The notes under the pieces are model-generated. The model saw nothing but the letters and a program-made list of their open reading frames with translations, was not told where the DNA came from and searched no databases. Shown piece after piece: positions 1 through 64,000 of a stretch of 64,000 nucleotides of DNA (the stretch's first letter is position 1; every line of letters begins with the position of its first letter). Both the position numbers and the translations under genes were made by a program. Source of the DNA: Acidaminococcus timonensis (lineage in GTDB: Bacteria > Bacillota > Negativicutes > Acidaminococcales > Acidaminococcaceae). Location: contig NZ_FNWH01000004.1 in assembly GCF_900106585.1 (NCBI RefSeq), positions 248,001 to 312,000 on the forward strand. The letters run 5' to 3'.

Positions 1-930
1 GTATTGCACCATGTCGATGTGAACAGTGCTTCTAGCCGGTTGGCCATAATAGAAGCCATTGCCCATTGCAATATGGCAGGTCCCACGTGCTTTCTTTTCT
101 TCTTCAAAGTCACCGTTGAACATGCATGCCGGGTTCAGGCCCAGCCCGATTTCTGCAATGTTGTCACTGTCTTTGACTTCAGCAATCTGCCGTCTGATTT
201 CTTTGCAAATCTTGGGATCACCGCCAACTACTTCTACGATACGGCCACCTTCGATACGCAGCTCAACCGGCGTATTGGGGCATCCATAGTAGCAGATAGG
301 CCCATCGATGACCAATTTACCATGAGTCGTACCGATAACAGGTCCCAGGGAAACTTCGCCATCGGACCAGGCCATGGCATCACCCGGGTTCCGTGCAATA
401 CCGCATTCAATGATCGGTTCCATCTGATTCATTTCCATATACAGGTCCGTACCGGCAGGAGTCGTTACATGAGCGGTCTTCTTACCTCTCCAGATTGCCT
501 GCAGCCGTTCGCCATCCCGATATACTTCTTCATAGTCGGCCAAAGCACCGCCGCGAGTAAAGTTATCGATGCTCCGCAGGCAAATGGAAACTTCACGCAG
601 CTTCTTTTGGGTGATCAATTCTTTCAGGTGGTTGTTATAAATTGCTGCCCCGGAGGCCGTGGTCATACCTACAAATACATCGCAGGCATCCATACCCAGT
701 TCAAGAGATTTCGGGAAAATCGTAGCCTTGTCTTTACCACGGATCGGCATCATGTATACACCATATTCTGCTCCGCAGTTCAAGGCAGCAGCAGCCATAG
801 CCTGGGTCATCCGTTCATCAGTCTGAGGATCCACAACAATCAGGACTTCTTCACCCGGTTTAACCGCCATCAGGTTGCCCAGGATATATTGTGCTCTTTC
901 CATACATTCGATAACTCTGTTGTCTGCCAT
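1..930 (-). CDS. M29 aminopeptidase / NicX-like metalloenzyme (3' end beyond window)
   Basis: Open frame of 310 codons running off the left edge of the window, so the C-terminus is missing. ATG at 928-930 follows a good ribosome site (aaggagag). The protein resembles the thermophilic-type M29 aminopeptidases and their relative, 2,5-dihydroxypyridine dioxygenase NicX. The visible tail has the family's metal-ligand pattern: His286 in CHIAMGNG, then a His-x-Asp pair (His304, Asp306) in TVHIDM. There is no signal peptide, so it should be cytoplasmic. Peptidase versus ring-cleaving or other hydrolase activity cannot be decided from sequence. It is separated by 120 bp from a downstream-pointing symporter gene on the same strand, so the two could be co-transcribed. 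Confidence 0.75.
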   Translation of the reverse strand, partial: MADNRVIECMERAQYILGNLMAVKPGEEVLIVVDPQTDERMTQAMAAAALNCGAEYGVYMMPIRGKDKATIFPKSLELGMDACDVFVGMTTASGAAIYNNHLKELITQKKLREVSICLRSIDNFTRGGALADYEEVYRDGERLQAIWRGKKTAHVTTPAGTDLYMEMNQMEPIIECGIARNPGDAMAWSDGEVSLGPVIGTTHGKLVIDGPICYYGCPNTPVELRIEGGRIVEVVGGDPKICKEIRRQIAEVKDSDNIAEIGLGLNPACMFNGDFEEEKKARGTCHIAMGNGFYYGQPARSTVHIDMVQY

Positions 931-1050
931 AATTCATCTCTCCTTTTTTCTTGAATCATTCAAAACCAAAAGTACATGCCGCTGAATCGTACAACAGTAT
1001 TTTTTCACATATCACCTGCCCTCGACATCTTCTATGGTTAAAAGATAGAA

Positions 1051-2373
1051 TCAAACTACTTCATCGTCTTGTGGAGCACTCTGTCCAATCAATGACAAGT
1101 CATCAAATTTCTGATGATCAAGTTCATGTTGCATATTGGAAATACATAAGGTTGCCACAAGATCCCCCACCGAGTTGGTTGCGGTATGGATTTGATCAAC
1201 AATTCGATAAATCCCTGCTACCAAAGAGTAGCCATCTAATGGAAGCCCCATCTGCGTCATGAGCGTTAAGCTGATGACCAGGCCAATTTGCGGAGTTGCT
1301 GCACAACCTACACTCAAAAAGGTTGCCTGTACACAGAGTAAAACTTGCTGGGTGAGGCTCAAATCAACCCCGTACAGCTGTGCCGCGAACAAAATGACGA
1401 CTGCAAAATAAGCGCAAGTTCCGTTCATCTGGGCTGTACAACCCAAGGGTAAGATGAAACTGGAAATATCTTTGGGAGCCCCCATTTTGTTAGGTGCGAT
1501 ATCCATCGATACCGGTAATGCAGCGCTGGAGGTACAAGTACTGAATGCAACCAACCAGCTGGAAAAGGCTTTCTTCCAGAACGTAATCACATTCACCCGT
1601 GCCACAAAAGCCAGCAGTAATGTGTAGACGCCGAACGTAGTCGTCAGACAGGCCAGATAGTCAGTTAAAATGAACTTCAATACCGGTCCAAAGATAGCTG
1701 TCCCATATTTGGTCATCGTAGTCGCCATCAGACCAAATACCCCTACCGGAATAATCGCAATGACGTAATCTACGATTTTGAACATTGCCATCGACAACAT
1801 ATTGAAGATTTTCCCCAGAGGTTCTGCTTTTTTGCCCAGTGAAATGATTGCAAAACCGATGAACAAGGAAAATACTATAATCTGCATCATAGATCCAGTT
1901 GACAACGAAGCAAATGGATTGTCTGGAATGAAATCCAAAATCGTCTGATACATACCAGGCAATTCTTTAGCCTTCACACCACCTGTTACGGTTCCCAGTT
2001 GCAAGCCTTTCCCTGGTTGGATCAAGTTTACCCAGAAAAGGCCGATCATTGCCGAAATCATCCCTGTAGCCAAAAACCAAATAATCGTAGTTACACCAAT
2101 GCTTCTCAGTTTATTGATATCACCAAGAGATAATGCTGCATCAACAATACAGAAGAATACCAATGGTACGATAACCATCTTGATCAACTTAATGAAAAAG
2201 TCTCCCAAGAATTGCAGGAACGGTAGAATGTAACTGTTAATGACCGGATTGTGTGTGCCACCCATCATATTCAATACGTAGCCAAAAGCAATCCCGATAC
2301 CGAGTGCAATGAAGATTCTGACGTATAACGGAATCTCTTTTTTCGGCTGTACTTTTTGGGTCCCAGTCGCCAT
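1051..2373 (-). CDS. Dicarboxylate/amino acid:cation symporter (DAACS family)
   Basis: A 440-residue polytopic inner-membrane protein of the GltP/GltT/DctA/SstT family, which uses Na+ or H+ gradients to import glutamate, aspartate, serine/threonine or C4-dicarboxylates. A serine-rich re-entrant loop is visible around residue 280 (STCTSSAALPVSMD). The second hairpin and TM7 region around 310-325 reads CTAQMNGTCAYF, and the TM8 region has HTATNSVGD. The usual TM7 signature NMDGT is changed to QMNGT here, so the substrate or coupling ion may differ from GltPh-type proteins. Start is the ATG of MATGTQ, preceded by gagaggggg. It lies upstream of the M29-like gene on the same strand. Confidence 0.88.
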   Translation of the reverse strand: MATGTQKVQPKKEIPLYVRIFIALGIGIAFGYVLNMMGGTHNPVINSYILPFLQFLGDFFIKLIKMVIVPLVFFCIVDAALSLGDINKLRSIGVTTIIWFLATGMISAMIGLFWVNLIQPGKGLQLGTVTGGVKAKELPGMYQTILDFIPDNPFASLSTGSMMQIIVFSLFIGFAIISLGKKAEPLGKIFNMLSMAMFKIVDYVIAIIPVGVFGLMATTMTKYGTAIFGPVLKFILTDYLACLTTTFGVYTLLLAFVARVNVITFWKKAFSSWLVAFSTCTSSAALPVSMDIAPNKMGAPKDISSFILPLGCTAQMNGTCAYFAVVILFAAQLYGVDLSLTQQVLLCVQATFLSVGCAATPQIGLVISLTLMTQMGLPLDGYSLVAGIYRIVDQIHTATNSVGDLVATLCISNMQHELDHQKFDDLSLIGQSAPQDDEVV

Positions 2374-2518
2374 TTTTATTTCCCCCTCTCTTCCATTGTT
2401 TTTTCCGCTTCCCCATGAGGTTTGATTTCATGATATCCTGTTGGCACTGAATTTTCAAAATATATGCGACATTGATATAACCTATAACCTGTAAGGCATA
2501 GCTCCCAATGATTTCCTG

Positions 2519-2626
2519 CTATTAGAGTCGGGTTAAAAACGCCAATCCTGGCCGCATTAAAACAGCCAATCTCAGTCGTGAATTTAACGATAATAGAGAG
2601 CCACCCATTTTCCTCTTGAGAGCCAC
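2519..2626 (+). repeat. Possible insertion-sequence end remnant
   Basis: The stretch has short spaced repeats typical of multi-repeat IS ends: AAAACGCCAAT, AAAACAGCCAAT, and two copies of GAGAGCCAC at about 2597 and 2619. Its first 27 bases (TTAGAGTCGGGTTAAAAACG...) match the reverse complement of 22761-22788 (TTAGAGTCGGACTAAAATAG...) with a few mismatches. Such repeated GCCA-containing ends are reminiscent of IS21-family elements, but no istA or istB is present at either place. Confidence 0.35.
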
Positions 2627-2632
2627 TTTGTA

Positions 2633-2743
2633 AATTGGCAAATCATTTCAAATCTGCTTGTGAGAGTCATCCATATTGAATTAGATACCTTGGAGAACCT
2701 GACCCAGAGCATCGAACGGCTGCGCATGGCAGTGAAAAAGTGA
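2633..2743 (+). pseudogene. 3' stub of an unidentified gene
   Basis: An open frame without a start ends at TGA 2741-2743 with a helical, protein-like C-terminus (IELDTLENLTQSIERLRMAV). It is followed five bases later by a perfect terminator. Codon use and the terminator suggest the tail of a former host gene cut off by the element end at its left. The family is not recognised. Confidence 0.35.
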
Positions 2744-2747
2744 GGAA

Positions 2748-2783
2748 AACGGGACCATCGCTCAATGCGGTGGTCCCGTTTTT
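2748..2783 (+). terminator. Rho-independent terminator
   Basis: Ten-base arms AACGGGACCA / TGGTCCCGTT are followed by TTTTT. It would have terminated the stubbed gene ending at 2743. Confidence 0.8.
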
Positions 2784-3033
2784 GCGTAAGTCGGACGGTA
2801 CGTTGCTTGTCGGTAAGATTCCCTGCAAGGGCCATGAGCCGTGAGCTATGAGTCACGAGCCACGAGAAGGAAAGGAGCACCGCATACTGGAGCAGTCTGA
2901 AACCAGCATATAGGCCACTCTCGGGATATATCGCCGAATATACCTCTGTGTATTTTCCGTTTCCAATCTGCTTCTTTCCCCGTTCTATGGTACAATAAAG
3001 GGACTAGAATCACTCAGCAAAGGAGTACACCCT

Positions 3034-3588
3034 ATGGAAGACATGGATATTGGAGGCCGGATCCAGGAATACCGGAAAGCTGCCAAAATGAGTTTACGGG
3101 AACTGGCCACCCGGGCAGAAATTTCTGCTTCCATGCTCAGCCAGATTGAAAACAACATCGTCAATCCCTCCATCAATTCGTTGAAGAACATTGCAGAAGC
3201 ATTGGATGTTCCTCTCTACAAATTTTTCAAACCCCAGGAGCCTTCGGCAGAAGATCAGATTGTCCGGAAAGGAAAACATCGGATCATCGGACACTGGGGA
3301 ACGGAAGTCACCTATAAGTTGCTGACTCCGGATACGGAAAGTTCCATCGAATTCATTTTGATGGAAATCCCTACCGGCACCTCAACCACCAAGGCTCCCC
3401 GTGGTCACGAGGGGGAAGAAACAGCTTATGTGATGGAAGGTTCCGTCCGGATTACCGTAGATGATCATACCTATGAACTGAACGAAGGGGACAGCATCCG
3501 GATCCTGCCCCGCCATCCTCACCAATGGACCAATACTTCCCAAAAACTGGTCCGGGTGATTTTCGCTGTCAACCCACCATCCTTTTAA
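3034..3588 (+). CDS. XRE-family HTH regulator with C-terminal cupin domain
   Basis: 184 residues in the common two-domain layout. A helix-turn-helix of the lambda-repressor type spans about residues 8-62 (SLRELATRAEISASMLSQIE). A small-molecule-binding cupin_2 barrel spans about residues 110-182, with the usual GHEGEE and GDSIRI patches. Regulators of this layout (PuuR, SutR types) sense amino acids, polyamines or sulfur compounds through the cupin. The start ATG has an AAAGGAG ribosome site 7 bases upstream. It is convergent with the GntP permease gene and shares a terminator with it, so its target is not obvious, though the D-serine operon next door is a reasonable candidate. Confidence 0.88.
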   Translation: MEDMDIGGRIQEYRKAAKMSLRELATRAEISASMLSQIENNIVNPSINSLKNIAEALDVPLYKFFKPQEPSAEDQIVRKGKHRIIGHWGTEVTYKLLTPDTESSIEFILMEIPTGTSTTKAPRGHEGEETAYVMEGSVRITVDDHTYELNEGDSIRILPRHPHQWTNTSQKLVRVIFAVNPPSF

Positions 3589-3592
3589 CAGA

Positions 3593-3630
3593 AAAAAGCC
3601 TGCCGTCAATCTTGACAGCAGGCTTTTTGA
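3593..3630. terminator. Bidirectional terminator between convergent genes
   Basis: AAAAAGCCTGCCGTCA / TGACAGCAGGCTTTTT arms with one mismatch. A-run and T-run on both sides serve the HTH-cupin gene and the permease at 3641. Confidence 0.85.
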
Positions 3631-3640
3631 TTGTCTGGAT

Positions 3641-4975
3641 TCAGAGCAGGACCATGCTCAGGATGAATACCGTCACCAGTGCCGTCATGGACTGCAGCAC
3701 ACTGATGATGGGCAGGGTCTTATAGGCAATGGACGTATCCATATCGGAAGTGGTTGCCGTTACCCAGAAGAAGTCATCGTTGCCGTGGAAGACCATCATA
3801 CCGCCGGCAGCGCAGGCCAGCATGGCAATGATACGGCCCATGGGAGAACCGAAACCCAGCACATCGATCAGCGGAGTGATCATGGTGGCTGCGGTAACCA
3901 TCGCGATAGTGGCAGAACCCACGCAGGTCCGGAATAGGAACCCAATCAGGAAGGGTGCCAGGATGCCGATGGAAACGCCGCTCATGCTGGCCGTCAGGAT
4001 ATCCCGCAGCGGGGATGCTTTTAACACCCCGGAGAAGGCACCGCCGGCACCAACGATCAGGACAATCTGTCCAGCCGTTCTCATAGCGTCAGCAATGACC
4101 CCATCAAAGCCCCAGGCCTTGGTATCTTCCGGGAAGATGTTGTGATAGCCCACCGCTGCAATCAGCAGGCCGATCAGAAGAGCTACAGCCGGAGTCCCCA
4201 CGATGTTCAAAATCATGGCAGCCATCCCTTCCAGTTTCACCATGCTGCCCACCGTTTTCAGCAGCATCAGGGCGATGGGTACCAGGATGGGCAGAAAGGA
4301 CATCATGGCACTGGGCAGGTTCTGGTTTTCCGGTGTATCTTCCACGCTCTTGGGCAGATAGTAATATTTTTTACCGGCATACAGGGAGGCCAGATAGGCA
4401 ACCAGCGTCACAGGGATGGATACGAGAGCCCCAAACAGGATGACCTGCCCCAGGTCGGCGTTCAGGATGCCGGCTACGGCCAGCGGACCCGGAGTGGGCG
4501 GTACGAACATGTGGGTGGCATGCAGGCCCATGCACAGGGAAATCGCCATGGTGGTCATGGAAATCTTCGTATCCCGGGAAAGCCGTTTGGCAATGGGGCT
4601 CAGCAGTACGAAAGCCGAATCACAGAACACCGGGATGGAAACGAAATACCCGGTAATGGCCAGACCCAGAGCCGCATGTTTCTTGCCCGTAATCTTCAGG
4701 ATGGTCTTGGCCATGGTCTCTGCCGCACCAGATTTTTCCAGCAGGGCCCCGGTTACGGTCCCCAGGGCAATGACCAGACCGATATCTGCCACCGTTCCAC
4801 CCATGCCGTCGGCGAAAGCCTTCAGCATGGCCTCCATTCCCATGCCGGAAACAATGGCAAAGACAAAGGATGTGGCAATCAATGCAAAGAATGGATGAAG
4901 TTTCAGTTTTACGGTACAAATGACCAGGACCAGTACTGCCAGGACCAGGCCCGCAATAATGGGGAATGCATTCAT
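3641..4975 (-). CDS. GntP-family permease, probably D-serine (DsdX-like)
   Basis: A 444-residue, very hydrophobic protein of the gluconate:H+ symporter family (GntP/GntT/DsdX), with about a dozen membrane segments and family-typical stretches such as FVPPTPGPLAVAGILNADLG and GAGGAFSGVLKASP. The start ATG at 4973-4975 has GAGGAGGGA upstream. It lies 32 bp downstream of the D-serine dehydratase gene on the same strand, so the two almost certainly form one transcript. In Enterobacteria the D-serine permease DsdX belongs to this same family and pairs with DsdA. D-serine is therefore the best-supported substrate; gluconate cannot be excluded from sequence alone. Confidence 0.88.
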   Translation of the reverse strand: MNAFPIIAGLVLAVLVLVICTVKLKLHPFFALIATSFVFAIVSGMGMEAMLKAFADGMGGTVADIGLVIALGTVTGALLEKSGAAETMAKTILKITGKKHAALGLAITGYFVSIPVFCDSAFVLLSPIAKRLSRDTKISMTTMAISLCMGLHATHMFVPPTPGPLAVAGILNADLGQVILFGALVSIPVTLVAYLASLYAGKKYYYLPKSVEDTPENQNLPSAMMSFLPILVPIALMLLKTVGSMVKLEGMAAMILNIVGTPAVALLIGLLIAAVGYHNIFPEDTKAWGFDGVIADAMRTAGQIVLIVGAGGAFSGVLKASPLRDILTASMSGVSIGILAPFLIGFLFRTCVGSATIAMVTAATMITPLIDVLGFGSPMGRIIAMLACAAGGMMVFHGNDDFFWVTATTSDMDTSIAYKTLPIISVLQSMTALVTVFILSMVLL

Positions 4976-5007
4976 GGAAATCCCTCCTCAGGTACAGTCT
5001 GCTTGCC

Positions 5008-6348
5008 TTATTTCTTCAGATAGGTATTCAGGTATTCTTCCCGGATGGCAGGAGGTACCAGTCTGCCGCCCGTAGCCCAGGCAATCTGCGTCGCATTGGC
5101 CAGTTTCTCATCCGTCAGATTTTGCTTCTTCAAATACTCTTTGCTCCGGTCATAGACCGTCAGACGGCAGGGCCCGATGAAAGCAGCACAGCTGGAAGGT
5201 TCGATTTCCACATCTTCCGTCTTCTTCAGAACCCGCAGGAAGTCGAACAGCCGGTAATCATCCACCGTAAAGTCACCGGACAGCAGATTGGTCATGATCC
5301 GGGTTACGAAACCGGAGGGGCTGGCACAGGCCAGACCATCAGCTTCCGTAATTCCATCGATATGGAAGTCATGGACATTGGCTTTTTCGAATTCCTGGGT
5401 AGCCGTCCCGAGCAGGACGGAAGGACACAGGGTCGGTTCCGTAAAGAACACATGGACGTTATCTTTGAAAATCCGTTTCAGGCCATAGGATACGCCGCCG
5501 GGAGCACCGCCCACACCGGCCGGGATGTACACAATCAGGGGATGTTCTGCATCCACTTTGATACCCATTTCATCCAGCTGTTTTTTCAGCCGGCGGGCTG
5601 CTACTGCATAGCCCAGGAACAGGTTGATGGATTTCTCATCGTCCACGAAATAGCTGGTAGGATCCTGATCGGACAGGCGCCGGCCTTCTGCCACAGCCTT
5701 GGAGTAATCGTCTGCATATTCGATGACTTCCACGCCTTTTTCCCGCAGCAAATCCTTCTTCCACTGCCGGGCATCCATGGACATATGGACTTTGACTTTA
5801 AAGCCCAAGGCCGCGCTCATGATGCCGATGGAAAGGCCCAGGTTCCCGGTGGATCCCACCTGTACCGTATATTGATGGAAGAAGTCCTTCATTTCCGGTT
5901 CGGCCAGTTTGGCATAATTGTCGGTTACCTTCAGTTTACCGGCTGCCAGGGCAAGATCTTCCGCATGTTTCAGGACTTCATAGATGCCACCCCGTGCCTT
6001 GATGGACCCGGCGATGGCCAGATGGCTGTCCATCTTCAGCAGCAGGTTACCGGGAATCGTGCAGTCAAAATCTTTCTCCAGGGCTTTCTGCATATCCGGA
6101 ATGGCTTTCAGCGGAGATTCAATCAGGCCATGGGTCACTTCCGTTTCGGGGAAGCATTTCTCAATAAACGGTGCAAAACGCTGCAGACGGTCTGCCGCAT
6201 CATCGATCATGGCATCCGAAACCACCAGGCTGCAGACTGCATTGGTCATATCAAAGGGCAGGAACCGGGGATTGATCCATACCGTTTCCTTTTTTTCAGA
6301 GACTTCCCGAATGACCGGATCCTTTTCAATATACTTCTCAGCGTTCAT
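5008..6348 (-). CDS. dsdA: D-serine ammonia-lyase (D-serine dehydratase)
   Basis: A 446-residue PLP enzyme converting D-serine to pyruvate and ammonia. The PLP-binding lysine is Lys117 in GSIKARGG, and the phosphate-binding glycine loop is GSTGNLGLS. Length and motif spacing match DsdA. I chose the ATG at 6346-6348 (MNAEKY) because it has GGGAGGAATTCAA directly upstream; an in-frame ATG 27 codons earlier lies on top of the promoter. It is the first gene of a two-gene operon with the GntP permease. The operon would feed D-serine from the gut into pyruvate. Confidence 0.95.
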   Translation of the reverse strand: MNAEKYIEKDPVIREVSEKKETVWINPRFLPFDMTNAVCSLVVSDAMIDDAADRLQRFAPFIEKCFPETEVTHGLIESPLKAIPDMQKALEKDFDCTIPGNLLLKMDSHLAIAGSIKARGGIYEVLKHAEDLALAAGKLKVTDNYAKLAEPEMKDFFHQYTVQVGSTGNLGLSIGIMSAALGFKVKVHMSMDARQWKKDLLREKGVEVIEYADDYSKAVAEGRRLSDQDPTSYFVDDEKSINLFLGYAVAARRLKKQLDEMGIKVDAEHPLIVYIPAGVGGAPGGVSYGLKRIFKDNVHVFFTEPTLCPSVLLGTATQEFEKANVHDFHIDGITEADGLACASPSGFVTRIMTNLLSGDFTVDDYRLFDFLRVLKKTEDVEIEPSSCAAFIGPCRLTVYDRSKEYLKKQNLTDEKLANATQIAWATGGRLVPPAIREEYLNTYLKK

Positions 6349-6400
6349 TTGAATTCCTCCCGTGTTTATTATTCTTGAACGTTCGTCCTTGTTTACGTAC

Positions 6401-6429
6401 AGTATAATTAAACTATTCCTGGTTGTCAA
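6401..6429 (-). promoter_or_regulatory. Promoter of the D-serine operon
   Basis: Read on the minus strand: TTGACA (6424-6429), a 17-base spacer and TATACT (6401-6406), about 50 bases upstream of the dsdA start codon. Confidence 0.75.
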
Positions 6430-6559
6430 TGCTATTTTTAGAAAATTTATTGTATTCTATCTTAATGATTGTAGAGCCTAATTATCCAATTTTCTTAGAC
6501 CTGTCGTCATTTTTTCTGACTTTAAGAGCAATTTATATATGTTTAGTATTATTAATCTT

Positions 6560-6582
6560 ATTGTTCTGTTATACAGAACAAT
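6560..6582. promoter_or_regulatory. Perfect inverted repeat upstream of dsdA (possible operator)
   Basis: Ten-base arms ATTGTTCTGT / ACAGAACAAT with a 3-base centre, in an AT-rich 130-bp stretch upstream of the dsdA promoter. The role is unknown. It could be a regulator site for the D-serine operon. Confidence 0.4.
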
Positions 6583-6601
6583 TTAAAGATAATATATAAC
6601 A

Positions 6602-6699
6602 GACCTGGGTTCGGACGCCCCTCACGGGTCGTCCCTACGAAGGTCTGTTTTCTCCACGCAAAAAAGTCGTACAACCACGAACCAATGGTTGTACGACTT
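6602..6699 (+). repeat. Composite intergenic repeat, modules B-A
   Basis: Module B (6602-6640) is a GC-rich palindrome, GACCTGGGTTCGGACGCCCC...GTCCCTACG. It is followed by module A (6664-6699), a hairpin with AAGTCGTACAACCA / TGGTTGTACGACTT arms. The same modules recur in the same order at 12.0 and 14.0 kb. Module A can act as a terminator. Confidence 0.75.
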
Positions 6700-6728
6700 A
6701 TGTTGTTTGTAACTTTCCCTGTAATCCC

Positions 6729-7871
6729 TCAAATCTTCGCCTTGAACCGGTCGTAATGGAGGGCCGACAGGTCGATGTCCGTCTTCTTTTCCGTGATCAG
6801 CATGGCCAGCTGGTTGCCCACGGCGGGACCGATGCCGAAGCCATGGCCGGTGAAACCGCAGGCCAGCACCATCCCAGGTACTTCCTCTACGGTGCCCAGC
6901 ACCGGCACCTTATCGGCGCACTGGTCTTCCACCCCGGCCCAGGTCCGGACGATCTTGGCATCCTGCAGATCCGGGAAGTATTTCATGATGCCCCGGCAGA
7001 TGGCCGGTGCAGTCATGCTGTAGTTGGTCTTGGAATTGGGCTTGCCCACCGGGTCGATGGTGAACCCTTCCAACCCGCAGTCGCCGCCGAATACGAAGGA
7101 ACCGTGCTTGGTCTGGTGCCCATAGAAGTCGGCTTCGGCGGTGCCCAGCATCTGGTCGAACATATGGGGTTCGGCTTCCGTGACCAGAGCTTCGATGATG
7201 ATATCCTTCATAGGTACATCGATCCCCACGGTCTGAGCCAGGAACCGGCTGGCGTAGCCGGCAGCCACCATGATGGTATCCCCTTCGTATACGGCGCCGC
7301 TTTCGGTGATGGCCTGGCGCAGCTGCCCCTTGATCTTCCGCAGCCGCACCACCTTATCCCCGCTGATGAAGTGGACGCCCAGCCGCCGGGCTGCCACATA
7401 GAAACCCAGGGTGGTGGTCAGGGGGTTGGCATGACCATCGGTGGGGCACCAGCTGGCCCCGATGACTTCGTCGGACAGGTAGGGGTTGATTTCCCGCACC
7501 TGTTTGCCGTCGATCATGGTGACGCCTACGCCGCAGGCGCTGGCGGAATCGGCCAGTTTCTTCAGGATTTCCAGGTGTTTCGGTGTCTTGCCCAGCCGCA
7601 GGTTCCCGTCCTGGTGGTATTCACAGTCCACGCCCAGTTCTTCGGACAGGTGGGGCCAGATGTTCTTCACGCCGTACATCATGAGCGGCAGTTCCCGGGG
7701 ATCACGGCCCGATTGCCGCACGCCGCCCCCGTTCCGGGAGGAGGCCCCGTTTCCGATGCTCTTATCCCCTTCCAGCACCAGGACGCTGACGCCTCGTTTG
7801 GCCAGATAATAAGCGGTGGAACAGCCGATGATACCGGCACCGATGATAACAACTTCTGCTGTGTTCTTCAT
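6729..7871 (-). CDS. FAD-dependent amino-acid oxidoreductase, DAO family (catalytic subunit)
   Basis: 380 residues of the DadA/glycine oxidase/HcnC type, with an N-terminal Rossmann FAD motif (GAGIIGCSTAYYLAKRG). Such subunits oxidise the C-N bond of D-amino, N-substituted or imino acids and pass electrons to partner subunits. It is the last gene of a five-gene run. Its ATG overlaps the end of the BFD-like gene by 4 bp, which implies translational coupling. Its partners match the modular architecture of HcnABC cyanide synthase, opine oxidase and D-hydroxyproline dehydrogenase. The substrate is unknown; D-amino acids, hydroxyproline or an opine-like compound fit best. Confidence 0.85.
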   Translation of the reverse strand: MKNTAEVVIIGAGIIGCSTAYYLAKRGVSVLVLEGDKSIGNGASSRNGGGVRQSGRDPRELPLMMYGVKNIWPHLSEELGVDCEYHQDGNLRLGKTPKHLEILKKLADSASACGVGVTMIDGKQVREINPYLSDEVIGASWCPTDGHANPLTTTLGFYVAARRLGVHFISGDKVVRLRKIKGQLRQAITESGAVYEGDTIMVAAGYASRFLAQTVGIDVPMKDIIIEALVTEAEPHMFDQMLGTAEADFYGHQTKHGSFVFGGDCGLEGFTIDPVGKPNSKTNYSMTAPAICRGIMKYFPDLQDAKIVRTWAGVEDQCADKVPVLGTVEEVPGMVLACGFTGHGFGIGPAVGNQLAMLITEKKTDIDLSALHYDRFKAKI

Positions 7872-8200
7872 TTGCGGGCCTCCGTTCCTTCACTGGCAAA
7901 GATCTTCATTTCCAGGGGCCGCATGGGCGCCCGGGACGTGGCCGGATCCAGTTCAGCCGGGCTCACTTTCATTTCCCGGGCCATGATGCCCTTCACCAGT
8001 TTCGCGCAGGTCTGGCCCTGGCAGAGGCCCATCCCCGACCGCAGGTACCGGCGCATCTCCGTCATGGTGAAGATGCCATCATGGACGGCCCGCCGGATTT
8101 CTCCCTTGGTCACTTCTTCGCAGCGGCAGATGATCAGGTCATCATCGGGCTGCGGTACGAATTCTCCCAACTCTCTCGAACGATCTATCGGTTTTCCCAT
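7868..8200 (-). CDS. (2Fe-2S)-binding BFD-like subunit
   Basis: A 110-residue small protein with the bacterioferritin-associated-ferredoxin-like pattern: Cys-x-Cys in ICRCEEV, then Cys-x4-Cys in GLCQGQTC. This is the Fer2_BFD fold, which in multi-subunit amino-acid dehydrogenases is either fused to the NAD(P)-type flavoprotein or separate, as here. It overlaps the catalytic DAO gene by 4 bp and follows the flavoprotein/ferredoxin gene by 57 bp. It should relay electrons between the two flavin subunits. Confidence 0.85.
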   Translation of the reverse strand: MGKPIDRSRELGEFVPQPDDDLIICRCEEVTKGEIRRAVHDGIFTMTEMRRYLRSGMGLCQGQTCAKLVKGIMAREMKVSPAELDPATSRAPMRPLEMKIFASEGTEARK

Positions 8201-8257
8201 AAGTCACGGACCTCTTTTCTTTCTTCTGGAATCGCTTTTACAACGAAACTGCCACTC

Positions 8258-9841
8258 TTAGACGGTCTTGAAGAATCTGGCCTTCATGGCATAGGCGATG
8301 GGCACTTTCATGGTCAGCAGACTGGTCTTGTCAAAGGCGGGCAGGGATTTCACGGCCACCACCTCGGCGTCGCAGACCTTCTGCCCGTTCCGTCCCAGGG
8401 CGATACCCTTGGCGCCCACCGCCGGCAGGGGCAGGAACTCGTAGGGCAGGGTGATCTCGGCGGTCCCTTCTGCTTTCTTTTCCTGGAGCAGGAAGATGGC
8501 CTGGCCGGGACAGCTGGCTACACACAGGCCGCAGCCCAGGCATTTGGCGTCTTTTTCCAGGCTGGGCAGGGCCGTAATGTTGCTGCCCACCTTGATGCAG
8601 TGAGCGGGGCACACGTCCTGGCAGGGGTTGCAGGGGATGTTCTGGGTGCATTCGATCACCGGATGGATGGCCTCTCCTTCGCTGACCCCCGGGAACCGGG
8701 TGATTTCCTCATCGGTCACATAGCCCTTCTGCAGCAGGTTCGTGGAAATGGGGATGCCTTCCTCGGTTTCCGTAATGGTCTTACCCCGGTTCTTGGGAGC
8801 GAACATGCCCTGCCGCAGGCCGTCCAGCGCTGCATCCAGCCCCTTCAGGGTTTCCGTTTCCTCCGCTTCGCTGGTATAGCCCAGGTATTCCGCGGCCAGT
8901 TCCCCGGCCATCCGGCCCTCGATCATGGCCGAACTGGCTTCTTCGATGCCGGATACATCCCCGGCCACGAACAGTCCGGGAATAGAGGTCCGTCCGTATT
9001 CATCGCAGATAGGCACCTGGCCGCCCCGTTTGGGGTTGTCTTCCATGTCGCAGCCGGCCATCTTCAGCAGCTGGGACATGGGAGAAAGCCCTACGGCCAC
9101 GCAGATGGTATCCACGTCGAAATGTTTTTCCGTACCCGGGATGAACTGGAAATGGCTGTCCACCTGGGCGATGGTGACGCCGGTCACATGGTCCGTACCT
9201 TCCGCTTTCTTGATGGTATGGGAAGTATAGAAGGGAACCCCCGTCCGGGCCACCTTGGCCGCATGGACGCCATAGCCCCCGATCTTGGGTGCCGCATCCA
9301 CCAGAGCCACCACGTCGCAGCCCGCCTGCAGCAGCTGGAAGCTGACCACCAGGCCCACGTTGCCGGACCCCAGCATCAAAATCTTCTTGCCGGGCCGCAC
9401 GCCGTACAGGTTCATCAGGGTCTGGGCCGCCCCGGCGCCCATGACACCTGGCAGGTTCCAGCCCTCGAAGGGCACCATGTTTTCCGAAGCCCCAGTGGCG
9501 ATAATCACCGTATCCCCCTTGATGTGGAAGATTTCCTCGCCCATCCGATACACCACTTCTTTGTCCTGGTACAAGCCGATGACCGTGGCGTTCAGGATGA
9601 CCTGCACGCCGGCAGCATCGGCTTCTGCCAATAATTCCTGCCCGATCCGGAAGCCCCGGATCTTGGCTTTGTGTTCCTTGGAACCGAAGAATTTATGGAT
9701 CTGTTTGAACAGCTGGCCTCCGGGCCGGGCGTTTTCGTCCAGCACCACCACCTGCAGCCCTTTCTTTGCTGCCTGGATAGCGGCAGAAAGCCCGGAAGGC
9801 CCTGCTCCCACGATGACCAGATCATACCGTACCATTTGCAT
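8258..9841 (-). CDS. NAD(P)/FAD oxidoreductase subunit with 2x[4Fe-4S] ferredoxin domain
   Basis: 527 residues. The N-terminal pyridine-nucleotide-disulfide-type flavoprotein begins VGAGPSGLSAAIQAAKKG, with a second dinucleotide motif near MLGSGNVGLV. Around residues 400-460 is a bacterial ferredoxin module, with clusters from CTQNIPCNPCQDVCP and CLGCGLCVASCP. The frame is open 56 codons further upstream, but that extension lies inside the preceding gene. The ATG at 9839-9841 has GGGGAGAG upstream and begins the flavin motif, so it is preferred. HcnB-type homologues usually lack the ferredoxin module; its presence suggests electrons go to ferredoxin or a low-potential acceptor. It lies in an operon between two iron-sulfur subunit genes. 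Confidence 0.88.
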   Translation of the reverse strand: MQMVRYDLVIVGAGPSGLSAAIQAAKKGLQVVVLDENARPGGQLFKQIHKFFGSKEHKAKIRGFRIGQELLAEADAAGVQVILNATVIGLYQDKEVVYRMGEEIFHIKGDTVIIATGASENMVPFEGWNLPGVMGAGAAQTLMNLYGVRPGKKILMLGSGNVGLVVSFQLLQAGCDVVALVDAAPKIGGYGVHAAKVARTGVPFYTSHTIKKAEGTDHVTGVTIAQVDSHFQFIPGTEKHFDVDTICVAVGLSPMSQLLKMAGCDMEDNPKRGGQVPICDEYGRTSIPGLFVAGDVSGIEEASSAMIEGRMAGELAAEYLGYTSEAEETETLKGLDAALDGLRQGMFAPKNRGKTITETEEGIPISTNLLQKGYVTDEEITRFPGVSEGEAIHPVIECTQNIPCNPCQDVCPAHCIKVGSNITALPSLEKDAKCLGCGLCVASCPGQAIFLLQEKKAEGTAEITLPYEFLPLPAVGAKGIALGRNGQKVCDAEVVAVKSLPAFDKTSLLTMKVPIAYAMKARFFKTV

Positions 9842-9873
9842 GTTCCATCTCTCCCCTCTGTCTGCTGCTCTTG

Positions 9874-10254
9874 CTACTTCTTGACGGCTGTACCCTGCTG
9901 GTCGAACGGAAGCGGGCTGACCCCGTATTGGGTCTGGACGTTCATCCCCGCTTTCAGAGGAGTCATACAGGTACGGATATTCGGTTTGCCATCCACGATC
10001 ATGACGCAATCGGTACAGCGCCCGATGGCACAGAAGATGCCTCTGGGCTTGTGCTGCTTCTGGGTGTACCGGTGGATCAGGACCCCCGCGGCCTTCAGTG
10101 CGGCCGCGATGGGTTCTCCTTCATATCCCTGCAAAGTCTTTCCATCGAAAGTGAATTCGACGATTTTCTTGTCTTCGTTCTGCAGCCCCAGGATCGGGTG
10201 CTCCAGGATCCGGGTTGCTTCTTCCTGTTCGATTTCTTTTTCCGCTGTACTCAT
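9874..10254 (-). CDS. (2Fe-2S)-binding subunit, HcnA/gamma type
   Basis: 126 residues with a plant-type ferredoxin-like Fer2_4 fold. The cluster cysteines lie in GIFCAIGRCTDCVMIVDGK and again in RTCMT. This is the small subunit found with HcnB/HcnC-type dehydrogenases and as the N-terminal domain of sarcosine oxidase alpha. It lies 32 bp upstream of the flavoprotein/ferredoxin gene and 47 bp downstream of the GltS-type transporter, in one transcription unit. It completes a split four-protein oxidoreductase. Confidence 0.87.
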   Translation of the reverse strand: MSTAEKEIEQEEATRILEHPILGLQNEDKKIVEFTFDGKTLQGYEGEPIAAALKAAGVLIHRYTQKQHKPRGIFCAIGRCTDCVMIVDGKPNIRTCMTPLKAGMNVQTQYGVSPLPFDQQGTAVKK

Positions 10255-10301
10255 TGTCGTCTCCCCTTTATGCTTCAGTGATTTTCAAAAGTAAGCTTCC
10301 T

Positions 10302-11732
10302 TCAGTTCTTGGCCATGGCCGGCATGGCGGTGGCTGCAGGTTTTGCAGCTCTGGCCGGAGCATATTCCGTAAACGGATGCCAGGTGCCCAGCAGTTTCGG
10401 AACGAAGGCCAGTACCAGGACCAATGCGGTAACGACTGCGGTTACATTCATGAACCCGAACTGGGTGACCCAGTAGGGCATCATGGCCGTCAGGACGCCG
10501 CCGCCCAGAGCCCAGTCCGTAAAGGGACTGACCATAGCCGTAACTTCCAGGGCATCGGATTTCATTTCCGGATCACAGGTCTTCAGCAGCAGCATACCGG
10601 TGGCAAATACACCCGTAGCCGTGCCATAGTGGATCATGTTGTATTCGAACCAATCTTCTCCGTAGAAATGACGGACGTACCAGATATGGCCGAAGAACAT
10701 CACAGCCATCATCACACCCTGCTGGATGATCAGCGGTACGGCGAACTTTACGACCACCGGAATGTTCACAGAGGCCACAGCCCCGGTGACCAGCAGTTCC
10801 AGGCAGATGCCCTGGATGCGGCTCATGGTGGCCCGGTCCAGGCAATCCTTCCAGGACGTGTGATTCATGATTTCCCGCATGATGAGCCCGGAGAACAGGG
10901 CCGTTACATACCAGGTAATGGAAAGATGCAGGTAGGTCTTCAGCAGCATCTTACCGATCCAGCCAAAGAATACGGCCACACAGAGGATGGCAAAATGGAA
11001 GGCCAGGGAATCGATGACGCCGTTTTCGATGGTGGCACGGGAAGCGACCGGCCGTTCATCGGCGGCGTAGATTTCGGTGGCTTCGGCTTTCAGGGAAGCC
11101 TTATCGTCATGGAAATAATGGGTCCAGCCCTTGCGTACGGCGATATTGATCAGGATCATGCCGCTGACCACGCCCCAGATCAGGCCGAAGGTAGCGGAAG
11201 TGACGGAAAGGGAAGCTCCGTCCGCCCAGCCCAGTTCTTCAAATACCTGGGCCATGCCGCCGGCGGTCCCATGGCCGCCCAGCCAGCCTTCTTCCACGAT
11301 GCAGCTGAACAACGGATCCACGTGGAACAGCGGAATCAGGATGAACAGGCTCAGCAGCATGGGGACTGCATATTGTGCCAGAGAGGTCATCCAGGCAAAG
11401 GAAATTCCGCTGGCCACTTTTTTCAGAGTGCTCTTCCCGCTGCGGGTGCTGTTGAACATCAGCATGGGTGCAAATACGAAAGTGATCAGACGACCGGAGA
11501 ACCCTGCCCAGCTGGTGGTTACTTCTTTGGGAATGATGCCCAGGAAGAAGGGTCCCATGGCCAGCCCGATCAGTCCGGCAACCAGAGAGGCTGGTATATG
11601 GTATTTCCGCAGGAACCCAATCTTCAACCGGATGATCGTCCCTACGATCAACAGGATTCCCAGCAGAGATAAATCCAGCACCAGGGAATCCAGCATTCCC
11701 CCGTTCAGTGCAACGAGTTTTGGCATCATCAT
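10302..11732 (-). CDS. GltS-family sodium/glutamate-type symporter
   Basis: A 476-residue membrane protein of the ESS family. The diagnostic GGHGTAGGM segment lies about residue 150, and the membrane segments continue to the C-terminus. It is longer than the roughly 400-residue E. coli GltS, mainly from a hydrophilic central loop (about residues 210-235) and C-terminal tail. The start has GGGAGGGG upstream of ATG. It is the first gene of the operon encoding the four-part FAD/Fe-S dehydrogenase, so it probably imports that enzyme's substrate, an anionic amino acid or derivative. Glutamate itself is possible but not implied. Confidence 0.85.
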   Translation of the reverse strand: MMMPKLVALNGGMLDSLVLDLSLLGILLIVGTIIRLKIGFLRKYHIPASLVAGLIGLAMGPFFLGIIPKEVTTSWAGFSGRLITFVFAPMLMFNSTRSGKSTLKKVASGISFAWMTSLAQYAVPMLLSLFILIPLFHVDPLFSCIVEEGWLGGHGTAGGMAQVFEELGWADGASLSVTSATFGLIWGVVSGMILINIAVRKGWTHYFHDDKASLKAEATEIYAADERPVASRATIENGVIDSLAFHFAILCVAVFFGWIGKMLLKTYLHLSITWYVTALFSGLIMREIMNHTSWKDCLDRATMSRIQGICLELLVTGAVASVNIPVVVKFAVPLIIQQGVMMAVMFFGHIWYVRHFYGEDWFEYNMIHYGTATGVFATGMLLLKTCDPEMKSDALEVTAMVSPFTDWALGGGVLTAMMPYWVTQFGFMNVTAVVTALVLVLAFVPKLLGTWHPFTEYAPARAAKPAATAMPAMAKN

Positions 11733-11839
11733 GTACCCCTCCCTTGAACCATTCAGACCATGCCTTTTCTTCTTTCCTACGCTGTCTGTGTGTCATTTCC
11801 ATCGTCATGAAGCATTTCATTATCGATTGGATATACCAG

Positions 11840-11868
11840 AGTCTATCACCGGGCTATCAAAAGTTCAA
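11840..11868 (-). promoter_or_regulatory. Promoter of the gltS/dehydrogenase operon
   Basis: Minus strand TTGAAC (11863-11868), a 17-base spacer and TAGACT (11840-11845), about 105 bases before the GltS-type start codon. Confidence 0.6.
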
Positions 11869-12470
11869 TGTTTTTTCGAATTGCATTTTCTATTTTTAAT
11901 TTATTGTTCGTATTTTAACAGTTATTTCCGGATTTTACGCTGTATTTACGTTATATCGTTCGTTATTTTCTGTTGTTTGTGAACTATTCTGTTATTTCCC
12001 TGCATAAAAATACCCTCTGGCCGACCTGGGAAAGGACGCCCCTCATGGGGCGTCCCTACGAAAACAACGCAAAAAAAATATCCGTACAAACGTTGTTTAT
12101 CGGTTGTACGGACTTTTTATGCTCCAGCCCTGGGTGGGCGGATCACCGATCCGCCCCTACGGCGTTGCGGACGTACTTTTTGCGTATCATCGTAGGGGCG
12201 CACCAAGACCGGCAAAGCCGTGTCGCCCGGTGCGCCCGTCCCTGGCCTGAAAATTGTAAACGATGTGCCTGCACAAACGGTATACAAACTTCCAAACTAA
12301 AAATTCCTTAGTCAGCCAATCCATGATAATATGGTTTTTACGTGCAATCATAAATTTGTTTTTTGATTTTATTTTAACTGTAAATTGGTTGTATTTTTTT
12401 ATGATTGAAAATATGCTTATTTTAAATTACAATAAATGGTGAAACGATTGATTTTGCGGGAGGTGCCTAC
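11869..12470. other. Intergenic gap, AT-rich then repeat-filled
   Basis: AT-rich sequence (11869-12000) is followed by a full B-A-C-D composite repeat (12023-12292) and another AT-rich stretch holding the promoter of the gene at 12471. I see no coding region. Confidence 0.7.
12023..12292 (+). repeat. Composite intergenic repeat, full B-A-C-D copy
   Basis: Module B palindrome at 12023-12060. Module A hairpin at 12081-12112 (TCCGTACAAACG / CGGTTGTACGGA, followed by a T-run). Module C palindrome at 12136-12176 (GGGCGGATCACCGATCCGCCC, then CTACGGCGTTGCGGACGTAC). Module D spans about 12190-12292. Modules A-C-D recur at 13735-13962 with roughly 90% identity by eye. Confidence 0.8.
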
Positions 12471-13721
12471 ATGAAAGAAACCCACACCCTTGAATTCAAA
12501 CGGGACATCACCAACACCTTTTTAAAAACGGTCAGTGCCTTTGCCAATTATGATGGCGGGACAATCATTTTTGGTGTGCAAGATGATGGAAAGACAATTG
12601 GGCTTCCAAATCCAAAAGCTGCTTGTCTGGACATCGAAAATAAAATCAATGACGCTATTTCCCCTCAGCCTCATTACGACCTGGATGTCCATGAGCCGGA
12701 TCATACAATCATCCTGACTGTCCGGCCAGGTCTGGATAAGCCCTATCTCTACAAAGGGAAAGCGTACAAACGGAACGACACGGCAACCATTGCAGTTGAT
12801 TCTCTGGAACTTTCTCGGCTAATCCTGCAGGGCCGGAATATGGATTTTGAAGCCTTGCCTGCCAGAAACCAGGAACTTTCATTTCATTTTCTGGAAACAA
12901 AAGCAAAAAAAGAAATCGGGATCCATGCGCTGACGCTGGATGTGCTTAAATCACTCAATTTGTATTCCAATCAGGATGGTTATAACCACGCCGCAGAATT
13001 ATTGGCTGACCAGAATGATTTCCCCGGTATCGATGTGGCCAGCTTCGGAGATTCCATCAACATCATCCGAAAACGGATCACTTTCGCTCATGAATCTGTG
13101 CTTCATCAACTTGAGGAAGCGCTGGAAGTATACAGAGATACGTATCAATATGAACAAATCGAAGGGATGGAACGCAAAAAAGTCAGTCTGATCCCGGAGG
13201 AGGCATTCCGGGAGGCTCTGGCCAATGCACTCATCCATCGAACCTGGGATATCAACGCTCAAATCCGTGTCTGCCTGTTTCCTGATCGGGCAGAAATTTC
13301 ATCCCCGGGCGGCCTGGTCAGCGGGATTTCCAAAGAAGAGTATCTGCGGGGCAGTCTTTCCGTCCTGCGCAACCCGATTTTGGGGAATATCTTTTACCGG
13401 CTGCATATGGTTGAAATCCTGGGTACCGGCATCCTGCGGATCCGGGCTGCTTACGAAAAAAGCCTGAAACAGCCGGTATTTGAGGTCCAGGAAAATTCCA
13501 TCACAGTGATTCTCCCGATTGTGACCCGTTTCGATCTGACAAAAGACGAACAGACCGTTTATCAAGCACTGAGCCGGAATATCCCCAAACCGATCAGTGA
13601 AATTCTGGCTGCCGTTCCTTTTAGCCGTTCCAAAACGGCCATGCTGCTGCAATCGCTGGCAAAGAAGAATACCATTACTATCCTGGGCCGAGGCAGAGGG
13701 ACCAAATATAGGATTTTATAA
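12471..13721 (+). CDS. AlbA-type ATP-binding transcriptional regulator-like protein
   Basis: 416 residues in the 'divergent AAA_4/AlbA_2' layout. The N-terminal putative DNA/RNA-binding domain covers about 1-120 (ETHTLEFKRDITNTFLKTVSAFAN, i.e. the E-F/K...A-N pattern). The C-terminal HATPase_c_4-like region covers about 230-330 (EALANALIHRTW, then PGGLVSGIS, RNPILGNIFYRL and GTGILRI). A winged-helix-like tail completes it. Members are common accessory genes with proposed regulatory roles. A GGGAGG ribosome site precedes the ATG. It sits alone, bracketed by long copies of the same composite repeat, which hints at a mobile or recently acquired cassette. Confidence 0.85.
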   Translation: MKETHTLEFKRDITNTFLKTVSAFANYDGGTIIFGVQDDGKTIGLPNPKAACLDIENKINDAISPQPHYDLDVHEPDHTIILTVRPGLDKPYLYKGKAYKRNDTATIAVDSLELSRLILQGRNMDFEALPARNQELSFHFLETKAKKEIGIHALTLDVLKSLNLYSNQDGYNHAAELLADQNDFPGIDVASFGDSINIIRKRITFAHESVLHQLEEALEVYRDTYQYEQIEGMERKKVSLIPEEAFREALANALIHRTWDINAQIRVCLFPDRAEISSPGGLVSGISKEEYLRGSLSVLRNPILGNIFYRLHMVEILGTGILRIRAAYEKSLKQPVFEVQENSITVILPIVTRFDLTKDEQTVYQALSRNIPKPISEILAAVPFSRSKTAMLLQSLAKKNTITILGRGRGTKYRIL

Positions 13722-13734
13722 GGCAAAATAGAGT

Positions 13735-13962
13735 AAGCCGTACAACCGTTGTTTATCGGTTGTACGGCTTTTTATCCATAATTGAGCCCTGGGGCGGGCG
13801 GATCGCCGATCCGCCCCTACGGCGTTACGGACGTACTTTTTGCTTGTCATCGCAGGGGCGCCCCAAGACCGGCGGAGCCGTGTCGCCCGGTGTGCCCGTC
13901 CCTGGCCTGATGACTGAAAACTTGTAAACCATGTGCCTGCACAAATGGTATACAAACTTCCC
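13735..13962 (+). repeat. Composite intergenic repeat, A-C-D copy
   Basis: It begins 13 bp after the stop codon of the AlbA-type gene. Module A hairpin 13735-13770 (GCCGTACAACCG / CGGTTGTACGGC plus T-run) probably terminates that gene. Module C is 13796-13836 and module D about 13850-13962. It is a direct repeat of 12081-12292. Confidence 0.8.
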
Positions 13963-13985
13963 TGCAAAAAAGAAGGCCTTCGGCC

Positions 13986-14144
13986 GACCTGGGTTCGGAT
14001 GCCCCTGACGGGTCATCCCTACGCAAATCGACTCCATGCAAAAGAATCCGTACAACCGTTGTTTATCGGTTGTACGGATTTGTTGTCCAAAGTCAGCCCT
14101 ATGCGGGCGGATCACCGATCCGCCCCTACGGCGTTACGGACGTA
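13986..14144 (+). repeat. Composite intergenic repeat, B-A-C copy
   Basis: Module B 13986-14023, module A 14045-14080, module C 14104-14144, in tandem with the preceding copy. From about 14145 to 14431 the gap holds further GC-rich palindromic fragments (ending near a GATTTTCTCC run) and no gene. Several short frames here are artefacts of the palindromes. Confidence 0.75.
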
Positions 14145-14431
14145 CGCTCCATACCCTTCGGTCGAAGGGTCCGTTGCCTGGCGGGTTTACCGGGCGACAT
14201 GGCGTTCCGCCAGTCTTGGTAAACCCCTACGGATCTAACTCGGACGATTGACCCCCAATCGAACAAATAACCCCGGTCTCCGTAGGGGCGTACCCGTTGG
14301 TACGCCCGCCCCCGAACGCCTATGATACGACCGCAACGCCCGGAGGATGCGACCGAACGTATTTTCCACATTCAAAAAATCCGCCCCTGCAAGGGCGGAT
14401 TTTCTCCTTTTGCGTATGACGTATGACGAGG

Positions 14432-15697
14432 TCACAGCACCAGATTCCCTTCCGCATCGAATGGTACTGCCCGATACTCGCCCACGCGCTTCCCTTTGGC
14501 CGGGTCCAGTGCTTCCACCAGGGCCCGGGTGGCCCACAGGGTCTGCAGGTCCCCGGTGCTGTTGATGATGCACAGCTTCAGCTTGTCCGGTGCGATCCGT
14601 CCGGCTGCCTTGATGCAGGCCTGGAAGACCAGTTTGTCCGTATCCATGGTGGGCGGGATCCGGGCCGTGAACGGTTTCATGCCGGTCAGGGCGTTCACCA
14701 CCGTCATCTTTTCGTTCACGGCGCTGCGCAGCTTCTGGCTGATGAAATCCCCCATACCCATGCCGTTGGCATTGCCTTCGGATTTATCCGTCAGGCGCAA
14801 GATGCCCAGTTCCGTCACGTCAGGTCCCACATTGGGCCGGTTGTTGATGGGGCGCCCCACGATAGCCGGGTCCATGCCGGTGCCGGAGATTTCCTTGCCC
14901 AGCTTCCGGCAGATCAGCACATCCATATGGTCGAAGGGGATCCGGGGCACCATGGCCTTGGCCCGCTCCAGGATTTTTGGCTCCTCCGCTTCGATTTCCT
15001 CTTTCCGCAGCACATACACATCCGCCAGCTGGTCGTACCCGTTTTCGATGGCTGCAATGCCGCCCACCACCTTCACATGGCGCAGTGCCGTCAGCCCCAC
15101 CCGGGCCATGTTGTCGTTCAGGTAATCTGTGCCCAGGCTGTGGGTCATGGCCGCTCCCACATGTTTGGCCAGACCGATGGCCAGCATCTTCACCAGCCCG
15201 CTCTGGTACTTTCCATAAATGGAGGTATGGGTCTTCACACGATTCAAAAGCAGGATTCCGTCGGCTTCGAACGCATTCTTGTCGATATACACCGGCAGGT
15301 CCAGTTCCGTACGGGCCACTTCCACCACGTCCATGCTGGAAATGATGGGCGCCCCCACGCTTTCTTCCGTGATGCCCAAGTTCCGCAGCACTTCCACCTG
15401 GCCTTCCGCCGTAGCGCCCCCATGGCTGCCCATGGCCGGCACGATGAAGGGAATAGCCCCCTTTTCTTTGATATACGCCACCGCGGCCCGCATCAGGCTC
15501 ACATAGTCGGCAATGCCTCGGCTGCCCCCGGTGATGGCAATCCGCTGCCCCTCCCGGATGGGCAGATCTTTTTTCCGCAGCCGTTCCAGCAGAGTTTCCT
15601 CCACCCGTTCCAGCCGGGTCCGGTCGAACAGTACCTGCACCTTTGCCACAGGCGGGATTTCGTAGTCTTTCAGCATTTCTTCCAGTGATGTGGTCAT
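14432..15697 (-). CDS. LarA-like (lactate racemase domain, DUF2088) protein
   Basis: 421 residues of the nickel-pincer LarA superfamily. Motifs include PAMGSHGGATAEGQ near residue 100 and KTHTSIYGKYQSGLVKMLAIG near 190. LarA enzymes epimerise 2-hydroxy acids using a nickel pincer nucleotide. Residues around the catalytic histidines differ from the classic lactate racemase sequence, so the substrate may be another hydroxyacid. The in-frame upstream extension (to 15778) has no ribosome site; the ATG at 15695-15697 follows AGAGGGAAG. No larB/C/E maturation genes are in the window. It is a single-gene unit with divergent or unrelated neighbours. Confidence 0.75.
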   Translation of the reverse strand: MTTSLEEMLKDYEIPPVAKVQVLFDRTRLERVEETLLERLRKKDLPIREGQRIAITGGSRGIADYVSLMRAAVAYIKEKGAIPFIVPAMGSHGGATAEGQVEVLRNLGITEESVGAPIISSMDVVEVARTELDLPVYIDKNAFEADGILLLNRVKTHTSIYGKYQSGLVKMLAIGLAKHVGAAMTHSLGTDYLNDNMARVGLTALRHVKVVGGIAAIENGYDQLADVYVLRKEEIEAEEPKILERAKAMVPRIPFDHMDVLICRKLGKEISGTGMDPAIVGRPINNRPNVGPDVTELGILRLTDKSEGNANGMGMGDFISQKLRSAVNEKMTVVNALTGMKPFTARIPPTMDTDKLVFQACIKAAGRIAPDKLKLCIINSTGDLQTLWATRALVEALDPAKGKRVGEYRAVPFDAEGNLVL

Positions 15698-15844
15698 GGG
15701 ACTTCCCTCTTTTCTGATTTCCCTGGAATTCCGATTCCTATCCAGTATTACAGTAGCAATTTCTCCTGAAAATGGCAATGAATATTGCCCAATGTGGAAG
15801 AAATCATGAAAATTCCATCGGAATCGGGACGAAAGTGCAACTTT

Positions 15845-15990
15845 TTATCTCTGCAGCCGCAGCGGCAGTTCCAGTCCGGCCTGTTCCAATAACTCCTGGT
15901 CCGCCAGGATTTCCCGGGTAAGACCTGCCTTGGCCACATGGCCCTGGTGCAGCAAAATCACCCGGTCACAGGTATCCCAATGGTATCCGC
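15845..15990 (-). pseudogene. 3' stub of a CbiO/EcfA-type ABC transporter ATPase
   Basis: An unstarted frame on the minus strand ends at 15845-15847 (TAA). It translates to HWDTCDRVILLHQGHVAKAG, then TREILADQELLEQAGLELP. This is the characteristic C-terminal end of cobalt/ECF-type ATPases: the D-loop/H-switch downstream region, the 'G.i...G....il.d..ll..agL..P' tail. Everything N-terminal (Walker A, signature, Walker B) is missing. Homology ends about 15990, a few bases from the LysR stop codon, marking a deletion junction. Confidence 0.75.
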
Positions 15991-16016
15991 CTTTCGTTTT
16001 TCTATATTTTCTATTG

Positions 16017-16943
16017 TCAATCCGTCTTTTTCCCTTCTTTTTCTATCCAGTACGTCTTCGCAAGGGCAATGAATCGCTGGGCCGCCTTGCTCAAAAAGGC
16101 CCCTTTGGGATAACTGACCGCCACGTTCCAGTGCAGTGGCTTGTCCAGGGAATAATAGCGGATGCCCTTTTCATAGCCTTTGGCGGTAGATTCCGCCACA
16201 ATGCCGCAGCTGATCCCGGCCCGTACCATTTCCAGTATGGTGGCCGGATTGGCCGTATCGAACAAAATCTGGGGCGTCACTTTCCGGGCCCGAAACAGTT
16301 TGTCCAGGATGGGACGCATGGTGGTCTTTTTGCGCAGCAGGATCATGGGACGCCCCTTCAGAGCCTGAAGAGGGAGGGCCGGGCGGCAGTTTTCTCCGGG
16401 AACGACCCAGTCTCCGAAATCCCAGCTTTCCGGGGCCGCAATCAGGATTTCCTCCCTGTACAGGTTCTGGTATTCGTTTTCATCCCGCTGGCTTTCGAAC
16501 AGGCTCATGAACCCCAGATCCAGATTGCCCTGGCTGATCTGCTTCTGCATTTCGAACACATTCAATTCGTAGGGAACGACTTCCAGGTTGGGATACTCCT
16601 GATGGAATACCGGATACACATGGATAAACATATCCGGTCCCCGGACCGGAGGCATCCCCACCCGGATGGTTCCCTTGTACCCATGGGTCAGGTCGCTGAT
16701 GCGGCTGTAGGTCTGCTGTTTCACCCGCAGCATTTCCCGGGCACCCTCCAGGTAGATTTCGCCGGCGGGAGTGGGCCCCCAGTTCGTTTTGCTCCGGTTG
16801 AACAAGGGCGTGCCCAGTTCCTGTTCCAGGTGCAGCAGCTGCTGGTTCAGGGCCGACTGGGTCAGATACAATTTCTCCGCGGCCTTGGTGATACTCTTTT
16901 CTTCTGCAATTTTCAGGATGTGTTCGATCAGCCGGGTATCCAT
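16017..16943 (-). CDS. LysR-family transcriptional regulator
   Basis: 308 residues with the N-terminal winged HTH at residues 3-62 (HILKIAEEKSITKAAEKLYL) and a PBP-like effector-binding domain from about 90 on. I start it at ATG 16941-16943 (MDTRLIEH), preceded by AAGGAGGGG. A 15-codon upstream extension to 16988 lacks such a site and is not conserved in the family. It is flanked downstream by the ABC ATPase stub, with the LarA-like gene beyond, so it may have lost its original target or may control larA-like. The effector is unknown. Confidence 0.88.
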   Translation of the reverse strand: MDTRLIEHILKIAEEKSITKAAEKLYLTQSALNQQLLHLEQELGTPLFNRSKTNWGPTPAGEIYLEGAREMLRVKQQTYSRISDLTHGYKGTIRVGMPPVRGPDMFIHVYPVFHQEYPNLEVVPYELNVFEMQKQISQGNLDLGFMSLFESQRDENEYQNLYREEILIAAPESWDFGDWVVPGENCRPALPLQALKGRPMILLRKKTTMRPILDKLFRARKVTPQILFDTANPATILEMVRAGISCGIVAESTAKGYEKGIRYYSLDKPLHWNVAVSYPKGAFLSKAAQRFIALAKTYWIEKEGKKTD

Positions 16944-17040
16944 AAAACGGTTGCCCCTCCTTTTTCCGCAAATCGTGTTCCGTTCCATTATAGACTACAA
17001 GGGAACCGGCAGGCAACAGATGGAAACAGGCGGATACAAA

Positions 17041-17336
17041 CGGGTTCGTACAAACGTTGTATAGCGGTTGTACGAACCCGTTTGTACCCGTTCCCGTCGT
17101 AGGGGTCGATCGGCGTGATCGACCCGCAACCAGGCAGATGCCAGGGAGTATTGCGTTACGGTCGTATGTTGTATCCGTTACGGTCGCACCGTACGTTGCG
17201 GGGCGGGTTCACCGCCGGCCCGCTCCGCAGGCCTCTGGTAAACCCCTACGGATTAAAATCAAACAATCGACTCTACGTCGGACATATACCAGGACCGCTG
17301 TAGGGACGGCCCATGAGGGACGTCCGGACCCAGGTA
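17041..17336. repeat. Repeat-filled intergenic region
   Basis: Long module-A hairpin 17041-17080 (CGGGTTCGTACAA / TTGTACGAACCCG). A GTAGGGGTCGATCGGCGTGATCGACC palindrome lies at about 17099, followed by other palindromic fragments. An inverted module B lies at 17300-17336. No gene is seen between the two LysR genes. Confidence 0.7.
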
Positions 17337-17345
17337 TGGCTATTT

Positions 17346-18266
17346 TCATCTCATCAGGGCTTTGACGCTTTTCCGTTTGAAGTACTTCTTGATTTCCTCA
17401 CACAGCCTTTGTTCCGGCGTATGCAGCACCCAGTTCTTCCGGCGGATCAGAGCGAATTTCCGGGTGAGCGACGGCTCCAGCCGGTAATAGTGGATCTTGC
17501 TCTCATCCTGTTTGCAGGATTTACCGATGAACGTGATCCCGATGCCCATGGCCACCATGGCCCGGGTGGTGATGATGCTGTTGGTCTCGCACATGGTGCT
17601 GGGGTCGAACTGCAGGGCAGAAAACAGCTGATTGGTAACTTCCCGCAGGGTAGAACCCTTCCGACAGATCAGGAAATTGTCCTCTTTCAATTCTTTCTGG
17701 ATATCCTTCCAGGCAACCACATTGCCTGGATTTTTTTTGCAGTAGGGATGGTTCTTGGGCACAGCCAGTAAGATTTCCTCCGTGCCCAGGATATCCACCT
17801 GATCCTGGGAAAAGGCCGACGTATCGTGCACGGCCATGACCGCGCAATCGATATTTTCCTCCAGCAGCTGCCGGGTCAGCGAAATCACATTGGCCTCTGT
17901 GATTTCCAGCGTCGCTTCCGGGAATTCCTTCTTGAACGACGGTACGATAGCCGTCAGCATCCGCAGGCACAGCTGGGACGTGAGCCCCAATGTGATGTGG
18001 CTGCGGTTGTTCAGAGAACGGATATCCGCATAGGTCTCTTTTTCGATGTCCAGGATTTTCCGGGCCGCCTCCACATACCGTTCGCCGGCCGGAGTCAGCA
18101 GCAGCTTGTTCCGGGTCCGTTCGAACAGGGGCACCCCCAGTTCCTGCTCCAGCTTGCCCAGGTACTGGCTCAGGGAAGACTGGGAAACAAACAACTCTTC
18201 CGCGGCTTTCGTCATATTCTGTTTCTGGGCAATGGTCAGGATATATTGGAGGTGACGGGTATCCAC
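17346..18266 (-). CDS. LysR-family transcriptional regulator, divergent from glucarate cluster
   Basis: 306 residues. HTH at about 3-62 (YILTIAQKQNMTKAAEELFV), then a periplasmic-binding-protein-like effector domain. The start is ATG 18264-18266. It is transcribed away from the glucarate dehydratase-like gene across a 208-bp AT-rich intergenic region, the standard arrangement for a LysR activator of the divergent operon. It is therefore likely to control the 18475-21143 operon in response to an aldarate-type ligand; this is inferred from position only. Confidence 0.9.
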   Translation of the reverse strand: MDTRHLQYILTIAQKQNMTKAAEELFVSQSSLSQYLGKLEQELGVPLFERTRNKLLLTPAGERYVEAARKILDIEKETYADIRSLNNRSHITLGLTSQLCLRMLTAIVPSFKKEFPEATLEITEANVISLTRQLLEENIDCAVMAVHDTSAFSQDQVDILGTEEILLAVPKNHPYCKKNPGNVVAWKDIQKELKEDNFLICRKGSTLREVTNQLFSALQFDPSTMCETNSIITTRAMVAMGIGITFIGKSCKQDESKIHYYRLEPSLTRKFALIRRKNWVLHTPEQRLCEEIKKYFKRKSVKALMR

Positions 18267-18374
18267 AATGGTTTTTCCCTCTTTTCTTAAAAATTTTAAG
18301 AGATGCTCTAAGAAATTTTGTTAGAATAATCAGATTATATTAGCAAAACCGATTGATGGAATCATTATTACATA

Positions 18375-18404
18375 TTGGTCAGGGAAAAGCAAATCCGATA
18401 TAGT
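18375..18404 (+). promoter_or_regulatory. Promoter of the glucarate-type operon
   Basis: TTGGTC (18375-18380), an 18-base spacer and TATAGT (18399-18404), 70 bases before the start codon. It lies in the divergent region where a LysR site is expected. Confidence 0.55.
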
Positions 18405-18474
18405 GTAAACAGAAAATTTCAAGGATTCAAAAGCGCGCGATAAGATTCTGCTGGTTTCAAGGAGGAAAATAACA

Positions 18475-19815
18475 ATGGCAAGCACACCGATTGTAACTGA
18501 TATGAAAGTCATCCCCGTAGCCGGGTATGACAGCATGGAAATGACCTTGAGCGGAGCCCACGCTCCCTTCTTCACCCGTAACCTGGTGATCCTGCACGAC
18601 AACGCCGGCCATGAAGGCATCGGCGAAATCCACGGCGGGGAATATACGAAAGAATGTCTGGAAAGCTACATTCCCCTGGTGGTGGGCCAGGAAATCGGCA
18701 AATACCGCAGCATCCTGGGTACCATCCACAGAGGTGGAAAGAAAGCCGCCGGTGATGACGGCGAAGGCATCCAGACCCTGGATATCTCCAAACTGAAATT
18801 CGTGGTCAAAGCCGAATGGGCTCTGGAATGTGCCCTGCTGGACCTTTTGGGCAAATACCTGGGCGTGCCCATGTGCGAACTGCTGGCCGAGGGCAAACAG
18901 CGCAACAAAGTGGAAATGCTGGGCTATCTGTTCTACGTCTCCGACAAGAACAAGACGGACCTGCCCTACCTGGATGAATCCGACAGCCCGGACCCCTGGT
19001 TCCGGTATCGCCGGGGCGAAATCCTCACCCATGAACAGGTGGTGGAAGAAGCCCAGATCCTGCACGAAAAATACGGCTTCCGCAATTTCAAGCTGAAAGG
19101 CGGGGTCATGGAAGGCGAATATGAAATGGAAACCTGCCGGGCCCTGAAGAAAGCATTCCCCAACGCCCGGATCAACATCGACCCCAACGGGGCCTGGAGC
19201 CTGGAAGAAGCCATCCGGCTGTGCAAGCCCATGGAAAATGTCCTGAGCTACATCGAAGACCCCACCGGTCCGGAAGCCGGTTTCTCCAGCCGGGAAGTCA
19301 TGGCTGAATTCAAGAATGCCTGCTCCCTGCGGGTAGCCACGAACATGATTGCCACCAACTGGCGCCAGTTCTACCATGCCGCCGCTCTGAAAGCCGTGGA
19401 TATCGTCCTGGCCGATCCTCACTTCTGGGGCATGGAAGGCAGCCTGCGCATGGCCGCCCTGCTGAAAGAATGGGGCCTCACCTGGGGCAGCCACTCCAAC
19501 AACCACTTCGACATCACCCTGGCCACCTTCGCGCAGGTGGGGGCTGCCGCACCCGGCAACCCGGCACCGCTGGATACGCACTGGATCTGGCAGGATGGCC
19601 AGAATCTGCTGAAAGACACGCCGCAGATCAAAGACGGCTTCCTGGAAGTTTCCCAGAAACCGGGCCTGGGCGTAACCCTGGATATGGACAAAGTCATGGC
19701 CGCCAACGCCCTGTACAACAAGATGCCTTCCCACGACCGGGACGACGCCATGGCCATGCAGTACCTGATCCCCAACTGGAAATACGACTGCAAGAAACCG
19801 TGCTTGGTACGGTAA
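18475..19815 (+). CDS. Glucarate dehydratase-like enzyme (enolase superfamily)
   Basis: 446 residues, the same length as E. coli GudD. The active-site pattern of the glucarate dehydratase branch is present: KxK base in NFKLKGG, metal ligand Asp in NIDPNGAW, a further acidic ligand in YIEDPTGPE, Asn in VATNMIATNW, and the His/Asn base in HSNNHFD. These enzymes dehydrate D-glucarate or related aldarates. An AAGGAGG site precedes the ATG. The next gene, 20 bp downstream, is a CitMHS-type permease, so the pair imports and dehydrates a sugar diacid. The exact substrate is inferred. Confidence 0.85.
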   Translation: MASTPIVTDMKVIPVAGYDSMEMTLSGAHAPFFTRNLVILHDNAGHEGIGEIHGGEYTKECLESYIPLVVGQEIGKYRSILGTIHRGGKKAAGDDGEGIQTLDISKLKFVVKAEWALECALLDLLGKYLGVPMCELLAEGKQRNKVEMLGYLFYVSDKNKTDLPYLDESDSPDPWFRYRRGEILTHEQVVEEAQILHEKYGFRNFKLKGGVMEGEYEMETCRALKKAFPNARINIDPNGAWSLEEAIRLCKPMENVLSYIEDPTGPEAGFSSREVMAEFKNACSLRVATNMIATNWRQFYHAAALKAVDIVLADPHFWGMEGSLRMAALLKEWGLTWGSHSNNHFDITLATFAQVGAAAPGNPAPLDTHWIWQDGQNLLKDTPQIKDGFLEVSQKPGLGVTLDMDKVMAANALYNKMPSHDRDDAMAMQYLIPNWKYDCKKPCLVR

Positions 19816-19835
19816 GAGAAGCGGAGGGTTAAGTT

Positions 19836-21143
19836 ATGAGTTTCGCAGCCTTTGTCGGCTTTGCGATGATGATTCTCATCACCACATTGCTGCTGAAAAA
19901 GAAAGTCAGTACCTTATTTGCCTTTACCATCATCCCCATCATAGGCGCCTTCCTGTTGGGCGCCAGTGTCAAGGATGTCTGTGACTACGTGAAATTCGGC
20001 CTGGGCAAGACCCGGGACCTGATGTTCATCATCTTCTTCTCCCTGCCCTATTTCTCCCTGATGAACGAAGTGGGCCTGTTCGATACCATGGTGGAATTCC
20101 TGCTGAAGCGAACGAAGCTCAGCGTCACGGTCATCATGGTCATCACCGTCCTGGTTTCCCTGATCACTGAAATCGACGGCAGTGTGACTTCCACCTACCT
20201 GGTGACGGTCCCCATGATGCTTCCCCTGTATAAGAAGCTGAAAATCGACCCGAAATGTCTGCTGCTGTTGTGTTCGGCCACCATGTGTGCCCTGTTCATC
20301 ACCCCCTGGAACGGCCGTACCCTGCGGGCCGCCACCCTGCTGGATGGCATCCCTGCTCCCCAGAACTACATCTTCGTCCACATGCTGCCGCTGATGCTGA
20401 TCTACATCGCCATGTGCATCGGGCTGGCAGTGATCCTGGCCCGGTTCCAGATGAAAAAGGGTGCCGGCCAGGTGGATGAATCCGTCATCATGCAGGACAT
20501 GGAAAAGAAAGACCAGTCCGAACTGCGCCGTCCCAAACTGTTCTGGTTCAACCTGCTGCTGACCGTGCTGCTGATCGTGGGTCTGAGCGTCGTGCCGGCT
20601 CCCGGCTATGTGATCTTCGCCCTGGGTCTCGTCATCGCCCTGACGGTGAACTACCCGGACCTGAACCTGCAGAACCAGCTGCTGAAGAAATATTCCAAAG
20701 AAATGTATTCCACCGCCTGTGCCGTGTTCCTGTCCGGCGTGGTCGTCGGTGTCCTGTCCAAGAGCGGCATGATGGATGCCATGGTCAAGTTCCTGGTAGG
20801 GATCATCCCCAGTGTGATGGGCCCGTGGGTCTACCTGATCATCGCCATCTTCAGTGCTCCGCTGATGCTGATCTTCACCAACGATATCTGGCAATACGCC
20901 CTGGTCCCCATCGTGGCCGGCGTCAGTGCCAACTATGGTGTACCGAAGGAAATCGTGGTCATGACCCTGCTGATGAACATGGGTGCCATGGTTTCGCCGG
21001 TGGCCCAGCCGCAGATCTACCTGGCCTGCGATCTGGCTGACCACACCGAACTCCAGGATTACGTGAAGTTCTCCTTCGCCCCCTTGTGGGTGATGAACAT
21101 CATGTGGCTGGTAGCCGGATACGTACTGGGAATCTTCCGATAA
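19836..21143 (+). CDS. CitMHS-type organic acid transporter
   Basis: A 435-residue membrane protein related to citrate-Mg2+:H+ symporters and the wider ion-transporter superfamily. It has two halves of hydrophobic segments separated by a charged loop (about residues 205-235, MKKGAGQVDESVIMQDMEKK). The segment TEIDGSVTSTYLVTVP and the C-terminal NMGAMVSPVAQP are family-like. It is 20 bp downstream of the dehydratase with an intervening AGCGGAGGG ribosome site, in one operon, and ahead of a strong terminator. It most likely imports the aldarate substrate. Confidence 0.8.
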   Translation: MSFAAFVGFAMMILITTLLLKKKVSTLFAFTIIPIIGAFLLGASVKDVCDYVKFGLGKTRDLMFIIFFSLPYFSLMNEVGLFDTMVEFLLKRTKLSVTVIMVITVLVSLITEIDGSVTSTYLVTVPMMLPLYKKLKIDPKCLLLLCSATMCALFITPWNGRTLRAATLLDGIPAPQNYIFVHMLPLMLIYIAMCIGLAVILARFQMKKGAGQVDESVIMQDMEKKDQSELRRPKLFWFNLLLTVLLIVGLSVVPAPGYVIFALGLVIALTVNYPDLNLQNQLLKKYSKEMYSTACAVFLSGVVVGVLSKSGMMDAMVKFLVGIIPSVMGPWVYLIIAIFSAPLMLIFTNDIWQYALVPIVAGVSANYGVPKEIVVMTLLMNMGAMVSPVAQPQIYLACDLADHTELQDYVKFSFAPLWVMNIMWLVAGYVLGIFR

Positions 21144-21206
21144 TGGAGACTCCTGCTGAATCTGCCGACAATGTCATACAATCATACATTGTTCCTTAAA
21201 ACCAAC

Positions 21207-21248
21207 ACGAAAAAAGAGGATGCCCTGCACAGCATCCTCTTTTTTCGT
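21207..21248. terminator. Bidirectional terminator
   Basis: Perfect ACGAAAAAAGAGGATGC / GCATCCTCTTTTTTCGT arms around CCTGCACA. It serves the permease gene and the convergent YjiH-type gene. Confidence 0.9.
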
Positions 21249-21260
21249 ATAGCAGCACCC

Positions 21261-22592
21261 TCAATCAGGCAGTCCCAGCAGCCAGGCAATGGGAATCGTG
21301 ATGACAATGGATAATACCACCCGTTCGAACCAGATGACAATGATATCCCGTATTTTCAATGGGATATCGGTTCCCATGATACAGGGAATACTGGCGGAGA
21401 AGAACAGGATTTCCGAAATGCTCACCACTGCAATGACAAATTTCAACAGCAGGGTTCCCGACTGTTTGATCAGAATGGAGGGCAAAAACATTTCCGGCAG
21501 ACAAAGGGCCGCTGCCTTCCCTCCCAGTACGGCCTGGGATACGCCAAAAATCTTAAAGAATGGATAGAACAGGTAACCAAACACATCAAACAGCGGCGTA
21601 AATTCTGCCAGCCACAAGCCCAGCAGACCTACGGAGGTAATGGCCGGAATGACACCAAAAGCCATCTTCAGCCCGGCCCACAGGTTTTCTCCGCAAAGCT
21701 TCAGTACAGGAGGCTGGGAGCCAGCCGTCTTCAGGCCCTGTTTCCATGCCCGTTGCAGCCGGCTGCCGGTTTCTTCCGGTTCAATGGCAGCCTTACCGCC
21801 ATAATAGGTGTTGGGAATGGACCGCAGGGGCCACAGCCGGGCAGTAATGGCAGTCACGATGAATGTCACCACCATGGAAACAAAGAAATAGGTGGACCAC
21901 ATGCCCATAAGCCCCAGAGTCCGCGCTACCACCAGAAGAAATGTCACAGATACCGTGGAAAACCCGGTAGCGATGATGGCCGCTTCCCGGGCCGTATACC
22001 GGTTCTCTCGATAAACCCCGTTGGTAATGATCAACGCAATAGAATAACTGCCTACGAAAGAAGCCACTGCATCCACTGCAGAACGGCCCGGGGTCCTGAA
22101 TACCGGCCGCATAAAACAATCCACCAGCACCCCAATGAATTCCATCAACCCATAGCTGGCCAGAAACGCCAGAAAAGCCGATCCAATAGGAATCACCAGA
22201 CCAACAGGAATGGCCAGCTTATTGAACAGGAAAGGACCGATATCCCCTCTCCAAAGCCAGGTATTGCTTTTCCACAGGCCAAAATACATGATGGTCCCGA
22301 TGATGGCTCCGCCGATCTTGGCAAAAGACATGAATATATCAATGGGACTTTTCTTCCAGGTCCGGGTATAAAAAGGTCGGATGGCACCAATATACATGAC
22401 CGCAAGGATAAAGATCTGGACCAGAGGCATACAGTATTTCTGCAGAGAAGTCACGATGACATCCACGGGAACACTTTTCAAAGTGGGACTGATCCTTTCC
22501 ATGTCAAAGAAAAACATGAAGACGCCGAACAGGCTGAAAAGCAGAAATTTAGGCAATGCGTTGTTTTGAGAAACTGTTTCCGGTTGACTCAT
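21261..22592 (-). CDS. YjiH-family membrane protein with nucleoside-recognition (Gate) domains
   Basis: A 443-residue polytopic membrane protein. Gate-domain-like segments occur twice: one around residues 150-240 (SAVDAVASFVGSYSIALI) and another near 365-400. The family is found with amino-acid and peptide catabolic genes, but its transported substrate is not established. The start is MSQPETV at 22590-22592 with a GGTGGGATCC region upstream. No same-strand partner is adjacent; an element-end-like repeat and a module-A hairpin lie upstream. Confidence 0.75.
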   Translation of the reverse strand: MSQPETVSQNNALPKFLLFSLFGVFMFFFDMERISPTLKSVPVDVIVTSLQKYCMPLVQIFILAVMYIGAIRPFYTRTWKKSPIDIFMSFAKIGGAIIGTIMYFGLWKSNTWLWRGDIGPFLFNKLAIPVGLVIPIGSAFLAFLASYGLMEFIGVLVDCFMRPVFRTPGRSAVDAVASFVGSYSIALIITNGVYRENRYTAREAAIIATGFSTVSVTFLLVVARTLGLMGMWSTYFFVSMVVTFIVTAITARLWPLRSIPNTYYGGKAAIEPEETGSRLQRAWKQGLKTAGSQPPVLKLCGENLWAGLKMAFGVIPAITSVGLLGLWLAEFTPLFDVFGYLFYPFFKIFGVSQAVLGGKAAALCLPEMFLPSILIKQSGTLLLKFVIAVVSISEILFFSASIPCIMGTDIPLKIRDIIVIWFERVVLSIVITIPIAWLLGLPD

Positions 22593-22967
22593 AGGGATCC
22601 CACCTTTCGTGTTGTTACTGATAAGGATACACTACTTTGGTAAAAATTGTTGGAATCCTTCTGTATACATAAATAATTATGTTTTTGTGTTAAATTTGTA
22701 ACGGACAGTCCGCCAGATTCTGCGTCCGAATGGATTGACTTCAAAAAAGTCCGCACCCCCTAATTGGCTATTTTAGTCCGACTCTAACATCTCTACGAAA
22801 ACAATACATAAAAGGCCCGTACGACCATTGTTTCATTGGTTGTACGAGACTTTTATTCTCTGGCTTATACGGGTGAATCCTTAATCCACCCTTGTTTTCC
22901 CCCTTGTCTCCATTCCCTTCTTCTCCTATAATGGAACCAAATTCATCGTTTCGAAGGAGGTCTTTTT
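22593..22967. other. Intergenic gap with repeat fragments
   Basis: It contains an IS-end-like sequence at 22761-22788 (reverse complement of the start of 2519-2626). A module-A hairpin lies at 22818-22846 (CGTACGACCA / TGGTTGTACG, then TTTTAT). The promoter region of the threonine dehydratase follows. No gene is seen. Confidence 0.6.
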
Positions 22968-23909
22968 ATGCTGACACTTGAACAGATTTTCCAGGCCCGA
23001 AATCGGCTGATTCCCTATATTTATCGGACTCCGCTTTTGCGGCTGAAGGCATTGGACCATGTCCTGGACTGCCAGGTGTACGTGAAGGCAGAGTGCATGC
23101 AGCTGACTCATTCCTTCAAGATCCGGGGTGCCCTGAACCGGATTCTCCAGCTGACTCCGGAAGAACGGGCCCGGGGTGTGGTCACCGCTTCCAGCGGCAA
23201 CCACGGCCGGGGGGTAGCCTATGCCGCCAAGATGCTGGGCATCAAGGCCACGGTAGTCATCCCAGACCATGCCCCTGCCATCAAGATCCAGGCAGTACGA
23301 GATCTGGGGGCGGAAGTCATCCTCTGCGACAAGCCCAAACGATTTGCCATCGCAGAACGTTTGCGGGACGAGAAGGGACTATGCTATGTGCCGCCTTTCA
23401 ATGATTATGATGTGATGGCCGGCCAGGGGTCCATTGCCCTGGAAGTATTCGAAGACCTTCCAGACCTGAATGCCATCCTGATTCCCCTAGGTGGCGGCGG
23501 ACTTACCAGCGGCATCGCCACAGCCGTCAAAGGGATCCATCCGGAAACGAAGGTATATGCCTGTGAGCCGGCCCGCATCCCTCGCTTCACCGCCAGCCTG
23601 CGGGCCGGCAAGCCCACGGCCGTGCCCCAGGTAGATACCATTGCAGACGGCGTAGCCACCCTGTGCCCCGGAGATCTGACCTACCCCATCGTCCGGGACA
23701 AGGTGGACCAGGTGCTGGATGTACCGGAAGAAGCCTTGCTGCCGGCCATGAAACTGCTGCTCACAGAGGGGAAGGTCCTGGCGGAACCTTCTTCCACCAT
23801 CGGCTTGGCTGCCATCCAGAGCGGCAAAATCCATTTTAAGCCGGAAGACAAGGTGGTATTTGTCCTGTCCGGTGGGAATGTGGATTTGTCCCTGGTACAG
23901 AAACTATAA
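22968..23909 (+). CDS. Threonine/serine ammonia-lyase (catabolic threonine dehydratase type)
   Basis: 313 residues, the catalytic domain only. It has fold type II PLP motifs: Lys51 in HSFKIRGA, SSGNHGRGVAYAAK for cofactor/substrate binding, and the PLP phosphate loop GGGGLTSG. There is no C-terminal ACT regulatory domain, as in TdcB-type or serine racemase-type enzymes, so a fermentative rather than an isoleucine-biosynthetic role is likely: threonine to 2-oxobutyrate, serine to pyruvate. A very good AAGGAGG site lies 8 bases before the ATG. It is a single-gene unit; a RidA gene that would clear its enamine product lies at 39954. Confidence 0.9.
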   Translation: MLTLEQIFQARNRLIPYIYRTPLLRLKALDHVLDCQVYVKAECMQLTHSFKIRGALNRILQLTPEERARGVVTASSGNHGRGVAYAAKMLGIKATVVIPDHAPAIKIQAVRDLGAEVILCDKPKRFAIAERLRDEKGLCYVPPFNDYDVMAGQGSIALEVFEDLPDLNAILIPLGGGGLTSGIATAVKGIHPETKVYACEPARIPRFTASLRAGKPTAVPQVDTIADGVATLCPGDLTYPIVRDKVDQVLDVPEEALLPAMKLLLTEGKVLAEPSSTIGLAAIQSGKIHFKPEDKVVFVLSGGNVDLSLVQKL

Positions 23910-24122
23910 TCAAAACTACCTGTATAACGGGTTGTTTAATCTGCGGCTATGCTTATCCACCTTAGCCTTAAATCCCGGATAGCACGTTTCTTCAACGTCT
24001 ACAATAAAGAATCGCTGGCCGGCCTGGGTCTAGGCGCTCCTGTGAAAAAGCAAAACCATTTTATACAAAAGAGTCGTACAACCTTTGTTCACAGGTTGTA
24101 CGACTTTGTTCGTATCCATTCC

Positions 24123-24345
24123 TTACTTCTTCATATGTTCCTGGATCACCTGACTCTGGGTCCTGGTGGCTGCCTTTTTCCAGGTTTGCCAGTTCTGTTT
24201 GGTAGGCGCCGGTTCAGATTCCCCAAAAATGGCCCGTACCCAATGACCATGTTGCAGAAATCAACTTCGGCCGGCAGTACTCTGCTGTTCTTCAATGAGC
24301 TCCATACCTGTCCCAACTGTGCCATCAGCCTGAAAGCTTTCTAAC
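24123..24345 (-). pseudogene. Possible decayed small gene of unknown family
   Basis: A minus-strand reading ends at TAA 24123-24125 with a protein-like tail (WQTWKKAATRTQSQVIQEHM). Continuing upstream in the same frame it meets one TGA in the middle of otherwise plausible sequence (ADGTVGTGMELIEEQQ). No start or ribosome site is seen. I cannot name the family. Confidence 0.3.
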
Positions 24346-24371
24346 TGGATGGGCGCTATGATGTAATCTGT

Positions 24372-24512
24372 TCCGGTTTACCTGGGAACGGACGTCCCTC
24401 ATGGGCCGTCCCTACGCAACCCACGTACTGTATTGTATGATTTCGTAGGATTTGCCCATAAGGGGAGACCGTTCCCGGGTCGCCCCCAGCGAGCTTTCTC
24501 CACACTGACGTC
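24372..24512 (+). repeat. Direct repeat bracketing malY-MATE, left copy
   Basis: Module B (24380-24416) continues into GATTTCGTAGGATTTGCCC, GGGGAGACCGTTCCCGGGTC and CACACTGACGTC. The same arrangement in the same order and strand recurs at 27369-27498, on the other side of the two genes between. Confidence 0.7.
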
Positions 24513-24514
24513 TG

Positions 24515-25702
24515 TCAGCCCTGTACATGGTTGTCCAGGGCCACTTTCAGCTGGTTGAACGCTTTTTCTACAACGCTCCGGGGGCAGGCCATGTTGAACC
24601 GTTCGAACTGGGCCGTAGCCGGTCCGAAGATTTTTCCGGAATCCAGCCACAGTTTGGCTTCATCCGTAATCAGGTGTTCCAGTTCCTCATCGGTGAACCC
24701 GTACCCGAAAAAGTCGATCCACACCAGGTAGGTCCCTTCCGGTTCCACAAAGGTGGCTCTGGAGAAGTTCTTCTTGACGAAGTCCCGTACATAGGCGATG
24801 TTCCCGGCAATGTAATCCACCAGTTCCTTCACCCATTCATCCCCTTTGGTGTAGCAGCTCTTCACGGCCACCTGGCCCATGATGCTTCCCTGGCTGTACC
24901 CGGCAGCAGCATTGGCTTTGCGATATTTCCGCCGCAGCGCTTCATCCGGAATGATGATATTGGCTGGCTGCAGCCCGGCCACGTTGAAGGTCTTACTGGG
25001 AGAATGGTACAGCACCAGGTTCTTCCGATATTTTTCCCCCAGGGTCATGAAACTGGTGAATCTGTGGGGGGCATACACGAAATCGCAGTGGATCTCATCG
25101 TCCATGATGATCACGTTGTGCTTCAGGCAGATGTCTCCCAGCCGAGTCAGTTCCTCTCGGGTCCACACACGGCCTGCCGGATTGTGAGGGCTGCACAGCA
25201 TATAGACCTTTACCTTGTTTTCCACGATTTTCTTCTCAAAATCATCGAAGTCAATGGTGTATTTTCCGTTTTCATAATGGAGCTGGTTGTTAATAAAGGT
25301 CCGGCCGTTGTCTTCGATGACTTCCCGGAACGGATAATATACCGGCTGCTGGATCAGGATGGCATCCCCCGGTTCCGTAAAGGCTTTCACACCGGTGGCC
25401 AGGCCGAAGACCACGCCGCAGCCCAGTGTCACCCAGGAAGGATCGATTTCGTATCCGTAATGGGTGGAAGTCCACCGGTTCAGGGCTGCAAAGTATTCAG
25501 CATCAGGATCCGTGTACCCGAAAATCCCATGGTCGATCCGTTTGTGGAAGTCGGCCAGGATCTCTTCCGGCAGGGCAAAGTCCATATCTGCCACCCACAT
25601 GGGCAGCAGGTCCGTTCGTCCCTTGCGCTGCATGCCGAAATCGTATTTCAGGCAGCTGGTGTTTCTCCGGTCGATGATCTTGTCAAAATCGTATTTTCCC
25701 AT
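24515..25702 (-). CDS. MalY/PatB-type PLP aminotransferase or C-S lyase
   Basis: A 395-residue fold-type I PLP enzyme. The Schiff-base lysine is Lys237 in SPSKTFNVAG, and the PLP-anchoring Asn/Asp are in SPHNPAGRVW and DDEIHCD. The N-terminal WVADMDF signature marks the MalY/PatB branch, whose members cleave cystathionine or cysteine conjugates to ammonia, pyruvate and a thiol. The start is MGKYDF at 25700-25702. It is divergent from the MATE pump gene. A second, distinct member of the same family is encoded at 35952-37175. Confidence 0.9.
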   Translation of the reverse strand: MGKYDFDKIIDRRNTSCLKYDFGMQRKGRTDLLPMWVADMDFALPEEILADFHKRIDHGIFGYTDPDAEYFAALNRWTSTHYGYEIDPSWVTLGCGVVFGLATGVKAFTEPGDAILIQQPVYYPFREVIEDNGRTFINNQLHYENGKYTIDFDDFEKKIVENKVKVYMLCSPHNPAGRVWTREELTRLGDICLKHNVIIMDDEIHCDFVYAPHRFTSFMTLGEKYRKNLVLYHSPSKTFNVAGLQPANIIIPDEALRRKYRKANAAAGYSQGSIMGQVAVKSCYTKGDEWVKELVDYIAGNIAYVRDFVKKNFSRATFVEPEGTYLVWIDFFGYGFTDEELEHLITDEAKLWLDSGKIFGPATAQFERFNMACPRSVVEKAFNQLKVALDNHVQG

Positions 25703-25862
25703 TGATAGAACCTTCTTTCTTCCCAGGCTGATTGCCTACCTTTTTACCTGGTTTTATTGTACCGGTTTTCCGGGAAAAGGTCAAAATGGACGCCTTTACA
25801 TTTTTCTTTCCTCTTCCTATAATTAAATATATCTATGTACGGAATAGAAAGGCAGGAACCCT

Positions 25863-27203
25863 ATGGCACAGACCAAAACAAAAGATATGACCCGGGGAAA
25901 CATTCCCCGGCTGCTGCTGGAATTTGCCCTGCCCCTGATGGTCGGCAACGTGTTCCAAATGTTGTACAACACGGTGGATTCCATTGTGGTGGGCAATTTT
26001 GTGGGTACCCAGGCACTGGCCGCCGTCAGTTCCACCACCATGATCACCAACATGAGCGTTTTTTTCTTCAATGGATTTTCCATTGGGGGCACGGTGATCA
26101 TCGGCAAATATTTCGGAGCCAGGGACCACAAGATGCTCCATCGGGCAGTGGAAACCATCATGGCCGCCACCTTTATCCTTTGTGCCCTGTTCACCCTGGG
26201 CTTCCTGGGTGCCACAGATGCCATGCTCCATTTCATGAAGACACCGGCCGATGTGTTCCAGCAGGCCGCCCTGTATCTGCGGATCTATTTTGCCGGTGTG
26301 ACAGGCCTTCTGCTGTACAACATGGGAAGCGGGATCCTGCGGGCTGTGGGCGATACGAAACGTCCCTTGTATTTCCTGATCCTGACCAGTGTCCTGAATA
26401 TCTTCCTGGATCTGCTTTTCGTCATCCAGTTCCAGATGGGCATTGCCGGCGTGGCCTATGCCACCGTCCTGGCCCAGTTCATTTCCGCGGCAGCCACCAT
26501 GGCCGTACTGATCCGTACGGACGACATCTACTGGTTCTCTTTCAGGGACATGTGCCTGGACAGAGGCATCCTGGGCCAGATCTTCCGGATCGGGCTGCCC
26601 ACGGCTCTCCAGAGTGTGATTACCTCCTTCTCCAACATCTTCGTCCAGGCCTACATCAATTTCTTTGGCGCCACCGTCATGGCCGGCTGGGGCTGCTACA
26701 ACAAGATCGACCAGTTCATCATGCTGCCCATGCAGAGCATGGCCATGGCCGCCACCACCTTTGTGGCCCAGAACGTAGGAGCTCAGAAGCAGGATCGGGC
26801 TGACGACGGCACCGTGAAATCCATCCTGCTGACCCTCCTGATCAACGGGACCCTGTGCATCGTCCTGGTGGCCCTGGCAGAGACTTCCATGAGGCTCTTT
26901 ACCGGAGACGAAGCGGTGATCAGCCAGGGGGCTTCCTTCATCCGGGTCAACCTGTTCTTTACCCTGTTCAACTGTGTGAACCAGGTCCTGGCCGGAGCAT
27001 TGCGGGGCCGGGGGGATTCCATCGGTCCCATGGTGATCATGCTGTGTTCTTTCGTCCTGATCCGCCAGACCTATCTGTTCTGTGTCACCCGCTTTTTCGC
27101 CAACACCCCGCTGACCGTCGGGTTCGGGTATCCGGTGGGCTGGATGTGCTGCTGCGTGCTGGAACTGTTGTACTTTTACCTGCACTGGAAACATCGAGGA
27201 TAA
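25863..27203 (+). CDS. MATE-family efflux transporter
   Basis: 446 residues with about twelve membrane segments in two similar halves. N-terminal family features are seen (GNIPRLLLEFALPLMVGNVFQ, DSIVVGNFVG). MATE proteins export cationic drugs or metabolites driven by Na+ or H+. The start ATG has a weak purine-rich site (GGCAGGAACCCT). It is divergent from malY and followed 4 bp later by a double-hairpin repeat that serves as terminator. Its substrate is unknown. Confidence 0.9.
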   Translation: MAQTKTKDMTRGNIPRLLLEFALPLMVGNVFQMLYNTVDSIVVGNFVGTQALAAVSSTTMITNMSVFFFNGFSIGGTVIIGKYFGARDHKMLHRAVETIMAATFILCALFTLGFLGATDAMLHFMKTPADVFQQAALYLRIYFAGVTGLLLYNMGSGILRAVGDTKRPLYFLILTSVLNIFLDLLFVIQFQMGIAGVAYATVLAQFISAAATMAVLIRTDDIYWFSFRDMCLDRGILGQIFRIGLPTALQSVITSFSNIFVQAYINFFGATVMAGWGCYNKIDQFIMLPMQSMAMAATTFVAQNVGAQKQDRADDGTVKSILLTLLINGTLCIVLVALAETSMRLFTGDEAVISQGASFIRVNLFFTLFNCVNQVLAGALRGRGDSIGPMVIMLCSFVLIRQTYLFCVTRFFANTPLTVGFGYPVGWMCCCVLELLYFYLHWKHRG

Positions 27204-27207
27204 AAAA

Positions 27208-27322
27208 GGGGGTGTGAAAAAATGCTTTTTCACACCCCGTCACTAGTCACTAGCCGATGGAAGCCAGCTGACGCTAGCGAAATAAAGGCGCTGTGGATGA
27301 TTTTTTCACAGCGCCTTTTCAT
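27208..27322 (+). repeat. Double-hairpin repeat E, copy 1
   Basis: First hairpin 27208-27238 (GGGGTGTGAAAAA / TTTTTCACACCCC). A conserved linker contains GTCACTAGTCACTAG and GCCAGCTGACGCTAGCGAAA. The second hairpin (27284-27319) has AAAGGCGCTGTG / CACAGCGCCTTT. Near-identical copies lie at 32675-32803 and 47757-47884. It directly follows the MATE stop codon. Confidence 0.85.
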
Positions 27323-27368
27323 ATTGTACCCCCTGCCGCTCAAAGACCCGGCTATTTAACGGCCGTGG

Positions 27369-27498
27369 CTTTCCATACCTGGGAACGGACGCCCCTGATG
27401 GGGCGTCCCTACGCAACGTACTGTACGATTTCGTAGGGTCTACCCGTAAGGGGAGACCGTTCCCAGGTCGCCCAGCGGGCTCTTTCCACGCTGACGTC
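27369..27498 (+). repeat. Direct repeat bracketing malY-MATE, right copy
   Basis: Same order as 24372-24512: module B (27377-27413), GATTTCGTAGGGTCTACCC, GGGGAGACCGTTCCCAGGTC and CACGCTGACGTC. Confidence 0.7.
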
Positions 27499-27512
27499 AA
27501 AGAACAAAAAAT

Positions 27513-27552
27513 AAGGCTGTGAAGAAATAGATCCTCATTTCTTCACAGCCTT
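27513..27552. terminator. Hairpin terminator (family F)
   Basis: AAGGCTGTGAAGAAAT / ATTTCTTCACAGCCTT arms. On the minus strand it follows the hydrolase gene ending at 27591. A longer relative sits at 60364-60415. Confidence 0.75.
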
Positions 27553-27590
27553 CCGTTTTTTGGTGTATTCCCTGACGCCTCGACGACGGA

Positions 27591-28592
27591 CTATTTGGAT
27601 GCCGTGGCTTTTTCCGTGGCCGCTTTGACCAGCGCTTTGAAGAAGGCCATGGACGTATCCACATCACAGTAGGCTTTCGGATCTTTCTTGTTGATCAGTA
27701 CCTGTTTCAGATCGTTTTCCGGATGGAACTGCAGGGCTACCGTAAACAGGTTCTTTGGATATTCCACGCCTTCAATGATGGAGACCCCGTTGTAGGTCTT
27801 TTCGGCCGTCTGGATCAGGCCCGTTCCGGCAATGCTGCCGATGGCCTGGTGATGCCAGGAAGAAACATTCTTCAGTTCATCAGCCCCGACGATCTCCCGC
27901 AGATGGGATTTCACCGGCAGGATGGTCACATCGTGACGGGCATAATCCCGGTTGGGGGTTCCGGGGGGCATCCGGTGGAAATCATCATGATAGGTCTGTC
28001 CCTTGGATTTGTAGTAGTCGGTCAGGTCCTGGATCATTTTGGCTCCGCTGACCACCCCCAGCATCTGTTCGCTGCGGCATACATCCAGGGTGGGGATGTT
28101 GTTGGCCAGGCAATATGCCTGAAGGGTATAGTCGGAAATATCCCGGGTGGCATTGATGCCCTCCCCATGGTTCTTTTCCTTTTCGGCTTCTTTATACAGG
28201 GAGGGGCTGATGTCTTCCCCGCCGGTACCGAATACCCCGTCCACGCCCTGCATCACGGTAGCGATGTTGGTCTTGCTGAAATCTTTGGCTTTGATCTTGT
28301 TGGCGTATTTTTGCTTCAGCATGCCGGATTTTTCCAAGGCACTTTGATCCACAGCCCCGTTGGCATCGTATTTCACATCACTGCTCTTGATTTGGCCCAG
28401 TTCCACAGGAACGCCGCCGGCCAGTTCGATGATTTTTTTAAAAGCGGTGTAATCCTGCTTGTTGCTCTTCCAGGAGATCCCGATGACGGGTTTACCCCCC
28501 ACCATGGCATGGACATCATAGGCCATCCCCAGGGACAGACTCATGGACAGCGCCGCAACGGCCAATACTTTTTCCAGCTTTTTCAACATCAT
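27591..28592 (-). CDS. Secreted class I glutamine amidotransferase-like hydrolase (peptidase C26 type)
   Basis: 333 residues. A signal peptide lies at about 1-30 (KKLEKVLAVAALSMSLSLGM...VHA), so it is exported. The mature part is a gamma-glutamyl hydrolase/PuuD-like fold: nucleophile Cys in LDVCRSEQMLGV, and the His-Glu of the triad in LQFHPEND. An insert of about 70 residues separates the N-terminal strand from the glutaminase core. Family members hydrolyse gamma-glutamyl bonds; an extracytoplasmic one could release glutamate from gamma-glutamyl peptides or polyglutamates, fitting a glutamate fermenter. It is followed by a terminator. The tandem peptide genes lie about 200 bp upstream on the same strand, with a hairpin between. 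Confidence 0.82.
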   Translation of the reverse strand: MMLKKLEKVLAVAALSMSLSLGMAYDVHAMVGGKPVIGISWKSNKQDYTAFKKIIELAGGVPVELGQIKSSDVKYDANGAVDQSALEKSGMLKQKYANKIKAKDFSKTNIATVMQGVDGVFGTGGEDISPSLYKEAEKEKNHGEGINATRDISDYTLQAYCLANNIPTLDVCRSEQMLGVVSGAKMIQDLTDYYKSKGQTYHDDFHRMPPGTPNRDYARHDVTILPVKSHLREIVGADELKNVSSWHHQAIGSIAGTGLIQTAEKTYNGVSIIEGVEYPKNLFTVALQFHPENDLKQVLINKKDPKAYCDVDTSMAFFKALVKAATEKATASK

Positions 28593-28741
28593 TTGCCTGC
28601 ACTTCCTTTCCAGAACAGTTATTGAATAAGAATATTACACACGCCGATTGTACATTCTTGTTAGAAAAAGTTCAATAAAAATTTGAAAATTCTTTAAAAT
28701 AAGTTTTTTCTTGTACAAAATGAAACATCCATGACAAGAAT

Positions 28742-28784
28742 AACGGTGGAGATCCCGAAGGGAGCGTGCGATATCTCCACCGTT
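28742..28784 (-). terminator. Hairpin after tandem small peptide genes
   Basis: AACGGTGGAGAT / ATCTCCACCGTT arms, 13 bases beyond the stop codon of the second small gene on the minus strand. The T-run is weak. Confidence 0.55.
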
Positions 28785-28797
28785 ACTTTTCATCCTT

Positions 28798-28959
28798 TTA
28801 TACCCGGAATTCCCGTTTCACCATGCCGGGGATTTCCGGCTCATAGCCGGTGGCCCTGGATTTTCTGCCACCGCCTTGCAGCAGGCCCACAAACAGAAGA
28901 TCTTTCAGGCTTTCTACCGTTTTCGTCATTTCATAATCACGTTTTGCCGTCATTCCCAT
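28798..28959 (-). CDS. Tandem small peptide gene 2 (53 residues, unknown)
   Basis: ATG at 28957-28959 has GGAGGG 7 bases upstream; the stop is TAA at 28798-28800. The peptide starts MGMTAKRDYEM, has a leucine-rich stretch KDLLFVGLLQGGG (about residues 19-31) and a basic, proline-containing tail (RKSRATGYEP, then PGMVKREFRV). It resembles a leader-core layout with a possible double-glycine site, but no modification or export gene is adjacent. It shares the MGM start, size and strong ribosome site with the gene 49 bp upstream, so the two look like a co-transcribed pair. I do not recognise the family. A bacteriocin or RiPP precursor, a toxin-antitoxin remnant or a regulatory peptide are all open. 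Confidence 0.5.
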   Translation of the reverse strand: MGMTAKRDYEMTKTVESLKDLLFVGLLQGGGRKSRATGYEPEIPGMVKREFRV

Positions 28960-29008
28960 GATCCATCCCTCCTACAGTCTTACCATCATACCAGGTTTCC
29001 GGCTTCCT

Positions 29009-29161
29009 TCATTCGAAGTCGAAATATCCCATGGGATCCCAGTCCTTCAGGCTGGGGACATCGCTTCCGGACAGGCTGGGAGCGAACAGTTTCAGGATTT
29101 TCTCTTCTACACCGGCCGTTTCTTTGCCAGCCATCGTTTCTAATTTACTATTCATTCCCAT
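29009..29161 (-). CDS. Tandem small peptide gene 1 (50 residues, unknown)
   Basis: ATG at 29159-29161 preceded by AAAGGAGGGTTATT; stop TGA at 29009-29011. The peptide starts MGMNSKLETM, then has an amphipathic helix-like stretch (GVEEKILKLFAPSL) and an acidic aromatic tail (SLKDWDPMGYFDFE). No signal peptide or cysteines. The upstream region is AT-rich with a TATAAT at about 29200 on the minus strand. It forms a tandem pair with the 53-residue gene downstream. The tail compositions are complementary: this one acidic, the other basic. Function unknown. Confidence 0.5.
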   Translation of the reverse strand: MGMNSKLETMAGKETAGVEEKILKLFAPSLSGSDVPSLKDWDPMGYFDFE

Positions 29162-29330
29162 AATAACCCTCCTTTTTCGTTCTTATACTTCCGAACTATA
29201 TTTATTATATCTAAAATATTATTCGTGTATAGTGGTTCGCAGTTCATTCACAATTTCTGTTTTCTCCATAAGATAAATTGTTAATAGTTTTACGGTATTT
29301 AAGATTATTTAACGGGTTTAGTAAAAAAAG

Positions 29331-29359
29331 AGGGTGTTGCATGAAACATGCAACACCCT
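29331..29359 (-). terminator. Terminator downstream of the rpoN remnant
   Basis: AGGGTGTTGCATG / CATGCAACACCCT arms, followed on the minus strand by a run of seven T. Confidence 0.8.
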
Positions 29360-29393
29360 GAGCGGTACATCCAATTTTCAATGACCTGAAAGG

Positions 29394-29838
29394 CTACTCC
29401 CATTCCTTCCGTCCGCTTTTGGCAGGGATCCCCATCTTTACCCGATACTTGTTCACTGTGCGCCGGGCCGTATGGATCCCCTGGCGTTCCAGCGCCTCGC
29501 AGATGGCCTGGTCACTGAGGGGATGGCCCCTGGATGGTCTGTCTGATCAGCTGCTGGAGAGTCTTTTTCTGCCGGGAAGCATTGGCCAACGGATCCGGTA
29601 GCGGTTCATTCTCCTTATCCCAAATCCGTTTCCCCCGATATACTTCCTGGTCCGTTTCCTGCTAAGCCGGCCCTTTCACTTCACTGGGGAATTCCATGAG
29701 GGGATTGGCTTCCACGGCCTCCTGGACATACTGGTCCAGTTCCAGTGCACCCAGCTGCAGCAGCTTCATCTGCTGCACCAGATGGAGATTCAGCTGCTGC
29801 CGCAGCTGGGGTTCAAGGGTCAGTTTGGTAATTGGCAT
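29394..29838 (-). pseudogene. rpoN: Collapsed sigma-54 gene (N-terminus joined to RpoN box)
   Basis: An ATG at 29836-29838 with AAAAGGAGGTCC upstream opens a region I-like sequence (QQMKLLQLGALELDQYVQEA, then EANPLMEFP) that is unmistakably the start of sigma-54. It stops at a TAG after 58 codons, resumes in frame (about 50 codons) to LQQLIRQTIQ, then shifts frame. The second frame gives HPLSDQAICEALERQGIHTA followed by RRTVNKYRVKMGIPAKS, i.e. the RpoN box and C-terminus, ending at TAG 29394-29396. About 300 residues of core-binding and DNA-binding sequence are missing. Ribosome site and terminator survive. Confidence 0.85.
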
Positions 29839-29861
29839 GGAAATGGACCTCCTTTTCAGGG

Positions 29862-30079
29862 ACGTTGCTCCAGCGCCCCGGTTCCTGCTCCCGGGAACAG
29901 ACCTCTTCTCCTGGTCAGTCCCTGCAGATCGTTTCTACTTCCTATTATACAATAGGATGGTGTACCCCGGTGGATCAAGTTCCATACAACCCATAGGCAA
30001 CCATTGCCGGACAGCAGGTGGATAGGCCTCCATACAAAAAAAGAGAACCGGGAATGGTCTCCACAGTTCTCTCTCTTCT
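29862..30079. other. Intergenic region between the rpoN remnant and the Nramp-type gene
   Basis: It holds the former rpoN promoter area (TATAAT on the minus strand at about 29945). A hairpin lies just after the transporter stop (AGAGAACCGGGAATGGTCTC region, about 30043-30075). No gene. Confidence 0.5.
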
Positions 30080-31330
30080 TTAAAATTTCTTGTAAATGGC
30101 GTAAATCGTAATTCCCAGGGTAAACAGATAGCATACGGTCATGGCAATCTGCAGCAGACGAGGCTGTTTCAATCCGGCATTCACATCCTTGCGCCAGATC
30201 AGCAGGGTCACGAAAAGGCCCGCAGTGGGAGTCCCGATGGAAGTGGCCAGGTTGGCCAGGAAAATCAGGCCGGTGGGAGAACCGTTATACATAAAGCAGA
30301 CCACACACCCAAAGGCGATGCAGGCCACACACAGCCAGCGGACCAGTCTGCTTTCCAGGCTTACGTCCTTATCCAGACCGGCATTCAGCAGCACCACCCC
30401 TCTCTGGGTATTCCCCAAAAGGCTGGAGAACGCAGCACCCAGCAGTGCCAGTCCCATGACCAGGCTGGCATATTTTCCCAGGAAGGGCCGCAGCATATCG
30501 GCCAGCTGTACCGGTGCTGTAATCCGCAGACCCTGGGGATGGAGGACGATGGCCCCTACAGTGACCACTGCCCCGGAAATCAGGATTACCGTCACCACGT
30601 GGGCAATGGCATCTGCCAGCATGGTCCCGTTGAACATATCCTTCTTGTTCCACTTTTTTTCGGCTCCCAGGTAGGTACCATAGACACCGGCGGTAATGGC
30701 CGCATGGGTACTGATGAAGGCCAGGCTGTGATGGATGCTGCTCTTGGGGAACTGCCAGTGGGTCACACCCTGGAAAAAGGGACCCCATTCCGGTCCACCG
30801 GTCTGCACCAGTGTTGCATAGAAGGCCAGGATCATGGCCAGGATGCAGAGCAAAATCCCCTTTTCGACTTTGGAGTATGTATTCCTGGAAAAATACATGC
30901 CCATCAGGATGGCAATCATGATCAGCGCTCCGACCTTCCAGTTGATGCCAAAGATCAGGTTCATCCCGGCGCCGCTGCCGGAAATATTCCCGAAGGTGAA
31001 GAACAGACAGGCCAGGAACAAACAGATTCCCACGAAAGCAGCTGCCCCTTTGCCATAATAGTGACGGATGGCATGGATAATGGGCATGCCGGTCAGCATG
31101 GAAATCCGATAGCAGGTCAGCATGAAAGTGATCCCCATGAGGAAAATGGGGATGAACAGCCACAGCATGGCATACCCGTAATTGGCCCCCAGCATGGCTG
31201 CCGTGGTAATGGCCCCCGGCCCGATGACCACACCGGTCAGGATGATGCCCGGCCCGATCCGTTTCAGCATCTCCACAAATGACAATTTTTGCACTGTATC
31301 AGGGTCAAACCCCAGACGTTCGATGTACAT
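30080..31330 (-). CDS. Nramp-fold transporter lacking canonical metal motifs (copy 1)
   Basis: A 416-residue membrane protein clearly in the Nramp/MntH family by the N-terminal alignment (KRIGPGIILTGVV...GANYGYAMLW). The TM1 metal-binding motif DPGN is replaced by GPGA (residues 37-40). The TM6 Met-Pro-His motif is absent: the corresponding segment reads THAAITAGVYGTYLGAEKKW. It is therefore unlikely to bind Mn2+ or Fe2+ in the usual way. Its promoter carries two LacI-type operators, identical in layout to those before the DapA-type lyase gene. A paralogue (33059-34321) follows that lyase, so an organic substrate is plausible. Confidence 0.82.
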   Translation of the reverse strand: MYIERLGFDPDTVQKLSFVEMLKRIGPGIILTGVVIGPGAITTAAMLGANYGYAMLWLFIPIFLMGITFMLTCYRISMLTGMPIIHAIRHYYGKGAAAFVGICLFLACLFFTFGNISGSGAGMNLIFGINWKVGALIMIAILMGMYFSRNTYSKVEKGILLCILAMILAFYATLVQTGGPEWGPFFQGVTHWQFPKSSIHHSLAFISTHAAITAGVYGTYLGAEKKWNKKDMFNGTMLADAIAHVVTVILISGAVVTVGAIVLHPQGLRITAPVQLADMLRPFLGKYASLVMGLALLGAAFSSLLGNTQRGVVLLNAGLDKDVSLESRLVRWLCVACIAFGCVVCFMYNGSPTGLIFLANLATSIGTPTAGLFVTLLIWRKDVNAGLKQPRLLQIAMTVCYLFTLGITIYAIYKKF

Positions 31331-31420
31331 AAGCCATTCTCCTTATCTTTGGTGTTCCTTTTCTGATTCCAACTGTTTCCAGAAAGAGGAAAAAACAAGT
31401 GCAATATGCTGCAGCCGTTT

Positions 31421-31508
31421 AGCAATCGTTTGCATTATCTTCGTGTTATTTATAGCATTCATTCCCATCATCCGTCAATATTTTCTGATACTTCTGCAAT
31501 TTCTTGCA
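31421..31508 (-). promoter_or_regulatory. Promoter with two LacI-type operators (Nramp-type gene, copy 1)
   Basis: Minus strand TTGACG (31473-31478), 18-base spacer and TATAAA (31449-31454). Operator O1 at 31421-31434 (AGCAATCGTTTGCA on the plus strand) lies downstream of the -10. Operator O2 at 31495-31508 (TGCAATTTCTTGCA) lies upstream of the -35. The centres are 74 bp apart, close to seven helical turns. The same layout and distance occur at 35483-35570. Confidence 0.75.
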
Positions 31509-31597
31509 TCAGGAATTCTCCTTATATTCCAGTATCCATGCGCTTTCCCAGATTTTATCTTGACAAGTTCCCATAGGTATGATATCAGTATAGTTAA

Positions 31598-31611
31598 TAC
31601 AAACGATTTCA
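31598..31611. promoter_or_regulatory. Probable autoregulatory operator of the LacI-type gene
   Basis: TACAAACGATTTCA differs from the perfect operator TGCAAACGATTGCA at two positions and lies 16 bases before the LacI start codon. Confidence 0.5.
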
Positions 31612-31627
31612 GAAAGGAGATGCCGTG

Positions 31628-32623
31628 ATGCCCACGTTAAAAGATGTGGCCAAGCTGGCCTGTGTGGACGTAAGCACTGTTTCCCGGGCCCTGAACAACA
31701 ATCCCTGTGTCCATGCGGAAACCAAGGCCCGGATCATGGCGGCTGTAGAAAAACTCAGTTACCGGCCCAACCTGCTGGCCAAAGGACTGCGCCAGGGCAA
31801 GCGGCACACCATCGGTGTGGTCGTTCCCCGGCTGCACCTGACCGTCTTCTCCACGGTGGCCCAGGCCATCGAAGAAGCCGCCCGGGAACAGGGATATGCC
31901 ACCCTGCTGTGCAGTACGGAGGACGATCCCCAGATCGAAAAGGAGGGGCTGAGCCGTCTGCGGAACGGATTGGTGGATGGCATCCTGCTGGCAGGGACCG
32001 GCAAGAACAAAAAGCTGGTCCGGGATATCCAGGTTTCCGGGATCCCGGTGACCCAGGTGATCCGGATCCAGGATGATACCCTTTCCAGCGTCACGGTGGA
32101 TTATGTGAAATGCGGCTACGAGGCAGTCACGTACCTGTACGGACGGGGCAGTCGCCATCCCGGTCTGATTACAGGTTCTTTAAAATTATCTCCCTATAAA
32201 TTCCGGTACCAAGGATACAAAAAAGCCCTGGAAGAACTGGGGCTCCAGGAAATCACCTCGGAGGCCAGGGGATTCACCAACTCTCTGGAATATGGCTACC
32301 AGGCCACCCTGCAGATGCTCAAGGAACATCCGGAGCTGGATGCCATCCTGGCCGCCATGGATGCCCAGGGCATCGGTGCCATGCGGGCCCTGAAGGAGCA
32401 GAAAAAACGGGTGCCCCGGGATGTACGGGTCATCAGCCTCACAGGCCACGAGCTGGGCAATATGCTGGAAACCACCATGACCACCCTGGAAATGCCAGCC
32501 CGGATCATCGGCCGGAAAGCTGCCCAGCTGGTCCTGGAGCAAATCGAAGCCAAAGACAAGGCCAGCATCCCCATCCAGCATGTGGTGTATGATTCCGCCC
32601 TGATCGAACGGGAAAGCACCTGA
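31628..32623 (+). CDS. LacI-family transcriptional regulator
   Basis: 331 residues. The N-terminal LacI HTH and hinge helix cover about 1-60 (TLKDVAKLACVDVSTVSRAL...AETKARI...YRPNLLAKGLR). A periplasmic-binding-protein-like effector domain follows (HTIGVVVPRLHLTVFSTVAQ). A GTG one codon upstream is also in frame, but ATG 31628-31630 has AAAGGAG at better spacing. It is divergent from the copy-1 Nramp-type gene. TGCAANCGNTTGCA operators, the standard LacI-family half-site form, lie before itself, that transporter and the DapA-type lyase, so it very probably controls all three plus the second transporter. Confidence 0.9.
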   Translation: MPTLKDVAKLACVDVSTVSRALNNNPCVHAETKARIMAAVEKLSYRPNLLAKGLRQGKRHTIGVVVPRLHLTVFSTVAQAIEEAAREQGYATLLCSTEDDPQIEKEGLSRLRNGLVDGILLAGTGKNKKLVRDIQVSGIPVTQVIRIQDDTLSSVTVDYVKCGYEAVTYLYGRGSRHPGLITGSLKLSPYKFRYQGYKKALEELGLQEITSEARGFTNSLEYGYQATLQMLKEHPELDAILAAMDAQGIGAMRALKEQKKRVPRDVRVISLTGHELGNMLETTMTTLEMPARIIGRKAAQLVLEQIEAKDKASIPIQHVVYDSALIEREST

Positions 32624-32674
32624 TATACAACGTTGTACAATCATTGCAGGACAGAAGTTGCATAAGAACTAAAA

Positions 32675-32803
32675 GGGGGGTGTGAAAAAAATGCTTTTCA
32701 CACCCCGTCACTAGTCACCAGTCTCTAGTCACTAGCCGATGGAAGCCAGCTGACGCTAGCGAAATAAAGGCGCTGTGGATGATTTTTCCACAGCGCCTTT
32801 TAG
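32675..32803 (+). repeat. Double-hairpin repeat E, copy 2
   Basis: First hairpin 32675-32706 (GGGGTGTGAAAA / TTTTCACACCCC). The linker carries CACTAGTC repeats and GCCAGCTGACGCTAGCG. The second hairpin 32766-32801 has AAAGGCGCTGTGG / CCACAGCGCCTTT. It follows the LacI gene by about 50 bp. Confidence 0.85.
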
Positions 32804-33058
32804 TAACTGTTGGGTAGTGAGCAGTGCTTGGAAAAGGATTTTTCCAAGCAGGGCAAGTCGGTAAGCGGGTCGATCAAAGTGATCGACCCTGCGGGTTGGT
32901 ACCGTACGTAGGTTGCGTAGGGATGACCCGTCAGGGGCATCCGTTCCCAGGTCTGGAAGCGGGTCGATCAAAGCGATCGACACCTACGGTGTTGAGAACA
33001 TAGCGAACCCGTACTCCCTCAGCCGGGCAGGGTACCGTAAAGGAACAAAAAGGAACTG
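32804..33058. repeat. Further palindromic intergenic repeats
   Basis: A GTGCTTGGAAAA / TTTTCCAAGCA hairpin (about 32822-32850), a GCGGGTCGATCAAAGTGATCG palindrome, inverted module B (32916-32953) and a second GTCGATCAAAGCGATCGAC palindrome. No gene. Confidence 0.7.
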
Positions 33059-34321
33059 TTACAGGAACCGGGATCCAAAGCTGTACAGGGTCAGAGCCGT
33101 GGTAAACAGATAACACAGGGTCATGGAGATCTGCAGGACGCGCGGTGGTTTCAGCCCTGCCTGGACATCTTTTCTCCAGATCATCAGGGTCACGAAGAGT
33201 CCGGCTGTCGGAGTCCCGATACTGGTAGCCAAATTGGCCAGGAAAATCAGCTGAGTGGGCGAACCGCTGTAGGCAAAACATACAATCACGCCCAGAAGGA
33301 GGCAGGCCACACAACTCCAGCGGACCCGTTTGCTTTCCAGAGCCACTTCCCAGCCCATGCCTGCATTCAGCAGTACCACACCCCGCTGGGTATTCCCCAT
33401 CAATGCGGAAAAAGCAGATCCCAGCAGCGCGGCCCCCATGACAAATCGTGCCTTGCTGCCCAGTACGGGTTCCAGCATTCCTGCCATCTGGACTGGGCTG
33501 GAAATGGTCAGACCGGTGGGATGGAGGACAATGGCTCCCACTATAACGATGGCACCGGAAATCAGGATGACAGTCAGGACATGGGCACAGGCATCGGAAA
33601 GCATGGTTCCGTTGAACAGATCCTGTTTCTTCCACTTTTTCTCCGCTCCCAGATAAGTTCCGTAAATCCCGGCGGTAATGGAAGCATGGGTACTGAGGAA
33701 GGCCAATGATCCCAGGACACTCCCTTCCGGAAATCCCCAGTGGGTCAATCCCTGGATGAATCTCCCGGGATCCGGCCCTCCGGAAGCATACAGGGTGGCA
33801 TAAAAAGCCAGGATCATCCCCAGGATGCAGACCATGACGGCTTTTTCGATTTTGGAGTACGTATCTTTGGAAAAATACAATCCCAGCAGCAGGGCCAGCA
33901 TGATCAGCGCTCCGATCTTCCAGTCGACGCCAAAAAGAAGGCTCATGCCGGCACCGCTGCCGGAAATATTGCCAAAGGTAAAGAACAGGCAGGAAAAGAA
34001 CAGACAGATGCCCACAAAGGCTGCCGCACCATTGCCATAATAGTGCCGGATCCCATGGAGCAGTGGCATCCCGGTAAGCATGGCAAGCCGGTAACAGGTA
34101 AGCATAAAGGTGATGCTCATGATGAAGATGGGGATAAAAAGCCAGAGCATATGATATCCGTAGCTGGCTCCCAGCATGGCCGCCGTTGTGATGGCCCCCG
34201 GTCCCACCACGACACCAGCCAGTATGATGCCGGGACCGATCCGCTTCAAGATCTCCAGAAAAGTCAGCCGTTCTACGGCTGACGGGTCAAAGCCCAGTTG
34301 TTTACTTACTGCAGATTCCAT
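33059..34321 (-). CDS. Nramp-fold transporter lacking canonical metal motifs (copy 2)
   Basis: 420 residues, closely similar along its whole length to the protein at 30080-31330. It shares the same GPGA replacement of DPGN (residues 40-43) and the same TM6 segment (THASITAGIYGTYLGAEKKW). It lies 130 bp downstream of the DapA-type lyase on the same strand, separated by a hairpin, so it can be read through from the LacI-controlled promoter. An AAGGAAG site precedes the ATG. The pair probably arose by duplication within this regulon. The substrate is unknown and is probably what the lyase cleaves. Confidence 0.82.
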   Translation of the reverse strand: MESAVSKQLGFDPSAVERLTFLEILKRIGPGIILAGVVVGPGAITTAAMLGASYGYHMLWLFIPIFIMSITFMLTCYRLAMLTGMPLLHGIRHYYGNGAAAFVGICLFFSCLFFTFGNISGSGAGMSLLFGVDWKIGALIMLALLLGLYFSKDTYSKIEKAVMVCILGMILAFYATLYASGGPDPGRFIQGLTHWGFPEGSVLGSLAFLSTHASITAGIYGTYLGAEKKWKKQDLFNGTMLSDACAHVLTVILISGAIVIVGAIVLHPTGLTISSPVQMAGMLEPVLGSKARFVMGAALLGSAFSALMGNTQRGVVLLNAGMGWEVALESKRVRWSCVACLLLGVIVCFAYSGSPTQLIFLANLATSIGTPTAGLFVTLMIWRKDVQAGLKPPRVLQISMTLCYLFTTALTLYSFGSRFL

Positions 34322-34346
34322 ATTTTTCTTCCTTTTTTTAAATGAA

Positions 34347-34378
34347 GACGGCTGCCCATGCTTGAATGGGCAGCCGTC
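34347..34378 (-). terminator. Hairpin between lyase and transporter genes
   Basis: GACGGCTGCCCAT / ATGGGCAGCCGTC arms with a short loop, then TTCATTTAAAA on the minus strand. Probably an intercistronic attenuator that lowers transporter expression. Confidence 0.65.
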
Positions 34379-34451
34379 CAGTGGGTTTCCTATAGAGGAT
34401 CAAGAGGATGGTTTTATGCGCTCTGATTCATTTCAGAGAAGAGGATCCCGC

Positions 34452-35426
34452 TTATTTTTCGAAGGGTTTCATATCCACTTTGGGCAGACCGCTTTCTTTC
34501 AGGCCCTTGGCCACCCAGTCTTTCTGGGTCTGGTCCAGAGGCAGCACCGGTTTCCGCATCAAGCCGCTGGTGAACACACCCCGCTGTACCAGGGCTTCCT
34601 TCAGACGGGCATGGGCTTCGCCGGAAGGCTGGCCGCCGCCGTAAATGGCCTGGCTGATGGGATAGATGGCATTGGAGGCATCCTGGGCTTCTTTCAGGGT
34701 ATGATGAGCCGGATCCTTGAATACATCCCAGGCTTTGGTGATCAGTTCAGGCACGCAGCCGGCGAACCCGATCAGAGCGCCGTCCATGCCGGGGAACCAG
34801 GATACGCACAGGGTTTCGTCGTGGCAGGTGATCAGAGATACATCCGGGCAGGCTTTCCGCAGTTCCCGCACGTCGTGTTCGTAGATGGCCGTTACACGGG
34901 TACCCATCTTGATGGCTTTCACATGGGGGATCTCCTTGACCATCTTGATCAGGGTTTCAACCGGGTAGAAGGCCTTGCTGGTAGCCGGGTACAGGTGGAT
35001 GATGATATCGATGTCGGCACCGTCAGCCACATCTTTGATGAATTCAAAGGGAGCATCCGGATTCATCCCGAAACGCAGCCACATATGAGGGGGCATCAGC
35101 AGAATGCCGTCTGCGCCGGCTTCTTTGGCATCTTTGGCCATGTCGATGGCGCCCTGGGTGTTTTCACAGTTCACGCCGGAGATGATGGTCATGACATCGC
35201 CGCATTCTTCTGCGCAGATTTCGGTGACCCGTTTCCGTTCTTCCCGGGTCAGGCCGGTGACTTCACCGGTGTGGCCATTGCAGACCAGACCTTCGATGCC
35301 TTTGTTGTAGAAGGATTTGATCCAGCGCAGGTACGCTCTGAATTCCGGTTCGTTGATGGAGTAATCCGGGTTCAAAGGAACGGATACCGCCGGGAAAATG
35401 GTTTTGAAATTCTTTTGTTTTGCCAT
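34452..35426 (-). CDS. DapA/NAL-family aldolase-lyase (dihydrodipicolinate synthase superfamily)
   Basis: A 324-residue TIM-barrel class I aldolase. Schiff-base lysine Lys173 in VKAIKMGTR, catalytic Tyr146 in IIHLYPATS, and the substrate-carboxylate loop NGHTGEVTGL. The latter departs from the G-T-T-G-E of true DapA, and the C-terminal part is long, so a catabolic role (cleavage of a 2-keto acid) is more likely than lysine synthesis. The promoter has two LacI-type operators. It is co-directional with the copy-2 Nramp-fold transporter. The pyruvate- or oxoacid-forming substrate is not identifiable from sequence. Confidence 0.82.
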   Translation of the reverse strand: MAKQKNFKTIFPAVSVPLNPDYSINEPEFRAYLRWIKSFYNKGIEGLVCNGHTGEVTGLTREERKRVTEICAEECGDVMTIISGVNCENTQGAIDMAKDAKEAGADGILLMPPHMWLRFGMNPDAPFEFIKDVADGADIDIIIHLYPATSKAFYPVETLIKMVKEIPHVKAIKMGTRVTAIYEHDVRELRKACPDVSLITCHDETLCVSWFPGMDGALIGFAGCVPELITKAWDVFKDPAHHTLKEAQDASNAIYPISQAIYGGGQPSGEAHARLKEALVQRGVFTSGLMRKPVLPLDQTQKDWVAKGLKESGLPKVDMKPFEK

Positions 35427-35482
35427 GATGAAAACCTCCTGAACATTTATGATTTTTTTCGTTACGACCTTGTTCTTGTCTC

Positions 35483-35570
35483 TGCAATCGTTTGCATCAA
35501 CCTTGACTATTTTATATCATGTTTCGGTGGTTCCCGTCAATGTTTTCAGACAGTTCCGCAATTTTTTGCA
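35483..35570 (-). promoter_or_regulatory. Promoter with two LacI-type operators (DapA-type lyase)
   Basis: Minus strand TTGACG (35535-35540), 18-base spacer and TATAAA (35511-35516). O1 at 35483-35496 is the perfect palindrome-type operator TGCAATCGTTTGCA. O2 at 35557-35570 is CGCAATTTTTTGCA. Centre-to-centre distance is 74 bp, the same as at 31421-31508. Confidence 0.8.
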
Positions 35571-35828
35571 ACAGGATATTGCGGATAAAGCAAGTAATTA
35601 TGCGGTATTACGGTTTTAAAACGGAAAATCTCATTTTCCATATTTTCCCTTGTATGCAATGCAATCGTTTTCTATTTATGGTGGAATTAACCCTCCATAC
35701 GTGCTATTTCCCAGGTCCAGTACGCCATATCGCCCGGTAAACCCGCCCCCCGGCCTGGTGCGGGTCGATCACGCCGATCGACCCCTACGGTTTCGGTGTT
35801 CCACCGACTGGCGCGCCCCTGTTCAAAA
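35571..35828. other. Intergenic region with palindromic fragments
   Basis: An AT-rich stretch, then CGGGTCGATCACGCCGATCGACCC and related fragments at about 35760-35790. No coding region is seen. Confidence 0.5.
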
Positions 35829-35830
35829 AA

Positions 35831-35860
35831 AGAGAGTCGTGGAATCTTCCACGACTCTCT
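35831..35860 (-). terminator. Terminator of the second MalY gene
   Basis: AGAGAGTCGTGGAA / TTCCACGACTCTCT arms, with a seven-base T-run on the minus strand. Confidence 0.85.
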
Positions 35861-35951
35861 TCTTTTAGCTGCCGACTAGTGACTAGAGAATAGTGACTGC
35901 TCTTACTTCTCCGCAATGGCTCCGATTTCTCTTTAGGAATGGCTCCTTTGC

Positions 35952-37175
35952 TTACTTGTTGTTGTGTTCCTTTACAGCCTTCACGATCCGGTCCAGGCCC
36001 TTCTGGATGGTGGCCCGGGGCTGTGCCAGGTTCAGCCGGATGTACCCTTTGGCGTTGTCCACGAACAGGGCATCCCCGCCTTCCAGCAGCACACCGGCCT
36101 TGTTGGCCATAAAGTCCGGGATGTTCTCCACATCGCCCAGGTAGGCGTTCATATCCACCCAAGCCAGGTACGTGGCTTCCGCCACCTTGTAATGGGTTTC
36201 CGGCAGTTCCTTATCCAGAGTATCCTTCACCAGTTTAAAGTTGCCATCCAGGTAGGTCTTCAGCTGATCCAGCCATTCGTACCCATGTTCATAAGCTGCC
36301 GTGTGGGCCGCAATGGACAAGGGGTTCACGTTCATGGCGTAAGAATCAGTGTAATTGATGTACAGCTGCTTCAGCTGCGGATCCCGGATGATGATCTCGG
36401 CGAACATCATGCCAGCCATATTGAAAGCCTTGGACGCGGACGTGCACACGATCAGCTTGTTGTAGTCCGGCATGATTTTGGCCATGGGGATGTGTTTCAC
36501 ACCCTGCCGCAGCAGGTCGCAGTGGATTTCATCGCTGATGATCCACAGGTTGTGTTTTTCCACGATGGCAGCCACTTTCTTCAGTTCCTCTTCCGTCCAT
36601 ACCCGGCCGGTGGGGTTCTGGGGGTTGCACCAGATCAGCAGCTTTGCGAAGGGATCGGCCGCATCTTTTTCCAGCTGGTCGAAGTCGATCTTCCAGTCGC
36701 CGTTTTCATCCTTCACCAGCTTATTGTGGATGGCGTGCTTGTGGTTGTAATCCAGGGGATGCTGGAAATACCCATAGGCCGGCGTGTTCACGATGGCCTT
36801 GTCGTGATCGCTGAGCAGCAGGTTTGTCAGCTCGTACAGAGCCGGGATGATACCCAGAGAAAAGCAAATCTGGTCCTTGGGATAGGTCCAGCCATACATC
36901 TTCTGGTTCCAGGCGTTGTAGGCCTCGTAGAATTCCGGTTCAAACACCTGGCTGTAGCCGATGATCCGCTTGTCCGCCCGATCCTTGATGGCCTGGATAA
37001 TGGCCGGGCACATGGCAAATTCCATATCTGCCACCCACATCCGGACAAATTCGTCATCTTTGAAAGGGAATTTTTTCTTCCCTTCAAAGTCATGGAAGAT
37101 ATAGCCCCGGAATCCATCCGTATTCAGGGCATTGGTGTGGTACCGGTTGACGATTTCATCAAAATCATACTTCAT
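35952..37175 (-). CDS. MalY/PatB-type PLP aminotransferase or C-S lyase (second copy)
   Basis: A 407-residue fold-type I PLP enzyme. Schiff-base Lys249 in TSASKAFNMAG, NPQNPTGRVW and SDEIHCDLL motifs, and the family WVADMEF segment near residue 48. It is only moderately similar to the protein at 24515-25702, so it is an old paralogue rather than a recent duplicate. Likely beta-lyase on cystathionine/cysteine or an aminotransferase. It is followed by a terminator at 35831-35860. The HTH regulator just upstream (37435-38142) is on the same strand but has its own terminator. Confidence 0.9.
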   Translation of the reverse strand: MKYDFDEIVNRYHTNALNTDGFRGYIFHDFEGKKKFPFKDDEFVRMWVADMEFAMCPAIIQAIKDRADKRIIGYSQVFEPEFYEAYNAWNQKMYGWTYPKDQICFSLGIIPALYELTNLLLSDHDKAIVNTPAYGYFQHPLDYNHKHAIHNKLVKDENGDWKIDFDQLEKDAADPFAKLLIWCNPQNPTGRVWTEEELKKVAAIVEKHNLWIISDEIHCDLLRQGVKHIPMAKIMPDYNKLIVCTSASKAFNMAGMMFAEIIIRDPQLKQLYINYTDSYAMNVNPLSIAAHTAAYEHGYEWLDQLKTYLDGNFKLVKDTLDKELPETHYKVAEATYLAWVDMNAYLGDVENIPDFMANKAGVLLEGGDALFVDNAKGYIRLNLAQPRATIQKGLDRIVKAVKEHNNK

Positions 37176-37401
37176 GGCATATTCCCCTTTTCTGGTTTTT
37201 CTTCTTGTCTATACTGTAACAGAAAGGGCTATGTCCGACAACGTGAGCAGGGTCTCCTGTCAGGAAAAGAGATTCGCCAAAAAGTTTATTGGAAAGAAAA
37301 TTTTCCCTCTTTATCTTGCTTTTTTTCGCCTGATTTGCCAAATCTCTCCAGTTTCATGGAAAAAATGATTTTCGTGAAACTTGGAGCTCCTTATAAAAAA
37401 A

Positions 37402-37420
37402 GACCGCCTCCAGGGCGGTC
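37402..37420 (-). terminator. Terminator of the HTH regulator gene
   Basis: GACCGCCT / AGGGCGGTC arms, with TCTTTTTTTATAAGG on the minus strand. Confidence 0.8.
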
Positions 37421-37434
37421 CAGTCAACTCTTCC

Positions 37435-38142
37435 CTAGGTGACGGGAAGCATATTGTACAATTTCAGCAGACGGATATCCTCTTTGCTGATTTTTACCAT
37501 TTTGAGCAGTGTCTCGTCTTCTTTTAACGGCTGTTTGGCCAGCAGCATTTTCGTTGCGATGGGCATCATGGGACGGGAAGAGAGCCCATTCCACAGCCCC
37601 CATTTCACCGGAGCATCCAGATAAGGTGCCAGTACCTGCAGAGAGGCCTTTTCCATGGGTGTCTCCTGGTTCCTCAGGCTCATATAGGTCAGGGCATCAT
37701 AGTGTTCCATTATGCCCTCATACGTATTCTCACAGTCCTGGTAGCGGGAAAATTCCTTACAATTCATGTACAGCCGGATGTGATACTGCTGGTTCTCCAG
37801 CGGCGTGATTTCATCAAAGACACAGCGGATCAGCTGTCCGGAGCGTCCATCATAAAAATACCCGTAAAAAGTGGACAGACCTCTAAAAAAGCCCGGACTT
37901 TCCAGCCTGTTCTGTTCCGCCTGGACCACTTCCGGCTGCGGGCAGAGCAGCTGATCGATATGGACCTGGAGGGCCTTGGCGATTTCGTATAACGTATCTA
38001 TATCCAGGGTGATCTCGCCACTTTCATATTTGGACACCGTGGACTTGCTTTTGCAGATTTTCTCAGCCAGTTCTCCCAGTGTCAGCTGCCGCGCTTTACG
38101 GAATGCATGGATTTTCTCCCCGATCTTCTCCCCGACGGACAT
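37435..38142 (-). CDS. XRE-family HTH regulator with long unknown C-terminal domain
   Basis: 235 residues. HTH_3 domain at about 5-62 (LTLGELAEKICKSKSTVSKY...GEITLDIDTLYEIAKAL), then a 170-residue domain with no motif I recognise (FYGYFYDGRSGQLIRCVFDE; later LSSRPMMPIATKMLL). The in-frame start 12 codons earlier (38178) has no ribosome site, while ATG 38140-38142 follows TGAGGAGGG. It sits between the MalY and HAAAP permease genes on the same strand with terminators on both sides, so it is probably monocistronic. It may control one of these amino-acid genes. Confidence 0.85.
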   Translation of the reverse strand: MSVGEKIGEKIHAFRKARQLTLGELAEKICKSKSTVSKYESGEITLDIDTLYEIAKALQVHIDQLLCPQPEVVQAEQNRLESPGFFRGLSTFYGYFYDGRSGQLIRCVFDEITPLENQQYHIRLYMNCKEFSRYQDCENTYEGIMEHYDALTYMSLRNQETPMEKASLQVLAPYLDAPVKWGLWNGLSSRPMMPIATKMLLAKQPLKEDETLLKMVKISKEDIRLLKLYNMLPVT

Positions 38143-38287
38143 ATTGCCCTCCTCACCCGATTTCTTAGAACCGCTCAAACAAATATTCTGCGTTCTTTTC
38201 TGTTTTTGTCATATATTTTATCATATTTTTTACCTTTAATTCTACTTCCGAAGGTCCTGTCCTTTTCCTGTTCCCGAAAAAGAAAAA

Positions 38288-38314
38288 GAGGACACAACAT
38301 GATGTTGTGTCCTC
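38288..38314 (-). terminator. Terminator of the HAAAP permease gene
   Basis: GAGGACACAACAT / ATGTTGTGTCCTC, an almost loop-free palindrome, followed by TTTTTC on the minus strand. Confidence 0.8.
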
Positions 38315-38336
38315 AGAAAACGAGGGATGAAACCGC

Positions 38337-39659
38337 TTAGCCCTCCAGTACATTCAGGAACGGCGATACGATCAGGAGGAAACCGGTGAGAACGATGGCC
38401 CAAAGGACCGGTCCTTTATATTGCTGCAGATAAGGGACTTGATAGACCAGTACGGTGGGTACCAGACAACCGATGATACCGATACAGGGCCCTAAAAACG
38501 CAAGCAGCAGCAGGACAGGAAGGTTAAAAGCAGCACAGGCCCAGCAGAAGATCAGACTGAAAAGGACAATCCCTTTATCCAGCGTGGCCCCTTTGATCCG
38601 ATCTGCATTCATGAACCGATGCAGGATATTAAGGAGGATCCCTTTAATGCTTTCGCAAAAGCCCAGGAAGTTGCTGAAGAAGGAGGTCAGGATGGCAAAG
38701 AGAGACAGCAGCAGGCTGAGGATCTTTACGGTGGCCGCATTCATATTGCCGGCCGCCATGGCCAGGGCAGATATGTTCTGTTCTTTGGCCAGGAGAGCCA
38801 TTTCCCGGCTGGTTCCCAGATTAAAAGAAACCGCAAAGAAGAAAACGATCACAAACAAAATGACAAAGGCGATATTCATGGTGCGCATCGCTTTATAGCG
38901 GGCCACTTCCTGGTTGGGATAATGCTTCCGGTAACTGATGACCATGGGACTCAGGCTTTGGATGAAAAGGATCGAAGTGAGGGTAAAGGGTAGCATGATG
39001 ATGACCTGTTTGATGGTGGTCCAGGCATCGGGCAGCGGCGCAATATTGGACAGATTCCATTCCGGTACGAAGCGGATCCCCATCAGGATCAGTGCGGCCA
39101 GGATCACAAGAGCCATAAAGGTCTGGAGTTTGAACAAAATCTTTTCGCCACGGGAGGCAATGAAGATCAGAACAGCCATGAGTACGAACGTATACAGGTG
39201 ATTGCCTGCCAGATTCGTGCTGGTTACACCAAAGCTGTAAAGGAAAGTGGCGCTGTCGTTGTTGACAACCGTGGAGTACGTGATGATGGTATCGACCAGC
39301 ATGATGAAGTAGCAGATCCCCATGAGGAATCCCCAGTTCTTCCCCAGGTAACCGGAAATGGTTTCCGCATAAACCTGATTTTTGGGAGAAGCCGCCAGTG
39401 TATTGATATACAGGCGCTGGAAGGCATACATCACCGGATAACCGATAAGGGCGGACAGCAGAAAGATCAGGAGCCCTGTAACGCCAATCTGGATGGGCAG
39501 GAACACGATCCCGGAACCGATGGCCATCCCCACACTCATGACGATCCAGCCCCAATCCGTTTCATCAAAGCGGATGGATTGTTTCCATTCTTCCTGCGTC
39601 ATTCCGGCCCGTTCCCAGGGAACCCGGGAAGAGGGGTTTCGTTTCTCTTCTGTCATCAT
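38337..39659 (-). CDS. Hydroxy/aromatic amino acid permease (HAAAP family, SdaC-like)
   Basis: A 440-residue inner-membrane protein with eleven or so hydrophobic segments. The N-terminal extension RFDETDWGWIVMSVGMAIGS, followed by GIVFLPIQIG, matches the SdaC/YhaO/TdcC-type serine/threonine:H+ symporters of the HAAAP family. It would supply serine or threonine to the deaminases and lyases encoded nearby (22968, 24515, 35952). Start MMTEEKR; an AAGGAGGTCATT site precedes the second ATG. Monocistronic, with a terminator downstream. Confidence 0.85.
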   Translation of the reverse strand: MMTEEKRNPSSRVPWERAGMTQEEWKQSIRFDETDWGWIVMSVGMAIGSGIVFLPIQIGVTGLLIFLLSALIGYPVMYAFQRLYINTLAASPKNQVYAETISGYLGKNWGFLMGICYFIMLVDTIITYSTVVNNDSATFLYSFGVTSTNLAGNHLYTFVLMAVLIFIASRGEKILFKLQTFMALVILAALILMGIRFVPEWNLSNIAPLPDAWTTIKQVIIMLPFTLTSILFIQSLSPMVISYRKHYPNQEVARYKAMRTMNIAFVILFVIVFFFAVSFNLGTSREMALLAKEQNISALAMAAGNMNAATVKILSLLLSLFAILTSFFSNFLGFCESIKGILLNILHRFMNADRIKGATLDKGIVLFSLIFCWACAAFNLPVLLLLAFLGPCIGIIGCLVPTVLVYQVPYLQQYKGPVLWAIVLTGFLLIVSPFLNVLEG

Positions 39660-39953
39660 AATGACCTCCTTGGTTTGGAATATATCTGTGACTCAGTGTA
39701 AGCAGATTATATGATTCAGAAGATATCGCTGACAAATCGCCATGTGTTTCGTATAACGAAAATAATCAATGCCTTTAGTTTCTTAAAAAGAAATAAATTC
39801 AGAATTGAATGGACAAAACAGCAAAATTATAAAAAAAGGGCCCTCCGATTACAGAAAAAATTGATTTTTAAGAGACCAAAAAAAGGACGTGAGCAAAATG
39901 GCTCACGTCCCTGGATGGTGGAGAATCGAACTTCAGCCCACCAGTCTTGCTTT
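39660..39953. other. Intergenic, AT-rich, with terminator at 39885-39910
   Basis: GGACGTGAGC / GCTCACGTCC hairpin (39885-39910) with a T-run on the minus strand terminates the RidA gene. The rest (39670-39880) is AT-rich upstream sequence of the permease gene; no gene. Confidence 0.7.
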
Positions 39954-40328
39954 TTATTTCTCCGCAATGGCTTCGATTTCGCATTTCACGCCCAGGGGCA
40001 GATCTTTCACTGCCACGCAGGAACGGGCCGGGTTGCTGACGAAGTATTTCTTGTATACAGCATTGAAGGCGGCGAAATCGCCCATGTCGGCCAGGAAGCA
40101 GGTGGTCTTGACCACTTTGTCGAACCCGCTGCCGGCGGCTTCCAGGATGGCTCCCACATTCTTGCAGGATTGTTCAGCCTGGACTTCGATGGCTTCCCCG
40201 CCTACCTTGCCCGTAGCCGGATCAATGGGGGTCTGCCCGGACACAAATACCATATTGCCGCACACCTTGCCCTGGGAATAAGGGCCTACTGCGGCCGGAG
40301 CATTTTTCGTTGCAATCGTTTCTGCCAT
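39954..40328 (-). CDS. ridA: RidA-family enamine/imine deaminase
   Basis: 124 residues, the full RidA length. Conserved active-site residues are present: Tyr17 (GPYSQG), Arg102 (NPARSCVAV) and Glu118 (KCEIEAIA). RidA hydrolyses reactive 2-aminoacrylate and other enamines released by PLP dehydratases and lyases, so it fits a genome segment with threonine and D-serine dehydratases and two C-S lyases. The start ATG 40326-40328 has AAGGGAG upstream. Monocistronic, with the terminator at 39885. Confidence 0.95.
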   Translation of the reverse strand: MAETIATKNAPAAVGPYSQGKVCGNMVFVSGQTPIDPATGKVGGEAIEVQAEQSCKNVGAILEAAGSGFDKVVKTTCFLADMGDFAAFNAVYKKYFVSNPARSCVAVKDLPLGVKCEIEAIAEK

Positions 40329-40445
40329 ACTTATGATCTCCCTTCAAAAGCCTGATTTGTACATCCATGATAATATAGCTGGCCGATTCTGTCAAACCTT
40401 TTCAGGGAATTCCGCAAGCCTGTTATATAATTGCACAATCATCCC

Positions 40446-40979
40446 TTACTTCACCACCAGGAAATAATGATCCGTGGTGTCCACCAGGCTGTTGCTCAGC
40501 AGGCTTGCAAAGCCGGCTCCATCCAGCCCCCTGGCCTGGACGGAGAAGCTGTATTTCCCGTTGTTCCACTGGGCCGCATATGCTTTGTCGCCCAGTTTGG
40601 CAATCTGCACTTCTTCCCCGTTTACGGTTTTCTTTTCCCATTTAGCACCGTAAATACCACTGAGATTATTATTTTTATTGACTTTCTTCAAAGCAGTACG
40701 AACCCGCAGCACCGTGTCCGGCTGCCCCAGTTTCGTGAATTCCAGGTCGGCCAGTTCTTTGCTGATCACAGAAATATACGTGCAGGCATAGCCGGAATCC
40801 TTCGTCAGGTACAGGGGCGCATAGCCCAGGACTTTAGCCGCTTCGGCATAGGTGTCATAGGACACCATGGGGTTGGGGATCTGGTCCCCTTTGGCCTGGG
40901 GTGCCGCAAAGGCGGCCGGTGCCAGCAGCAGGCAGGCGGACGCAATGGCCAGAGACCGTTTCAAACCATTCATTTTCAT
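40446..40979 (-). CDS. Secreted hypothetical protein
   Basis: 177 residues with a clear signal peptide (LKRSLAIASACLLLAPAAFA, cleavage after AFA-A). The mature part of about 155 residues has alternating short strands (YLTKDSGYACTYISVISKEL; WNNGKYSFSVQARGLDGAGF), compatible with a small beta-rich periplasmic domain. No catalytic motif seen. It resembles DUF4367-type extracytoplasmic domains only loosely. An internal ATG two codons in (MNG) is an equally good start. Monocistronic. Function unknown. Confidence 0.75.
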   Translation of the reverse strand: MKMNGLKRSLAIASACLLLAPAAFAAPQAKGDQIPNPMVSYDTYAEAAKVLGYAPLYLTKDSGYACTYISVISKELADLEFTKLGQPDTVLRVRTALKKVNKNNNLSGIYGAKWEKKTVNGEEVQIAKLGDKAYAAQWNNGKYSFSVQARGLDGAGFASLLSNSLVDTTDHYFLVVK

Positions 40980-41149
40980 ACCAATTACCTCATTTCAAAC
41001 AAACTTGCCCTCATCAGGGCAAGAGGTATTGTATCACGTCCGGTGGACATTGACGAGACAAGAGAATATGTAATTTTATGCATAAAATAGGCCTGAAAAA
41101 AGTCAGTTGAAAAATAGAAGCGATAACAAGGTAAAAAAGGGAGGAAAGA

Positions 41150-41880
41150 AAATGGATAACAATAACAATAATCATCCACCCGCATAGCGGGTGGTTTTTC
41201 CTTTTCGGGCATAGCCCTAATACTACTGGCAACGTACAAGTACGTTAAAAAATTGGCCTGTCAGCCACGCACAGGATTACTTGCTACCCGTAAACGGGTC
41301 CCTGGGGTCGAAGATACTTAACTGATCCGCTACCCTATCCTGCTTCAGCTGATTGGCAATATAATTTTTAATTGCCACAGTATTTTTGCCGACAGTATCG
41401 ACATAGTATCCCTTGCACCAAAATTCGCGATTTCGGTAAGCAAATTTCATATTTCCAAACTTCTGGAAAATCATGAGACTGCTTTTGCCTTTCAGGTATC
41501 CCATGAATCCCGAAACGCTAATTTTGGGCGGGATACTTACTAACAGATGCACATGGTCAGGACAGATTTCTCCTTCGATAATCTCTACCCCTTTCCATGA
41601 GCAAAGTTGTCGTAAGATTTCTCTGATCGCCAACCTTTTTTCTTCATAGAAAACTTTTCTCCGATACTTTGGAGCAAACACAATATGATACTTACAATTC
41701 CATCTTGTGTGTGCTAAACTATGGTTAACATTACTTTGCCCACTTGGCATTGTAGTGCACCTCCTAATGTTTTACTTTGCATGACTGACAGGTCAATTGC
41801 ATCGTACTACATTGGGAGTTTTTTTCATAGCTATAAGCTTTCCGGAACCACGCCACTATGGCGTGGTTTTCAAAAGAACA
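41150..41880 (-). mobile_element. IS200/IS605-family element (tnpA only)
   Basis: A single transposase gene is flanked by foldback hairpins of the kind used by single-strand transposases: CCACCCGC / GCGGGTGG at 41174-41193 (with another small one at about 41205), and AACCACGCCA / TGGCGTGGTT at 41850-41872. No tnpB. Exact ends cannot be set without a related empty site; they are given approximately. It sits immediately downstream of tRNA-Val. Confidence 0.8.
41277..41750 (-). CDS. tnpA: IS200/IS605-family transposase TnpA (HUH-Y1)
   Basis: A 157-residue single-strand DNA transposase. The HUH metal motif is DHVHLLVS (residues about 63-70). The catalytic tyrosine lies in the C-terminal helix within GYYVDTVGKNT. 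Full length, with no frameshift, so potentially active. TTAGGAGG precedes the ATG. Flanked by the end hairpins described for the element. Confidence 0.95.
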   Translation of the reverse strand: MPSGQSNVNHSLAHTRWNCKYHIVFAPKYRRKVFYEEKRLAIREILRQLCSWKGVEIIEGEICPDHVHLLVSIPPKISVSGFMGYLKGKSSLMIFQKFGNMKFAYRNREFWCKGYYVDTVGKNTVAIKNYIANQLKQDRVADQLSIFDPRDPFTGSK

Positions 41881-41882
41881 CA

Positions 41883-41910
41883 AAAAAGGCTGTTGCCTCA
41901 GCAACAGCCA
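41883..41910 (-). terminator. Terminator of tRNA-Val
   Basis: GGCTGTTGC / GCAACAGCC arms, followed on the minus strand by TTTTTT, about 15 bases after the tRNA 3' end. Confidence 0.85.
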
Positions 41911-41921
41911 CTCTTTGCAAT

Positions 41922-41998
41922 TGGTGGGATTATGCGGATTCGAACCGTAGACCTCATCGATGTGAGCGATGCGCTCTAACCAACTGAGCTATAATCCC
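41922..41998 (-). tRNA. tRNA-Val(CAC)
   Basis: The cloverleaf reads GGGATTA acceptor, GCTC...GAGC D-stem, CATCG / CGATG anticodon stem with loop CTCACAT (anticodon CAC), T-loop TTCGAAT and encoded CCA. The T-stem TACGG / CCGCA contains one A-C mismatch. Confidence 0.93.
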
Positions 41999-42043
41999 GA
42001 TAAATTGTATTATACGCTTATGGTCCGGAAATTGCAAGTCTTT

Positions 42044-42748
42044 TTATAAAAAAATCCCTGCCAGCACCCCAGCCACCACCAGCCCGGGCAGCATATTCCC
42101 CACCCGGATCTTGAGCAGCTTCGTCATGTTGATGCCCACGCCCAAAATCATGAGCCCGCCGCTGGCAGCGATCTCCTGCACCACGGTCTGGCTCATATAG
42201 GGCCCCAGCAGCCCTGCCAGGGCCGTCAGGGTCCCCTGGTAGATACCCACGGACAGCGCGCTGAACAGCACGCCGATGCCCATATTGGACGCATAGATGA
42301 TGCCGCTGAGCCCGTCGATCATGGCCTTGGTGTACAGGGTGGTGGCATCCCCGGTGAGCCCGTCCTGGATGGAGCCCACGATGGCCATGGCCCCCACACA
42401 GTACAGCAGGCTGGTGGACAGGAAGCCCTCCACGAAGGCGTCCGTACTGGCGTCTCCCTGGCCCTTGGCCTTCTGTACCTTCCGGGCCAGCCACTGGCCC
42501 ACCTTTTCCAGTTTGTCCTCGATATCCAGGGCCTCCCCCACGATGGACCCTACCACCAGGCTGATGATGGTGATCAGGATGTGGGTGCCCTGGAGGGCCA
42601 TCTGCAGCCCCAGCAGGATCACGCACAGGGCCAGGCCGTAGATGACGGTCTCCTGGTACTTTTCCTTGATGCCCCGACCCACCAGGATTCCCACCAGGCT
42701 GCCGGCGGCAATGGCCGCCACGTTCACGATCGTACCCGTTCCAACCAT
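42044..42748 (-). CDS. DUF554-family membrane protein
   Basis: 234 residues with about seven membrane segments. Family features: the N-terminal GTIVNVAAIAAGSLVGILVG and the central GFLSTSLLYCVGAMAIVGSI. The YdfK/YqgA family is of unknown function, suggested to be transporter-like. It lies 9 bp downstream of parB on the same strand, so it is transcribed with the chromosome-partition genes; this linkage is common near the origin in Firmicutes. Confidence 0.88.
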   Translation of the reverse strand: MVGTGTIVNVAAIAAGSLVGILVGRGIKEKYQETVIYGLALCVILLGLQMALQGTHILITIISLVVGSIVGEALDIEDKLEKVGQWLARKVQKAKGQGDASTDAFVEGFLSTSLLYCVGAMAIVGSIQDGLTGDATTLYTKAMIDGLSGIIYASNMGIGVLFSALSVGIYQGTLTALAGLLGPYMSQTVVQEIAASGGLMILGVGINMTKLLKIRVGNMLPGLVVAGVLAGIFL

Positions 42749-42757
42749 ACTGGCTCC

Positions 42758-43753
42758 TTACACGGTAAAACGGCCGGCTGCTTTCCGTTTCACCACGGAT
42801 TCCGGCCCTTTCAACAGTTCATAGATCCGTTCCAGGTCTTCATCTCCATAATATTCGATGAGGATCCGCCCCCCTTTTTTCCCTTCAGGCTGGATCTTCA
42901 CCCGGGTACCCAGATACTGGATCAGCTGTTCCTGGAAGGCCTTCACATCCACATCCGTATCGGCTGCATGCTTTTTTTTCTTTTTCTCTTTCCGGACCGA
43001 TTTCTCCGGTTCGATCAGATTCTGTTCCGTTTTCATATAGATGTGGTATGGCTTGCCTTCCTTCACGGCTTTCACCACTTCTTCCAGGATCCGGGCGGAC
43101 CAGCCGCCTTCCACGGCCTGGGTGGCCACCTTTTCCATCTGGGCCGCCTGAGGAAGCCCCAGGAGCGGCCGTGCCTGGCCGGCCGTCAGTTTCCCCGCGG
43201 AGACCAGTTCCTGCACCTTAGGCGGCAATTTCAGCAGCCGCAGGGCATTGGTCACCGCCACCCGGCTCTTGCCCAGTTTTTTCGCCGCTTCCTCCTGGGT
43301 CAGCCCCAGGGCGTCCATCATGTTCTGAATGCCTTTGGCCTCTTCCAGAGGGTCCAGGTCGCTGCGCTGCATGTTTTCCACCAGGGCCACTTCCATCATG
43401 GTGGCGTCGTCGTAGTCCCGGATCACCACCGGGACCTTGCTGAGGCCTGCCTCTTTCGCTGCCCGCCAGCGCCGCTCCCCGGCCACGATTTCGTACTGCC
43501 GGCCCTTTTTCCGCACGATCAGGGGCTGGATCACCCCGCTGTGCTTCACGCTTTCCACCAGTTCCCGGAGTTTGTCCGGGTCGAACACCGTCCGGGGCTG
43601 GTAGGGGTTGGGCCGCAGGTTCTTTACAGCCACTTCGCCCACGTTTTCTTCCGCTTTTCGTTCTTCGATGACCGGGGCCGGCGCCTTCCGGCTCCGGGTG
43701 CCGAACATCTTGTCCAGGCCCGTCAGGCCCAGGCCTCCTTTTTTACCGGCCAC
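42758..43753 (-). CDS. parB: Chromosome-partitioning protein ParB/Spo0J
   Basis: 331 residues. The ParB/Srx CTPase domain is at about 40-130 (NLRPNPYQPRTVFDPDKLRE; GERRWRAAKEAG; ENMQRSDLDP). The central KorB-like HTH is at about 140-200 (LTQEEAAKKLGKSRVAVTNA). A C-terminal dimerisation domain follows a lysine-rich linker (RKEKKKKKHAAD). The start codon is GTG (43751-43753), with GGGAGGTGA upstream, inside the end of parA (11-bp overlap). It binds the two parS sites at 44566 and 47665 and, with ParA and SMC, segregates the origin. Confidence 0.95.
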   Translation of the reverse strand: MAGKKGGLGLTGLDKMFGTRSRKAPAPVIEERKAEENVGEVAVKNLRPNPYQPRTVFDPDKLRELVESVKHSGVIQPLIVRKKGRQYEIVAGERRWRAAKEAGLSKVPVVIRDYDDATMMEVALVENMQRSDLDPLEEAKGIQNMMDALGLTQEEAAKKLGKSRVAVTNALRLLKLPPKVQELVSAGKLTAGQARPLLGLPQAAQMEKVATQAVEGGWSARILEEVVKAVKEGKPYHIYMKTEQNLIEPEKSVRKEKKKKKHAADTDVDVKAFQEQLIQYLGTRVKIQPEGKKGGRILIEYYGDEDLERIYELLKGPESVVKRKAAGRFTV

Positions 43754-44507
43754 GCCGCTTCACCTCCCGTGCCAATGCCCGATACGCTTCCGCCGCTTTG
43801 CCGTGGGGATCGTACACCGTAATGGGCTGCCCGTAGCTGGGCGCCTCCCCCAGCCGCACCGACCGGGGGATCACCGTCCGGTACAACAGGTCGGGGAAAT
43901 GGGTGCGCACCTGTTCCACCACATCGTTGGACAGATGGGTCCGGCTGTCCGCCATGGTCATGACGATCCCGTCGATGGTCAGATCCGGATTGCTGGATTG
44001 ACGGATCCGGTCCACCGTATTCAGCAGCTGGGCCATGCCTTCCAGGGCATAGAACTCGCACTGCAGGGGCACCAGCACCCCGTCTGCCGCAGTCAAGGCG
44101 TTGATGGTCAGGAAGCTGAGAGAAGGCGGGCAGTCGATCAGGATATAGTCGTACTTCTCCTTCACTTTGCCCAGGTGCTTTTTCAGGGCATTGGCCGGAT
44201 TCTTCTTTTCAATCAGATCGATCTCCGCCCCAGCCAGGTTCATGGTGGCCGGTGCCACCCACAGGTTTTTCCAGGCTGTGGGTACAATGATTTCTGCCAG
44301 ATCCGCATTGTTGATGAGCACATCATACATGCAGCGAGGCAGAGCCGCTTTATCGATGCCCAGGCCGCTGGTGGCATTGCCCTGGGCATCCAGATCCACC
44401 AGCAGGACCTTTTTCCGGCTCTCAGCCAGACAGGCCGCCAGGTTGATGCTGGTGGTGGTTTTCCCCACGCCGCCTTTCTGGTTGGCGACAGCAAGGATTC
44501 GGGACAT
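43743..44507 (-). CDS. parA: Chromosome-partitioning ATPase ParA/Soj
   Basis: 254 residues. Deviant Walker A ANQKGGVGKTTT at residues 8-19, Walker A' DLDAQGN, and DCPPSL. The frame is open 121 codons further upstream through repeats and parS, but ATG 44505-44507 with AAAGGAGTG is the conserved start. Soj positions the origin and regulates DnaA. It overlaps parB, with a parS site about 60 bp upstream in the promoter region. Confidence 0.96.
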   Translation of the reverse strand: MSRILAVANQKGGVGKTTTSINLAACLAESRKKVLLVDLDAQGNATSGLGIDKAALPRCMYDVLINNADLAEIIVPTAWKNLWVAPATMNLAGAEIDLIEKKNPANALKKHLGKVKEKYDYILIDCPPSLSFLTINALTAADGVLVPLQCEFYALEGMAQLLNTVDRIRQSSNPDLTIDGIVMTMADSRTHLSNDVVEQVRTHFPDLLYRTVIPRSVRLGEAPSYGQPITVYDPHGKAAEAYRALAREVKRRGR

Positions 44508-44565
44508 GGGCGTCACTCCTTTACAACAAAAGATACTGTAGATTATTGTAACACAGAAAGAGGGA

Positions 44566-44581
44566 TGTTTCACGTGAAACA
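44566..44581. promoter_or_regulatory. parS site 1
   Basis: Perfect 16-base palindrome TGTTTCACGTGAAACA in the parA upstream region, the consensus ParB/Spo0J loading site. Confidence 0.95.
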
Positions 44582-44726
44582 TAGGAAGGGGATTAGTGGT
44601 TAAGTGGTTAGTGGTAGTGGTCAGGGGAGGTGGCTTTATTCCATGAACAGGTGACTGTTTGGGGTGCAGGGCCCTGTTTTCCAGAGCCCGTGAAAGGGCC
44701 TTTTCTCTGCCCCTTTTCAGATGTGC

Positions 44727-44732
44727 TATAAT
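44727..44732 (+). promoter_or_regulatory. -10 element of the metallophosphoesterase gene
   Basis: TATAAT within GTGCTATAATACCCC, about 25 bases before the TTG start codon. No strong -35. Confidence 0.5.
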
Positions 44733-44757
44733 ACCCCTCAGAAAGGTGGTGTTTCCG

Positions 44758-45708
44758 TTGCATGCCCAATCATTTCTGCGGGCTGGACTGCTCCTGCTTT
44801 CCATCCTGTCCGTATTTTCTTTTTCTCCCGTTCCTGTCCTGGCCCGGGAGTATACACAAATCGTGGTCATCAGTGATCTGCATTATCCCACCAAGACCCG
44901 CAAAAAGGCCCTGCGCCAGGAGAAGATCAGGAACAAGGAGGCGGCCCTGGCGGACATCAACCAGTGGCCGGACGTGGATCTGTGCGTCCTGACCGGGGAT
45001 ATGGTCCAGCGCACCGGAGAACGGCTGGACGAGCGTGTGGTCAGGAATTTCCTGGACGGACTGCACCACCCCGCTTCCTTCCTAGCCGGCAACCATGAAA
45101 TCATGTATGAAGGCCTCCCGACCCTGCCGGGCACCCTGCGCAAAGGGGATGCCGGCACTCGCTTCGCCCATCTCATGGAGTATCAGTGGAATTTCGGACC
45201 CCTGTATCACAGTCAGGATCTGGCAGGGTACCATCTGGTTTTCCTGTCCCCGGACTGTATGGTGAGCCGTTATGCCGTGGAGCTTTCTCCGGAGCAGCTT
45301 TCCTGGCTGCAACAGGACCTGGCCAGTCACCGGCACCAGCCCACCCTGATTTTCTGCCATGCGCCGCTCACCGGTACCCTGCTGCCCGGCGACAAACAGG
45401 ACATTCCCTGGAACTACACCCAGCCGGCAGGTCCTTTGTGGCAGCTGCTGGTGCAGAATCCCCAGGTGATTCTATGGGTATCCGGGCACACCCACAATTC
45501 CCCCAAAGGCCGGAATTTCATCAATGCCCTCCACTGGATTCCCGGCACCCATACCTGGAACGTGTACAACCCCACCTGGGATGGGGACCAGGCCTGGACA
45601 CGGTCCCTCCTCCTGTATCCGGACAGGGTGATCATCCGCACCTACGATCATAAGAAGGGACAGTGGATGAAGAAGAAGGAAGAGACGGTGAAGGTGCCCC
45701 AGGTGTAG
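44758..45708 (+). CDS. Exported calcineurin-type metallophosphoesterase
   Basis: About 316 residues from a TTG start at 44758, chosen because AAAGGTGG lies just upstream and the -10 box at 44727 excludes the ATG at 44659. N-terminal signal sequence (AGLLLLSILSVFSFSPVPVLA). The five metal motifs are present: DLHY, GDMVQ, GNHE, CHAPLTG and GHTHNS. It would hydrolyse phosphoesters outside the cytoplasm. Divergent from parA, monocistronic. The substrate is unknown. Confidence 0.85.
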   Translation: MHAQSFLRAGLLLLSILSVFSFSPVPVLAREYTQIVVISDLHYPTKTRKKALRQEKIRNKEAALADINQWPDVDLCVLTGDMVQRTGERLDERVVRNFLDGLHHPASFLAGNHEIMYEGLPTLPGTLRKGDAGTRFAHLMEYQWNFGPLYHSQDLAGYHLVFLSPDCMVSRYAVELSPEQLSWLQQDLASHRHQPTLIFCHAPLTGTLLPGDKQDIPWNYTQPAGPLWQLLVQNPQVILWVSGHTHNSPKGRNFINALHWIPGTHTWNVYNPTWDGDQAWTRSLLLYPDRVIIRTYDHKKGQWMKKKEETVKVPQV

Positions 45709-45726
45709 GTGTAGGTGTAGGGGTAG

Positions 45727-45770
45727 GGTTAGTGGTTAGTGGTTAGTGGTTAGTGGTTAGTGGTTAGTAA
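45727..45770 (+). repeat. TTAGTGG heptamer array, left half
   Basis: Five to six tandem TTAGTGG units, interrupted by the IS3-family element that follows. A related CTAGTGG array continues on the other side at 47529-47570. Single units also occur near 44596-44620. Confidence 0.8.
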
Positions 45771-45941
45771 ACCGTACCCCTTGTCAAGGACAGTTTATAA
45801 AAGTAGGACCCCTTGTTTTAGACAGTTCAACAATCTTGGTACCTTTAAAATGGACGTCTGGTAATTGTCTATCAGAAGGCCCCTAACCATCCAAATCTCA
45901 TGTACTGGCTCCTTACTCATAAAATGGCTGCTTTTGCCATT

Positions 45942-46940
45942 TTATGAGGTGAGCTGGTTCCCCAGCTCACAGGCTCTCCGCTTCAATGTAGGAACCTCGG
46001 GCATCTTGGGAATATCGAGCGGATAAACCCCTGTTGTTACAAATTGGTAGAACTCGTTTGGCGACAGTTTCGCCAGTTCCCACTGGTAGCGATCGTTGTT
46101 GTAATAATCCATGTAATCATCTACGATGGCCTTCACCTCCCCAAAGCTCACTGCTGCTGCAATTTTCTTTTTCACATGGTCTTTCATACGGCCGAAGAAG
46201 CTTTCCTGCGGCGCATTGTCCCAGCAATTCCCCCGCCGTGACATGGATTGTCTGAGATCCTTGTCATGGAGGATATCAATGAAGCTGTGACTCGTATAAT
46301 GGCAACCCTGGTCAGAATGCACGATGGTTTCAGCATGCAGTGAGACGCCGTGATCTCGAATCAGGTTGTTCACCGTTTCTACCACGAAATCCATCTCCAA
46401 AGAATTGCTGAGGACATACGCCAGAATCTGCTTGGTATAGGCATCCAATATGGTAGAAAGATAAGCAAAGATCCCATTGTAAGGAAGGTACGTAATATCT
46501 GTCAGCAGTACCATGCGAGGGCCATAGTCCTCAAACTGGCGCTGCAGCAAGTTATCGGCCACCGTATTGGTCTTCAGGGCTTTCACCAGCTGCCGATAGG
46601 GATTCGCCTTCCTGATGGGGCAAAGCAGGTGGAACTTTTTCATCAGACGACGGATTTTCTTCACATTCATAATGACGGGCGGATCCATGTGGAGCAGCTC
46701 CATATAGATGCTGCGGGCGCCCTTCTTGTACCCTCGTCTTTTGTAAGCGGCAAGGATCAGTTCAAAGTCCTTGCGGTCCTGTTCTTCCTGGGCCTGCCGA
46801 AATGCTTCCGCCTTCACCCAGGCATAATAACCGCTTCGGGACACGCCTGCCATCTTGCATAAACTGCTGATGGAAAGTCTGTTCTCGCTGGTACTTACCG
46901 TCTTTTCTATGATTTCGAACACACAAGAGGAATCGTTCAT
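45942..46940 (-). CDS. IS3-family transposase OrfB (DDE integrase)
   Basis: 332 residues from ATG 46938-46940 as a stand-alone protein, but it probably forms the C-terminal part of an OrfAB fusion. HTH_21 region at about 45-100 (GYKKGARSIYMELLHMDPPV). rve-type DDE catalytic core at about 120-290: first Asp in LLTDITYLPY, second in HSDQGCHYTS, Glu in NAPQESFFGRMKDH. Intact and potentially active. Confidence 0.93.
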   Translation of the reverse strand: MNDSSCVFEIIEKTVSTSENRLSISSLCKMAGVSRSGYYAWVKAEAFRQAQEEQDRKDFELILAAYKRRGYKKGARSIYMELLHMDPPVIMNVKKIRRLMKKFHLLCPIRKANPYRQLVKALKTNTVADNLLQRQFEDYGPRMVLLTDITYLPYNGIFAYLSTILDAYTKQILAYVLSNSLEMDFVVETVNNLIRDHGVSLHAETIVHSDQGCHYTSHSFIDILHDKDLRQSMSRRGNCWDNAPQESFFGRMKDHVKKKIAAAVSFGEVKAIVDDYMDYYNNDRYQWELAKLSPNEFYQFVTTGVYPLDIPKMPEVPTLKRRACELGNQLTS

Positions 46941-46951
46941 GAGCAGAGAAT

Positions 46952-47356
46952 CTACCTTTTTGTGTTCTTGATCGCGGAAATTTTTTTTAAATATTCCACT
47001 TCCTGCCGCAAGTATTCAACTTCATGTCTGAGGGCCTTAATGTCATCTTCATGCTTGACCTTGGCGGCGGTGTCAGACCTGTCGGCGGGTCTCCTGCCTT
47101 CATAGAAACAGCCATATTTGGCATATTCCTCTTTGATATGCTGGAGAGCACCGCCAATGCGTCTTTCGCCCAGCACAGCAGGGTCAAAGCCGTATTTTTT
47201 GAAGATGTCTTTGGGATAGACTCCTTCCATATATTCGGTGTAAAAGATTTCTTTAAAGGACTTCCTCAGGACCAGGGTAGAGCGGCTTACGCTATACACA
47301 TAAGGGTTCTGGCGCAACGCTGCAATCTGCTCCTCAGTAAAAAGTTTTCTGCTCAT
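46952..47356 (-). CDS. IS3-family transposase OrfA (HTH protein)
   Basis: 134 residues from ATG 47354-47356 (MSRKLF, AAGGAG upstream). An upstream extension to 47512 reaches into the terminal repeat and is not used. The HTH-containing N-terminal part ends in a leucine-zipper-like coiled coil (DIKALRHEVEYLRQEVEYLK). The slippery run A AAA AAA (plus-strand T8 at 46981-46988) near its end allows -1 frameshifting into OrfB. Confidence 0.85.
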   Translation of the reverse strand: MSRKLFTEEQIAALRQNPYVYSVSRSTLVLRKSFKEIFYTEYMEGVYPKDIFKKYGFDPAVLGERRIGGALQHIKEEYAKYGCFYEGRRPADRSDTAAKVKHEDDIKALRHEVEYLRQEVEYLKKISAIKNTKR

Positions 47357-47528
47357 GTGGATTCTCCTTGGCTTTATTGGATTTGAGGATACCACATACA
47401 TATGATTGTGTTCAATAGGTTGGGTCCAAAATGAGCACGTCAATTTTAAAGGATTCAAATTGTAGCCTGTCCAATTTTGTGGGCAGGTGCTACTCTTAAA
47501 AAGTGTCCACACTTATGGGTACAGTATA

Positions 47529-47570
<42 letters not shown>

Positions 47571-47586
47571 TAATGGCTAGGCAGGG

Positions 47587-47655
47587 TGCAGAACCCACCA
47601 CCATTGCGCTGACGCACAACGGTCCCCCGCCCTTGAAAAGGGCGGATATACCAGA
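47587..47655 (-). repeat. Repeat G fragment (inverted)
   Basis: Reverse complement of the unit found at 55301 and 55441: AACCCACCACCATTG...GTCCCCCGCCCTTG...GGGCGGATA, with divergence in the middle. Confidence 0.55.
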
Positions 47656-47664
47656 TGAAGGGGA

Positions 47665-47680
47665 TGTTTCACGTGAAACA
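47665..47680. promoter_or_regulatory. parS site 2
   Basis: Perfect TGTTTCACGTGAAACA, embedded in a longer palindrome AGGGGATG...CATCCCCT, 3.1 kb from parS site 1. Confidence 0.95.
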
Positions 47681-47706
47681 TCCCCTTCTATAATCTATAA
47701 AAAAAC

Positions 47707-47730
47707 GCCGAAGGCTTCTGCACCTTCGGC
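47707..47730. terminator. Hairpin with T-run
   Basis: GCCGAAGG / CCTTCGGC arms followed by TTCTGTTTTTTT on the plus strand. No obvious plus-strand gene ends here, so it may be a relic of repeat insertion. Confidence 0.5.
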
Positions 47731-47756
47731 TTCTGTTTTTTTGGTTGGCAAAACGA

Positions 47757-47884
47757 AAAGGGGGTGTGAAAAAATGCTTTTCACACCCCGTCACTAGTCA
47801 CTAGTCTCTGGTCACCAGCTAATGGAAGCCAGCTGACGCTAGCGAAATAAAGGTGCTGTGAATGATTTTTTCACAGCGCCTTTT
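47757..47884 (+). repeat. Double-hairpin repeat E, copy 3
   Basis: GGGGTGTGAAAA / TTTTCACACCCC, a linker with CACTAGTC units and GCCAGCTGACGCTAGCG, then AAGGTGCTGTGA / TCACAGCGCCTT. On the minus strand it follows the secreted-protein gene ending at 47887 and can terminate it. Confidence 0.85.
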
Positions 47885-47886
47885 CC

Positions 47887-48318
47887 TTATAGCTTGAAAT
47901 CCACAATGGCGCTGACGCCGACTCCTTCCACTCGGTTGATGTTGCTGATGCTGGTGGCATCGATGGGGATCATGGCCTTCACCCGGGCCACTTTCACGAA
48001 ACTGCCTTCCAGCTGGCCCACGGCCTTCACCTTATCCACCTGGGCCTTGGGCCCTACCACCTGTACGGCACCGATATAGCTGCCACTGCCCAGGCTCAAA
48101 ATGGGCACCACCTTGGTGGCATAATGGGTATCCAATCCCTTCTGCAGGGTCAGTTTGTTGATGAAGGTATTGATTTCGCTGCCAAACCGGCTGACCAGAT
48201 AGCTGATCCCGCCCAGTTTCAGCACAGATCCCAGGTCAAAGGCCTGGGCAGGCAGGGCACGGGTACCGGCTCCCAGCAGATAGGCCGCAGCAACGGCGGC
48301 CACCAGTTTCTTGTTCAT
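47887..48318 (-). CDS. Secreted hypothetical protein
   Basis: 143 residues. Signal peptide (KKLVAAVAAAYLLGAGTRAL...AQA, cleavage before FDLG). The mature part has alternating charged and hydrophobic stretches (GGISYLVSRFGSEINTFINK; GSYIGAVQVVGPKAQVDKVK). No known motif recognised. AAGGAGG precedes the ATG. Situated just downstream of rsmG on the same strand. Function unknown. Confidence 0.75.
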   Translation of the reverse strand: MNKKLVAAVAAAYLLGAGTRALPAQAFDLGSVLKLGGISYLVSRFGSEINTFINKLTLQKGLDTHYATKVVPILSLGSGSYIGAVQVVGPKAQVDKVKAVGQLEGSFVKVARVKAMIPIDATSISNINRVEGVGVSAIVDFKL

Positions 48319-48384
48319 GACATAACCTCCTTGGACAGTCCACGCGGGATGAGTGTTGGATCCGATCGAGATCGACGGTCCTCC

Positions 48385-49098
48385 TTACAGCGGCCGCTTC
48401 GAGGCCACACCGGCCTTCCTGGGGTACTGCTTCGGGGTGGGCCGGACCTTTTCGATGGTGATGATGGCCCGGTGATCTTCCAGGCCGGGCAGCTGCACGG
48501 GCCGCACTTCTGTGATCTTTCCGCCCAGCACTTCCACGGCATGGTGGGCGGCGTCCACTTCCTCCCGGTATTTACTGCCCTTCATGGCATAGAACACGCC
48601 GCCGACCCGCACCAGGGGCAGGCAGTATTCCGCCAGCACCGGCAGGGCTGCCACGGCCCGGGCCACCGCCACATCGAATTTTTCCCGCAGAGCCGGATCT
48701 TTTCCTGCATCCTCGGCCCGGGCATGGGTGCACCGCACCTGCCCCAGGCCCAGGGTATCCACCACCTGCTGCAAAAAGTTCAGCCGTTTCTGCAGGGAAT
48801 CGATCAGGGTCACCCGCATTCCCGGATCATAGATCTTCAGGGGCAGGCCGGGAAAGCCGGCCCCGGTGCCCACGTCCACGATGGTATGATTATGGAACTT
48901 CTCTTTGTTGTACACCAGCAGAGAGTCCACCATGTGCTTGACGGCCACTTCGTCCGGATCGGTGATGGCCGTCAGGTTCAGGCTCTTGTTCGTCTCCAGC
49001 AGCAGGTCCGCATAGGTTCCGAACTGGTCCAGCTGGGTCTCCGTCAGAGAATAGCCGGCTGCCTGCGCCGCCTGCTCCAGTGTCTCGCGAAAGCTCAT
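48385..49098 (-). CDS. rsmG: 16S rRNA m7G527 methyltransferase
   Basis: 237 residues. SAM-binding Rossmann core with VDVGTGAGFPGLPLKI (about residues 72-87), and the family HMVDSLL and ARAVAALPVLAEY segments. Methylates G527 of 16S rRNA. The start overlaps the end of mnmG by 4 bp, so it is translationally coupled; conserved origin-proximal order mnmE-mnmG-rsmG. Confidence 0.96.
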   Translation of the reverse strand: MSFRETLEQAAQAAGYSLTETQLDQFGTYADLLLETNKSLNLTAITDPDEVAVKHMVDSLLVYNKEKFHNHTIVDVGTGAGFPGLPLKIYDPGMRVTLIDSLQKRLNFLQQVVDTLGLGQVRCTHARAEDAGKDPALREKFDVAVARAVAALPVLAEYCLPLVRVGGVFYAMKGSKYREEVDAAHHAVEVLGGKITEVRPVQLPGLEDHRAIITIEKVRPTPKQYPRKAGVASKRPL

Positions 49099-50975
49099 GC
49101 CTGTTCCTCCTTCCGCCGCCGGGCCTCCAGATAAATCATCAGCACGCTGATATCCGCCGGGGACACTCCGGAGATCCGGCTGGCCTGGCCGATGGACACA
49201 GGCCGCTGTTTGCTCAGTTTCTCCATGGCTTCCGAAGACAGTTCATGGAGCTGGGTGTAATCCAGGTCATCGGGCAGCAGTTTGTCTTCCAGTTTCAGGG
49301 CCCGGGCCACTTCCTGCTTCTGCTTTTCGATGTATCCCTGGTACTTCACCTGCACATCCACCTGTTCCGCCGCATCCACCGGCAGTTTCTCCAGGTCGAA
49401 GGCCTCCGCCAGTTTCTCGTAGGTCACTTCCGGCCGCCGCAGCAATTCCAGTACATTGATGGAGCTGCGCAGGGGCGTGGACCCCATGGCCACGATCTTC
49501 TGCTGGTTCTCGTCATTGGGGGCCAGGTTCATTTTGGACAGGTTGAACAGGGTCCGTTGGATAATGTCCCGTTTCTTCGTAAAGGCTTCGTACCGGTCGT
49601 CAGACACCAGTCCCACGTCCCGGCCCTTCTGGGTCAGCCGCAGGTCCGCGTTGTCCTGGCGCAGCAGCAGCCGGTATTCCGCCCGGCTGGTCATCATCCG
49701 GTAGGGTTCACTGGTGCCCTTGGTCACCAGATCGTCGATGAGCACCCCGATATAGGCATCGCTCCGTTTCAGGATCAGAGGCTTCTTCCCCTGAAGCTTC
49801 AGGGCCGCATTGATCCCTGCCATCAGACCCTGGGCCGCCGCTTCCTCGTACCCGCTGGTGCCGTTGGCCTGGCCGGCGCTGAACAGGCCGCTGATCTCTT
49901 TGTGTTCCAGGTTGGCCTTCAGTTGCAGGGGATCCAGGCAGTCGTATTCGATGGCATAGCCTGCCCGCATCATCTTACAGTGTTCCAGGCCGGGGATGGT
50001 CTGCATGAACGCCACCTGGATCTCCGCCGGCAGGGAAGAACTCATACCCTGTACGTACACTTCATTGGTGCGCAGCCCTTCCGGTTCCAGGAACAGCTGG
50101 TGCCGGTTTTTGTCGGCGAACCGGATGATCTTGGATTCGATGCTGGGACAGTACCGGGGCCCCACCCCTTCGATGGTCCCATTGTACATGCAGCTCCGGT
50201 CCAGGTTGTCCCGGATGATCTTATGGGTACGGGGGTTGGTATAGGTCAGGTAGCAGGGCACCTGCAACCGTGTGGTAATGTTGCTCATGAAGGAAAAATT
50301 CCGCACCCGTTCATCCCCGTACTGGGGTTCCATCCTGGTGTAGTCCAGGGTCCGGGCATCCACCCGGGCAGGGGTCCCGGTCTTGAACCGCATGAGCGAA
50401 AGACCCGCTTCCTGCAGGGAACCGGTCAGCTTCATGGCCGAGCGCTGGCCGATGGGGCCGGACATATAGGCCACTTCCCCGTAGAGGATCTTGCCCCGCA
50501 GGTATGTCCCCGTACACAGGATCACACAGTCCGCCTGGAACACTTCACCGGTTTCCGCCTCCACCCCCTGGACGGCGCCGTTTTTGATCAGCAGCTTGTC
50601 GATCATCAGCTGCTTTACATCCAGGTTGTCCGTGTTCTCTACGATTTCTTTCATGATGGTATGATACAGGGGTTTGTCCGCCTGGGCCCGCAGGGCCTGC
50701 ACCGCATAGCCCTTGCCCGTGTTCAGCATCCGCATCTGGATGCAGGCCTCATCGGCCGCGATCCCCATCTGGCCTCCCAGGGCATCGATTTCCCGCACCA
50801 GATGCCCCTTGGCCGGTCCGCCCACAGAGGGGTTACAGGGCATCAGGGCAATGTTATCCATGGACAGGGTGGCCAAAAGGGTCTTCTGTCCCATCCGGGC
50901 CGCTGCCAGAGCAGCCTCACAGCCTGCATGGCCGGCGCCAACAACAACCACATCATAATGATCCACAACGATCAT
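49095..50975 (-). CDS. mnmG: tRNA uridine-5-carboxymethylaminomethyl modification enzyme
   Basis: 626 residues. FAD-binding motif VVGAGHAGCEAALAAARMG at about 11-29, PCNPSVGGPAKGHLVREIDA, and C-terminal helical domain. Works with MnmE to form cmnm5U34 in tRNAs. The ATG at 50973-50975 has GGAGG nine bases upstream; a six-codon extension is not favoured. It is 18 bp downstream of mnmE. Confidence 0.97.
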   Translation of the reverse strand: MIVVDHYDVVVVGAGHAGCEAALAAARMGQKTLLATLSMDNIALMPCNPSVGGPAKGHLVREIDALGGQMGIAADEACIQMRMLNTGKGYAVQALRAQADKPLYHTIMKEIVENTDNLDVKQLMIDKLLIKNGAVQGVEAETGEVFQADCVILCTGTYLRGKILYGEVAYMSGPIGQRSAMKLTGSLQEAGLSLMRFKTGTPARVDARTLDYTRMEPQYGDERVRNFSFMSNITTRLQVPCYLTYTNPRTHKIIRDNLDRSCMYNGTIEGVGPRYCPSIESKIIRFADKNRHQLFLEPEGLRTNEVYVQGMSSSLPAEIQVAFMQTIPGLEHCKMMRAGYAIEYDCLDPLQLKANLEHKEISGLFSAGQANGTSGYEEAAAQGLMAGINAALKLQGKKPLILKRSDAYIGVLIDDLVTKGTSEPYRMMTSRAEYRLLLRQDNADLRLTQKGRDVGLVSDDRYEAFTKKRDIIQRTLFNLSKMNLAPNDENQQKIVAMGSTPLRSSINVLELLRRPEVTYEKLAEAFDLEKLPVDAAEQVDVQVKYQGYIEKQKQEVARALKLEDKLLPDDLDYTQLHELSSEAMEKLSKQRPVSIGQASRISGVSPADISVLMIYLEARRRKEEQA

Positions 50976-50993
50976 GTTCTTTTTCCTCCACAC

Positions 50994-52373
50994 TTACTTG
51001 CCCACACAGAACTGGGCAAAGATTTCATCGATGATTTCGTCCGGCACGTCTTCCCCGGTGATTTCCCCCAGGTCGTGGAGGGCTTCCGTCAGGTCGATGG
51101 TCAGGCAATCATAGGGCAGGTGGGCCCGGGCCCCTTTCAGGGCATCCTCCACACTCCGGAGTGCTGTTTCCAGCAGCCGCTGCTGCCTTGCATTCTGGGT
51201 CATGCCGGAACTTTCGCTGTCGCTGCCTTCCCCGTACACAAACTCCTGTAGCCAGTGGGCCACCTGGTCCATACCCTCTCCGGTCTTCACCGAAAGGACA
51301 ATCACATTCTTCTTTCCGCAGGCATCCTCCAGGGCCTTTGTATCCACGGCCAGCGGCAGGTCCGCCTTATTCACCAGGACCAGTTTGGGCCGATTCTTCA
51401 GACTCTCCAGCAGCGCCCGGTCTTCCTCACCCAGAGGCCGGGAACCGTCCAGTACCACCAGGGCCAGCTGGGCATCCTCCAGGGCCGCCCTGGACCGCTC
51501 CACCCCGATCTTTTCCACGTAATCCTCCGTATCCCGCAGGCCTGCCGTGTCCGTAAGGACCAGGGGGATCCCGCTGATGGTCATCTGTTCCTCGATCACG
51601 TCCCGGGTGGTGCCGGGAATGTTGGAGACGATGGCCCGGTCCGCCTGGAGCAGGCTGTTCAGCAGGCTGGATTTGCCCACGTTGGGCCGTCCCACGATGG
51701 CCGTACGCAGGCCTTCCCGCAGGATCCGTCCCGTACTTCCCTGGCGCACCAGCCTTTCCACGGCATCCCGGCCTTCCGTCAGCACCTGGATGGCCCTGTC
51801 ATAGGTCACTTCTTCGATATCCTCCTCCGGATAGTCGATGACGGCCTCCAGCTGCACCACCAGATCCCGCAGCTTTTTCCGCAGGTCCTTCACCTTCCGG
51901 GACAGCCCCCCTTCGTGGCCCCGATTGGCGGCCACCAGGGCCCGTTTGCTCCGGGCATTGATGATGTCCATGACGCTTTCTGCTTCTGCCAGATCCAGCC
52001 GGCCGTTCAGGAAAGCCCGTTTGGTGAATTCGCCGGGCTCCGCCGGCCGGGCCCCTGCCCTGTAGGTCAGGGACAGGATTTCCTGCAGGGCCTGCCGCCC
52101 GCCATGGCACTGGATCTCGCACACATCTTCCCCGGTATAGGAATGGGGCCCGGGCATATAGACAGCCAGTACCTCGTCCACCACCTGGCCCTTTTCGTCC
52201 AGGATGTGTCCGTACAGCAGTTTCCGGGCATTGTCCGGACCGGGCTTCTCCCGCCCGGTGAACAGTCTGTCCGTAATGGCAAGGCTTTCCGGACCGCTGA
52301 GCCGGATCACCCCGATGGAGCCCACCCCCAGGGCAGTGGCGATGGCACTGATGGTATCCTCAAGAATGTCCAT
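50994..52373 (-). CDS. mnmE: tRNA modification GTPase
   Basis: 459 residues. N-terminal tetrahydrofolate-binding domain. Central G domain: GRPNVGKSSLLN (P-loop), DTAGLRDT (G3), NKAD (G4). The C-terminus ends FCVGK, the catalytic Cys motif. The upstream in-frame extension to 52427 is rejected because GGGAGGGAATC directly precedes ATG 52371-52373. Partner of MnmG in U34 modification. Confidence 0.97.
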   Translation of the reverse strand: MDILEDTISAIATALGVGSIGVIRLSGPESLAITDRLFTGREKPGPDNARKLLYGHILDEKGQVVDEVLAVYMPGPHSYTGEDVCEIQCHGGRQALQEILSLTYRAGARPAEPGEFTKRAFLNGRLDLAEAESVMDIINARSKRALVAANRGHEGGLSRKVKDLRKKLRDLVVQLEAVIDYPEEDIEEVTYDRAIQVLTEGRDAVERLVRQGSTGRILREGLRTAIVGRPNVGKSSLLNSLLQADRAIVSNIPGTTRDVIEEQMTISGIPLVLTDTAGLRDTEDYVEKIGVERSRAALEDAQLALVVLDGSRPLGEEDRALLESLKNRPKLVLVNKADLPLAVDTKALEDACGKKNVIVLSVKTGEGMDQVAHWLQEFVYGEGSDSESSGMTQNARQQRLLETALRSVEDALKGARAHLPYDCLTIDLTEALHDLGEITGEDVPDEIIDEIFAQFCVGK

Positions 52374-52436
52374 GATTCCCTCCCAAAAAACAAAAACAGC
52401 TCCGAACAAAAGTGTCCGGAGCTGCATCAGTCTATG

Positions 52437-53183
52437 TCATTTCAAATCGATGACCACTTTGCGGTAGGGTTCCTCCCCTTCGCTGTAGGTGGTAATCGCC
52501 GGATCGTTCTGCAGGCTCATGTGGACGATCTTCCGTTCGTAAGGATTCATCGGTTCCAGCATGGCTTTCTTATGCGTCCGTCTGACCCGGTCTGCCAGGT
52601 TCTTCGCCAGCCGTTCCAGGGTCTGGCGCCGGCGTTCCCGGTAGTTTTCCGCATCCAGGATGACCCGGTTCCAGGTCTTGCGCCCCTTGTTCCCGGCCAG
52701 GTTGGTCAGGTACTGGAGGGCATCCAGGGTCTGGCCATGCTTGCCGATCAGCACGCCGATTCCCTCGCCGTGGATCTTCAGCACCACTTCACCTTCCCTG
52801 CGGTTGATGAATTTCTCGATGATCAGGTCCATGCCCATGGCCCCAAAGATCTTTTCCAGGAATTCCCTGGCAGCAGCCCCTGTGGCCACCAGATCGGCCT
52901 CCCGGTCTTCGGCCGGTTCCTTTTCAGCAATCGGTTCCGCCGGTTCTTCCGGGAGTTCGGGCGCTTCTGCCGGTTCTTCCACAGCCTCTTCCGGTTCCGG
53001 AGCCGGAGCTTCCTTTACGGTCACCCGCACTTTGGCGTCCCGTCCGCCGAACAGGCCCAGGATCGAGCTCTTGGAAGATTCCAGTACTTCCACCTCTACT
53101 TCGTCCCGGCTCACGCCCAACTCTGCAAGGGCGGCCCTGACTGCGTCCTCAACGGTTTTGCCCGTTTTTTCTACAACGTCCAT
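52437..53183 (-). CDS. jag: RNA-binding protein Jag/KhpB
   Basis: 248 residues. Jag-N domain at 1-50 (KTGKTVEDAVRAALAELGVS), an acidic Glu/Pro-rich linker at about 60-110 (EEAVEEPAEAPELPEEPAEP), KH domain at about 115-190 (GVLIGKHGQTLDALQYL), and an R3H domain at the end (RRTHKKAML). Binds RNA and affects cell envelope growth. Located between yidC and mnmE, as in most Firmicutes. Confidence 0.95.
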   Translation of the reverse strand: MDVVEKTGKTVEDAVRAALAELGVSRDEVEVEVLESSKSSILGLFGGRDAKVRVTVKEAPAPEPEEAVEEPAEAPELPEEPAEPIAEKEPAEDREADLVATGAAAREFLEKIFGAMGMDLIIEKFINRREGEVVLKIHGEGIGVLIGKHGQTLDALQYLTNLAGNKGRKTWNRVILDAENYRERRRQTLERLAKNLADRVRRTHKKAMLEPMNPYERKIVHMSLQNDPAITTYSEGEEPYRKVVIDLK

Positions 53184-53218
53184 CTTCCTGCCTCCTTCAC
53201 CGGATATGCCGGCGTTTT

Positions 53219-53857
53219 TTATTTGTTGTCTTTATCTTTGTTCCGGTCCATCAGGAACTGCTGACCGATCTGCATCAGGTTCATGACCACCCAGTACAGC
53301 ACCAGCCCGGCCGGGAATTTCAGAGAAATATACCCGATGAAGAGGGGCATGAAGTACAGCATGATCTTCCCCTGGGGATTGTCAGAGGGAGGCATGGTCT
53401 GTCTGGACTGGATGAATGTGGTCAAAGCCGACAGGATCGGCAGGATGTAATAGGGATCCGGATCTGCAATGCTCTGCATCCACAGGAAGGAACTGGGTCC
53501 TTCGTAGCTGAAATCCCGAATGCCATAGAAGATCCCGATCATGATGGGCATCTGGATGAGCAGCGGCAGACAGCCGGCCAGGGGATTGACCCCTTCCTGC
53601 TTGTACAGTTCGGACATTTTCTGGTTCAGGGTCACCTTATCGTCCTTATACCGGGCCTGCAGCTCTTTCATCTTGGGCTGGATCCGGCTCATGGCCTTGG
53701 TGGATTGAACCTGCTTGGCCGTCAGCGGGGCCAGGATCAGTTTGATCAGAATGGTCATGATAATGATGGCCAGACCGTAGCTGGGTTCCCCGATCAGCCG
53801 GGTCAGTTCATAGATATGGGCCACGACTTGTTGGACAAACGAGCTTAAAATTTCCAA
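53219..53857 (-). CDS. yidC: Membrane protein insertase YidC (Oxa1 family)
   Basis: 212 residues, the short Firmicute type without the large periplasmic domain of E. coli YidC. Conserved core segments: IIIMTILIKLILAPLTAKQ, CLPLLIQMPIMIGIFYGIRD, and the C-terminal KFPAGLVLYWVVMNLMQI. No lipobox is evident at the N-terminus. Inserts membrane proteins with or without Sec. 26 bp downstream of yidD. Confidence 0.95.
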   Translation of the reverse strand: MEILSSFVQQVVAHIYELTRLIGEPSYGLAIIIMTILIKLILAPLTAKQVQSTKAMSRIQPKMKELQARYKDDKVTLNQKMSELYKQEGVNPLAGCLPLLIQMPIMIGIFYGIRDFSYEGPSSFLWMQSIADPDPYYILPILSALTTFIQSRQTMPPSDNPQGKIMLYFMPLFIGYISLKFPAGLVLYWVVMNLMQIGQQFLMDRNKDKDNK

Positions 53858-53883
53858 AGTTCGACTCCTTTTCTTCCTGTCTC

Positions 53884-54093
53884 TTACGGCACAGGATCAT
53901 ACCCACCCTTGTGGAAGGGATGACATTTTAGTATTCTCTTCACAGCCAGATAGGATCCCTTGAGAAAACCGTATTTCTGGACTGCTTCCAGCGCATATTG
54001 GGAGCAGGTCGGATAGAACCTGCACCGGGGCGGAAAACAGGGAGAAATCCACACCTGATAGAAACGGATCAGGGCAATGGCAATCGTTTTCAT
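53884..54093 (-). CDS. yidD: Membrane protein insertion efficiency factor YidD
   Basis: 69 residues from ATG 54091-54093 (GGAGAGG upstream). The in-frame extension to 54204 lies within rnpA and is not real. Signature [20 protein letters not shown], followed by TCSQYALEA, and the C-terminal [13 protein letters not shown]. Acts with YidC, between rnpA and yidC. Confidence 0.96.
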
Positions 54094-54118
54094 AGGCCTC
54101 TCCGGTAAAAACTTCCTT

Positions 54119-54481
54119 TTACAGCAGCCCGGCCTTTTTTGCCAGCCGCTGGAACACTTCTTCATAGACTCCATAAGGAGCGCGGGCCAGGCGTTGGCGG
54201 GCAACCCAGACGATGGACACCTTCCGGTTCAGGCGGGCCTGTTCCTTCCGGAACACTTCCCGCATCCGGCGTTTCACCCGGTTGCGCAGCACAGCATGTC
54301 CCAGCCGTTTGCCCACGGCCGTACCCAACTGGTTCTGCCCGTTGTCCGAAGGAAGTACATAAAAGACGCCGTATTTATCCACATAGGACCGGCCTTTTTC
54401 GTAGATCTTCTGGAACCGTTCATGGGCCTTCACCCGGTTGGCCTGGGTATAGGTATAGTTTTCAGGAACATTCTGTTCCAA
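54119..54481 (-). CDS. rnpA: Ribonuclease P protein component
   Basis: 120 residues. Conserved RNR motif in [19 protein letters not shown], and the N-terminal [14 protein letters not shown]. Binds RNase P RNA to process tRNA 5' ends. The start appears to be TTG (54479-54481) with AGGTG upstream; no closer ATG exists before the conserved region. A hairpin separates it from rpmH. Confidence 0.95.
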
Positions 54482-54506
54482 AGCTCTGCACCTGCCTTGT
54501 AGTAAA

Positions 54507-54529
54507 ATAGGCCGCGAAGAGCGGCCTAT
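54507..54529 (-). terminator. Intercistronic hairpin between rpmH and rnpA
   Basis: ATAGGCCGC / GCGGCCTAT arms followed on the minus strand by TTTACTAC. A weak terminator or attenuator, allowing high L34 and low RnpA expression. Confidence 0.65.
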
Positions 54530-54537
54530 CTTATTCT

Positions 54538-54672
54538 TTATGCAGACAATCTCTTTCTGCCTTTTGCACGTCTTCTTTTTAAGACTTGTTGTCCACCCAG
54601 AGTCTTCATTCTTTCTCTGAAGCCATGAGTCTTTTTTCTCCGATTGTTATTCGGTTGAAAAGTTCTCTTCAT
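54538..54672 (-). CDS. rpmH: 50S ribosomal protein L34
   Basis: 44 residues, too short for many ORF callers. [20 protein letters not shown], then [19 protein letters not shown] is L34 end to end. GGGAGGG precedes the ATG. First gene of the rpmH-rnpA-yidD-yidC-jag run, with a near-consensus promoter 75 bp upstream. Confidence 0.98.
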
Positions 54673-54746
54673 CTTTCTTAACCCTCCCTTGCCTCCAAAG
54701 ATACGTCAAGATCTATAAATAAGTAAATCGTTTGACAGCTCATATC

Positions 54747-54775
54747 ATTATAAGAGGAAAATAAGAGTGTGTCAA
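54747..54775 (-). promoter_or_regulatory. Promoter of rpmH
   Basis: Minus strand TTGACA (54770-54775), 17-base spacer, TATAAT (54747-54752): a perfect sigma-A consensus, as expected for a ribosomal protein gene. Confidence 0.92.
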
Positions 54776-54805
54776 TAACTTTGCATAGAAAACCGGCGAA
54801 AAACC

Positions 54806-55282
54806 TTATTTTTCGTGGACCCGTTTCCCGGTGATGTGTTCTGGGACCAGTTCCAGCATGGTCACCCGGCTGGCAGCACGAGCCATGACCTCATCCACAG
54901 AAGCCTCATCGGGGTAGTATTTCAAACCGATCCGCCGCAGCAGCTCCATAGCCCGTTCCCGATCCTCCAGGATGTGGATCCGGCCGAACAGGGTCACGGA
55001 ACGGAGGGTGTAAGCCCAGTCGCCCGCCAGTTTCACCCCGTCGTCATGGACATTGAAGCAGGCCTTGTCGCACCGCTTCAGGGCATCGATCTTGTGACCC
55101 TCGCCGGCCCCGTGGAAATAAAGGCAGCCGGTTTCCGGGTCGTAATAATAATTGAGGGGGACCGCGTACGGATACCCTTCATCCCCGGCCAGGGCCAGGG
55201 TTCCCCGTTTTTCCTCCTGGAGCACCTTCCGGCATTCCTCTTCCGAAAGGGCCTGTTTGAAACGTCTCATGGGACGGAACAT
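54806..55282 (-). CDS. Pyridoxamine 5'-phosphate oxidase-family flavoprotein (NimA-like)
   Basis: 158 residues of the FMN-binding split-barrel family typified by NimA/nitroimidazole-resistance proteins (SEEECRKVLQEEKRGTLALA; YPYAVPLNYYYD; YFHGAGEGHKIDAL; ACFNVHDDG). Likely an FMN- or heme-binding reductase of unknown physiological substrate. Separate from the rpmH promoter and downstream of a repeat region. Monocistronic. Confidence 0.85.
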   Translation of the reverse strand: MFRPMRRFKQALSEEECRKVLQEEKRGTLALAGDEGYPYAVPLNYYYDPETGCLYFHGAGEGHKIDALKRCDKACFNVHDDGVKLAGDWAYTLRSVTLFGRIHILEDRERAMELLRRIGLKYYPDEASVDEVMARAASRVTMLELVPEHITGKRVHEK

Positions 55283-55300
55283 TTTATCTTCAACTCCTTT

Positions 55301-55508
55301 TTATCCGCCCTTTCCAAGGGCGGGGGACCATTGGACGTCAGTCCAATGGTGGTGGGTTCCATACGGCGTCAGCCGTATGGCATTCCTGCTTTTCAGGGGC
55401 AAAATCTGCCCCCACGCTACTCTCCTTTGTCCGGCCCCTTTTTTATCCGCCCTTTCCAAGGGCGGGGGACCATTGGGCATCAGTCCAATGGTGGTGGGTT
55501 CCATACGG
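55301..55508 (+). repeat. Repeat G, two direct copies
   Basis: Units at 55301-55368 and 55441-55508: TTTTATCCGCCCTTTCCAAG, GGCGGGGGACCATTGG, a short palindrome GTCAGTCCAATGGTGG and GGGTTCCATACGG. The second copy abuts the amidohydrolase stop codon. A third, diverged, inverted copy is at 47587-47655. Confidence 0.8.
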
Positions 55509-55518
55509 TTGACCCGGA

Positions 55519-56934
55519 CTACCTGTCGTACCCTCTGGGCATGACCTCCGGCGGAATGGGGCACTGGTACTTTTTCCCACCCAGCCGTTTGTCCAGTTCC
55601 GCCCGGGCCGCCTTCACTATTTCCGGCTGCTGGAACAGGGTTTCCGCCCCTTTGGCCAGCACTTCCGCGGCAAAGAAACATCCTTTCAGTGCTACGCTGC
55701 CCTTATCCTGGGCCACCCACTGCCAGGAATGGGACGCCGTACCGATGGCGAAACAGGCCCCGGCAAACTGGGCCAGAGGCGTCACATAGCTCACATCCCC
55801 GGTGTCCGAAGAGCCCATGGCCGTAGCACTGGTGGGTCTATAGGGCAGGATGTACGCCCCGCTGGGATCCTTTTCGATCAGTTCTTCCCGCAGTTCCGGA
55901 TCCGGGAAGGGGGCCATGCCGGGATCCTTCCGTACCCGTTCCGGTCCCAGCTGATCCTGGAACTTTTTCAGGAAGGCTTTTTCCTCCTCCGTCCGCTGTG
56001 GAGCCCCCACAGCCACCATGGCATCGTACAGTACCTGTCCCAGCACCCTGTTGGGCACCAGGTTGGATACCGCCTTGTCGAACCGGACACTGAGCTCCGT
56101 CTCCGTCATCAGGGCCGCGCCCCGGGCAATGGCCACCACCCGGTCATACAACCGTTTCGTCTCGTCATTGGTCCTGGAACGGATCAGATACAGCACTTCC
56201 GCATGGGGTTGTACAACGTTGGGAGAAACCCCGCCGGTATCCAAAATGGCGTAATGGACCCGCTCGTAGTCCGCCATATGCTCCCGCATGTAATTGACCC
56301 CTACATCCATCAGTTCCACGGCATCCAGGGCACTGCGTCCGTTCTGGGGTGCGGCAGCAGCATGGGAGGCACGCCCCTTAAAGGTAAAAGCCGCCTGGAT
56401 GTTGGCCTGGTTGCTGCCCACCATCACTTCGTTCTGGGTCCCCGGATGCCAGGTGAGGGCCGCATCCACATCATCGAACAGCCCTTCCCGGGCCATATAG
56501 GTCTTGCCACTGCCCCCTTCTTCTGCCGGACAGCCATACACCCGCACTGTGCCACTGCCCGGGTGGGCTTCCAGATAGTCCTTCAACAGCAGGCCGGCCC
56601 CCACCGCCGCCGTACCCAGCAGGCAGTGGCCGCAGCCGTGACCGTTGGGATTCCCCTCCCGAGGTTTCTCCTCCGTAAGACCGGACTCCTGGCTCAGGCC
56701 GGACAGGGCATCATATTCCCCCAGGATGGCGATCACCGGCCGTCCACTGCCGTATTCCGCCACATAGGCGGTGGGCATATGGGCCACCCCTTTCCGGACT
56801 TTGAAACCATGGGCTTCCAGCAGATCCGTCATGGCCTTCGCCGAACGGACCTCATTGAATTTCAGTTCCGCATAGTCCCAGATACAGGCATTCAGGTGTT
56901 CCAGTTCTTTCTTATAAGGTTCCAGATTATCCAT
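55519..56934 (-). CDS. M20-family amidohydrolase, AbgB-like
   Basis: 471 residues. Binuclear metal ligands of the M20 amidohydrolase type: GHGCGHCLLG with the catalytic region following, CPAEEGGSGK for the acid/base pair, and TWHPG. Length and features match the p-aminobenzoyl-glutamate hydrolase subunit B/indole-acetyl-amino-acid hydrolase branch, so it likely releases glutamate or another amino acid from an N-acyl or N-aroyl conjugate. The ATG at 56932-56934 has GGGAGGGAATCGC upstream. No AbgA or AbgT partner is adjacent. Monocistronic. Confidence 0.85.
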   Translation of the reverse strand: MDNLEPYKKELEHLNACIWDYAELKFNEVRSAKAMTDLLEAHGFKVRKGVAHMPTAYVAEYGSGRPVIAILGEYDALSGLSQESGLTEEKPREGNPNGHGCGHCLLGTAAVGAGLLLKDYLEAHPGSGTVRVYGCPAEEGGSGKTYMAREGLFDDVDAALTWHPGTQNEVMVGSNQANIQAAFTFKGRASHAAAAPQNGRSALDAVELMDVGVNYMREHMADYERVHYAILDTGGVSPNVVQPHAEVLYLIRSRTNDETKRLYDRVVAIARGAALMTETELSVRFDKAVSNLVPNRVLGQVLYDAMVAVGAPQRTEEEKAFLKKFQDQLGPERVRKDPGMAPFPDPELREELIEKDPSGAYILPYRPTSATAMGSSDTGDVSYVTPLAQFAGACFAIGTASHSWQWVAQDKGSVALKGCFFAAEVLAKGAETLFQQPEIVKAARAELDKRLGGKKYQCPIPPEVMPRGYDR

Positions 56935-57067
56935 GCGATTCCCTCCCAACAGGTCATTGTCCATAGTTGCCGTTCCTTCCACGGCACAGCCACCCATGAA
57001 TCCCTACCTTCTAACCACTTGCCTTATCCAACCGTTGTACAAGCGTTGCCGGACACGGGTTGTATAA

Positions 57068-58111
57068 CTATTTCCGTTTGGCGTCCAGCTCCTCCAGCAG
57101 CCGTTCCCGGGCCAGGTCGTAGCAGGCGTCAATGTACTGCAGCCCGGACTGGCGGACCAGCTGGTATCCCAGCAGGGCGGAAGCCGCCTGGCCCACCACC
57201 GGTACCGCCTTCAGGAAACTTCGGGCGGCAAAGCGCCGGCCCAAGTTCTTGACAATCATCTTGATACCTTCCTTGCTCATCCCCCCCAGCACCAGGGCCT
57301 TGTCCTTCAGGGATACCTTCCGGCTGCTGTGGATCACCTCCGGGGTGATGCCGAAGGCTTCCCGGATGCAGCCATACATCTGGTACAGGATCAGGAGATC
57401 CACCGCCGCATCCACCCCGATGATAGGGTTCACACCATTGTAAGCCGCGTAGGTGCAGCTCCGGCGTACGTAACTCTGGGCAGCCAATCGTTTGGCATCC
57501 AGCTGTTCTTTGGTCCGGGCCTCCGCCGTCAGGATGTACTTTTCCCGGCGGGCCTCCGGCATCTTCCGGATGATGGCATCATTCAACGCATCCAGGCCGG
57601 ATGTGCAGTCCTTCCGGGCACAGACGAACACCAGCTGGAAATCCTTCCGGCCCAGCTGTTTTTCCACATCCTGCCGGATGGTCTCCTCGCTCTCTTCCAG
57701 GCTTTTGTCCTCTTCATAAATCAGGTCCGTCTTGTTCCGGACAAAAATGCAGGGTTTCCCTTTGGCCGTCAGCTGTTTGAACAGTTCCGTATCCCCCTGG
57801 TGCAGCTTGTCGGAAAACACACACAGGAACAGATCATATTGAAAAATATGGAATTTGTCAGCAAACTCGTTCCACGGAAAGGATTTCGTTCCATATCCCG
57901 GCAGATCGATAAAGGTGGCATCCCCATGCTCCACCAGGAGAGGTTCCCGGGTGGTATCCGTCTCCACCCCCACCGGAGCCGCCTCCCGGCCACAAATGGC
58001 GTTGATCAGGCTGGATTTGCCGGAACCGGGCTGGCCGAACAGCACAATGGTCACATTTTCCTCATCCAGTTTGTTCAGTTGTTCTTGAATGGCTCTACCG
58101 TCTCTGGTCAT
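57068..58111 (-). CDS. IRG/Era-like GTPase, paralogue 2
   Basis: 347 residues. P-loop GQPGSGKSS at 26-34, G3 motif DLPG at 69-72, G4 NKTD at 126-129. After the G domain comes a helical C-terminal part with hydrophobic segments (NPIIGVDAAVDLLILYQMYG; VPVVGQAASALLGYQLV), as in interferon-inducible GTPase-like and DUF697-type membrane-associated GTPases. The start ATGA overlaps the stop of the paralogue upstream, and GGGGGAAG precedes it. Forms an operon with that paralogue and asparaginase. The role is unknown; membrane remodelling or stress response is possible. Confidence 0.82.
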   Translation of the reverse strand: MTRDGRAIQEQLNKLDEENVTIVLFGQPGSGKSSLINAICGREAAPVGVETDTTREPLLVEHGDATFIDLPGYGTKSFPWNEFADKFHIFQYDLFLCVFSDKLHQGDTELFKQLTAKGKPCIFVRNKTDLIYEEDKSLEESEETIRQDVEKQLGRKDFQLVFVCARKDCTSGLDALNDAIIRKMPEARREKYILTAEARTKEQLDAKRLAAQSYVRRSCTYAAYNGVNPIIGVDAAVDLLILYQMYGCIREAFGITPEVIHSSRKVSLKDKALVLGGMSKEGIKMIVKNLGRRFAARSFLKAVPVVGQAASALLGYQLVRQSGLQYIDACYDLARERLLEELDAKRK

Positions 58112-59166
58112 ACTTCCCCCATCTGGATCTCTGCCTGGAGCCGCTCCAGCGCATACGCATAACACTGGTCAATGTACTTCTCTCCCAAAAAATACAGGCT
58201 GCCGGCATTGAAGCCCATGACCGTCATACCGCCCACCACCGGGATCAATTTGGCCGCTTTGCCCGTGGCCCGTTTCTTCAGCAGGTAGGTCAGCCCTTTG
58301 GTCACCCGTTCGCCGGTGACCCCTTCCGCCAGCTTTTTCACCGCCTGGGAAGCCGGTCCGGCAGGCAAGACTTCCTTTTCGCTGACGCCGAAGGCTTCCC
58401 GGATGGCCTTGTACAGGCTCTTCAGGATCTGGCTGTCGATGGCGGCGTCCATCCCGATCACCGGGTTCAGTCCGTTGGCCGCCGCCAGTACCAGGAACCG
58501 TTTCAGGGATTTTTCCGCGGCTTTCCGTTTCAGGTCCAGGGCCTCTTCCGTATAGGCCTTGGCATGGCGGAAAAACCGGCTGCGCTGGGCCTCAGGCAGC
58601 AGGTTCCCCATGGCCCGCTCCAGTTCCGGAATGCCCCGCTGGGTAGCCGGCTGGTTCCGGCGGCAGCTGGTGAACACCACCTGTTCCCGGGGTCCCACCA
58701 GAGAATGGACGTCCGCAATGATCCTCTGTTCCAGCATCTCCCGGCTGCAGGAAGGATCATACAACCCATCCGCCTTATTCCGCACAAACAGGCACACCCG
58801 CCCGGTGCGGGCGATCTTCCCGAAGAAGTCCACGTCCGCCTGGTGCAGCTTGCCGGCAAACACGCACAGGAACAGGTCGTACTGCAGGGGATTGAAGGCG
58901 CTGAAAAATGCGTTCTCCGGGAACAGGCTGGTATCATACCCGGGCAGATCCACATAGATCACATCCTGACATTCCACGATCTGGGCCTGCCGGGTGGTAT
59001 CCGTAGCCTGGCTCACATGGGCCACCCGCTGCCCTGCCAGCTCATTGATCAGAGAGCTTTTACCCGCCCCCGGCTGGCCGAACAGACAGATTTTGATCTT
59101 CTGGTTCTTTTCCCGCTGCCAGGCATTGAAGAAATGGGTCACCAGTTGTTTGTAGTCCGTGCCCAT
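58108..59166 (-). CDS. IRG/Era-like GTPase, paralogue 1
   Basis: 352 residues with the same architecture as its downstream neighbour: P-loop GQPGAGKSS at 30-38, DLPG at 73-76, NKAD at 130-133, then a helical C-terminus with hydrophobic segments (NPVIGMDAAIDSQILKSLYK; KLIPVVGGMTVMGFNAG). Overall identity between the two is moderate, so they are an old duplicated pair, perhaps a heterodimer like bacterial dynamin pairs. 16 bp downstream of asparaginase. Confidence 0.82.
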   Translation of the reverse strand: MGTDYKQLVTHFFNAWQREKNQKIKICLFGQPGAGKSSLINELAGQRVAHVSQATDTTRQAQIVECQDVIYVDLPGYDTSLFPENAFFSAFNPLQYDLFLCVFAGKLHQADVDFFGKIARTGRVCLFVRNKADGLYDPSCSREMLEQRIIADVHSLVGPREQVVFTSCRRNQPATQRGIPELERAMGNLLPEAQRSRFFRHAKAYTEEALDLKRKAAEKSLKRFLVLAAANGLNPVIGMDAAIDSQILKSLYKAIREAFGVSEKEVLPAGPASQAVKKLAEGVTGERVTKGLTYLLKKRATGKAAKLIPVVGGMTVMGFNAGSLYFLGEKYIDQCYAYALERLQAEIQMGEV

Positions 59167-59182
59167 GGTCCATCCTCTCCTT

Positions 59183-60136
59183 TTATTTGGATTCGTCCTT
59201 GGTCTGGGGCTCGTTGGCCAGGCTCCACATGAGCTTCGTCACCGCCGCCTCCAGGGTCATGGGGCCGCCGGATTCCACCCCGGCCTGGGCCGCCAGGATC
59301 CCCATGGGATACAGAGACAGGTCCACCCCGTCAAACAGACACTGGCTGACGCAGATCACCCGCACCCCGGCCTTGATGGCCCGCCGGATGGCCGGCAGGA
59401 TGTTCAGCCGGTCCGTGTTCACGCCGCCGGCACCGTAACATTCCAGCACCAGCCCCTTGTACCCTCTCTGGACGGCATAGTCGATGATATCCGGCTTCAG
59501 ACCCGGCGTCATGGTGATGGCCATGACCATGGGTTCCATTTTTTCTTCCACCCGGAAACCGCCTACATTTTCCCGGCTGGGCAGGTTCTTCTTCACCCCA
59601 CCCTTGCCGAAATACAGTACAGGGGATTCGTTCACACTTTCAAAGGCGTTGGGGTTGCGGGTGAAAATCTTCTTGGCACAGTCCCCCTTGATAACTTTAT
59701 TGCCGAACGCAATGAAGACACCGGGCAGGCCGCTGGCTGCCACGGAAAAAGCCAGTTCCAGGTTGCTCCGGGCATCGCTGTTGGTCATACTGAGGGGTAC
59801 CTGGGCTCCCGTAAGCACCACCGGTTTCCCCAGATTGATCAGCATCCGGCTCAGGGCGCTGGAGGTATAGGCCATGGTATCCGTCCCATGGGTCAGGACA
59901 AAGGCATCATAGTCACTGTAGTGATCCCCGATCAGACGGGCCCAGGCGCTCCAGTTGGCCGGTTCCAGGTTACTGCTGTCCAGAAGGACCAGATCTTTGA
60001 CCGTGATATCCCCCAGGGTATGCAGTTCCGGTACGGCCTTCAGGATATCGGCCCCTTTCAGGGTGGGTTCCAGCCCGTCATCACTCACGGTACAGGCAAT
60101 GGTCCCGCCCGTGGTCAGAAAGAGTATTTTTTTCAT
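59183..60136 (-). CDS. L-asparaginase, type I-like
   Basis: 317 residues. Both catalytic threonine motifs are present: TTGGTIA (residues 8-14) and LTHGTDTMAY (81-90). No signal peptide, hence cytoplasmic. Converts asparagine to aspartate and ammonia, feeding amino-acid fermentation. First gene of the three-gene operon with two GTPases, an unusual pairing. A GGAGACACA site precedes ATG. Confidence 0.93.
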   Translation of the reverse strand: MKKILFLTTGGTIACTVSDDGLEPTLKGADILKAVPELHTLGDITVKDLVLLDSSNLEPANWSAWARLIGDHYSDYDAFVLTHGTDTMAYTSSALSRMLINLGKPVVLTGAQVPLSMTNSDARSNLELAFSVAASGLPGVFIAFGNKVIKGDCAKKIFTRNPNAFESVNESPVLYFGKGGVKKNLPSRENVGGFRVEEKMEPMVMAITMTPGLKPDIIDYAVQRGYKGLVLECYGAGGVNTDRLNILPAIRRAIKAGVRVICVSQCLFDGVDLSLYPMGILAAQAGVESGGPMTLEAAVTKLMWSLANEPQTKDESK

Positions 60137-60494
60137 GGATTTTGTGTCTCCTTGTCCTAAAATATCTATAGAAAATATTATATCATAAGAAGGACCCGGT
60201 TCCAGACAAACCCGTGTCTTTTCTGGAAATTTTCGAGTTGCATAAGGTTGTTTTGAAATAAAATGATGGTTGTATAACGGTTGTTTTGTTGTTTTTTGTT
60301 AAATTCAATGACTTTTTTGGAAGTCCTCTCCCGGCAAAAATCCCGGTTGCATGAACAGAAAAACGATAAGGGGCTGTGAAGAAATGGATTCTCATTTCTT
60401 CACAGCCCCTTATCGACTTCCGCTGGCTGCCCCTGGCCAGAAACGGGACGAAAGGCCCGTACGGTCAAAAGATGAGGCAGCATGGCTCCCTTTT
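60137..60494. other. Intergenic region with long perfect hairpin
   Basis: The AT-rich asparaginase upstream region includes remnants of the GTTGTATAACGGTTG repeat core at about 60269. A 52-bp perfect hairpin lies at 60364-60415. Between 60416 and 60494 no gene is seen. Confidence 0.65.
60364..60415. terminator. Terminator-like hairpin with 23-bp perfect stem (family F)
   Basis: CGATAAGGGGCTGTGAAGAA... and its exact complement with loop GATTCT. Shares its core (GGCTGTGAAGAAAT / ATTTCTTCACAGCC) with 27513-27552. Lies downstream of the purine permease gene. Confidence 0.75.
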
Positions 60495-61832
60495 TTATTT
60501 GATTTCCAGCGTATCCGGCAGGATGACGTTCAGCAGCACGGCCACCACGAATACCACGGCCACGCAGTTCTCGGCAAATACGCTTTTCATCAGATCCGGG
60601 AAGATCTTGAAGATGGCCGGATTCTGGGTGAATCCGATGCCGATGGACAGGCTCAGGGCCGCAATGGTCATATTCCGCTGGCTGTAACCGCAGCCTCCCA
60701 GCATCCGCACGCCGCTGACCACAATGGACCCGAACATCATGAGGGTGCAGCCCCCCAGCACCGCTTCCGGCAGGGATGCCAGGATCACACCCAGCACCGG
60801 GAACAGCCCGGCCAGGATCATAATGGCTGCCCCGCTGGCTACCGCCTTCCGGTTCACCACATGGGTCATGGCGATCAGTCCCACGTTCTGGCTGAAGGAC
60901 GTAATGGGCAGGCATCCGAACAGAGAGGACAGGGCACTGATGAATCCGTCCACTCCGATGGACCCTTCGATTTCCTTATCGGTGGCGTTCCGGCCGAAGC
61001 CCATCACCGTCAGGGCCGATGTATCTCCCAGGGTTTCCGTGGCCGAAACCAGGAAAATCAGGAACACGGAGAAAATGGCATCCGGATGGAATTCCAAGGC
61101 GTAGGGCATGGGTGTGGGCAGAGAGAACAGCCCGGCAGAACTGATTTTGCTCAGATCCACCATACCGAAGAAGAAAGCGGTGATGTAACCCACGATCAGC
61201 CCGAACAGCACCGACAGCTGTTTATAGAAGCTTTTGGCCTTGATGTTGAAAATCAGGCAGGACAGCAGGGTCACCGTCCCCACGATCATGTAGGGTGCCT
61301 CCCCGAAATGGGGATTGCCGAAACCGCCCCCGAAAGAGTTGGCTCCAATGCCCAGCAGGGAGAACCCGATGGAGGTCACCACGCTGGCGGAGACGATGGG
61401 CGGAATGAACCGGCGCCACCAGCGGGCAATGAGCCCCAGGCACCCTTCCAGGCAGCCACCCACCAGGGCCGCCCCCAGGATGGCGCCATATCCGTATTTG
61501 GCTCCGATGACACAGAAGGTGGAAACAAAGGTGAAGCTGATCCCCATGATGATGGGAAGCCGGCTGCCCAGAGGCCCCACCGGGAACATCTGGAACAGGG
61601 ATCCCACTCCAGCCATGATCATGGCCGCCTGGATCAGGGCCGCGGCCTGTTCCGTCGGCATTTTTACGGCCCCGGTGACAATCAGGATGGGTGCGATGTT
61701 GGCCACGAACATGGCCAGCACATGCTGCAGTCCGAAGGGAATGGCCTTTTTCAGGCTGATCTGCCCGTCAAACCGATAAATGGGATCTGTGAAGGCCCCC
61801 TTCTGTGGTTCCTGTCTGCTTTGGTCTTCCAT
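60495..61832 (-). CDS. Xanthine/uracil permease (NCS2 family), xanthine likely
   Basis: 445 residues. NCS2 features: PFGLQHVLAMFVANIAPILI, the substrate-binding SATETLGDTSA segment, and FSQNVGLIAMTHVVNRKA. An upstream in-frame extension to 61874 is rejected because GGGAGGCACC precedes ATG 61830-61832. 10 bp downstream of xpt, so xanthine import and salvage are coupled (the xpt-pbuX arrangement of Bacillus). Confidence 0.92.
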   Translation of the reverse strand: MEDQSRQEPQKGAFTDPIYRFDGQISLKKAIPFGLQHVLAMFVANIAPILIVTGAVKMPTEQAAALIQAAMIMAGVGSLFQMFPVGPLGSRLPIIMGISFTFVSTFCVIGAKYGYGAILGAALVGGCLEGCLGLIARWWRRFIPPIVSASVVTSIGFSLLGIGANSFGGGFGNPHFGEAPYMIVGTVTLLSCLIFNIKAKSFYKQLSVLFGLIVGYITAFFFGMVDLSKISSAGLFSLPTPMPYALEFHPDAIFSVFLIFLVSATETLGDTSALTVMGFGRNATDKEIEGSIGVDGFISALSSLFGCLPITSFSQNVGLIAMTHVVNRKAVASGAAIMILAGLFPVLGVILASLPEAVLGGCTLMMFGSIVVSGVRMLGGCGYSQRNMTIAALSLSIGIGFTQNPAIFKIFPDLMKSVFAENCVAVVFVVAVLLNVILPDTLEIK

Positions 61833-61842
61833 GGTGCCTCCC

Positions 61843-62427
61843 TTACCGGAACACAATGGTGCCGGTCTCGGCATCCATCTTCTCGATGATGGCCAGGCTT
61901 TTTACGTCATAGCCCTTTTTCCGCAGGGCATCCCCGCCGCCCTGGAAGCCTTTTTCAATGGCGATGCCCACGCCTTCCACCTCGGCGCCGGCCTGGTGTA
62001 CCAGGTCGATGAGCCCTTCCACGGCGCAGCCGTTGGCCAGGAAGTCGTCGATGATCAGGACATGATCCCCGGCATTCAGGTATTTCTTGGAAACGACCAC
62101 ATGGTTCACCTTGTTGTGGGTGAAGGATTTGATTTCCGTGCTGTACACTTCCCTATCCATATTGCTGCCGGCACTCTTCTTGGCAAACAGTACAGGTACC
62201 CGGAAGTGGATGGCGGTCAGGCAGGCAATCCCGATGCCGGACGCCTCGATGGTCAGGATCTTGTTGATGGGCCGATCCTTGAACAGTTCATAGAATTCCT
62301 CCCCCAGCTTGCTGATGAAGGAGACATCGATCTGGTGGTTCAGGAAGCTGTCCACCTTCAGCACGTCGCCGCTTTTGATGGTCCCGTCCGCCAGGATCTT
62401 TTTCTGCAGTAAGTTGTATTCCGCCAT
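61843..62427 (-). CDS. xpt: Xanthine phosphoribosyltransferase
   Basis: 194 residues. PRPP-binding motif [11 protein letters not shown], purine-specificity segment [14 protein letters not shown], and N-terminal [20 protein letters not shown] typical of Xpt. Converts xanthine and PRPP to XMP. GGGAGGAAATT precedes the ATG at 62425-62427. First gene of the xpt-permease operon. The leader is short, with no room for a purine riboswitch; TATAAT on the minus strand at about 62475-62480 gives a leader of only about 40 bases. Confidence 0.95.
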
Positions 62428-62507
62428 AATTTCCTCCCATTTCAAACCCAAATAAACGATATTTTATAAAGTGATATTATATCATAAATCAAAGGGATAC
62501 AGGCAAC

Positions 62508-62533
62508 AAAAAAGGACTGCTTTCGCAGTCCTT
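62508..62533 (-). terminator. Terminator of tRNA-Gly
   Basis: AAGGACTGC / GCAGTCCTT arms followed by TTTTTTG on the minus strand. Confidence 0.85.
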
Positions 62534-62544
62534 ACCCTTTTCAG

Positions 62545-62618
62545 TGGAGCGGGCAATGGGAATCGAACCCACCTCTAAAGCTTGGGAAGCTTTCATTCTA
62601 CCAATGAACTATGCCCGC
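62545..62618 (-). tRNA. tRNA-Gly(CCC)
   Basis: GCGGGCA acceptor stem, AAAGC / GCTTT anticodon stem with loop TTCCCAA (anticodon CCC), GTGGG-TTCGATT-CCCAT T-arm, encoded CCA. Confidence 0.95.
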
Positions 62619-62730
62619 ATCAGATAGAGAGAATTATACCAGACTTCCCTATCTTTGTAAAGTTTTTCTTTCCAAACAACCTCTATACAATCCTTGTATG
62701 ACGGATTTTCATTTTTATCTTCGGTCGTTC

Positions 62731-63465
62731 TTATTTTCTCGCCTTTTCCACCCGTTCCAGAAAATCCGCAAACAGCCTTTCCATTTCCGGATGTTCCTGC
62801 CACATATTTTCCGGATGCCACTGGACGGCCACCACCTGCTCATGGTCATGGCTCTCCACACTTTCCTTAACCCCGTCGGGAGCCACCGCCGTTACTTCCA
62901 AGGCCTCTGCCACCTTGTGGATGGCCTGGTGATGCCGGGAATTCACATAGGCCCTGGCCCCCAGGGTCCCGTACAGGCTGCTGCCCGGTGTCAGGGTCAC
63001 ATGGTGGGTGGGATACCGGCCGTCCGCTCCCTGGGAATGGCGGATGGTGCAGTGGGGATCCTCGCTCTGGAGATCCTGGTACACCGTTCCCCCCAGGGCG
63101 ATGTTGATCAGCTGGCAGCCCCGGCAGATACCGAAGATGGGCTTGCCGGCCTGATAAAAAGCCCGGAACAGGTCCAGTTCAAACACATCCCGCTTGTAGT
63201 TGGCACCCCCCACTTTCCAGCGGGGTTCCTCTCCGAACAGGGTGGGATCCACGTCCGGACCTCCGGGAATGATCAGCCCGTCACACAGATCCAGATAGTC
63301 CTCCCCTTTCAGGCCCTGGACATCGGGCAGGACTACCGGGATGGCCCCCAATTTGGCAATGACCTCCACCAGGCCCCGGGGTGCAAAGGGCGCCTTCACC
63401 AGGTTCGTCACTTCCGTTGCATGGGAATAGGTATCGGCCGTAATGGCAATGCGCAGTTTGGACAT
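62731..63465 (-). CDS. Gamma-glutamyl-gamma-aminobutyrate hydrolase family protein (PuuD-like)
   Basis: 244 residues, cytoplasmic. Class I glutamine amidotransferase fold: nucleophile Cys in FGICRGCQLIN, His-Glu of the triad in VQWHPENM, and PGGPDVDP typical of the PuuD/C26 family. Hydrolyses gamma-glutamyl amides. Start ATG at 63463-63465 with GGAGGGACATCC upstream. Monocistronic, upstream of the origin. Confidence 0.88.
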   Translation of the reverse strand: MSKLRIAITADTYSHATEVTNLVKAPFAPRGLVEVIAKLGAIPVVLPDVQGLKGEDYLDLCDGLIIPGGPDVDPTLFGEEPRWKVGGANYKRDVFELDLFRAFYQAGKPIFGICRGCQLINIALGGTVYQDLQSEDPHCTIRHSQGADGRYPTHHVTLTPGSSLYGTLGARAYVNSRHHQAIHKVAEALEVTAVAPDGVKESVESHDHEQVVAVQWHPENMWQEHPEMERLFADFLERVEKARK

Positions 63466-63774
63466 GGATGTCCCTCCTTCATGAATTTCGTGGTATCAGT
63501 GGTTCCATTATAAAAAATTCTTCCCGTCCCTGCAACCCGTCCGGTTTTCCACAGAACGCATGTTCGGGAACATCCCATCCACCCTTTATCCACGGACTTT
63601 TCCCCAGAGTTATCCACATCTGTGGATAACTTCCTGTGGAAAACTGCACAGGCTGTGGAAAACCCCGTCTTTCCCATCAGGAGCCTGTTGGAGCCTCCTG
63701 TTCCCTGCAGTTATCCACACACCCTCCCCATATGGTATAATGGAACCATCATGAATCGGAAAGGAGGCCCTGCC
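63466..63774. other. Replication origin region (oriC) with seven DnaA boxes and the dnaA promoter
   Basis: DnaA boxes: TTTTCCACA 63545-63553, TTATCCACG 63586-63594, TTATCCACA 63610-63618, TGTGGATAA 63621-63629, TGTGGAAAA 63635-63643, TGTGGAAAA 63654-63662, TTATCCACA 63711-63719. A TATAAT at about 63735 lies just after the last box, so DnaA probably represses its own promoter. No strongly AT-rich unwinding element is seen here; it may lie elsewhere. Confidence 0.85.
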
Positions 63775-64000
63775 ATGGCCCGCAAGAAACTGGTGGAAAT
63801 GGATCTGTTCGCAGATCCGGTGACCGCTGCCAGCCCCCATGGATCCCGCTCTGCCAGAACGCAGAAGACGGCCCAGAAGGGTTCTGACAAACCCCAGATG
63901 CCCCGGCCTTTCCGCACGAATCTTTCTCCCCGCTATACCTTCGACAATTTCGTGGTGGGCAACTCCAACCGGTTTGCCAAGGCCGCAGCCATGGCCGTGG
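63775..64000 (+). CDS. dnaA: Chromosomal replication initiator DnaA (5' end only)
   Basis: Frame opens at ATG 63775-63777 with AAAGGAGG six bases upstream and runs off the window. After about 50 residues (KKLVEMDLFADP, then a Ser/Thr/Lys-rich linker) it enters the domain III start LSPRYTFDNFVVGNSNRFAK. A typical DnaA has about 100 residues before this point, including domain I. The -10 box at about 63735 leaves no room for a longer N-terminus; an alternative ATG at 63751 adds eight residues only. Confidence 0.93.
   Translation, partial: MARKKLVEMDLFADPVTAASPHGSRSARTQKTAQKGSDKPQMPRPFRTNLSPRYTFDNFVVGNSNRFAKAAAMAV

Follow-up and report, generated by a model that had tools for sequence, protein, structure and literature searches.

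Two small adjoining genes of Acidaminococcus, here called P1 and P2, have a promoter in common with amino-acid uptake genes, a result that had not been foreseen in an initial inspection of the DNA (hereafter, the sequence-only reading). P1 and P2 are real coding genes under purifying selection, and, from the order and spacing of their promoter elements, the pair seems to be part of a small regulon that includes amino-acid uptake. The genes were analyzed in a 64-kb stretch of DNA (the window), derived from an Acidaminococcus genome of 2.30 Mb in 6 contigs, in which the following features were located.

29173..29167, minus strand: ribosome site AGGAGGG of P1, seen in the sequence and kept in relatives.
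29161..29009, minus strand: P1, 50 amino acids, MGMNSKLETMAGKETAGVEEKILKLFAPSLSGSDVPSLKDWDPMGYFDFE, with an N-terminal helix and the conserved tail WDPMGYFDFE.
28973..28967, minus strand: ribosome site AGGAGGG of P2, seen in the sequence.
28959..28798, minus strand: P2, 53 amino acids, MGMTAKRDYEMTKTVESLKDLLFVGLLQGGGRKSRATGYEPEIPGMVKREFRV, with an N-terminal helix and the conserved tail EIPGMVKREFRV.
28785..28741, minus strand: terminator-like hairpin after P2, from folding of the 3' flank, with only a short T-rich tail.

The tandem of small frames with ribosome sites, separated by 49 nt and followed by a hairpin, was thus found on the minus strand as the sequence-only reading had described it. 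Strong hairpins also occurred downstream of P2 in all relatives. Only four ATG-initiated frames of 40-70 codons with a strong SD sequence were present in the 64 kb, namely P1, P2, the gene for ribosomal protein L34 and a fragment of rpoN, which makes the observation of P1 and P2 more than chance. Repeats of about 80-116 nt that are 78-93% similar are dispersed over intergenic parts of the window (27204-27319, 32686-32801 and 47769-47884; also 24420-24498 and 27408-27486) and create spurious frames between genes.

Homologues of P1 were detected in seven of nine Acidaminococcus genomes, including those of A. massiliensis, A. fermentans WCA-389-WT-5B and A. provencensis. Homologues of P2 were present in five of the nine, each time directly after P1, while A. 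provencensis and G008 carried P1 without P2. Internal stops were absent from all of these homologues. Comparison of P1 with its A. massiliensis counterpart yielded a dN of 0.026 and a dS of 0.32, and dN/dS ratios of P1 within the clade were about 0.1-0.2. For P2, comparison with two close species gave a dN of 0.27-0.33 at a dS of about 1 (dN/dS 0.2-0.35). The sequence-only reading had taken the frames for a true pair of small genes equipped with signals of their own and had proposed homologue searches in Negativicutes and dN/dS analysis as checks; the homologues, and a dN well below dS for both genes, bore it out. The C-termini of both proteins were almost invariant and their N-termini variable. 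P1 ends in W-D-P-M-x-(Y/F)-F-D-(F/Y)-E (in short, WDPMxYFDFE) and P2 in E-V-E-I-P-G-x-V-R-R-E-F-(R/H)-V (also EVEIPGFVRREFRV). Over the last 30 codons of P1, no pair among the three closest species differed by more than one amino acid, and dN was near zero in the P1 tail.

Outside Acidaminococcus, no P1 homologue was found in the other 371 of 380 Negativicutes genomes searched, in a GTDB-wide scan or in plasmids. For P2, the searches covered the order, viral contigs, phages and plasmids; the 63 genomes from the order yielded no homologue beyond Acidaminococcus. Neither protein had homologues in viral contigs or phages or matched a family in Pfam, NCBIfam, PHROGs or PADLOC, and a literature search returned nothing on such proteins in Acidaminococcus. 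One Enterococcus match of P2 in the plasmid search (E 0.4) and, in a PDB profile search, one short match of the P2 N-terminus to a de novo TIM barrel were judged to be due to chance. A profile comparison of P1 with P2 (3.7% probability) did not support their being mutual duplicates.

Presence and absence of the pair indicated that P1-P2 is a discrete, dispensable unit. In A. fermentans G001, rpoN adjoins the hydrolase gene, with P1-P2 and its promoter cleanly missing and the outer flanks aligned. In clade B and in A. provencensis the unit was situated in other neighbourhoods, and it was found beside rpoN in one clade only. Since two of the nine species lack P1 and P2, their role is not essential. 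A common operon with the C26 hydrolase gene was considered and rejected, because this gene is convergent with the pair in the A. fermentans relative G005.

Several observations on the surroundings are recorded here in their own right. The rpoN (sigma-54) gene of the window (29838..29390, minus strand) is a remnant, in which some 110 residues of the N-terminus, interrupted by an in-frame stop, are followed by a jump to the last 41 residues. Its DNA-binding domain was intact in seven of the eight other genomes, no second rpoN copy was found in the window's genome, and sigma-54 seems to have been lost in this species. A link of P1-P2 to sigma-54 was set aside, since the pair adjoins rpoN in one clade only and the gene is broken in the window. 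An NRAMP-like transporter gene is present twice, in diverged copies (30080..31330 and 33059..34321, both minus strand), with a LacI-type regulator-like gene in between. In G006, a long repeat tract located several kb upstream of P1-P2 (G006:C1:1868000 onwards; L023 1-4927) translates as 'NPRPTRVGRP / SIHAPLAWGD' and has the appearance of a translated CRISPR array.

Alignment of the regions upstream of P1 revealed a conserved promoter unit, whose elements in the window are as follows.

29253..29320, minus strand: further conserved A/T-rich upstream region with a TTACAATTTA-like element, from the upstream alignment.
29173..29252, minus strand: conserved promoter unit, from a phylogenetic footprint in seven P1 loci.
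29252..29247 and 29241..29236, minus strand: direct repeats TGTGAA and TGCGAA, window copy.
29209..29204, minus strand: -10 element TATAAT, window copy.
29196..29179, minus strand: 5' stem-loop GTTC...GAAC, window copy.

In the seven upstream regions, the TTACAATTTA-like element is followed by TGTGAA-N5-TGTGAA, exactly 26 nt and TATAAT, and then, after about 7 nt, by a stem-loop GTTCG...CGAAC and the ribosome site; the promoter of G008 was the most degenerate of the seven. Judging from the position of the -10 element, the stem-loop would lie at the very start of the mRNA. Its predicted folding was stable in relatives, at -8 to -10 kcal/mol, and weak in the window copy (-2.7).

A search of the genus with the promoter pattern, in which a reversed control gave 0-2 matches per genome, returned perfect or near-perfect matches before P1. 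In four species (G000, G001, G004 and G005), matches with 0 mismatches were also located before the operon of an amino-acid ABC importer. This importer has a GlnQ-like ATPase and a solute-binding protein that is closest to PEB1-type aspartate/glutamate-binding families. Weaker matches were located before an NRAMP-like transporter gene in G006 and G007; in G007, the frame after this gene begins like a hydro-lyase family protein of G003. In G003 itself, the pattern was found before a different frame of 44 codons with its own 5' hairpin.

L129 4633..4356 (G003:C2:33632..33355), minus strand: 44-codon frame, MIKMAEEKMFRTWDLVMVFLATGSFSSKKSGMTGPARQWNALIS, with the same promoter architecture.

Downstream of this frame lie a terminator-like hairpin and then the hydro-lyase family gene. 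No convincing homologue of the frame was found, and as a candidate relative of P1 or P2 it scored no better than shuffles; it is regarded as a putative ORF only. The test for a direct-repeat regulon showed the repeat-promoter architecture to be common to several operons. The covariance model had been built from most of the sites, so that its independent matches were only G008 P1, the G007 NRAMP-like gene and the G003 ORF. Sharing a promoter points to co-regulation, but not to a function.

AlphaFold (AF2) models of low-to-moderate confidence placed a helix at residues 4-26 of P1 (pLDDT 69) and 5-27 of P2 (pLDDT 59), with no confident fold in the P1 tail and low confidence in that of P2. No stretch of either protein was hydrophobic enough for a membrane span. 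Our best explanation as a whole, advanced tentatively, is that P1-P2 forms a small operon of two genes that is specific to the genus and is served by a promoter of its own and a terminator-like hairpin. On this account, which we prefer with some reserve, P1 and P2 could be small cytosolic regulators that are made with amino-acid uptake genes and dock by their C-termini. It builds on observed coding under purifying selection, tail conservation, shared promoter architecture and module-like presence and absence. Restriction of both proteins to the genus in our searches, the invariance of the tails and the lack of a TM-like stretch are consistent with it; against it stand the low-to-moderate confidence of the models and a co-occurrence with a radical-SAM enzyme (see below) that docking leaves unexplained.

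In the proposed mechanism, one direct-repeat-binding activator, probably a response regulator of the OmpR/PhoB family, would bind the repeats and transcribe P1-P2 together with glutamate/glutamine-type uptake genes, while the 5' stem-loop would probably stabilise the mRNA. Each gene would yield a soluble, presumably cytosolic small protein, consisting of a helix and an almost invariant C-terminal motif. This tail may dock on a partner, either a transporter or an amino-acid catabolic enzyme, whose activity would be adjusted when the regulon is on.

The strongest competing explanation, which we nevertheless consider unlikely, is that P1 and P2 (or P2) are RiPP precursors with the conserved tails as core, processed by a radical-SAM/SPASM enzyme encoded elsewhere; the product would then be a conserved signal or cofactor, not a diversifying bacteriocin. 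Inspection by eye of the flanking frames in the window and six relatives revealed no maturase-like gene beside P1-P2, in agreement with the sequence-only reading, which had noted that no maturation gene is adjacent. When radical SAM genes were looked for elsewhere in the genome, as it had suggested, two SPASM genes were found, both on other contigs than P1-P2; the distribution of the second was a surprise that it had not foreseen. The first was detected in all nine genomes, and the copy scanned scores as a SCIFF maturase. The second, represented by G000 C5:218583 and its homologues with 52-97% identity, was detected in all five genomes that carry P2 and in none of the other four, its absence resting on a profile threshold in G002, G003 and G008 and being shown by synteny only for G001. 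There, the gene for this second enzyme is cleanly missing between intact flanks, as is P1-P2. In the rpoN tree, G001 is the sister of G005 (94/94 support), and trees place it inside the clade holding both P1-P2 and the second enzyme, so that their absence looks like a joint loss. The tails, moreover, are the most conserved part of P1 and P2.

Other evidence argues against such processing. The second SPASM gene lies well away from the pair, with no frame resembling P1 or P2 next to it, and lacks the P1/P2 promoter, and its product reaches no NCBIfam RiPP-maturase cut-off. Relatives of the enzyme occur on unrelated plasmids without P1/P2, and two species have kept P1 without it. No exporter or protease is linked to the pair, and no C39 peptidase was detected in the nine genomes of the genus. 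The correlation, furthermore, involves nine genomes only and a test that was chosen post hoc. For the RiPP precursor idea, a linked maturase was not recognised, and the detection of an unlinked enzyme in the same 5/9 genomes as P2 is a lead, not a finding. The more specific combination, in which P1/P2 would give rise to a conserved-core peptide signal or cofactor via the unlinked SPASM enzyme under co-regulation with amino-acid uptake, is decidedly improbable. If true, a gut bacterium that ferments glutamate would have a RiPP system that lacks a gene cluster.

There is very little to be said for a class IIb two-peptide or leaderless bacteriocin, a class that the sequence-only reading had brought to mind, even though a tandem pair of about 50 amino acids with helical parts fits such a system. 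C39 peptidase (PF03412), and with it the peptidase-containing ABC exporter that was to be looked for, was detected in 0/9 Acidaminococcus genomes (control positive in 8/14). A double-glycine leader is not conserved; the GGG that had been singled out in P2 occurs only in this species' copy, is missing at that place in relatives and has no equivalent in P1. The C-termini do not diversify but are kept from species to species, P1 can stand without P2, and no immunity-like gene was recognised beside the pair.

We give hardly any credence to a toxin-antitoxin pair, for which two short adjoining genes with opposite net charge (-4 for P1 and +3 for P2 in the window) would speak. Both genes are single-copy, P1 stands alone in two species, neither product has a TM-like or hydrophobic toxin character, and searches of plasmids, phages and the defence families in Pfam, NCBIfam, PADLOC and PHROGs returned no accepted match. 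The charge difference is weak in the other clade, and the charge complementarity that had been proposed is poorly conserved. The basic tail ascribed to P2 applies to its last seven residues only, the last 18 having a net charge of 0, and the MGM start common to P1 and P2 holds in one clade and not beyond it. That P1 is a mere leader peptide or attenuator controlling P2 is scarcely credible, for although P1 comes first, immediately after the 5' stem-loop, A. provencensis and G008 retain it in the absence of P2, and it is conserved in amino-acid sequence, beyond its codons.

P1 and P2 represent two protein families without a match in the family libraries searched, in a gut genus known as a glutamate fermenter. 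Both are tied to what appears to be a regulon, marked by the repeat promoter and the 5' stem-loop, in which amino-acid uptake is included. This regulon offers a direct route to their function, from the regulator to the condition and then to the partner. The co-occurrence with an unlinked radical-SAM enzyme provides a cheap test of whether cluster-less RiPPs get missed.

Among known systems, class IIb two-peptide bacteriocins resemble P1-P2 in size and tandem layout, but P1-P2 shows no conservation of a GG leader, no recognised immunity gene and no C39 transporter in the genus. Precursors of radical-SAM/SPASM RiPPs are likewise small peptides, and an unlinked SPASM enzyme was detected in the same five of nine genomes as P2; P1/P2 differ in being unlinked to the enzyme and to any exporter or protease, and the enzyme family occurs elsewhere without them. 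Nitrogen-regulated small protein regulators, such as the cyanobacterial glutamine-synthetase inactivating factors IF7 and IF17 and the archaeal sP26, are small and soluble, as P1 and P2 are predicted to be. They are expressed with nitrogen or amino-acid genes and are considered to act by docking on an enzyme (reviewed in PMC6316151 and PMC7760959). P1 and P2 have no demonstrated sequence relation to these factors, are arranged in tandem, are confined to Acidaminococcus, and their docking on a target is putative. WalR/VicR operators consist of TGTWAH-N5-TGTWAH direct repeats, and VicR footprints glnQ in S. mutans (PMC4168254). The P1-P2 promoter similarly has two hexamers, 5 bp apart, upstream of the promoter; its half-site TGTGAA, however, has a G where WalR wants A/T, and the unit adds a fixed 26-nt spacing to the -10 element and a 5' stem-loop.
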